Assembly: GCA_030620975.1 (NCBI GenBank)
Contig: JAUXIO010000009.1
Coordinates: forward strand, 1 to 34,217
From: Dehalococcoidia bacterium
Lineage (GTDB): Bacteria; Chloroflexota; Dehalococcoidia; GIF9; JAUXIO01
DNA length: 34,217 nucleotides
Direction: 5' to 3'
The position numbers and the translations under genes were made by a program. The notes beneath the pieces are model-generated. The model worked only from the letters and a program-made list of their open reading frames with translations. It made no database searches and was not told the origin of the DNA. Positions 1-34,217 of the stretch are shown piece after piece (within the stretch, counting starts at the first letter, position 1; each line of letters begins with the position of its first letter).

Positions 1-194
1 GAAGTAACCAAATCTTGCCACCCCTCAATTTCAACTAAACACAGGCGGCAAGCGGCTAAAGGTGGATTAGCTTCGCGGATGGCACAAAGGTGAGGAATAT
101 AAATATCATTGTCCAGAGCCGCCCACAGGATTCTGGTCCCCTCAGTTACTGCGAGCGGGATGCCATCAATAGTTAAATTCACCAGGTCCGGCAA
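1..194 (-). CDS. N-terminal fragment of a 2Fe-2S domain iron-sulfur protein (NuoG/HoxU/FdhA/HydA N-terminal type), truncated by the left window edge
   Basis: Reverse-strand translation reads (M)PDLVNLTIDGIPLAVTEGTRILWAALDNDIYIPHLCAIREANPPLAACRLCLVEIEGWQDLVT. The HLC...ACRLCLVEIEG pattern is typical of plant-type 2Fe-2S domains in these enzymes. Start is TTG at 194 or GTG at 182. Confidence 0.7.
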   Translation of the reverse strand, partial: MPDLVNLTIDGIPLAVTEGTRILWAALDNDIYIPHLCAIREANPPLAACRLCLVEIEGWQDLVT

Positions 195-196
195 CC

Positions 197-733
197 TTAC
201 CTACTCACCTTCCCCAGCGAGATTACAGTCAGAAGACCGGCGATACTTTTGGCATCACAAATTTCCCCGGAGGTGATAAGGGCAGGTATTTGAGCCAAGG
301 GCACCCTAACCAGCTCAATGCTCTCGGTATCTTCAGCTTCAAGGCGGCTTGGAGTAAGCTCCCTAGCCAGATAAAGATACAAGTATTCAGTGGTATAGCC
401 CGGAGTTGAATAGAAGCCACCCAGCCTTTCTACCTTCTTGGGCAGGTAACCAATCTCCTCCTGAAGTTCGCGGCGAACGCAATCAACCGGCTCTTCGCCG
501 GGGTCAATGCCGCCAGCGGGTATCTCCAGAAGAAATTTATCCACTGCTTTGCGAAACTGACGAACCAAAAGTACATTATCTTTGTCATCCATAACCACAA
601 CTGCCACACAATCGCTGTGCTCAACGATCTCACGGCGGGTTCTTTTGCCGTTGGGCTTTTCCACGCTATCAACCCGCAGATTTACCGCCCGACCCTGGTA
701 AATTCGCTCGGTAGACAAAGTTCGCTCCATCAT
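197..733 (-). CDS. NUDIX hydrolase, ADP-ribose pyrophosphatase-like
   Basis: Nudix box GGIDPGEEPVDCVRRELQEEIGY in the 178-aa ORF. Confidence 0.9.
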   Translation of the reverse strand: MMERTLSTERIYQGRAVNLRVDSVEKPNGKRTRREIVEHSDCVAVVVMDDKDNVLLVRQFRKAVDKFLLEIPAGGIDPGEEPVDCVRRELQEEIGYLPKKVERLGGFYSTPGYTTEYLYLYLARELTPSRLEAEDTESIELVRVPLAQIPALITSGEICDAKSIAGLLTVISLGKVSR

Positions 734-737
734 AACC

Positions 738-1214
738 TCACAACATCAATTCTTTAGCTGAATCAAAATTATAGATAAGGGCTACTTCATCACAATTGGG
801 GAACTTGGGGCAGCGGTAGCACTCCGTCCACACTTTGCGCGGCAGCTCCATCTTATCAACTTGGTGAAAACCGTGCTTTTCAAAAAAGGCAAATTCGTAA
901 GTAAGACAAAAGATGGTGGGTATGCCCAACTCTTTGGCTTCGTCAAGGCAAGCTTGAACCAGCAAGGAACCAGCTCCTGCACTCTGCCTCCGTTCACCCA
1001 CCGCTAAACACTTAATCTCAGCCAGGTCTACCCAGACAACATGCAGAGCAACACAAGCCAAAAGCTGGTCACCGTCCCTGATAACAAAGAAGTCCCTGAG
1101 GTTCTCATACAGCTCGCTCAAGGCACGAGGCAGCATCTTGCCTTCACCAGCAAAGTAATTTATCAGCTGGTGCATTTGAGAAACATCGCTTATCTTGGCT
1201 TTTTCGACTTTCAA
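738..1214 (-). CDS. GNAT N-acetyltransferase, stand-alone ArgA-like family
   Basis: GNAT pattern CLAVGERRQSAGAGSLLVQACLDEAKELG plus MLPRALSELYENLRDFFV and FFEKHGF; overlaps the end of nadK by 4 nt. Confidence 0.8.
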   Translation of the reverse strand: MKVEKAKISDVSQMHQLINYFAGEGKMLPRALSELYENLRDFFVIRDGDQLLACVALHVVWVDLAEIKCLAVGERRQSAGAGSLLVQACLDEAKELGIPTIFCLTYEFAFFEKHGFHQVDKMELPRKVWTECYRCPKFPNCDEVALIYNFDSAKELML

Positions 1215-2050
1215 ACCGCTTTTCCTCTAAGCATTGGCTCTAGCGAACTATAAAAATAGCCCTTGGGGCGAATTCTCAAGAAGCGAGCTGTATGGCGACT
1301 GAGTTTCACCCTCACCTTATCACCATCATGCAACGCTAACTCCACTTGACCATCAAGGTTAAGTAAGGCTTCGTGGTTGGCAGCCAGCTTAAGTTCAATT
1401 ACAGTTTCTGGAGGTAACACCAGCGCCGGCTTCGGGCTAAGATGAGGACATATGGGCTGGATAAGTATCTCCCTCGACTGTGGATAAAGAATTGGTCCGC
1501 CTGCAGACAGAGAATAAGCAGTACTGCCTGTAGCCGTGGCCACAATCACCCCATCAGCCCGGTAGGTGGTCAATAGCTCACCATCAATTCTGGTCTCTAC
1601 GCGCACCAGCCCCACCGAGCCCCTACGCGCCACAATAACATCATTCAAAGCGTGAAGGGCACTGGCCTCACCCTTATCGGGAGAAAGCTCAGCTTCAAGC
1701 ATGCCCCTTTCCTCAATCCAGCCGCCGCCAGCCAGCAGCTCTGGTAGCTTATCTAAAACTTCATCGGCATTAAGTTCAGTGATAAATCCTAGCGTGCCCA
1801 AATTTACTCCCAAAACGGGTACCGACCAGGGAGCTACAGCGCGCGTTACTCGCAAAATGGTGCCATCACCGCCAATACTCAGGACTAAATCTGAGTCAGC
1901 TACTCGAGCCTCAATCTTTTTCTCATCCCAAGAAGAGCAGAGCCAGGTAGAGATACCCCGATTGCTCAAAAACTTCTCCAGCTTATTAGCCAGGGCTGGA
2001 GCCTTATCAAGTTTGGGGTGATATAGAATGCCAATCTGCTTCATGGGCAA
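1211..2050 (-). CDS. nadK: NAD kinase
   Basis: GGDGTILRVTRA, GVNLGTLGFITEL and TGSTAYSLSAGGPI motifs. Confidence 0.93.
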   Translation of the reverse strand: MPMKQIGILYHPKLDKAPALANKLEKFLSNRGISTWLCSSWDEKKIEARVADSDLVLSIGGDGTILRVTRAVAPWSVPVLGVNLGTLGFITELNADEVLDKLPELLAGGGWIEERGMLEAELSPDKGEASALHALNDVIVARRGSVGLVRVETRIDGELLTTYRADGVIVATATGSTAYSLSAGGPILYPQSREILIQPICPHLSPKPALVLPPETVIELKLAANHEALLNLDGQVELALHDGDKVRVKLSRHTARFLRIRPKGYFYSSLEPMLRGKAV

Positions 2051-2128
2051 GGGAAGTCTACCATCGCCAGCTTTAGAGTGTCAAGAAAATACAATTACGG
2101 GATTTTTCAAAGGGCTAATAAGCGTATC

Positions 2129-2179
2129 CCCAACTTTAAGTTGGGAGAAGATTGCTTCGCTTCGCTTGCAGTGACAAGG
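2129..2179. repeat. Perfect 8-bp inverted repeat CCCAACTT-T-AAGTTGGG followed by ATTGCTTCGCTTCGCTTGCAGTGACAAGG; probable intergenic dispersed repeat copy
   Basis: Read directly in the nadK/ech intergenic region; arms 2129-2136 and 2138-2145. Confidence 0.5.
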
Positions 2180-2222
2180 AGGAAAGTGATGTGTCACCAA
2201 TCATATGAATGAGTACAGGGTA

Positions 2223-2251
2223 TTGTTTTCAATCAATAGCTCTGTTATAAT
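2223..2251 (+). promoter_or_regulatory. Candidate sigma70-type promoter for the ech operon
   Basis: TTGTTT (2223-2228), 17-nt spacer, TATAAT (2246-2251) with TGn extended -10. Confidence 0.65.
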
Positions 2252-2276
2252 AGCCGCCAAATGGAATGCGTTCATT

Positions 2277-2292
2277 ACTTAGTTGACTAAGT
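2277..2292. promoter_or_regulatory. Palindrome ACTTAGT-TG-ACTAAGT, candidate operator downstream of the ech promoter
   Basis: Perfect 7-bp inverted arms, about 26 nt downstream of the -10 box. Confidence 0.45.
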
Positions 2293-2340
2293 GGTGGACG
2301 TATTTTTTATTTAAAAAGTTGAGAAGGCAGATAGCAAGTC

Positions 2341-4290
2341 TTGACTGCTAGTTTAATCGGAATAGCTATCCTCTTTCCCTTCGCTGCTGGCTTTGTTTGC
2401 CTCACGCTTAAAAACCATAAAGCCAGAGCCGGCGTCGTTTTCCTCTCAGCTATAGTCCTGATAGCCACATCAATCTTATTCTTCAGCCAAGGAACTTTCC
2501 CCCTAGGGTACACTCCCAGCCACGAGTGGGATATGGCCATCTTTGTGCTTGATTATCTCCTCATGGCTTACTTCTTATATCTGGGCTTAAATGACTTTTT
2601 CCGCAACGGCATCAAAATTCGGAATGTTTCCACAATAGGATTAGTTCTAGTCCAGGCGATTTCACTTGCTCTCTTTGAATTCTCCTGGGCTCCCGAACTG
2701 CCCATAACAGTCGAGCCAGCACTATTCATAGACCACCTTTCCCTGATCATGTGCCTCATCATCTGCATTATTGGCTCGCTCATCTGTATCTACGGCATAA
2801 AGTATATGCAAGACCACGAAAAGCACCTGGGACTGGAGAAGACTAAGCAAAACTGGTTCTTCTTCTACATGGTAATGTTTCTGGGTGCTATGAACGGCAT
2901 CGTTTTTGCCAATAATATTCTGTGGCTCTACTTTTTCTGGGAAGTTACCACGCTGTGCTGTTATGCTTTGATTCGCCATGATGAAACTCCAGAAGCCATA
3001 GAAAGCGGCTTTCGCGCCTTATGGATGAACTTAATCGGTGGAGTGGGCTTCGTAGTTGCCATCATCCTCGCCTTCAATAGCTATGGCACGCTCTCCCTCA
3101 TAACGCTTATTTCAAATCCCACGCCGTTTCTTTTATTGCCATTGGCTTTCCTCTTCCTGGCAGCGCTGACCAAATCGGCTCAGGTTCCCTTCCAGGGCTG
3201 GCTGCTGGGAGCCATGGTAGCTCCAGTCCCGGTCTCGGCACTGCTGCACTCCAGCACCATGGTCAAAGCTGGAGTCTACCTGGCGGTGAGGATTGCCCCG
3301 GCATTCTGGGGAACATCTCTATCAGCGATGATAGCCGTTTTTGGTGGTTTCACCTTCATGGCCGCGGCCATTCTAGCTATAAGCCAAAGTGAAGCTAAAC
3401 GAGTCCTGGCCTATTCCACCATCAGTAATCTGGGGCTTATTATACTCTGCGCCGGAATAAACACTCCTCTAGCCATAACCGCGGCCATAATGCTGATAAT
3501 ATTCCATGCCATCTCCAAGGGGCTCCTGTTTTTGTGCGTGGGCAACATAGAGCACAACATTTGGAGCAAGAATATAGAAGATATGCAAGGCCTGGTAAGA
3601 AGGCTGCCGCTCATTACCGGCATAACCATCGCTGGAATGATATCCATGCTGCTGGCGCCCTTTGGCGTGCTCATCAGCAAATGGGCAGCCATCGAAGCTG
3701 CTGGAGCTTCAGCCTCCCTCTTGTCACCGCTGATTTTGCTCTTTTTGGTGATAGGCAGCGCCGCCACCACAGTGTTTTGGGTTAAGTGGATAGGACGCTT
3801 CCTGAGCGAGGTGCCCAGTACCGAAGGCCTAAAGATGGAGCCCTTCTCGCCACTCTACCACACTCCAGTAATGCTGCTGATTGGTGGAGCCGTAGTGCTC
3901 AGCATACTTATCGCCCCAGTTTATAATTGGCTTGTATCGCCAGCAGTTGGCACTTTTTATCTAACGACGGTATCCACCCAGAGTTGGTTCTTCCGCAGTG
4001 CCATCGGCTGTTTTGTCGCCTGGCCGCTATTTATAGTGCTGGCAGCAGCACTGGTGGTGCCATCTCTCTTCGTCAAAACCAAGCCAGAGAGAATAAGAGC
4101 CGCCTATATGTGCGGTGAAAATGTGGAATACGATACTCCGCAATTTCGCTCCGTAGCCGATGACAAGTTCGAGCTTCAACTGGGCGGAGTTTATCTGGAA
4201 GAAGATTTGGGCGAGAAGAAACTTGATAAGTGGTTTAAGGTAATAGCCCTGATTATCTTACTTGTTTTATTTGTGGTGGTCTTAGTATGA
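2341..4290 (+). CDS. echA: Ech/Coo-type hydrogenase membrane subunit, NuoL/MrpA-like proton-translocating antiporter family
   Basis: 649 aa; VPFQGWLLGAMVAPVPVSALLHSSTMVKAGVYLAVR is the diagnostic antiporter-like motif; C-terminal AAYMCGENV...; TTG start. Confidence 0.9.
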   Translation: MTASLIGIAILFPFAAGFVCLTLKNHKARAGVVFLSAIVLIATSILFFSQGTFPLGYTPSHEWDMAIFVLDYLLMAYFLYLGLNDFFRNGIKIRNVSTIGLVLVQAISLALFEFSWAPELPITVEPALFIDHLSLIMCLIICIIGSLICIYGIKYMQDHEKHLGLEKTKQNWFFFYMVMFLGAMNGIVFANNILWLYFFWEVTTLCCYALIRHDETPEAIESGFRALWMNLIGGVGFVVAIILAFNSYGTLSLITLISNPTPFLLLPLAFLFLAALTKSAQVPFQGWLLGAMVAPVPVSALLHSSTMVKAGVYLAVRIAPAFWGTSLSAMIAVFGGFTFMAAAILAISQSEAKRVLAYSTISNLGLIILCAGINTPLAITAAIMLIIFHAISKGLLFLCVGNIEHNIWSKNIEDMQGLVRRLPLITGITIAGMISMLLAPFGVLISKWAAIEAAGASASLLSPLILLFLVIGSAATTVFWVKWIGRFLSEVPSTEGLKMEPFSPLYHTPVMLLIGGAVVLSILIAPVYNWLVSPAVGTFYLTTVSTQSWFFRSAIGCFVAWPLFIVLAAALVVPSLFVKTKPERIRAAYMCGENVEYDTPQFRSVADDKFELQLGGVYLEEDLGEKKLDKWFKVIALIILLVLFVVVLV

Positions 4291-5141
4291 GCATCTGGCA
4301 AATGGCAATAATTTTCATAGCTGCCATTGTAGTGACTCCATTCATTGGCGGCTTACTGCGCGGCATTGATAGAAAGCTCACAGCGCACATGCAGGGCAGA
4401 ATCGGACCTCCCATTCAGCAGCCATTTTACGACATCATAAAGCTATTCAGCAAAAGTCAGATTATTACCACCAGGTCTCCGCTTCTACTAGTCTACGGTT
4501 ATCTGCTGTTCATAGTAGCTGCAGTGGTGCTATTTGCACTAAAACAAGACTTGCTTATGTTGATACTCGTCCTCGGAGTTGCCGATGTCTTATTGGTTAT
4601 GGGAAGCTTCAGCACCAGGTCACCATACAGCCAAATTGGCAGCAACCGGGAGCTTCTGCAAATGTTCTCCTACGAGCCAATTCTGATTCTGGCCAGCATA
4701 GCCATATACATGGAAACGGGAAGCTTTCTCATCTCCAGAATTCAGCAACCGCTTTTACCTACTTTGTGGCCAGTTTACCTTGCCCTCCTTATTGCCCTTA
4801 TCATCTTAATGAGAAAATCCCCCTTTGACATCTCGGCATCGGAGCATGCCCATCAAGAGATAGTTAGAGGTATATTCACCGAGTATTCAGGACTCTATTT
4901 GGGACTCATAGAGCTGGCTCACTGGTATGAACTCGTCCTCGTCCTGGCGGTGATCTCCCTGCTGTGGACCGCGGGAGTGTGGCCAGGTATACTATTAGCC
5001 CTTTTCTCATGGTTCATCGTTTTGATTATTGACAACATAAACGCCCGTCTTACCTGGTCATGGATGATTCGAACTTCCTGGGTTGCCGGGATAGGTTTAT
5101 CAATACTAAATATTATCGGGCTTCGCTTATTCGGAGGCTGA
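4287..5141 (+). CDS. echB: Ech/Coo-type hydrogenase membrane subunit, NuoH-like
   Basis: GRIGPPIQQPFYDIIKLFSK and RKSPFDISASEHAHQEIVRGIFTEYSG motifs; 4-nt overlap with echA. Confidence 0.9.
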   Translation: MSIWQMAIIFIAAIVVTPFIGGLLRGIDRKLTAHMQGRIGPPIQQPFYDIIKLFSKSQIITTRSPLLLVYGYLLFIVAAVVLFALKQDLLMLILVLGVADVLLVMGSFSTRSPYSQIGSNRELLQMFSYEPILILASIAIYMETGSFLISRIQQPLLPTLWPVYLALLIALIILMRKSPFDISASEHAHQEIVRGIFTEYSGLYLGLIELAHWYELVLVLAVISLLWTAGVWPGILLALFSWFIVLIIDNINARLTWSWMIRTSWVAGIGLSILNIIGLRLFGG

Positions 5142-5143
5142 AA

Positions 5144-5569
5144 GTGAATTGGATAGCTAGATCAAGAGCTAAATCGCCGTGGCTCCTCCACTACGACTGT
5201 GGCAGCTGCAATGGCTGCGATATAGAGATTTTGGCATGCCTCACACCTCTGTACGATATAGAGAGATTTGGCATCGTCAATATGGGCAATCCCAAGCATG
5301 CCGACATTCTTCTGGTTACCGGGCCAGCTAACCACCCGAACTATCGGGTACTGAAAAACCTTTATGAGCAGATGCCAGAGCCAAAGGTAGTTGTAGTGGT
5401 AGGAAGCTGTGGTTGCACTGGCGGCGTATTTCACAACTGCCCCAATATTTTGGGTGGAATAGATAAGGTCATCCCGGTAGATGTATATGTTCCGGGCTGC
5501 GCCGCAAAACCCGAGGCCATAATTGATGGGGTAGTCTTAGCTCTGGAGAAACTGAAAAATGGAAAATGA
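5144..5569 (+). CDS. echC: Ech/Coo-type [NiFe]-hydrogenase small subunit, NuoB-like
   Basis: HYDCGSCNGCDIEI, VVGSCGCTGGVF and PGCAAKPEAI give the proximal 4Fe-4S cysteines. GTG at 5144 follows GGAGG at 5133-5137; the tracked start at 5060 lies inside echB. Confidence 0.9.
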   Translation: MNWIARSRAKSPWLLHYDCGSCNGCDIEILACLTPLYDIERFGIVNMGNPKHADILLVTGPANHPNYRVLKNLYEQMPEPKVVVVVGSCGCTGGVFHNCPNILGGIDKVIPVDVYVPGCAAKPEAIIDGVVLALEKLKNGK

Positions 5570-5912
5570 AATAACCGTAAGCAAGGCTGAGCTCATCACC
5601 GAAGTGCAGAAGATGCTGGCTCAAAAAGCCATGTTCGGCACCGCCACCTGCCTGGATTTAGATGAGCGCTTCGAAATTATTTATCATTTCGAGCTTGAGC
5701 AAGGTTTAAAAATGAGGCATATCAGGGTTAGCCTGGCCAAAGATGATACTTTGCCAAGCATATCCAATATATATATGTGCGCCGCTTTGATTGAAAACGA
5801 GATGCAGGAGATGTTTGATATAAAAATCAGCGGCATCGCACTTGATTTCAAAAGGGGAATGCTTCTAGCCAAGGAAAGCCCCAAAACTCCGCTGATGAAA
5901 GGGAAAGAATAA
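5559..5912 (+). CDS. echD: Ech/Coo-type hydrogenase subunit, NuoC-like
   Basis: 117-aa ORF in the conserved position between small and large subunits, with CAALIENEMQEMFDIKISGIALDF typical of NuoC/EchD. Confidence 0.85.
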   Translation: MENEITVSKAELITEVQKMLAQKAMFGTATCLDLDERFEIIYHFELEQGLKMRHIRVSLAKDDTLPSISNIYMCAALIENEMQEMFDIKISGIALDFKRGMLLAKESPKTPLMKGKE

Positions 5913-5913
5913 G

Positions 5914-6993
5914 ATGGCACGCACGGTTATTCCCTTTGGCCCTCAGCATCCGGTATTTCCCGAGCCCATTCAACTTAAGCTAGAGTGCGAGGATGAAAGG
6001 ATAGTTGGCGTTGTGCCAGTTATCGGCTATATTAGCCGCGGCATTGAGAAAGCAGCCGAACTCAATCCCTTCCGCAATAATATCTTCCTGTGCGAGAGAG
6101 TTTGCGGCATCTGCAGCTTCATGCATGCTCTGTGCTATTGCCAGGGAATTGAGGATATGATGAAGGTTGAAGTACCTTCCAGGGCCAGATTTCTCCGCGT
6201 TTTCTGGGCTGAGCTCTCCCGAATGCACAGTCACTTGCTTTGGCTGGGGCTCCTTGCCGACTCCTTTGGCTTCGAAAGTCTATTTATGCAGGTGTGGCGA
6301 GCCAGGGAAATAATTCTGGATATCTCGGAAATGACATCAGGGCACAGAATCATTCAATCCACTAATGTAATCGGCGGAGTGAGAAGAGACATAGATGAGG
6401 AAATGGCTCAAAAGGTGGAGGAAATGCTCGCCCAATTTAAGGAACTTGCAGACAGAAGCATACTGCCCACAATCCTCAATGACCCTACCATAAAGGAGCG
6501 AACTGTGGGCAAAGGTATCCTAACTAAAGAGCAAGCTGAACTCCTGGCTGCGGTGGGTCCTACTCTCAGGGGCAGCGGAGTTGCCTCAGATATGAGGATG
6601 ACGGAATACGCTGCCTATAAGGAAATTGGCTTTGAGCCAATAGTAGAGACCGCCGGGGATAGCTATGCCAGAACTCTGGTGAGAGTAAAAGAGATTTACC
6701 AATCGCTAGATATTATCCTTAAGGCTTTATCAATGATGCCCGAAGGTGATATAGCTGTCAGGGTGACTGGACGCCCTGAAGGTGAAGTCGTTTCCAGAGT
6801 GGAACAACCCAGAGGAGAGCTAATTTACTATGTGAAGGGAAATGGCACTGCCAATCTGGAAAGATTAAAGATAGGGACGCCAACCTTTGCCAATATACCT
6901 TCACTTTTAGTTATGCTCCCCGGCTGCGAGTTAGCCGATGTGCCCGTGATAACTCTTTCCATCGACCCTTGCATTGCTTGTTGTGAGAGGTAA
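5914..6993 (+). CDS. echE: Ech/Coo-type [NiFe]-hydrogenase large subunit, group 4
   Basis: N-terminal CERVCGICSFMHALCYC and C-terminal SIDPCIACCER-stop, giving the four Ni-Fe ligand cysteines. Confidence 0.92.
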   Translation: MARTVIPFGPQHPVFPEPIQLKLECEDERIVGVVPVIGYISRGIEKAAELNPFRNNIFLCERVCGICSFMHALCYCQGIEDMMKVEVPSRARFLRVFWAELSRMHSHLLWLGLLADSFGFESLFMQVWRAREIILDISEMTSGHRIIQSTNVIGGVRRDIDEEMAQKVEEMLAQFKELADRSILPTILNDPTIKERTVGKGILTKEQAELLAAVGPTLRGSGVASDMRMTEYAAYKEIGFEPIVETAGDSYARTLVRVKEIYQSLDIILKALSMMPEGDIAVRVTGRPEGEVVSRVEQPRGELIYYVKGNGTANLERLKIGTPTFANIPSLLVMLPGCELADVPVITLSIDPCIACCER

Positions 6994-6999
6994 AAAGAT

Positions 7000-7344
7000 A
7001 TGCCTTGGATGCTACCTACAATCATGAAAAACCTCTTTTCCAGACCGGTAACGAGACGCTATCCCTATGTAAAGAGGCCACCCTTCCCCGAAGCTCGAGG
7101 AAAGCTCCACTTCGATACCGAAAAATGCAATCTCTGCGGCGCTTGCAGCCGGATTTGCCCAGCAAATGCCATAATTGTGGATAAGGAAGGCAGAACTATA
7201 AAGTATAACCCATTTGCTTGTATCTATTGTGGCAACTGCGTTGAGGGTTGTCCCAAAAAAGCCATAACTATGGATATACTCTATTCCCCACCAGCCATAC
7301 AAAAAGAGGAAGAGGTAATTACATTCCCACCATCCACAAAGTAG
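7000..7344 (+). CDS. echF: Ech/Coo-type hydrogenase 2[4Fe-4S] ferredoxin subunit
   Basis: CNLCGACSRICP and CIYCGNCVEGCP motifs directly after echE. Confidence 0.9.
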   Translation: MPWMLPTIMKNLFSRPVTRRYPYVKRPPFPEARGKLHFDTEKCNLCGACSRICPANAIIVDKEGRTIKYNPFACIYCGNCVEGCPKKAITMDILYSPPAIQKEEEVITFPPSTK

Positions 7345-7368
7345 CCCGAGCTCAAAAAATACGCCAGC

Positions 7369-7396
7369 TTGACTTCACACCTAGCCCAGTTATAAT
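7369..7396 (+). promoter_or_regulatory. Candidate promoter for rsmD-coaD
   Basis: TTGACT (7369-7374), 16-nt spacer, TATAAT (7391-7396). Confidence 0.6.
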
Positions 7397-7420
7397 AATG
7401 ATGGCTAGAGGTTAGCAAGA

Positions 7421-7975
7421 ATGCGCATTACCGGAGGCAAAGTCAAGGGGCAAGTATTGAAAGTGCCCAAAAGTCACTCAGTAAGGCCCACAACTGACCT
7501 AGCTAGGCAGGTTATTTTCTCCATCCTGGAAAATACAGCTGACGATTGGTCCCGAGTGCTCGACCTCTATGCTGGCAGTGGTGCCCTGGGAATTGAAGCA
7601 TTGAGCCGAGAGGCAAAATGGGCTGATTTTATCGACCAGAAGCCCCAATGCTGTGCCATCATTAAAGAGAATCTAGAAAAAACGAAGTTGGCCAGCCAAG
7701 CTCACGTCTATTGCTGCACCGCAAATAAAGCGGTTAATTTCCTCAACGGTAAATACAATATCATATTTGTAGACCCACCCTACTCAGACCCCTCTATAAA
7801 TAACCTGTTAACGAGTTTAGCTACCTCAAAGCTCATGACGGAAAACTCATTAATTGTAGTTCCCCACTCCAGCCGTTCTTCACTTGAGCCCGCTTACGAT
7901 GGACTACATCTGATTAAAGAACGCCAACATGGTGATACCTGCATTTCAGTATATCAAAAGGAGGTCGGAATTTGA
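7421..7975 (+). CDS. rsmD: 16S rRNA (guanine(966)-N(2))-methyltransferase
   Basis: MRITGGKVKGQ...VRPTTDLARQVIFSIL, LDLYAGSGALGIEALSR and FVDPPY motifs. Confidence 0.93.
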   Translation: MRITGGKVKGQVLKVPKSHSVRPTTDLARQVIFSILENTADDWSRVLDLYAGSGALGIEALSREAKWADFIDQKPQCCAIIKENLEKTKLASQAHVYCCTANKAVNFLNGKYNIIFVDPPYSDPSINNLLTSLATSKLMTENSLIVVPHSSRSSLEPAYDGLHLIKERQHGDTCISVYQKEVGI

Positions 7976-8502
7976 CTGTCGCCATTTATACCGGGAGCTT
8001 TGACCCCATTACCTACGGCCATCTTGATATCATTAACCGAACTTCACGCCTTTTCGATGAACTAATCATTGGTATTTATGCTCGACCCGGAAAAAAGTTG
8101 CTCTTTTCTATCGAAGAGAGAGTGAACTTGGCAAAACAAGCTGTAGCTCATCTGCCTAATGTTCGCGTTGAATCGTATTTCTGTCTTACAGTTGATTTTG
8201 TCCACCAACTAAAGGGCCAGGTTATGGTTCGCGGACTCAGGATGAGCTCCGATTTCGACTGGGAATTTGAGATGGCAATGATGAATAACAAACTGGCACC
8301 TGACATTGAGCTAGTTTGCTTAATGGCAAGCCTCAAATACCAATTCCTCAGCTCTACTCTGCTTAAAGAAGTAGCTGAGTTGGGAGGAGACCTCACTGGA
8401 ATGGTTCCCAAGCACGTTGCCACTGCACTGAGAAAAAAATTCTCTTCCCAAGCTTCTGGAAAATATCAAGGAACTAATACCAAAGTAAAATTATCTGGTT
8501 AA
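7972..8502 (+). CDS. coaD: Phosphopantetheine adenylyltransferase
   Basis: AIYTGSFDPITYGHLDIINR and SSTLLKEVAELGGDLTGMVP motifs; TTG start. Confidence 0.95.
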   Translation: MTVAIYTGSFDPITYGHLDIINRTSRLFDELIIGIYARPGKKLLFSIEERVNLAKQAVAHLPNVRVESYFCLTVDFVHQLKGQVMVRGLRMSSDFDWEFEMAMMNNKLAPDIELVCLMASLKYQFLSSTLLKEVAELGGDLTGMVPKHVATALRKKFSSQASGKYQGTNTKVKLSG

Positions 8503-8527
8503 TAAATTAAAGGAGGTGCATCCCAAA

Positions 8528-8794
8528 ATGGCATACAAAATCACCGATGATTGCATCAGCTGTGGCGCCTGTGAGCCAGAATGCAAAAATGAGGCTATTA
8601 AGGAAGGGGAAACGATTTATATTATCGACCCTGACAAATGTACTGAATGCATCGGCTGGTTTGAATCGTCTAAATGCGTTGAAATATGTCCGGTAGATGC
8701 TTGTATTCTCGACCCTGACCACAAAGAAAGCCGCGAACAACTATTAGAAAAGTGGCGTAAATTGCATCCCGGGGAAACTCCGGCCACCAGTTAA
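8528..8794 (+). CDS. 2[4Fe-4S] ferredoxin, Allochromatium-type with insertion in the second cluster loop
   Basis: CISCGACEPEC and CTECIGWFESSKCVEICPVDAC. ATG at 8528 follows AAGGAGGTG at 8510-8518; the tracked GTG at 8516 overlaps the Shine-Dalgarno. Confidence 0.9.
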   Translation: MAYKITDDCISCGACEPECKNEAIKEGETIYIIDPDKCTECIGWFESSKCVEICPVDACILDPDHKESREQLLEKWRKLHPGETPATS

Positions 8795-9037
8795 TCAGGG
8801 AATCAAGACACAGATTAACTGAAGAATTATAATGGCGATCAGTGGACTAAAGTCCAACATGCCCGCTCTGGGTACAAAGCGGCGTATCGGATCCAGAATT
8901 GGCTCAGTGATTCGATGCAATATAGCTACTACCGGATTGTAAGGGCTAATAGAAAACCAAGATAGTATAGCCCTCAATATTATAGCCAGAGTGAGTACTT
9001 CACAGGCAAGTCTAATAAAAAGAAACAAAATTGCCAT
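8795..9037 (-). CDS. YggT family membrane protein
   Basis: 80 aa; LRAILSWFSISPYNPVVAILHRITEPILDPIRRFVP motif. Confidence 0.88.
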   Translation of the reverse strand: MAILFLFIRLACEVLTLAIILRAILSWFSISPYNPVVAILHRITEPILDPIRRFVPRAGMLDFSPLIAIIILQLICVLIP

Positions 9038-9837
9038 TATTTAGCTTTAAGCTCTTTAGCTTTATTATAGGCAGCGATAACAGCTTGAAGCAGCGAGGAA
9101 CGCAGCCCACCTTTCTCTAATTGCAATAACCCCTCCGCCGTAGTTCCCCCCGGAGAAGTAACCATATTCCTCAATTCAGCTGGGGGTTTACCAGTTATAG
9201 TAACAGCATGAGCTGAGCCCAATATTGTTTCCAATACCAGTTTTTCCGCCATACTTCGCGCCAAACCAATGTGCACGCCAGCATCAACAAGTGCTTCAAT
9301 AATAAGAAAGACATAAGCCGGGCCACTGCCGCTCAAGGCGGTAGCCATATCTATATACCGCTCATCACTAACATACATCTCCTTGCCCAAAGCTCCCAAA
9401 ATAGAACTGGCCACTTCTTTATGCTGCTCACCGACCTCAGGAGTAGCCGTCCACACGGTTATGCCTTCACCAATCTGCGCCGGCATATTAGGCATAGCCC
9501 GAACTACAAGAGAATGGTTCAACCCCTGACATAAGCTAGTTAAGCTAGCGCCAGCTACTATAGATAATACCAATTGCTGAGATAAGGAACTTCTTAAGTC
9601 CCTTAGCACCCCGTCCAAATCCTGGGGTTTTACAGCCAGAACGACCAATCCACTATTTCCCACTGCCTTTTGATTATTAGCCGAAGTATTAACCCCATAG
9701 CCTCGACTCAACGCCTCACGCCGTGCCTCGCTTACATCGCTAACGGTAATCTCCCGCGCTGCAGCCACCTCTTTGGTCAAAAGACATCTAACCATAGCTT
9801 CCCCCATAACTCCACCACCAATGAAAGTTACCCTCAT
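9037..9837 (-). CDS. proC: Pyrroline-5-carboxylate reductase
   Basis: IGGGVMGEAMVRCLL, LSGSGPAYVFLIIEALVDAGVHIGLAR and MVTSPGGTTAEGL motifs. Confidence 0.93.
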   Translation of the reverse strand: MRVTFIGGGVMGEAMVRCLLTKEVAAAREITVSDVSEARREALSRGYGVNTSANNQKAVGNSGLVVLAVKPQDLDGVLRDLRSSLSQQLVLSIVAGASLTSLCQGLNHSLVVRAMPNMPAQIGEGITVWTATPEVGEQHKEVASSILGALGKEMYVSDERYIDMATALSGSGPAYVFLIIEALVDAGVHIGLARSMAEKLVLETILGSAHAVTITGKPPAELRNMVTSPGGTTAEGLLQLEKGGLRSSLLQAVIAAYNKAKELKAK

Positions 9838-9852
9838 CTCTTACTCCTTATC

Positions 9853-12297
9853 CTACTTTGCCACCACATTTACCAGTCTCCCCGGAACATAAATAACTTT
9901 GGTGACCTCTCTGTCCTTCAAATAAGCTTTTATTCGCTCGCGATTTAGCGCCAGCTCTTTTGACTCAGCCTCAGTAATAGAAGCTGGCACGGCAACCTTG
10001 TCCCGCAATTTACCATTCACCTGAATAACCAGCGTGAGCTCTTCTTCCTCAACTAATTCTTCGTTCCACTCAGGCCAAGATTGATTATGGACGCTATAAG
10101 CATGACCCGTCCTCACCCAAAGCTCCTCAGCCAAATGTGGTGCCGTTGGAGCCAGAAGCAGTAAGAGATCAGTAATAGCCTCTTGCCAAACCGAGTGAGA
10201 AACCGAACCAACTTCCTTGACTCTAGTCAGGTGATTAGTAAACTCCATAAGACGCGCCAGCATAGTGTTAAAGCGAAACCTTTCCAAGTCTTCGGTCACT
10301 TTTTTGATAGTCCTATGAGTAATATGAACCAGTTCCTTTTCCACTTCGGGATTAGCGCTACGAGCAGTGTAGCCAGTCTCCATTAAATTCCACACCCGGT
10401 TCAGCCAGCGACTTATGCCGGTGATGCCAGTATCACTCCACTCCCCACCTTGCTCCCAGGGTCCAATAAACATGAGATAAGCACGAACTGCATCAGCCCC
10501 CAGCTCAGCCACATATACATCAGGGTTAACCACATTGCCTTTGGATTTACTCATTTTCTCGCCGCGATAAATTATCGTCCCCTGATTAAAAAGGCGAGTA
10601 AACGGTTCATCAAAATTAACCAATCCCATATCCCTGATTGCCTTAATAAAAAAGCGCGCATAAAGAAGGTGCATGGTAGCGTGCTCGGCACCACCGGTGT
10701 ATAAATCAACAGGCAGCCAGTAACTTACCTTCTCGTCATCAAAGGGAGCGGTATCAATTTTCGGGCTCGCATAGCGCAGAAAATACCATGAGGAACACAT
10801 GAAGGTGTCCATAGTATCAGTTTCTCGCCGTGCTGGGCCTGCACACTGAGGACAAGCAGCATTAACAAATGGCTCACAGTACTTAAGCGGAGATTCACCG
10901 CTAGGTCTGAACTCAGCATCGGGGGGCAGCAAAACCGGCAAATCTGCCTCTGGCACGGGAACAATGCCACACTTGTCACAATAAACTATGGGGATAGGTG
11001 CTCCCCAATAACGCTGCCGGGAAATAAGCCAGTCACGGAGGCGATAGATGGTAGCCCACTTGCCCCACCCCCTTTTCTCCAGCAAATCGCAAATTGCTTC
11101 AGCTCCCTCATCGCTGGGAAGGCCACTAAATTTTCCCGAATTAACCATGGTGCCAGCTTCAACATAAGCCGACTCCAGCTCTTCTCCGCACCAACCCGGT
11201 GGAGCGATAACCACTCTGACAGGTAAGTTAAATTTCCTAGCAAAAGCAAGGTCGCGAGAATCATGGGCGGGGACCCCCATTACCGCTCCAGTGCCATAAG
11301 TTGGCAACACATAATCAGTAATCCAGATGGGCACCAATTTCCCATTTAACCTGTTTACAACATAACTCCCCAAGAAGACTCCCGTCTTCTCCTTCTCTTC
11401 GGCCGTCCGCTCAAAATCAGTCTGCCGCCGTGACCAAGCAACGTATTCTTCCACTTCAGCCCTATGCTCTGGGGTAGTCAACTGGGGAACCAGAGGATGT
11501 TCTGGAGCTAAAAGAAAGAAAGTTACCCCAAAAATGGTATCGGGGCGAGTGGTAAAAACTCTTATTTCCTTTTGTGCTACACGTTCATGCTCCAAACTGA
11601 AACTCACTTCTGCACCGCTACTCTTACCAATCCAGTTCTTTTGCATTATCTTTATTCGCTCGGGCCAATCTGCCTGACTGTGGTCGAGAAGCTCCTCAGC
11701 ATAGTTGGTAATTCTGAAAAACCACTGCTCCAAATCCTTTTTAGTTACCGCCGTACCACAGCGCTCACAAAAGCCTTCACCCACCACCTGCTCATTAGCT
11801 AATACTGTCAGGCAACCAGGACACCAATTAACCGGCGCTTTAGCCCGATAAGCCAAGCCAGCCCGGTAAAGCTTCAAGAAAAACCATTGCGTCCACTTAT
11901 AGTATTCGGGAAGACAACTAATCACCTCGCGATTCCAGTCATAGATGGCACCCATAGTCCCAAGTTGCCTGCGCATATTCTCTATGTTTTCCATCGTCCA
12001 CACGTAAGGGTGAATTCCGTGGCTGATAGCTGCGTTCTCTGCAGGTAACCCAAAGGCATCAAAACCGACAGGGTGGAGTACATTATAGCCCTGCATTCGC
12101 TTGAATCTGGCGTGGACATCTGAGGGCGCCATAGCATACCAATGTCCAATATGGAGATCCCCCGAAGTGTAAGGGAACATGGTCAAAGCATACCATTTAG
12201 GGCGACTCTCATCTTCTTCAACCTCATATAGTCGATCAGCGGCCCACCTTTCCTGCCACTTCTTTTCAATTTGTTGAGGGTTATATCTGGGAGACAT
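9853..12297 (-). CDS. leuS: Leucyl-tRNA synthetase
   Basis: 814 aa with GDLHIGHWYAM (HIGH), GEKMSKSKGNVVNPD (KMSKS) and the editing domain TYGTGAVMGVPAHDSRD. Confidence 0.96.
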   Translation of the reverse strand: MSPRYNPQQIEKKWQERWAADRLYEVEEDESRPKWYALTMFPYTSGDLHIGHWYAMAPSDVHARFKRMQGYNVLHPVGFDAFGLPAENAAISHGIHPYVWTMENIENMRRQLGTMGAIYDWNREVISCLPEYYKWTQWFFLKLYRAGLAYRAKAPVNWCPGCLTVLANEQVVGEGFCERCGTAVTKKDLEQWFFRITNYAEELLDHSQADWPERIKIMQKNWIGKSSGAEVSFSLEHERVAQKEIRVFTTRPDTIFGVTFFLLAPEHPLVPQLTTPEHRAEVEEYVAWSRRQTDFERTAEEKEKTGVFLGSYVVNRLNGKLVPIWITDYVLPTYGTGAVMGVPAHDSRDLAFARKFNLPVRVVIAPPGWCGEELESAYVEAGTMVNSGKFSGLPSDEGAEAICDLLEKRGWGKWATIYRLRDWLISRQRYWGAPIPIVYCDKCGIVPVPEADLPVLLPPDAEFRPSGESPLKYCEPFVNAACPQCAGPARRETDTMDTFMCSSWYFLRYASPKIDTAPFDDEKVSYWLPVDLYTGGAEHATMHLLYARFFIKAIRDMGLVNFDEPFTRLFNQGTIIYRGEKMSKSKGNVVNPDVYVAELGADAVRAYLMFIGPWEQGGEWSDTGITGISRWLNRVWNLMETGYTARSANPEVEKELVHITHRTIKKVTEDLERFRFNTMLARLMEFTNHLTRVKEVGSVSHSVWQEAITDLLLLLAPTAPHLAEELWVRTGHAYSVHNQSWPEWNEELVEEEELTLVIQVNGKLRDKVAVPASITEAESKELALNRERIKAYLKDREVTKVIYVPGRLVNVVAK

Positions 12298-12323
12298 GTT
12301 TACAAAGTTTAGCTTAATTTAAG

Positions 12324-13121
12324 TTAAATTAAAAGCTTCCCGTGAGCAGAAATGAATTCCTTAATTACGGCAAAATATTGCTCCGTGTGTGACAGCATTA
12401 TGTCATTATGGTCAGCTTCAGGAATAACAATTAGGCGCTTGTCCCTTGTAGCCGCACTGGAAAAAAGATCTCTAGCCTCAGTGAGTGGAACCAGACTATC
12501 ATACTCCCCGTGAATGATAAGTACTGGCAAATCAATGGTTCGCATCTTGACCAAATTGGGAAACTCAATGTCTTCTAAACCAATAGACCCAACGGGAAAG
12601 TCCAGATGCGAGAATAACCTGAGGATGCTGCCAAATCCGCTCTCAATAATTAAACCATTCATCTGCTCCTGATAGCGATGGGCGAGCTCAACTGCGGGAA
12701 TACTTCCCAAAGACCGCCCCATCACAAAAAGGGCACCAGTATAATGCTCTCTCTCCAAGATTTTCCTAAATGCCTCAAATATAACCGGGGCGTCAGCAAT
12801 GGTGTTAGCAAATGTTGGTATCCCCCCGCTTGAACCATAACCGCGATAATCGGCCACGAATAAACTAATGCCCAGTTCATTATAAGCCGGAGCTACGTAA
12901 TCATAATCACTAACAACCTCCCCATTACCATGAAAGAACACGATAATTGGTGAATCCTGATTGCAAATGTAAAAGCGACACGAAATTGATACCCCCTCCT
13001 CCACGGGAATGAAGTAATCAACCGCATTGGAAGGCCCTTCACTAAAATCGCTGCGGGGGTAAAAAACAAACTGAAGAATGTCTTGCCGGTCCAATGCAGA
13101 ATAATCAGCTTGGTAAGACAT
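12324..13121 (-). CDS. Alpha/beta hydrolase
   Basis: FFHGNGEVVSDYDYVAP, MGRSLGSIPAVELA and HGEYDSLVPLTEA motifs. Confidence 0.85.
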   Translation of the reverse strand: MSYQADYSALDRQDILQFVFYPRSDFSEGPSNAVDYFIPVEEGVSISCRFYICNQDSPIIVFFHGNGEVVSDYDYVAPAYNELGISLFVADYRGYGSSGGIPTFANTIADAPVIFEAFRKILEREHYTGALFVMGRSLGSIPAVELAHRYQEQMNGLIIESGFGSILRLFSHLDFPVGSIGLEDIEFPNLVKMRTIDLPVLIIHGEYDSLVPLTEARDLFSSAATRDKRLIVIPEADHNDIMLSHTEQYFAVIKEFISAHGKLLI

Positions 13122-13287
13122 TATTTGAACCTTAATTTTAGCATTCGATTATGGAATAAGTCCACTGCAACCCCCTCACCACTCAACTGCTTGTTTTACC
13201 ATAGACAAAGCGGCACTCTTAGTTTTATAATGCATTGCAAGCACTGGATCTACCGAAGCGATTTGTTAGTCCATTGACTAACTGAAA

Positions 13288-14202
13288 TTGGTAGAGGTTT
13301 ATACTAACTCACTAAAATTAATGATTAGCGACGAGTACATAATTATCCGCCCACCCGGTGAAGCAAATAGCTTCCTGCTCCCCATAACATTTGGCTGCTC
13401 GCACAACAAATGTACCTTCTGCCCTTTCTATCGTGGCATAAAGTTTCGGGCAAGAAGCCTAGACGACATCAAAAGAGATATAGATGAAGTGGCCAAAAAC
13501 TATAACTGGAGTGCCAGAAGGGTTTTCTTAGAAAATGGCGATGCCCTAGTATGTTCTTACTCAAGACTAAAAGATATCTTGGAATACTTAAATGAGAGAT
13601 TTCCCTATCTGGAAAGAGTTGCGAGTTACGCTACCCCACAGAATGCTCTGCACAAAACCACTGAAGAACTAGCCTCACTGGGGCAGCTCGGCCTCAAACT
13701 CGTCTACTTTGGCGTTGAAAGCGGAGATGAGGAGATTCTACTGAAAGTTCAAAAGGGAGCAACCTACGCCCAGATAGTTGAAGCAGCGCAGAAAATAAAA
13801 AGGGCAAATATCACCCTTTCAGTAACCATAATTTTAGGACTTGGAGGTGTCAAAGGTAGTAAAAGGCATGCCCTAGAAACAGCCAGAATTCTAAATGAAA
13901 TAGACCCAGATTACGTTGGCGCTCTGACTTTAATGCTTGCGCCGGAAACCGAACTTTACGACGAGTGGAAAGAGGGTAAATTTTTAGCTATTTCGCCTTT
14001 CGAAACCCTTGAGGAGTTGAAGATAATCATAGCAAATTCAAAGTTCACAAATTGCTTCTTCACCGCAAACCACGCTTCAAACTACCTCCCACTGAAAATA
14101 AACTTGCCAGAGCAGAGGGAGGAGGCGATAAAACTTCTAAACAAGTTGCTTGCAGATAAGGACACTTCTACACTCAAGCCCGAGTTCCTTAGAGCGCTAT
14201 AA
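13288..14202 (+). CDS. Radical SAM protein (Elp3/HemN-like fold)
   Basis: CSHNKCTFCPFYRG (CxxxCxxC), LVYFGVESGDEEILLKVQKGAT and TIILGLGG motifs. Confidence 0.85.
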   Translation: MVEVYTNSLKLMISDEYIIIRPPGEANSFLLPITFGCSHNKCTFCPFYRGIKFRARSLDDIKRDIDEVAKNYNWSARRVFLENGDALVCSYSRLKDILEYLNERFPYLERVASYATPQNALHKTTEELASLGQLGLKLVYFGVESGDEEILLKVQKGATYAQIVEAAQKIKRANITLSVTIILGLGGVKGSKRHALETARILNEIDPDYVGALTLMLAPETELYDEWKEGKFLAISPFETLEELKIIIANSKFTNCFFTANHASNYLPLKINLPEQREEAIKLLNKLLADKDTSTLKPEFLRAL

Positions 14203-14289
14203 GAAGCTACAGTAACAGCTAATATAAACTAAATGCCCTCAGTTCAGAAATGCATATGCCTCAATTTCAAGCATTTCGTGTGATAAACA

Positions 14290-15447
14290 TCACTTGGTAA
14301 ACCAGACGAACAGCCCGATACCCAAGAGCCCAAGAGCAGCCGCGAAATAAAAAACAGAGGTGGTATCCAGCACACTCACTATTATGCCACCCAAAAGCGG
14401 CCCCGCTGCCATGCCCAAGCTCATCGCCATATTAAACACGCTCAATGTCGAGCCCATACCATACGTCCTACCTTCTTCTACAACTAGAACTGAAGCTGCC
14501 AGCATCGAGAGCGCACCTCCAATGCCACCAAATATGCTCAATGCCAACAATTGCCAGAAGCACTGCATCCATGGAACCAAAGCTAGAAACGCAATACCCA
14601 GTAAACTGCCAATTACAACTAATCCCCTCCTATCAAATCTATTGGCAATTCTGCCAAAAAACATCTGGGGAAGGGACATCGCCAGCATATTAGCTGCCAG
14701 CACAATTCCTATCTCCCCTAGGTTTAACTTCAGGGTAAAAGCAGCAAAGATGGGTAAAAAACAGCTAAAGCCGCCTCTGCCCAGTGCATAAGCCAGTCGG
14801 AAGCTAAATAACCCCCTTACCACTCCGCTCCGTGCTATCTCTCTAAAAGAAATCCTGGAGGATGCTTCCCTCTGAGTTTTATTGCTAATTTCTGGCAAAT
14901 AAGCAAGAGCCAGAAGAAAAGCCAAGAAGTTGAGGGCGCCCATAACATAGAAGGCCAGACTCATACTAAAATATTCAGTCAACATCCCTCCTAGAAGGGG
15001 ACCAAGAGCAAACCCGGTAAAAAATGCCGCGTTGAAATACCCCATAAAGATGCCTTCCTCACCTACGGGCGAGAGGTCTCCCACATAGGCTTGAGCAATG
15101 GGGATAATCATAGCGGCAGCCACCCCATGAACTAAACGAATTGCAGTCAGCTCAAAAACTGTGTTTGTCCATACGTAGCCTAACGAGATTACGGCATAGC
15201 TAAAAAGCCCAAAGCAGATGAAATTTTTCCTGCCCTTTAGGTCTGAAAGCCTGCCAAAAATGGGCATGAAAATGCCGCGGGAAATAGAAAATGCGGCAAA
15301 GATTATGCCCACCCAGACTGCAGTGGCTCCCAGATTCTCCGCATACAGAGGTAAAAGCGGAGCGATAATCCCCGCCCCAAGCATGGAGGAAAAAATTGAG
15401 ATGGCAAGAATTGCGAAGACCCTATTTGTCATATTGCAGCTAACCAA
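14290..15447 (-). CDS. MFS transporter
   Basis: 385 aa, about 12 hydrophobic segments; GRLSDLKGRKNF and FFGRIANRFDRRG loop motifs. Confidence 0.88.
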   Translation of the reverse strand: MVSCNMTNRVFAILAISIFSSMLGAGIIAPLLPLYAENLGATAVWVGIIFAAFSISRGIFMPIFGRLSDLKGRKNFICFGLFSYAVISLGYVWTNTVFELTAIRLVHGVAAAMIIPIAQAYVGDLSPVGEEGIFMGYFNAAFFTGFALGPLLGGMLTEYFSMSLAFYVMGALNFLAFLLALAYLPEISNKTQREASSRISFREIARSGVVRGLFSFRLAYALGRGGFSCFLPIFAAFTLKLNLGEIGIVLAANMLAMSLPQMFFGRIANRFDRRGLVVIGSLLGIAFLALVPWMQCFWQLLALSIFGGIGGALSMLAASVLVVEEGRTYGMGSTLSVFNMAMSLGMAAGPLLGGIIVSVLDTTSVFYFAAALGLLGIGLFVWFTK

Positions 15448-15538
15448 GCATAATAATTACTTACGCCAAAATAAGAATAAATGCCAGACAAAAAGCTCAT
15501 ATCAGCAAGTTGCCCAAATCTAGATATTTGACAGACAA

Positions 15539-15552
15539 AGATTATATAATCT
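15539..15552. promoter_or_regulatory. Perfect 14-bp palindrome AGATTATATAATCT next to TTGACA
   Basis: Read directly; TTGACA at 15528-15533. Confidence 0.4.
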
Positions 15553-15597
15553 AAATGGAAGCAAATATGAATTGGATTATTGATATTAAGGTCTCAA

Positions 15598-15876
15598 ATG
15601 GCCAAAGATGAGGAACTGTTACCCCAAAATAAGGCCCAACAGATTGCAGAAAAGTTTCTGTTAGCCAGGTGCAAAGGACCAAAAATCACCTTTGCCGAGA
15701 CCAAATTGGTCATCAAGAAGGAAACTGGCCCCATATATGAGATAAATGGCATGCTCACTATGCCCCTGGACAGCTTCCTCCATCGCTTCACATATGGTTC
15801 TCCATCACACCGCTTTTCCTTCAAAGTGGAGGTTGATGCCAAACAGGGTACAATCCTGCACTATGAGCTCAACTAG
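15598..15876 (+). CDS. Small hypothetical protein
   Basis: 92 aa from ATG at 15598 (MAKDEELLPQNKAQQIAEKFLLARCKGPKITFAETKLVIKK...); no family recognised. Confidence 0.6.
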   Translation: MAKDEELLPQNKAQQIAEKFLLARCKGPKITFAETKLVIKKETGPIYEINGMLTMPLDSFLHRFTYGSPSHRFSFKVEVDAKQGTILHYELN

Positions 15877-16424
15877 CCAACCCCACCATATTTCTCATAA
15901 AATACTAACTGTGCTAATTCTTTCCTTTTCGGCACTTTTGCCTCCCCCTCGGGATAACCTAACGGCGTCATTTCAACCACCACAATATTCTGTGGCAATT
16001 CCAAGATCTGGGCTGCCTTCTTAGCATCAAGGGCGCCAACATGGACGCCACCCAAACCAAGAGAATGAGCTGCCAGCATCAGGTTTTGCATCGCCAAGGC
16101 GACATCGAACATATACCAATCACCTTTATCCGTCACCGCTTCACCTCCGCGAAAGCCTGATTTCCCCAGCTCAGCACAGGCCACAATAACCACGGGCGCG
16201 CTCTTAATGGCTTCAATTGCCGGATTCCAGGGGGTAAGAGCGCCGGCCAAGCTCACTTTCCTTTGCGCATCCCGCACCACTATAAACCTCCAGCATTGAG
16301 TATTAGCCCAAGAGGGAGCCCAGCGAGCCGCTTCCAGAACTGTATTAAGCTCTTCCTTCCCCACCGATTCAGGCTTGTAGCGACGAATACTGCGCCTAGT
16401 TTCTATTGCTTCAATCACTTCCAC
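15873..16424 (-). CDS. Nitroreductase family protein
   Basis: IEAIETRRSIRRYKPESV and AARWAPSWANTQCWRFIVV motifs. GTG at 16424 follows AGGAGGT at 16431-16437; the tracked start at 16490 lies inside pcm. Confidence 0.85.
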   Translation of the reverse strand: MEVIEAIETRRSIRRYKPESVGKEELNTVLEAARWAPSWANTQCWRFIVVRDAQRKVSLAGALTPWNPAIEAIKSAPVVIVACAELGKSGFRGGEAVTDKGDWYMFDVALAMQNLMLAAHSLGLGGVHVGALDAKKAAQILELPQNIVVVEMTPLGYPEGEAKVPKRKELAQLVFYEKYGGVG

Positions 16425-16444
16425 GATCTCACCTCCTATTCTTC

Positions 16445-17080
16445 TTACTCTTCCCACGCTCCTTCGCCAACAAGCGGGACAAAACGACAACCGCCTAAAT
16501 TCTCAACCAAGTTCTGCTTCTTCCGCTTAGTAATTTTAAGTAGTTCCTGTTCCCAGCGTGAGCCCACAGGTATCACCAGCCGCCCTCCAAAAGATAACTG
16601 GTCAAGAAGCACCTGAGGGACAGACGGAGCGGCAGCGGTAACCATAATGGCATCATATGGAGCTTCATCTGGCCAGCCCAAATTCCTACCAGCAACATGA
16701 ACTTCAACATTGGCGTAGCCAAGCCTCTCCAAAACTTGCCTCGCCAATTCTACCAGTTGAGGCAAGCGGTCCACAGTAATTACTCGCTTCGCCAATTCAG
16801 CTAGTATTGCCGCTTGATAACCACTCCCAGTACCCACCTCCAGCACTTTTTCACTACCTTTAAGTTTCAAGGCTTCGGTCATCAAGGCAATGATAAATGG
16901 CTGAGAAATAGTCTGCCCATAGCCGATACTTAAAGGTCTGTCTTCGTACGCCGCGTAGTAGCTGTCCTGAGGAACAAAAACTTCACGAGGAATGCGCTCC
17001 ATGACTTCCAGCACACGCCTATCCCTGACCTCCAAGCTCAGATGCCTGATCAACTCAGCTCGGACTGCTTCCAAACCCAA
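16445..17080 (-). CDS. pcm: Protein-L-isoaspartate O-methyltransferase
   Basis: YGQTISQPFIIALMTEAL and VLEVGTGSGYQAAILAEL motifs. Confidence 0.92.
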   Translation of the reverse strand: MGLEAVRAELIRHLSLEVRDRRVLEVMERIPREVFVPQDSYYAAYEDRPLSIGYGQTISQPFIIALMTEALKLKGSEKVLEVGTGSGYQAAILAELAKRVITVDRLPQLVELARQVLERLGYANVEVHVAGRNLGWPDEAPYDAIMVTAAAPSVPQVLLDQLSFGGRLVIPVGSRWEQELLKITKRKKQNLVENLGGCRFVPLVGEGAWEE

Positions 17081-17100
17081 CCTGATACCACCTTGAGGCT

Positions 17101-17343
17101 TTAGCCAAGAATAAAAGCCAGCACAATGAGGACGAACAACATCGAACCGGCAATAATCCCAATGCGGCGCAGTTCAATCAGCATATATTGATACTTAGTC
17201 GCCGCTTGGATTGGAGAAGGCACTTCAGATTCAGATGAAGTTGAAGCTGTCTCAAAACGCTGAGGCTGCCTCTTAATCGTTGCTTCTGCCAACTTACGAC
17301 GATATTCTACCTTTGATCTGGCTCTTCGTGATTTTTTCGCCAT
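17101..17343 (-). CDS. Small hypothetical protein with basic N-terminus and C-terminal transmembrane segment
   Basis: 80 aa; MAKKSRRARSKVEYRRK and IGIIAGSMLFVLIVLAFILG. Confidence 0.6.
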   Translation of the reverse strand: MAKKSRRARSKVEYRRKLAEATIKRQPQRFETASTSSESEVPSPIQAATKYQYMLIELRRIGIIAGSMLFVLIVLAFILG

Positions 17344-17356
17344 ATTTTTAATAAAG

Positions 17357-18214
17357 CTAAACCTGCTTATAAATTCTAGTGCTTGAAATATAAGCGTGAC
17401 CTAGAAGCTTTTGCACAGACTCCAGTCGACTGCCACCCCTCAGCTTATGAGTGGCAAAACTATGGCGTAGAGTACGAGGACTAACCCTATCACCAAGCCC
17501 CGCCTCACTAGCATAGTTCTTGACAATCTGCCAGAAGCCTTGTCGAGTAAGGCGTCCACCGCGCCGATTAAGGAACAACGCCGACTCCTCCTCTCGGCGC
17601 AGTAGCTCGTAGCGAGCGGTATTCTCATATTCCTTGATTGTCTGCACCATCTGAGAGTCAATTGGGATAACCCGACTTCCGGAACCATGCTTAAAGCAAT
17701 ACACACAACCTCGCTTCAAATTAACATCTTCCAAGTTTAAAGCTACCAGTTCACTTACTCGGAGTCCAGAAGTATAAATTAACTCCAGCATCACCTTATC
17801 CCTTGCCGCCTCGGGAGTGGACAGCTTAGCTGGCTCTGCCAGCAAGCGGTGCACCTCAGAAACTGATAGTGTCATGGGTAAAGACTTACTGAATCGGGGA
17901 GAGGCCAAGCTCCGTGTGGGTCCATCCTTCAGTCTGCCCGAATTGAACATAAATTTAAGAAAGGATTTAATTGCAGCTATTTTGCGCGCCAAAGTAGTCA
18001 ACTTATATTTTCTCTCCCTAAGGTTAAACAGATACTCGGTTAGAAGTTCATTATCCAACCTGGACCATGCTGAGCTAGAGCCTCCACTATCCCCCTGTGC
18101 CTCAATAAAAGCCGCCAACTGATTCAAGTCATTACTGTAAGCAGCCAAGGTATTCTCTGAATAGCCCTTCTCATTGGCCAGGTAATCAAGGAAGGCATTA
18201 ATGTCTTCTTCCAT
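17357..18214 (-). CDS. xerC: Tyrosine recombinase, XerC/XerD-like
   Basis: N-terminal core-binding domain; TSGLRVSEL, LRHSFATHKL and LLGHAYISSTRIYKQV catalytic motifs. Confidence 0.85.
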   Translation of the reverse strand: MEEDINAFLDYLANEKGYSENTLAAYSNDLNQLAAFIEAQGDSGGSSSAWSRLDNELLTEYLFNLRERKYKLTTLARKIAAIKSFLKFMFNSGRLKDGPTRSLASPRFSKSLPMTLSVSEVHRLLAEPAKLSTPEAARDKVMLELIYTSGLRVSELVALNLEDVNLKRGCVYCFKHGSGSRVIPIDSQMVQTIKEYENTARYELLRREEESALFLNRRGGRLTRQGFWQIVKNYASEAGLGDRVSPRTLRHSFATHKLRGGSRLESVQKLLGHAYISSTRIYKQV

Positions 18215-18316
18215 CCTGTCGCTATTTTAGCACAACGCGCACCAAAGAAAACAAAAAAGAGGAGTACTTTGAACATTTTTTGCTTCTATTTAATCTTGTA
18301 TGTAAAATAATTTGTT

Positions 18317-20146
18317 GTGAAGGCAGTTCAGCTGGAAGAGCTACTGAAAAGTTTGCCCCGAAAACCTGGCGTATATCTATTCAAAGATATTCAGGACCAT
18401 GTCCTTTACATCGGTAAAGCTTCCAATCTCAATCATCGAGTAAGAAGTTATTTCAGCTCACCCCTTAGCCCATCACCGAAACTTCAGCGACTAATAAACA
18501 AAATAAGCGACTTCGAGTTCATAGTCACCGATTCGGAGCAGGAAGCACTTATCCTAGAATGCAACCTGATTAAGAGATATCGCCCTCGCTACAACATCCG
18601 CTTAAAAGATGATAAGGCCTTCCCTTATCTCAAGATAAACCTTAGCGAGGAATGGCCCAGGGTCAGCATTACTCGACGCCTTGAGGAAGACGGGAGCAGA
18701 TATTTTGGCCCCTTTGCCAGCGCCGGCTCAGTTCGCCAGACTCTAAAACTAATAAAGAAAATATTCCCCTTCCGCTCGTGTAATAAAGCCATTACTGGAA
18801 ACGATAATCGGCCCTGCCTCAACTATTACATTCACCGTTGCCTCGGACCCTGCATCGGTGTCGTAACTAAAGAAGAGTATGCCGAAATAATAAACCAGGT
18901 CATTCTATTTTTAGAAGGTAAACGGGAGCTGGTTCTGCGCGAGTTAAAAAGAAAAATGGCGGCAGCGTCCAGTCAATTCCATTTTGAGAAGGCGGCATTG
19001 CTTCGCGACCAAATCCAGGCTGTAGAAAGAGTGATTGAGGGGCAGAAAATTGCTACCACAGTAAAAGGCGAGCAAGATGTTATCGCCTTGGCACAAACCA
19101 AAGACCAAGCCTACGTGGAGATTTTCTTCATACGCAATAGCAAGCTCATCGGGCGCGAGCATTTCCTTATGGAAGGCATCCAAGAGGAGAAACCAAGCCA
19201 GATAATGGCTAGCTTCATAAAGCAATATTATGTTTCAGCCTCATTTATACCGCCGCTAATACTGCTTCAATACCCCGTAGATGACGTGGCAGTCATAACC
19301 GAGTGGTTGAAAGCCAAAAGAGAAAGGAAGGTAAGCCTTCAAGTGCCTAAACGCGGAGCCAAAAAACAATTAGTAGACATGGTTGCTCAGAATGCCAACC
19401 AGAGCTTGGAGCTGGCCAAAGTTAAGCAGACAGCTCCCGAGAGTATAACTTCCAGCCTAGAAGAGCTAAAGAGAAGACTCCAGCTACCCCAGACGCCACT
19501 CAGGATAGAATGCTATGATATCTCCAACATTCAAGGTAGCTTAGCCGTAGGCAGTATGGTTGTCTTTGATAAAGGGCTACCCAAGCCAGCGCAATATCGC
19601 CACTTCCGAATCAAGACTGTTGTTGGCGCTAACGACTACGCCATGATGCAGGAAGTAATAAGAAGGCGCTTCAAAAGAAGTGTGAGTACCGAGGGCACCT
19701 GGTCAATTATCCCCGACCTCATCCTCATTGACGGTGGCAAGGGACAACTCAATGCCACTCTAGAAGTGCTGCACCAGCTGGAAATGAAAACCATCCCCAC
19801 TGCCAGCTTGGCCAAACAAAGAGAAGAGGTCTTCCTCCCCAACAAATCTAAGCCTGTCGATATTCCTCAAGGCTCTCCAGCGCTACATCTACTCCAAAGA
19901 ATAAGAGACGAAGCACATCGCTTCGCTTTGGGTTATCACCAAAGGTTACGCCATAAAGAGGGCATTATGTCTATACTTGATAGTATCCCCGGCATAGGGC
20001 CAAAGCGGAAAAAAGCCTTATTGAGAAAGTTTGGCTCAATCCAAACTATCAAGCAAGCCTCCCTGGATGAACTCACTAAAACAAGTGGTATAACATTGAC
20101 TTTAGCACACAGGATTAAGGAATCCAGCGAAGAGATAAGGCCATGA
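18317..20146 (+). CDS. uvrC: Excinuclease ABC subunit C
   Basis: KPGVYLFKDIQDHVLYIGKASNL (GIY-YIG), LIDGGKGQLNA and C-terminal HhH SIPGIGPKRKKALLRKFGSI. Confidence 0.96.
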   Translation: MKAVQLEELLKSLPRKPGVYLFKDIQDHVLYIGKASNLNHRVRSYFSSPLSPSPKLQRLINKISDFEFIVTDSEQEALILECNLIKRYRPRYNIRLKDDKAFPYLKINLSEEWPRVSITRRLEEDGSRYFGPFASAGSVRQTLKLIKKIFPFRSCNKAITGNDNRPCLNYYIHRCLGPCIGVVTKEEYAEIINQVILFLEGKRELVLRELKRKMAAASSQFHFEKAALLRDQIQAVERVIEGQKIATTVKGEQDVIALAQTKDQAYVEIFFIRNSKLIGREHFLMEGIQEEKPSQIMASFIKQYYVSASFIPPLILLQYPVDDVAVITEWLKAKRERKVSLQVPKRGAKKQLVDMVAQNANQSLELAKVKQTAPESITSSLEELKRRLQLPQTPLRIECYDISNIQGSLAVGSMVVFDKGLPKPAQYRHFRIKTVVGANDYAMMQEVIRRRFKRSVSTEGTWSIIPDLILIDGGKGQLNATLEVLHQLEMKTIPTASLAKQREEVFLPNKSKPVDIPQGSPALHLLQRIRDEAHRFALGYHQRLRHKEGIMSILDSIPGIGPKRKKALLRKFGSIQTIKQASLDELTKTSGITLTLAHRIKESSEEIRP

Positions 20147-20174
20147 TTGGCAGCGTTAGCAGGCCAACGCCAGC

Positions 20175-20219
20175 AACTGAACCGCACACTATGATAAAGC
20201 CTGGAGAACAGGTTCAGTT
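20175..20219. terminator. Inverted repeat AACTGAACC...GGTTCAGTT between convergent genes
   Basis: Perfect 9-bp arms at 20175-20183 and 20211-20219, 27-nt loop; straddles the stop of the minus-strand Fe-S protein; no clear T-tract. Confidence 0.3.
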
Positions 20220-21286
20220 ATATAAACTACTTTCTTATCGCTTCCTCTCTTGTGAGCGATATAGCTAAAGCTAAATTCGCAAAAGGGACAAGCGGTTACC
20301 AGCGGGCTTACTGTAACTTGGTCCAATACCTTGCTAGCTACCTTTAAGGATAGGTCACGACAGACCATCCTTACCCCCGCCCCAGCCCCACAGCAAGGGG
20401 CATCTTCCCTATTCTCAGGTAACTCATTTACCTTTATCCCGCTTAAGCACAAAACTTCTCTCGGCTCATCGAAAATTCCGTCAGGCCTTGCCAATCGACA
20501 TGGGTCATGATAGGTCACCTCACCCACCACCTGGGCTATTTTTATTCCCCTTTCCTTCAACAATGAAGGTAACAACTGGACAATATGCACCAATTCAAAA
20601 TCTACACTCCCCAAAAGCTGAGGATACAAATACTTAAAGCAGTAATAGCAGGCAGGGCAGACCAAGATAATCTTTTTTATACCTAGCTTCTTAAATTTAT
20701 TAACATTTTCCTCAGCTATTTCTCGGAGGAGATCGTCTCTGGCTGCGTCTCCATATATCACCCCACAACACCCCTCATCCTTTAAAATCATAAAGTCAAC
20801 ACCCAATTTCTTTAATAACAGGTAAGATGAAGCAGCAGCATCTTTAGTCACATAGGCGGATGCACAACCGACATAGAGAAGCGTGCTCGACTCACGACTG
20901 GGGAACTCCTCAGGCAGCCAATCAAGCCTCCTAGCCGGGTCTCCATTGACAGCATTACCTAACCTCTGGGTTGATTCGACAAGCTTTTTATGTGGTTCTG
21001 GAGATTCTATCCCCCTTTTTCTCAACTTTAGACGTGAATGCCAAACAATATTCGCAATATCTATGCTGAATGGGCAAGCTTCGGTGCAAAGGCGGCATTC
21101 GAGGCAGCTATAGACGCTTTCTACCATTTGAGGGGTGATTTCCCCACCTTGAAGTATCCTCCCAGCAACCTTAATTCTGGCTATAGGTGAAAAATTGTCA
21201 TCTTGGGTTGCATTATAGGTAGGACAAACTTGCAAGCAAACTCCACATTCGTTGCAGAGCTCCACTGATTCCATTAATTCTGTCAT
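20189..21286 (-). CDS. Heterodisulfide reductase-like (Fe-S)-binding protein with two CCG domains (HdrD/GlpC/GlcF family)
   Basis: CNECGVCLQVCP and CLECRLCTEACP clusters, then two CCG modules (GCCGVIYG...CPACYYC and PCCGAGAG...CPFCEFSF). Confidence 0.88.
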   Translation of the reverse strand: MTELMESVELCNECGVCLQVCPTYNATQDDNFSPIARIKVAGRILQGGEITPQMVESVYSCLECRLCTEACPFSIDIANIVWHSRLKLRKRGIESPEPHKKLVESTQRLGNAVNGDPARRLDWLPEEFPSRESSTLLYVGCASAYVTKDAAASSYLLLKKLGVDFMILKDEGCCGVIYGDAARDDLLREIAEENVNKFKKLGIKKIILVCPACYYCFKYLYPQLLGSVDFELVHIVQLLPSLLKERGIKIAQVVGEVTYHDPCRLARPDGIFDEPREVLCLSGIKVNELPENREDAPCCGAGAGVRMVCRDLSLKVASKVLDQVTVSPLVTACPFCEFSFSYIAHKRGSDKKVVYITEPVLQALS

Positions 21287-21332
21287 GATAAGACCCCTTC
21301 CATTCCACCGTTTTTAATATTCTTTAATCAAG

Positions 21333-22067
21333 TTAACCTTGCAGGTAACTCATCAACGTTACCGTATTTTTCACAGCAAAAGCCTCGGCATCATTATTAA
21401 AGTAAATGTAAATCGTTTTTAGATTTCGTCCCAGATTAGCAATATTTTCCGCCCATCTGAAAAGTTCTTCATCAGAATAACAGCTCGAGTACAAACCATC
21501 ACTGCCGTGGAAACAAATATACGCAAAATCGGCAGTTGCAACTAGGGGACAAGTAAAGCCAGGCATATCAAAAATGCAAAGGCCAACATTGTATCGGCGC
21601 AAGGTATCAAAAATGCCATCATTAATCCACGACTCATTACGAAACTCGAAAACGTGTTTACGCCCCCTCGGCAACAAAGACAGGAAGTTCTCCAGAATCT
21701 CCCGGTTACACTTCATGTTGGGTGGAAGCTGATAAAGAAGAGGTCCCAATTTGTCTTCAAGTAGACGAGCCCTGGACAAAAAAATTTTCAGTGGCTCTTC
21801 CACATTTTTCAGCCTCTTTATATGAGTAATAAAACGGCTTACCTTAACTGCAAAAACAAAGTCCTCAGATGATGACTCGCGCCAGCCAACGAAAGCCTTC
21901 TCCGAGGGTAAGCGGTAAAAACTGTTATTGAGCTCAACGGTGCCAAAATGTCCAGCATAAAACTCCAGCCATTTTGCTTTAGCCAGCTTCTCGGGGTAAA
22001 AAAGCCCACGCCAGTGCTCATAATGCCAGCCACTAGTACCGATATAATATTTGTGCACCTTCCCCAT
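21333..22067 (-). CDS. DUF72 family protein
   Basis: YIGTSGWHYEHWRGLFYPEKL and VELNNSFYRLPS motifs. Confidence 0.9.
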   Translation of the reverse strand: MGKVHKYYIGTSGWHYEHWRGLFYPEKLAKAKWLEFYAGHFGTVELNNSFYRLPSEKAFVGWRESSSEDFVFAVKVSRFITHIKRLKNVEEPLKIFLSRARLLEDKLGPLLYQLPPNMKCNREILENFLSLLPRGRKHVFEFRNESWINDGIFDTLRRYNVGLCIFDMPGFTCPLVATADFAYICFHGSDGLYSSCYSDEELFRWAENIANLGRNLKTIYIYFNNDAEAFAVKNTVTLMSYLQG

Positions 22068-22096
22068 AGCTTCAAGTAAAATAAACTTGCCTGTTG

Positions 22097-22879
22097 TCAG
22101 GGCATGGCATCTAACCGCGCCAAATCAAATGTCATACCATCCCGAGCCGCGATAACTGATATGCCGATGTCCTCGCTTAGCTGCTTGGCTACTTCCCATG
22201 GCTTAGCTCGCCACATGGTCATACCAAAGTGGGTCAAAATGGCTACTTTCGGCTTGACCTCCACAATTATTTGCTTAGCTTCGGGAAGAGATAAATGGTC
22301 AATGAGAGCACCTGATTTCAATCTAACCACATTGATAATTAGCAACTCACCCCTGTAATAGCTGGCTAACTTATCAAAATACCCCGTGTCAACAATCCAA
22401 GAGAAAGTATGCCGCGGCGTTCGAAAAACAAACCCATAGGTTTCTACTGGATGCCTGTGCCTGATCGGCGTCTCAAAAGAAATATCACCGATAGAATAAG
22501 ACTTGCCCTCAGCCAGAACTTCTATGCTTTCGGGATAAGCTCTCAGGTGAGGAGAAATGACAGAATCTTCATTTAAGGCGTCGGAGGGAACAAAAACTAC
22601 ACCCCGCTTTTTTGTTCCAGCCTCAGTCATGGCTTCAATCATAACATTCATATCTCCACTATGGTCAAGATGTTTATGAGAAAGAATGATAGCTGCCAGC
22701 TTAGCCGGAACCAGCTTCTTTTTAACGGCGTGGACTAAACAACCAGGACCAGGGTCCAAAAGCAGCTTGGTGTCACCGAAATTAAGCCAAGCGCCGCCAG
22801 AAGCTAAAAATTGATTAATAAGCACAAACCTGGCACCAGCAGTACCAAGGAAAGTTATCGTATCTGATAATTCATCCAC
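22097..22879 (-). CDS. MBL-fold metallohydrolase, RNase Z-like
   Basis: LSHKHLDHSGDMNVM, DHLSLPEAKQI and LTHFGMTMW motifs. Confidence 0.85.
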   Translation of the reverse strand: MDELSDTITFLGTAGARFVLINQFLASGGAWLNFGDTKLLLDPGPGCLVHAVKKKLVPAKLAAIILSHKHLDHSGDMNVMIEAMTEAGTKKRGVVFVPSDALNEDSVISPHLRAYPESIEVLAEGKSYSIGDISFETPIRHRHPVETYGFVFRTPRHTFSWIVDTGYFDKLASYYRGELLIINVVRLKSGALIDHLSLPEAKQIIVEVKPKVAILTHFGMTMWRAKPWEVAKQLSEDIGISVIAARDGMTFDLARLDAMP

Positions 22880-22959
22880 GACATCACAATTATATCAGGA
22901 ACTCGACTTTATCCACAGTTCTGCTAAAATGAATTAAACTTTCTAAACGCTGGGGCCAC

Positions 22960-23469
22960 ATGGCAGAAATAGAACGGGAAATCGCCGAGTTACTAAGAAA
23001 ACACCAAGCTAGAATGGGGAAATTGCTGACTCTAGGCACAGCCGAATCAGCCACGGGCGGCAGAATAGCTGACAAGATAACCAACGTTCCAGGCAGCTCT
23101 GACTACTACAAGGGCAGTATAGTGGCCTACAGCAGCGAGATAAAAATCAAAGTCCTCGGGGTAAAGAATACAACTATCAAAAACTATGGTGCCGTTAGCC
23201 CACAAACGGCCATAGAGATGGCTGAGGGCGGTCGAAAACTGCTGGACGTAGACATATGTATTTCAGATACTGGAATCGCCGGGTCCTCGGGGACCACTCC
23301 TAAAAAGCCAGCAGGGCTCTTTTACCTCGGTTTATCAGCTACCAATGCCAGCCTAAGCCGAGAGCATCGCTTTCCCGGAGACCGAGAGGGAAATAAACGA
23401 GATGCCACCGATGAAGCCTTAAATATATTAAGGGAATATCTATTACAATGCCTCAGCAAAATAGAATGA
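22960..23469 (+). CDS. CinA C-terminal domain protein, nicotinamide-nucleotide amidase family
   Basis: AESATGGRIADKITNVPGSSDYYKGSIVAYSSEIK and DTGIAGSSGTTPKKPAGLFYLGL motifs. Confidence 0.88.
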   Translation: MAEIEREIAELLRKHQARMGKLLTLGTAESATGGRIADKITNVPGSSDYYKGSIVAYSSEIKIKVLGVKNTTIKNYGAVSPQTAIEMAEGGRKLLDVDICISDTGIAGSSGTTPKKPAGLFYLGLSATNASLSREHRFPGDREGNKRDATDEALNILREYLLQCLSKIE

Positions 23470-23514
23470 AACTGGGCTCAAAGTTAGCAATACCAAGTTT
23501 GGTGATTTCTTAAA

Positions 23515-23895
23515 ATGCACGAGCTGTCCATAACTCAAAGTATCCTCGACATTTCCTTAGACAAAGCCAAGGCAGCCCAAGCCTACAAGATAAACAAGAT
23601 CAGTCTAGTTATCGGCGAGTTAACCGGGTTCGTTTCTGAGTGCGTCCAATTCTACTTTGATTTCTTGAGCAAAGACAGCATTGCCGATGGAGCCACTCTC
23701 AACTTCAAGCTGGTGGCTGGGGAGCTACGCTGCCGCAAATGCTCTACCACCTTTAATCCCAAAGATATCATGTGGGTTTGCCCCATCTGCCAAAGCCGAA
23801 GTGTGGAAGTAATCGGAGGCAGGGAACTCTACATAGAAAGTATAGAGGTAGAAACAAATGGAGATAAAAGTCCTACAAAATATTCTGGGAGCTAA
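23515..23895 (+). CDS. hypA: Hydrogenase maturation nickel/zinc protein HypA
   Basis: MHELSITQSILDI N-terminus; zinc motif CRKCSTTFNPKDIMWVCPICQS. Confidence 0.93.
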   Translation: MHELSITQSILDISLDKAKAAQAYKINKISLVIGELTGFVSECVQFYFDFLSKDSIADGATLNFKLVAGELRCRKCSTTFNPKDIMWVCPICQSRSVEVIGGRELYIESIEVETNGDKSPTKYSGS

Positions 23896-24517
23896 CGAAG
23901 CCATCGCCGCTCAAAACAGGCAACTCTTAGACGAGCATAAAATTGCCGCCATTAATTTCATGTCCTCGCCGGGAGCAGGTAAAACCAGCCTTCTATTACA
24001 AACAATAAAGAACTTAAAAAGTAAAGTCAAAATAGGCGTCATCGAAGGCGATGTAGCTTCAAAACTGGACTCCGATAAGATAAAAGGGGAGGGAGTAGCC
24101 GTAATTCAGATAAGTACTGGCAGTAGTTGCTCCCTCGAAGCTCACATGATTAGTTTGGCTCTTAAAGACTTACCCCTAACAGACATAGACCTACTTTTCA
24201 TAGAAAATGTTGGTAATCTCATTTGCCCCGCTGAATTTGCCCTGGGAGAACACAAAAAGGTAGTGATCTCCAGCGTGCCTGAAGGCGATGATAAACCTAC
24301 CAAATATCCTTTAATATTCACTGAAACTGATGTGGTGGTGATAAATAAGCTCGACCTTCTGCCTTATGTTGACTTTAACCTCAATAACTTCCGCCGTGCC
24401 CTCAAAGGAGTGAATCCAAAGGTTAAAATCTTCGAAGTCTCCTGCAAGACCGGTGAAGGTTTGAGAAACTGGTATTCCTGGCTGTTAAGCGAAGTAAAGG
24501 CCATTACTACAAGATAA
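23858..24517 (+). CDS. hypB: Hydrogenase maturation GTPase HypB, without His-rich N-terminus
   Basis: SSPGAGKTSLL P-loop, IEGDVAS, ENVGNLICPAEF and NKLDLLPY motifs; overlaps hypA by 38 nt. Confidence 0.93.
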   Translation: MEIKVLQNILGANEAIAAQNRQLLDEHKIAAINFMSSPGAGKTSLLLQTIKNLKSKVKIGVIEGDVASKLDSDKIKGEGVAVIQISTGSSCSLEAHMISLALKDLPLTDIDLLFIENVGNLICPAEFALGEHKKVVISSVPEGDDKPTKYPLIFTETDVVVINKLDLLPYVDFNLNNFRRALKGVNPKVKIFEVSCKTGEGLRNWYSWLLSEVKAITTR

Positions 24518-24522
24518 GGTAA

Positions 24523-24550
24523 TTGCAAAAACCAAATTTAGAGTTATAAT
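24523..24550 (+). promoter_or_regulatory. Candidate promoter ahead of the 90-aa ORF
   Basis: TTGCAA (24523-24528), 16-nt spacer, TATAAT (24545-24550). Confidence 0.5.
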
Positions 24551-24578
24551 CTATTAAAGAATAAGTGAGGAGGTTAAG

Positions 24579-24851
24579 ATGGCAAAGATTTTGGTGCTTC
24601 ACACGGATAAGGGGAAAATGCCAAAACTCAATGAGCTACAACTGCGGCACTTCCACGTAAATGCGGGGGAGGCCATGAGAAGAGACTCCAAGCTTAAGCT
24701 CAATGGCGTATATGTAGACAAAGATGGTGTGGGAATTAGCGACTGGGAAGCCAAAGACGCTAAAGCAGTAGAAAAGGTTATGAAGGAATTCTTAGATTTT
24801 ATCCCTTATGACAAGATAGTTAAGGTGGAGCCACTGCCACTAGAGCTCTAA
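24579..24851 (+). CDS. Small hypothetical protein between hypB and hypC
   Basis: 90 aa (MAKILVLHTDKGKMPKLNELQLRHFHVNAGEAMRRDSKLKLNGVYVDKDGVGISDWEAKDAKAVEKVMKEFLDFIPYDKIVKVEPLPLEL); GAGGAGG Shine-Dalgarno at 24567-24573. Confidence 0.8.
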   Translation: MAKILVLHTDKGKMPKLNELQLRHFHVNAGEAMRRDSKLKLNGVYVDKDGVGISDWEAKDAKAVEKVMKEFLDFIPYDKIVKVEPLPLEL

Positions 24852-24943
24852 GCATTTAGCTGAGTCAGCTTACCATTCTGCATCACATTTTTTACTGATA
24901 ATTGCAGCGATCTAGCCAAGTTTTTTATTATCGGAAGGTGAAA

Positions 24944-25011
24944 CAAAGTAGAAGGTAATTCCAATGCAGGTGTTGCGTCCTACAGTCCTCATCAAACTGC
25001 CTTCTACTTTG
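24944..25011. promoter_or_regulatory. Inverted repeat CAAAGTAGAAGG...CCTTCTACTTTG in the leader of hypC
   Basis: Perfect 12-bp arms at 24944-24955 and 25000-25011; ends 24 nt before the hypC start. Confidence 0.6.
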
Positions 25012-25035
25012 CTTAGTTCGTGGGGAGAGTGAACT

Positions 25036-25263
25036 GTGTGTCTAGCCATCCCGGTACAGGTCGTATCAATAAAAGATAGTGAAGCTGAAGCTGAAATTGG
25101 CAGCGTAAAGCGCCGCATTAATATCTGCCTTACCCCTGAAGTCAAGGTAGGTGATTATGTATTATTACACACCGGCTATGCCATAAATGTCATCGATGAG
25201 GCTGAAGCCCGAGAAACCTTGAGATTGCTAGAGGAGATAGCAAGCCTGAGTGAAATTCATTGA
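25036..25263 (+). CDS. hypC: Hydrogenase maturation chaperone HypC
   Basis: MCLAIPVQVV N-terminus; GTG start after GGGGAGA at 25022-25028. Confidence 0.93.
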   Translation: MCLAIPVQVVSIKDSEAEAEIGSVKRRINICLTPEVKVGDYVLLHTGYAINVIDEAEARETLRLLEEIASLSEIH

Positions 25264-26335
25264 CGAGTATCGCAATGTTGAATTGGGTAAAAAGCTAATA
25301 GCAAGAATCCACCAACGCTCTACCCAACCGGCGAGGTTGATGGAATTCTGCGGTGGGCACACTACAGCTATACTTAGGCATGGTATTCGCCAGCTCATTC
25401 CTCAAAACATAGATATGCTCTCCGGCCCCGGCTGTCCAGTATGTGTCACCGCCAATGCCGATTTAGATAAAGCTATTGCTTCAGCTCATCTGCCCAACAC
25501 CATTATCACCACCTTCGGTGACATGATGAAAGTTCCCGGCAGCCATTCCAGTTTACAGCAAGCAAAGGCAGAGGGAGCAGATATTCACGTAGTTTACTCT
25601 ACTCAAGATGCCCTCCAAATTGCCCAAGATAACCCCCAGAGCTCGGTTATCTTCATTGGCATTGGCTTCGAAACCACGGCACCAACTATTGCCGCTTCCA
25701 TCCTCGAGGCAGAACAAAAGGGGATTAAAAATTTCTACATTTTCTCCTTCCTCAAGCTATGCCCGCCGGTGATAAAGGCAATTCTTAACCTTGGCGAGGT
25801 TAGACTCAACGGCATCATCGGTCCCGGCCATGTGAGCACTATAATTGGCTCCCACCCTTACGAATTCATCCCAAAAGAATACGGCATCGGCTGTGTTATC
25901 TCTGGCTTTGAGCCATTAGATATTCTACTGTGCATAGATAAGCTAGTAGAGCAAATTGAAGGCGATCAGCCACAGGTAGAAATAGCTTATCGCCGCAGCG
26001 TAAAGCCCGGAGGTAATAGGCGAGCATTGGACTTAATGAATGAAGTCTTTGAAATTGGCGAAGCTAACTGGCGCGGTATGGGCACAATTCCCGCCAGTGG
26101 CCTAAAACTTAAACGTAAATACCAACGCTTTAATGCCGAGCAGATTTTCTCAATAGACCCAGGACCACCCCGAGAACCAAAGGGATGCATCTGTGGCGAA
26201 ATCCTCCGCGGCATCAAGATGCCGACGGAATGCAAATTATTTCGCCGAATCTGCACTCCAGAGCATCCCGTGGGTCCGTGTATGGTTTCTTCCGAGGGCG
26301 CTTGCGCTGCCTATTATCAATATGGGGTTAATTAA
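25250..26335 (+). CDS. hypD: Hydrogenase maturation Fe-S protein HypD
   Basis: LMEFCGGHTTAILRHGI, SGPGCPVCVT and C-terminal GCICGEILRGIKMPTECKLF...CTPEHPVGPCMVSSEGACAAYY. Confidence 0.95.
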   Translation: MKFIDEYRNVELGKKLIARIHQRSTQPARLMEFCGGHTTAILRHGIRQLIPQNIDMLSGPGCPVCVTANADLDKAIASAHLPNTIITTFGDMMKVPGSHSSLQQAKAEGADIHVVYSTQDALQIAQDNPQSSVIFIGIGFETTAPTIAASILEAEQKGIKNFYIFSFLKLCPPVIKAILNLGEVRLNGIIGPGHVSTIIGSHPYEFIPKEYGIGCVISGFEPLDILLCIDKLVEQIEGDQPQVEIAYRRSVKPGGNRRALDLMNEVFEIGEANWRGMGTIPASGLKLKRKYQRFNAEQIFSIDPGPPREPKGCICGEILRGIKMPTECKLFRRICTPEHPVGPCMVSSEGACAAYYQYGVN

Positions 26336-27339
26336 TGAACAAAACCATCCTACTCGCCCACGGCAGCGGTGGCAAACTCAGTCACGAGCTATTGGAAAAG
26401 AACTTGCTGCCCCCATTCAGCAATCCCCTCCTAGATAAGCTTGATGACTCAGCCGTTTTCGAATTCAGTGGGCGCCTCGCCTTTACCACCGACAGCTACG
26501 TAGTTAACCCCATATTCTTCCCCGGCGGCGATATTGGCAAGTTAGCCGTATGCGGCACGGTCAATGACCTGGCTATGAGCGGAGCTAAGCCTCTATACCT
26601 AAGCGTATCTCTGGTTATAGAAGAAGGTCTCCTCATAGAGAAGCTTGAACGCATAATCAAATCAATAAAAGCCGCCACCAAGAAGGCTGAAATAATTATA
26701 ATCACCGGCGATACCAAAGTGGTGAACCGGGGCAATGCTGATAAGCTATTTATCAATACCTCCGGTTTGGGAATCATCCCACCGCAACTAGACATTTCAG
26801 GAGCCAATGCCAGAGTTAGTGACAAAATCATCTTAAGTGGAAACATTGGTGACCATGGCATGGCAGTAATGAGTCAGCGCGAAGGCTTAAAGTTTTCCAC
26901 ACCCATAAAAAGCGACTGCGCTCCATTAAACAAACTGGTTTCGCAAATGCTTGAAGCCTCCTCCCAAATTCACTGCCTGCGTGACCCCACCCGGGGCGGA
27001 CTGGCTACCACTCTCAATGAACTCGCCAAGCAGTCCAACGTGGGCATCACTATAGAAGAAGAAAAGGTGCCGGTAGCGGAAGCAGTACGAGCTGCCTGTG
27101 AGCTCTTGGGTTTCGATCCCCTTTACATTGCCAACGAAGGTAAATTGGTAGCCATAGTTGACTCCGCCCATGCTGAATCGGTCTTGGCCAAAATGAAACA
27201 AAATCGTTATGGCACTAATGCCTCGATTATAGGTGAGGTAACCAGCGACCATCCGGGAAGAGTGATAATGAAAACCAGGCTGGGTGCCTCGCGCATTATT
27301 GATATGCTCTCCGGAGAACTACTCCCCCGAATATGTTAG
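26335..27339 (+). CDS. hypE: Carbamoyl-dehydratase HypE
   Basis: HGSGGKLSHELL N-terminus, DPTRGGLATTLNELA, C-terminal LLPRIC-stop. Confidence 0.95.
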   Translation: MNKTILLAHGSGGKLSHELLEKNLLPPFSNPLLDKLDDSAVFEFSGRLAFTTDSYVVNPIFFPGGDIGKLAVCGTVNDLAMSGAKPLYLSVSLVIEEGLLIEKLERIIKSIKAATKKAEIIIITGDTKVVNRGNADKLFINTSGLGIIPPQLDISGANARVSDKIILSGNIGDHGMAVMSQREGLKFSTPIKSDCAPLNKLVSQMLEASSQIHCLRDPTRGGLATTLNELAKQSNVGITIEEEKVPVAEAVRAACELLGFDPLYIANEGKLVAIVDSAHAESVLAKMKQNRYGTNASIIGEVTSDHPGRVIMKTRLGASRIIDMLSGELLPRIC

Positions 27340-28205
27340 CAACCATGAAAATAGAAGAGTTTCCAGCAATTTGGTATCAGGCAGCTAACTGCGGCGGATG
27401 CTCAATATCCATTTTCAATTCAGTCAGCCCCGGCATCGAGAATATTCTCATTGACGAGATTATTCCAGGCAAACACATAAATTTGAGATTTCACACCACT
27501 ATAATGGCCGCAGAAGGTAACGCCGCAGTTAGATTACTGGAGAACTCTAAAAAGGCTAACGAGGATAACTACATCCTAATAGTGGAAGGTGCCATACCCA
27601 CGGCAAAAAATGGCACTTATGGAACTACGGTTAACAAAGACGGTAAGCGGGTCCCTATGGCAACACAGCTTCAATCCCTGGCCCAAGATGCTTCAGTCAT
27701 TATCGCCTTAGGCACTTGTGCCGCCTTCGGCGGTATAGCAGCAGCTCAACCCAACCCGACTGGCTGCATGGGCGTCGACCAATTTCTAAACGCACGCCGC
27801 ATTACCACGCCGCTGATAAACGTTCCCGGATGCCCGCCCCACCCCGACTGGTTCACGGGAACCATCGCCTCTCTGCTGCTCTACGGACCACCCAAACCAG
27901 AAGAGCTGGATGAATACAAGCGCCCCAAAACTTTCTACAATAAGCCCATTCACGAAAATTGCCCCCGCCGTGCTTACTTTGAGGAAGGCAAATTTGCCAC
28001 GAGCTTCGGCGAGCTTGGATGCCTTAATGAATTGGGCTGCAAAGGTCCCGTCACTTATGCTGACTGCCCCCTCAGAAAATGGAACAACGGCATTAATTGG
28101 TGCATCGGCGCCGGCTCACCATGTATTAGCTGCTGCGAACCCGGATTCCCCGATTTAGTATCACCCTTTTACCAGAAATTAAATGCAACCAGCTTGCCAC
28201 TATAG
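27333..28205 (+). CDS. [NiFe]-hydrogenase small subunit, group 1-like, no Tat signal peptide
   Basis: ANCGGCSISIF, GTCAAFGG, VPGCPPHPDWF, HENCPRRAYFEEGKF, CLNELGCKGPVTYADCPLRKWNNGINWCIGAGSPCISCCEPGFPD: ligands for three Fe-S clusters. Confidence 0.92.
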   Translation: MLATMKIEEFPAIWYQAANCGGCSISIFNSVSPGIENILIDEIIPGKHINLRFHTTIMAAEGNAAVRLLENSKKANEDNYILIVEGAIPTAKNGTYGTTVNKDGKRVPMATQLQSLAQDASVIIALGTCAAFGGIAAAQPNPTGCMGVDQFLNARRITTPLINVPGCPPHPDWFTGTIASLLLYGPPKPEELDEYKRPKTFYNKPIHENCPRRAYFEEGKFATSFGELGCLNELGCKGPVTYADCPLRKWNNGINWCIGAGSPCISCCEPGFPDLVSPFYQKLNATSLPL

Positions 28206-28231
28206 ACAAAACTCAAAAAAGGTTAAATGAT

Positions 28232-29770
28232 TTGACTAAAATAGTAATTGAGCCGGTAACTCGAATTGAGGGCCACCTTAGAATAGAAGTAATAACGGAA
28301 AATAACGAGATAAAAGAAGCCAGAAGCTCGGGGACGCTATTTAGAGGCTTAGAAATTATTCTGCAGGGTAGAGACCCCGGCGATGCCCCCATATACACTC
28401 AGCGCATCTGCGGGCTTTGCACCACCAGCCACTCCATGGCATCTGCACTAACCCTGGATAGCGCCTTTGGCATCGCTGATGAAATACCCGACAACGGTAG
28501 AATTTTGCGCAATCTCATCTTGGGGGCCGCTCATATCGCCGACCACATTCTCCACTTTTATCACCTAGCTACCCTCGACTACGTAGATATGACCAGAATA
28601 GCTAATTATGACGGTAGCGACTCAACGCTTAATTCTATAAAGAGGCTTGCCGAGGCGGATGAGCTCAGACTCTTTACCGCTGGCCATGAAGGCGACTATC
28701 GCCTTTCCGATAAAGCAAATATGGAATTAGTGGCTCATTACATCAGAGCCCTAGAAATGCGCCGTAAAGCTCAAGAAATGCTCTCCATTTTCGGCGGCAA
28801 GATGCCTCACAATATGGCAATCGTTCCCGGAGGTGTTACCACAACTCCCTCCACAGATAAAATGCTCTCCTTTTTATGGAGATTGAATGAGCTAAGAGAC
28901 TTCATTAACAATGTCTATATCCCCGATATTCTTACCATTGCCGAGGCCTACAGCGACTACTTCGAAATCGGAGCCGGCTGTGGTAACTTGCTTTCCTATG
29001 GAAATTTTGAACTTGATGATGAGAGAAGATTTCTAAACTCAGGTACAGTTTCCACCAAGCTCAAGCCCAGCCCACTAGATATTGATAAAATCTGGGAACA
29101 GGTGAAATACTCATGGTATGCCAGTTCGACTACTGGCAGACATCCTCGCCAAGCTGAGACCAAGCCAGAGCCAAATAAAAAGGGAGCTTACTCCTGGATA
29201 AAGGCACCCCGCTATGATGGTAAAGCTTATGAAGCCGGACCTCTAGCCAGAATAATGGTTAATTATGCCAATGGCAACCAGGTGGTAAAAAACCTCGTTG
29301 ATTCCGCCCTCGCCCAACTCAAGCTCAGTCCCAAAGCTATGTTTTCAGTCCTTGGTCGCCATATCGCTCGAGCCCTCTACACCAAGCTCATTGCTGATGC
29401 CATGCCAGTATGGTTACTCCAGCTTAGGCCAGAAGAACCAGCTTATATCAAATCTACCGTTCCCGAGCAAGCCACGGGAATGGGACTGATTGAAGCCGCT
29501 CGAGGCGCGCTGGGGCACTGGATCGAGATAAAAGACCACAAAATTGCTAACTACCAATGCATTACACCCAGCACCTGGAATCTGTCTCCCAAGGATGATA
29601 GGGGGCAACCCGGCCCAATGGAACAAGCTCTTATTGGCACCAAAATGAAAGACGAAAACACTCCCCTTGAGATCGGGCGCATCATACGCTCTTTTGACCC
29701 CTGCCTCGCCTGTGCCGTTCACCTTGTTACCCCCAAGGGAGGAAACATTGACACACTCCACATTACCTGA
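28232..29770 (+). CDS. [NiFe]-hydrogenase large subunit, group 1-like
   Basis: EPVTRIEGHLRIEV, QRICGLCTTSHSMAS and SFDPCLACAVHLVTPKGGNIDTLHIT with cleavable C-terminal tail. Confidence 0.94.
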   Translation: MTKIVIEPVTRIEGHLRIEVITENNEIKEARSSGTLFRGLEIILQGRDPGDAPIYTQRICGLCTTSHSMASALTLDSAFGIADEIPDNGRILRNLILGAAHIADHILHFYHLATLDYVDMTRIANYDGSDSTLNSIKRLAEADELRLFTAGHEGDYRLSDKANMELVAHYIRALEMRRKAQEMLSIFGGKMPHNMAIVPGGVTTTPSTDKMLSFLWRLNELRDFINNVYIPDILTIAEAYSDYFEIGAGCGNLLSYGNFELDDERRFLNSGTVSTKLKPSPLDIDKIWEQVKYSWYASSTTGRHPRQAETKPEPNKKGAYSWIKAPRYDGKAYEAGPLARIMVNYANGNQVVKNLVDSALAQLKLSPKAMFSVLGRHIARALYTKLIADAMPVWLLQLRPEEPAYIKSTVPEQATGMGLIEAARGALGHWIEIKDHKIANYQCITPSTWNLSPKDDRGQPGPMEQALIGTKMKDENTPLEIGRIIRSFDPCLACAVHLVTPKGGNIDTLHIT

Positions 29771-30236
29771 AGCCAATAACTCCCAGCCCAGCATCGTTAT
29801 TTTGGGAATGGGCAATTTGCTACTTAAGGACGAAGGGGTCGGAGTCCACCTCGCCAAGCTAATAAGCCAAAAACCCAATAACGTCAAACTGGAAATAATC
29901 GATGGCGGCACTTTTCCAGATATTCTATCATTGCCCGATAATGTGACCAAGCTAATTATCGTTGATGCCGCCAAAGGTGTGGGGAAACCGGGGACAATCT
30001 ACCGTTTCCACGCCGATGATATAAATTCGAGGTTAAAGCCCACATTTTCGCTACACCAGATAGATATACTGGATAGCTTGAAAATGCTAAGCTTGCTCGG
30101 TAAACAGCCTAAGTCCACGGTTATTTTCGGCATTGAACCCAAGGTGATAGATTGGGGGTTGGAGCTCTCGCCAGAGATAGAAGCCAAGCTGCCCGAAATT
30201 ATGAAATTGGTGCTCAAAGAAATAAGTGAAACATAA
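29748..30236 (+). CDS. Hydrogenase maturation endopeptidase (HyaD/HycI family)
   Basis: SIVILGMGNLLLKDEGVGVHLAKLI and IEIIDGGTFPD-like motif (LEIIDGGTFPD). TTG at 29748 follows AAGGGAGG at 29735-29742; the tracked start at 29667 is over-extended into the large subunit gene. Confidence 0.88.
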   Translation: MTHSTLPEANNSQPSIVILGMGNLLLKDEGVGVHLAKLISQKPNNVKLEIIDGGTFPDILSLPDNVTKLIIVDAAKGVGKPGTIYRFHADDINSRLKPTFSLHQIDILDSLKMLSLLGKQPKSTVIFGIEPKVIDWGLELSPEIEAKLPEIMKLVLKEISET

Positions 30237-30905
30237 ATGATAATCTCCGAACTAAAACCGTGGTCGGAAATATTAAGCTACCTAAAAGACGAAGGAAAAA
30301 TCTTTCTGGTCGGCTGCAAGGGCTGTGCCGAAGCCTGCCACACCGGTGGCGAAGCTGAAGTCCTGGAGATGAAACGGAGGTTAGAACAGGAAGGTAAAAT
30401 CATTACCGGCTTCAGCATTATTGACCTCCTCTGTGATAAGGCGCTGGTAAAAATGAGACTGACGCCTCACCAAATTGAAGTCAAGGCTGCCGACTCCTTG
30501 CTCATCATGAGCTGTGGCATTGGAGTTCAAGCCGTCTCGGCGCTAATAAACAAGGTGACGCATCCAGCCTGCAACACCATCAACATGGGCGGTACCCAAG
30601 GAGAGTGGCGAGGTGATGAGCGATGCCAGCAATGTGGTGACTGCATCCTTGATTTGACCGGTGGCATATGTCCACTGTCCGTCTGCCCAAAAGGACTGCT
30701 CAACGGCCCCTGCGGCGGCAGTAAGAACGGAAGATGCGAGGTTGAGCCAGAAGTGCGAGAATGCGGTTGGCACTTAATTTATGAGCGATTAAAAAAATTG
30801 GGACGACTGGATAAAATGAAGGCCATTCCTCCACTCAAAGACTATAGCAAGATGCAGCCACCCAAACAACTCAGAAATACCACATTATGGTCACTGGAAC
30901 GATGA
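30237..30905 (+). CDS. metV: MetV-type partner of methylene-THF reductase (zinc/Fe-S C-terminal domain family)
   Basis: VGCKGCAEACHTGGEAEV, RCQQCGDCILDLTGGICPLSVCPKGLLNGPCGG motifs; followed by metF. Confidence 0.88.
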   Translation: MIISELKPWSEILSYLKDEGKIFLVGCKGCAEACHTGGEAEVLEMKRRLEQEGKIITGFSIIDLLCDKALVKMRLTPHQIEVKAADSLLIMSCGIGVQAVSALINKVTHPACNTINMGGTQGEWRGDERCQQCGDCILDLTGGICPLSVCPKGLLNGPCGGSKNGRCEVEPEVRECGWHLIYERLKKLGRLDKMKAIPPLKDYSKMQPPKQLRNTTLWSLER

Positions 30906-31768
30906 GTCTGCGCCAATCCCTTAAAAGCGGTAAGTTTGTGATAACTGCCGAAATTGGTCCACCTAAGGGCGTCGATGTCAATGACCTATTAAACAATGCG
31001 GAGTTACTCAGGGGCAGAGTAGACGCAGTTAATGTCACCGACCAGCAAAGCTCCATAATGAGGTTAGGTTCTTTAGCCTCCTGCGCTTTGCTTAAAGAGA
31101 GGGGACTGGAACCTATAGTGCAAATGACTTGCCGCGATCGCAACCGCATCGCCTTGCAATCCGATTTGCTCAGCGCCCAAGCACTGGGCATGGAAAATAT
31201 TCTCTGCCTTACCGGCGACTATGTCACCTTGGGTGACCATCCTCAAGCCAAACCAGTTTTTGACCTCGATTCTGTTTCCCTGCTTCAGGCTGCTCGGCAA
31301 TTGGAGCAAGGTCATGACTTAGCTGGTAAAGAGCTGAAAGGCAGCCCTCACTTCTTCCTTGGCGCCAGCGTAACCCCTGGAGCTGAACCCATAGAGCCCC
31401 AACTTATCAAGATGGAGAAAAAGGTTAAAGCCGGTGCCCAGTTTTTCCAAACCCAAGCTATTTTTGAACCCAGGAAATTTGAGCAGTTTATGCAGCAAGC
31501 CGAAAATTTCAATGTGCCGGTATTGGTCGGCATAATAGTTCTCAAGTCAGCCAATATGGCTCGGTTTATGAATAAGAACATAGGCGGCGTGTATGTGCCT
31601 GAGACAACTATCGAGGAGCTGGATAAAGCCCAAGATAAGACCAAAAAGGGTATTGAAATAGCTGTGCGACTGATTAGTGAAATGAAAAGTATGTGCCAAG
31701 GAATCCACATCATGGCCATTGGGCTGGAAGCTAAAGTGCCAGCTCTGATTGATGCTGCTGGGCTGTAA
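30902..31768 (+). CDS. metF: Methylenetetrahydrofolate reductase, MetF family
   Basis: ITAEIGPPKGVD, LCLTGDYVTLGDHPQAKPVFDLD and FFLGASVTPGAEP motifs. ATG at 30902 gives an ATGA overlap with metV; the tracked start 30887 is also possible. Confidence 0.9.
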   Translation: MSLRQSLKSGKFVITAEIGPPKGVDVNDLLNNAELLRGRVDAVNVTDQQSSIMRLGSLASCALLKERGLEPIVQMTCRDRNRIALQSDLLSAQALGMENILCLTGDYVTLGDHPQAKPVFDLDSVSLLQAARQLEQGHDLAGKELKGSPHFFLGASVTPGAEPIEPQLIKMEKKVKAGAQFFQTQAIFEPRKFEQFMQQAENFNVPVLVGIIVLKSANMARFMNKNIGGVYVPETTIEELDKAQDKTKKGIEIAVRLISEMKSMCQGIHIMAIGLEAKVPALIDAAGL

Positions 31769-31782
31769 ACAGCTAATTCTCA

Positions 31783-32235
31783 ATGAACTTAACCGCATTT
31801 TTAATCAAGAATAATATTGAATTCGAGTTCCTAGAGAAAAAGTCCACCCGCCACGCCCAAGAAGCATCTGAAGTCAGCAATATACCTCTAGATAAAATTG
31901 CAAAAACCATCGTCTTCGTGGACCGGGACTCAAGGCCGCTCATAGCCATAATTAAAGCCGACCACAATGTGAGCAGACATAAACTCCAGTCCCACTCTGG
32001 CTCAAAATCGGTAAGGCTGGCCTCAGAGGAAATAGCAGAGAAGGCCACCAGCTATCCCACTGGCGGCATACCTCCCATAGGGCACAGAAATAAGTTGCCC
32101 GTATTCCTGGATAAAGAGCTCTTAAACCGCGAATATGTCTGGTGTGGCGGTGGCACGAGAACCAGATTGGTCAAGTTGAAGATGAAAGACATCATAAGGT
32201 TAAATGACCCCACAATATGTGACCTTCAGCGATAA
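31783..32235 (+). CDS. YbaK/ProX-type aminoacyl-tRNA deacylase domain protein
   Basis: KIAKTIVFVDRDSRPLIAIIKADHNVS, YPTGGIPPIGH and YVWCGGGTRTRLVKL motifs. Confidence 0.87.
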   Translation: MNLTAFLIKNNIEFEFLEKKSTRHAQEASEVSNIPLDKIAKTIVFVDRDSRPLIAIIKADHNVSRHKLQSHSGSKSVRLASEEIAEKATSYPTGGIPPIGHRNKLPVFLDKELLNREYVWCGGGTRTRLVKLKMKDIIRLNDPTICDLQR

Positions 32236-32244
32236 CTTTTCTGC

Positions 32245-32250
32245 TATAAT
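32245..32250 (+). promoter_or_regulatory. Extended -10 box (TGCTATAAT) upstream of yifB/comM
   Basis: TATAAT with TGn; no good -35 seen. Confidence 0.35.
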
Positions 32251-32284
32251 GATGCAGATAGAGTGAGAGGTCTAGTCTGAGCAT

Positions 32285-33805
32285 ATGCTAGCTAAGGTAA
32301 TAAGTTGTGCCGTAGTCGGGCTAGAAGGAGCTATCGTTGAAGTAGAGGTTGATATTTCTCCCGGTTTGCCTTCTTTTACCATCGTTGGTTTGCCAGATAC
32401 TGCGGTTCAAGAAGCCAGGGAAAGAGTTCGAGCCGCCATACGCAATTCTGGCTGCCGCTTCCCGGTAAAGCGCATCACGGTAAATCTGGCTCCCGCCGAC
32501 CTCAAAAAAGAAGGCCCCGCCTATGACCTGCCCATTGCCATCGGCATCCTCCTAAGCTCGGAACAAATATACGCCGATACTTCCCAAGCACTCTTCTTAG
32601 GCGAACTTTCCCTAGATGGTAGCCTGCGCCACACTCGCGGCATCCTACCCATGGTGGCCCTAGCCCAGGGAGCGGGACTGACCACGGTTTTCATCCCCGC
32701 CGATGATGCCAGAGAGGCTTCTTTAATAAAGGAGACTAAAGTCATACCAGTTATCTGCCTCGCCCAATTGATTAGCCACCTTCGTGGTGAAATAGTCATC
32801 CCCGAATATCAAGCTGACGAGGAATACGATTCTGTTCCCCAGAACCCATTCACCACTGATTTAGCTCATATAAAAGGGCAAGAACACGCCAAGCGAGCCC
32901 TGGAAGTGGCTGCCAGCGGTGGGCATAATATCCTCATGTGCGGACCGCCGGGAAGCGGTAAGACCATGTTGGCTCGCTCTCTCCCCTCCATGCTGCCGCT
33001 GATGGCCTTTGAAGAAACTCTGGAGGTGACCAAAATCTACAGCGTCAGTGGACTCTTGCCCTCTGATACCCCTCTCATCAGGCAACGCCCCTTCCGCTCC
33101 CCTCACTACACCATATCCCACGCTGGCCTAGTAGGTGGTGGCCATTGGCCTCACCCCGGTGAAATAAGTTTAAGTCATCGCGGTGTACTATTTCTCGACG
33201 AGTTTCCCGAATTCGGACATGCCACTTTAGAATCACTGCGCCAACCCATGGAAGACAAAGTCATCACCATAAGCCGCGCTCAAGGCAGCATAACCTTCCC
33301 CAGTAACTTCATGCTGGTAGCTGCCATGAACCCATGCCCCTGCGGTTACTATGGTGACCCAGTTAAAGAATGCAAATGCTCTTCGGGGGAAATTTCCCGC
33401 TATCAGAAGAGGATCAGCGGGCCGCTGCTAGATAGAATTGATATCTTCATCGAGGTGCCCCGGCTTGAATATGAAAAGCTTACCGATGAGCGGGCGGGCG
33501 AGGCCTCAGAAAAGGTGAGGGAAAGGGTAAAAACGGCTAGACTCGTTCAGCAAGAGCGCTTCAAAGGAACAAAACTCACCACTAATGCCCATATGACGCC
33601 CATGGAAGTCCGTGAATTCTGTAAAGTAGAGCCCCCAGCTCAAAGCTTACTTCGAGCCGCCATGAAGCAGCTTTGCCTCACCGGCCGTGCCTTCCACCAT
33701 ATCCTCAAGTTAGCCCGCACCATTGCAGACCTTGACCAGGCTGATATCATCAAAACAAACCATGTAGCTGAGGCAATCCAATATAGACCGAGGAGCTTCA
33801 GCTAA
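32285..33805 (+). CDS. comM: YifB/ComM family Mg-chelatase-like AAA+ ATPase
   Basis: 506 aa; [41 protein letters not shown] and [12 protein letters not shown] motifs. Confidence 0.93.
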
Positions 33806-34197
33806 CGAATCTCCACCGTGGCACCGGCGGCCTCTAGCTTCTCCTTAACTGCAGCCGCCTCTTCTTTGCCAACTTTCTCCCTAACTGCTTTGGGAGCGCT
33901 TTCCACCAGATCTTTAGCTTCCTTCAAACCCAAGGGAGTTACCTCACGCACCGCTTTAATTACACTAATTTTATTCTCACCAATCTCCTTGAGTATCACA
34001 TCAAATTCCGTCTTTTCCTCTGTGGGCGCAGCCGCCCCCGCTACTGGCACCGCAGCTGCTGTTGCCACTGGCGCTGCAGCGCTAACTCCAAACTCAGCCT
34101 CCAGCGCCTTCACTAACTCCGATAACTCTAACACCGTCATCTGCTTAACCGCCGCTATCAACTCTTCTTTGGTTATCCCTTTCGCCCCCACCTTCAA
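33802..34197 (-). CDS. rplL: 50S ribosomal protein L7/L12
   Basis: [25 protein letters not shown] and [71 protein letters not shown]; exact N-terminus uncertain near the window edge. Confidence 0.95.
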
Positions 34198-34217
34198 GGC
34201 TGACGGCTTTTCAGCTT

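Follow-up and report, generated by a model that had tools for sequence, protein, structure and literature searches.

The window analysed here is a whole contig (C34; 34,217 nucleotides) of a Dehalococcoidia genome that is 1.02 Mb in size, 94.65% complete and split over 71 contigs. It carries a run of eleven genes, hypA-hypB-ORF90-hypC-hypD-hypE-hydS-hydL-hydD-metV-metF, all of them open in the ORF table and all on the forward strand. The run begins with hypA (23515..23895, +; Pfam HypA, 1.7e-31) for a nickel chaperone, hypB (23858..24517, +; Pfam cobW/HypB/UreG, 7.1e-21) for a nickel-insertion GTPase, an ORF of 90 aa between hypB and hypC (ORF90; 24579..24851, +) with no family match in Pfam or NCBIfam, hypC (25036..25263, +; Pfam HupF_HypC, 1.9e-26), hypD (25250..26335, +; Pfam HypD, 4.7e-148) and hypE (26335..27339, +; Pfam AIRS and AIRS_C). 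It continues with hydS and hydL (27333..28205 and 28232..29770, both +, each with its Pfam match) for the small and large subunits of a [NiFe]-hydrogenase, hydD (29748..30236, +; Pfam HycI, 5.3e-24; start codon uncertain, 29667 or 29748) for a HycI-type hydrogenase maturation protease, metV (30237..30905, +; Pfam match of the MetV C-terminal domain, DUF5981, 1.7e-32) for the Fe-S/zinc subunit of methylene-THF reductase, and metF (30887..31768, +; NCBIfam NF006396, 3.2e-77, under the cut-off) for its catalytic subunit. The genes lie tightly packed, with junctions of 38 nt (hypA/hypB), 14 nt (hypC/hypD), 1 nt (hypD/hypE), 7 nt (hypE/hydS), 23 nt (hydL/hydD) and 0 nt (hydD/metV). The initial annotation had listed this run, its strand and its junctions, with which the ORF coordinates and the Pfam and NCBIfam families agree; its ATGA overlap between metV and metF holds with the second ATG (30902) as the metF start, and fails with 30887, where the longest ORF begins.

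By its subunits, its NiFe ligands and its three Fe-S clusters, HydSL is a group 1 [NiFe] hydrogenase of the HysAB lineage. The nearest solved structures of both subunits are periplasmic [NiFeSe] hydrogenases, the best PDB match of HydS being a periplasmic NiFeSe small subunit (1.2e-75), and HydL scores 695 bits against NCBIfam NF033181 (cut-off 600). HydL has a cleavable C-terminal extension and the active site DPCLAC, with Cys rather than selenocysteine, as in all aligned homologues, and its Ni-site motif residues are intact wherever aligned, except for one His in one sequence. The three-cluster small subunit of the initial annotation is borne out by all 12 Fe-S ligands of HydS (C20, C23, C129, C167; H207, C210, C230, C236; C245, C257, C264, C267), which an alignment finds kept in 12 relatives. 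Across 81 homologues 11 of the 12 are essentially invariant, and the twelfth, C257, the fourth ligand of the medial cluster, is Cys in 61/81 and Val in 19/81; compared with known HysB structures, this suggests that the medial cluster is probably 4Fe or 3Fe according to lineage. The same annotation had called the hydrogenase soluble-looking, and we found no Tat signal in the window's HydS and no Tat motif in any of the 81 HydS proteins of the MetV-linked group (0/81), a missing export signal that points to a cytoplasmic form.

The arrangement hydS-hydL-(hydD)-metV-metF is widely kept. In a HydS scan of one genome per species (85,462 species), from which the best 80 matches were retained, metV lies downstream of hydL in 67 of the 80 loci; the other 13 comprise 11 contigs that end no more than 800 bases from hydL, one locus with a broken hydL and metV and metF still in place (L099), and one whose contig stops early (L130). 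In three of the 67 (L115, L123, L124) a histidine kinase gene, metF and two more small genes precede metV, which lies 3.8 kb farther downstream. Because such a scan favours close relatives by design, we ran a control over HydS matches in 158 genomes of the class Dehalococcoidia. Above 490 bits, 13 of 15 matches have MetV 2-3 kb downstream and the other two lie at contig ends, whereas none of the 21 long matches of ~196-420 bits stands beside MetV (Fisher p ~1e-9, with no correction for shared descent). All seven unlinked HydS proteins that were read among these 21 bear a Tat motif, e.g. TRRDFV, so the soluble form and the linkage to MetV go together. Together these counts rule out chance adjacency.

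Relatives are Dehalococcoidia, and within the same order the distance from HydS to MetV is ~2.7 kb in each of the two families sampled (f2 and f4). More widely, the records of the linked loci carry at least ten phylum names (Chloroflexota, Nitrospirota, Thermodesulfobacteriota, Myxococcota, Spirochaetota, Actinomycetota, Aerophobetes, Armatimonadota, Omnitrophota, Planctomycetota, Bacillota, Poribacteria); nearly all are MAGs and single records may be misbinned, while the overall pattern is independent of any one record. The adjacency that the initial annotation proposed to look for in related genomes is thus kept across orders and phyla.

Some clusters have features of their own. A histidine kinase with a cyclic-nucleotide-binding domain is inserted in L088, L106, L116, L148, L115, L123 and L124 (domains read with Pfam in L116 and L123, an ORF of similar size in the others), and wherever the stretch beyond metF was read, response regulators follow. 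Etf genes and a gene for a membrane HdrD/NarI-like protein lie directly upstream of hydS in five Dehalococcoidales loci (L103, L104, L118, L125, L129), and a second metV follows the linked one in tandem in L110 and L109, the L109 copy being split by a stop. At L056:1390-5875, a 72-aa piece of hydS overlaps a formate-dehydrogenase-like gene directly before metV-metF, which looks like the replacement of one module by another.

MetF and an Fe-S/zinc MetV encoded together by overlapping genes make up a MetVF-type methylene-THF reductase, and a genome search found no other copies of either in the window's genome. In a tree of 107 MetV proteins, 67 hydrogenase-linked (the window's included) and 40 unlinked, there are two changes between linked and unlinked labels, against 33 in shuffles, and the sole odd row is L099, which is actually linked. 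The linked MetVs thus appear as one clade on one side of a branch, and D63, L70 and W124 are common to them and absent or rare in the 40 unlinked proteins. The pairwise divergence of HydS correlates with that of HydL at 0.83, MetV at 0.69 and MetF at 0.31, and across phyla with MetV at 0.57 versus MetF at 0.17, values that include a contribution from shared ancestry. That HydS tracks MetV far more than MetF fits a model in which the hydrogenase docks on MetV and paralogues of MetF replace one another. Structure prediction for MetV alone was confident (pLDDT 89, pTM 0.87); its fold has weak, generic matches in the PDB, and a search of solved PDB chains with the MetV sequence returned zero matches. 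A HydS-HydL-MetV model, built from the in-frame read-through of L134 with stops as residues and 19 rows, was poor (pLDDT 69, pTM 0.60), and HydS itself folded badly in it.

Comparison within the order suggests what the hydrogenase may do. In family f4 the cluster reads cdhD-nuoE-nuoF-cooC-hydS-hydL-hydD-metV-metF, inside a CODH/ACS-type operon, and the same place in a sister genome (G011, locus L176) holds nuoE-nuoF-cooC-RnfC2-metV-metF, the RnfC2 there combining a MetV domain with RnfC_N and Nuo51. In type III reductases, RnfC2 is the subunit through which electrons from NADH enter (PMC8760232). Elsewhere in the order, MetVF pairs are linked to genes for NuoEF or Hdr-MvhD, or to FdhAB-like genes. 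With RnfC2 in the hydSL slot and these further partner genes, MetVF looks like a core that accepts different electron-input modules, HydSL being one of them. Beside the window's own metVF the operon contains neither RnfC2 nor HdrCBA, as the initial annotation had noted, nor MvhD; the two Nuo51 domains of the genome are on C25 and C19, and its Hdr/Mvh cluster is on C35. Two further arrangements were seen. Nine loci (L157, L158, L160, L161, L163-L165, L168, L169) have nuoE, a fusion of NuoF with a pyridine-nucleotide oxidoreductase (~1020 aa), metV and metF, which by gene content is an NADH-module-linked MetVF outside the published types I-IV. L159:115-5470 has an mvhD-like gene, a molybdopterin formate-dehydrogenase-like gene, an FrhB/FdhB-like gene, metV and metF, possibly a formate-linked MetVF.

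We consider it probable that HydSL serves as the module through which electrons enter a cytoplasmic H2:methylene-THF oxidoreductase (H2 -> HydL -> HydS -> MetV -> MetF), and on our best reading this would be a fifth kind beside the published MTHFR types I-IV (PMC8760232, PMC9430772). In this scheme the Ni-Fe site of HydL would split H2, and the electrons would travel through the three HydS Fe-S clusters to those of MetV and on to the flavin of MetF, where methylene-THF would be reduced to methyl-THF for the CODH/ACS branch. HydSL would then be to MetVF what RnfC2 (NADH) is in type III or HdrABC-MvhD in type IV. We infer a physical HydSL-MetVF complex, direct transfer from HydS to MetV, and this direction of the reaction. 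The conserved adjacency and the position of HydSL in the RnfC2 slot of G011 strengthen the candidate H2-dependent methylene-THF reductase put forward in the initial annotation. In about half of the clusters hydS has no neighbour of the same orientation immediately before the cluster, and we found no third redox gene common to all clusters among the linked loci, which argues that HydSL and MetVF suffice. In some lineages HdrA-MvhD, NuoEF or Etf-HdrD genes lie near the cluster, and there the electron route may differ. The potentials of H2 (-414 mV) and methylene-THF (-200 mV; PMC9430772) give a computed -41 kJ/mol at 1 atm H2 and -13 at 1e-5 atm, so the transfer would be exergonic, as the initial annotation had expected. 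A soluble, direct reaction in the cytoplasm would conserve no energy.

In the window's genome a CODH/ACS cluster lies on C19, and FolD and an Hdr-MvhADG cluster on C35. At 2341-7344 the window itself encodes an Ech/Fpo-like membrane complex that resembles group 4 hydrogenases, with both CxxC motifs retained in the large subunit; it is a candidate ion-pumping partner. At 20189-21286 (-) lies the gene for an Fe-S protein resembling TfrB/HdrD-type proteins. With ~5% of the genome missing, we found no FTHFS match over the cut-off and zero GCV_T (GcvT) matches; the source of methylene-THF is puzzling, with CODH/ACS, FolD and MetVF present and neither of these two. It is tempting to speculate on a phylum-spanning fifth MTHFR class, with a cytoplasmic HysAB-type hydrogenase docked on MetV, that here could join the group 4 complex in an internal H2 cycle, a broader proposal on which we are evenly divided. 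In such a cycle, the group 4 complex would pass electrons from ferredoxin to H2 with ion pumping, and H2 would then drive the formation of methyl-THF.

Other explanations have to be weighed against direct wiring. The least improbable, which we still regard as unlikely, is that HydSL and MetVF form no complex: they would be expressed together and be linked by a common soluble carrier, ferredoxin or flavodoxin. Reduced ferredoxin does donate to purified type II MetVF in vitro (PMC8760232, PMC9430772). A ferredoxin gene is present in the window (8516-8794), but ferredoxin genes are not conserved neighbours among the clusters, linkage to the hydrogenase sets the metV clade apart, and it is MetV, not MetF, that tracks HydS. 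Moreover, at low environmental levels H2 is a weak reductant for ferredoxin. More doubtful still is a bifurcating enzyme, in which a further partner such as Hdr-MvhD (on C35) joins and H2 reduces both methylene-THF and a low-potential acceptor. Such coupling would restore the energy balance, the cluster has HdrA-MvhD genes at its side in L087, L115, L123, L124 and L137, and the window's genome encodes Hdr and MvhADG; however, that Mvh has its own hydrogenase and Hdr genes, and no bifurcating subunit is found in the operon or in common to all clusters.

We give very little credence to a reverse reaction, in which the enzyme would oxidise methyl-THF and give off H2, as happens in syntrophic acetate oxidation: our calculation makes it slightly favourable at 1e-6 atm H2 with a methyl:methylene ratio of 100:1, but H2 then has to be very scarce and the folate ratio skewed. 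It would surprise us just as much if the neighbourhood were accidental, the hydrogenase serving another acceptor in an operon that is merely co-regulated. Co-regulation can bring genes of unrelated anaerobic functions together in one operon, and here the maturation genes sit in the same run, yet the contrast within the class (kinship again ignored) and the arrangement kept across phyla speak against it.

The direct H2-driven reductase that we favour has a precedent. The initial annotation knew of no described enzyme of this composition and asked for a check of novelty. Both the adjacency and the suggested role have in fact been published: HysAB adjoins MetVF in two Ca. Bipolaricaulia clusters, where it was suggested in 2024 that it may supply electrons (PMC11287216); this was the one earlier mention of the adjacency in our literature search, which covered sources other than subscription journals and preprints. 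The two modules, the suggested role and the group 1a hydrogenase are alike there. Nevertheless, that report concerns another phylum, and the part of its text available to us gives the matter one sentence on two MAG clusters, with no assay and none of the conservation, clade, Tat or module-swap evidence. That paper limits the novelty; what is added here is the spread over many phyla, the clade of linked MetVs, the difference in Tat signals and the exchange of input modules.

Among characterised systems, the type III RnfC2-MetVF of Acetobacterium woodii (PMC8760232) likewise has an input subunit encoded beside a MetVF core; in contrast, its input is NADH via RnfC2, and here it would be H2 via the hydrogenase. 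The type IV HdrCBA-MvhD-MetVF of Moorella and Sporomusa similarly has extra redox subunits, and H2 drives methylene-THF reduction in Sporomusa membranes (PMC9430772). There, however, a periplasmic Tat hydrogenase oxidises H2 through the membrane, whereas here the hydrogenase has no Tat signal and the operon neither Hdr nor MvhD. The periplasmic group 1 [NiFeSe]/[NiFe] HysAB of Desulfovibrio, to which HydS and HydL are nearest among solved structures, shares the three-cluster chain and the fourth Cys at the medial cluster, but the window's hydrogenase differs in lacking Tat, in having Cys for Sec and in having a folate enzyme as its operon partner. The partner of Desulfovibrio HysAB is a periplasmic cytochrome.

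Acetogen bioenergetics has yet to settle which electron donor MetVF reductases use in the cell (PMC8760232). For Chloroflexi, earlier work did not resolve the role of group I hydrogenases, and called the electron partner of the one in RBG-1351 unclear (PMC3971608). RBG_13_51_36 (L108), which from its name is probably the same population, bears the cluster described here, and its genome (G044) gave one HydS match only. If the hydrogenase is wired to MetVF, the finding would bear on both questions and would predict that many anaerobic lineages still uncultured use H2 to drive C1 reduction. It would also sharpen an energy puzzle, as the exergonic step of the pathway, when spent on direct cytoplasmic H2 oxidation, saves nothing; the puzzle would be eased if the H2 were recycled from an ion-pumping hydrogenase or if a further acceptor were coupled.
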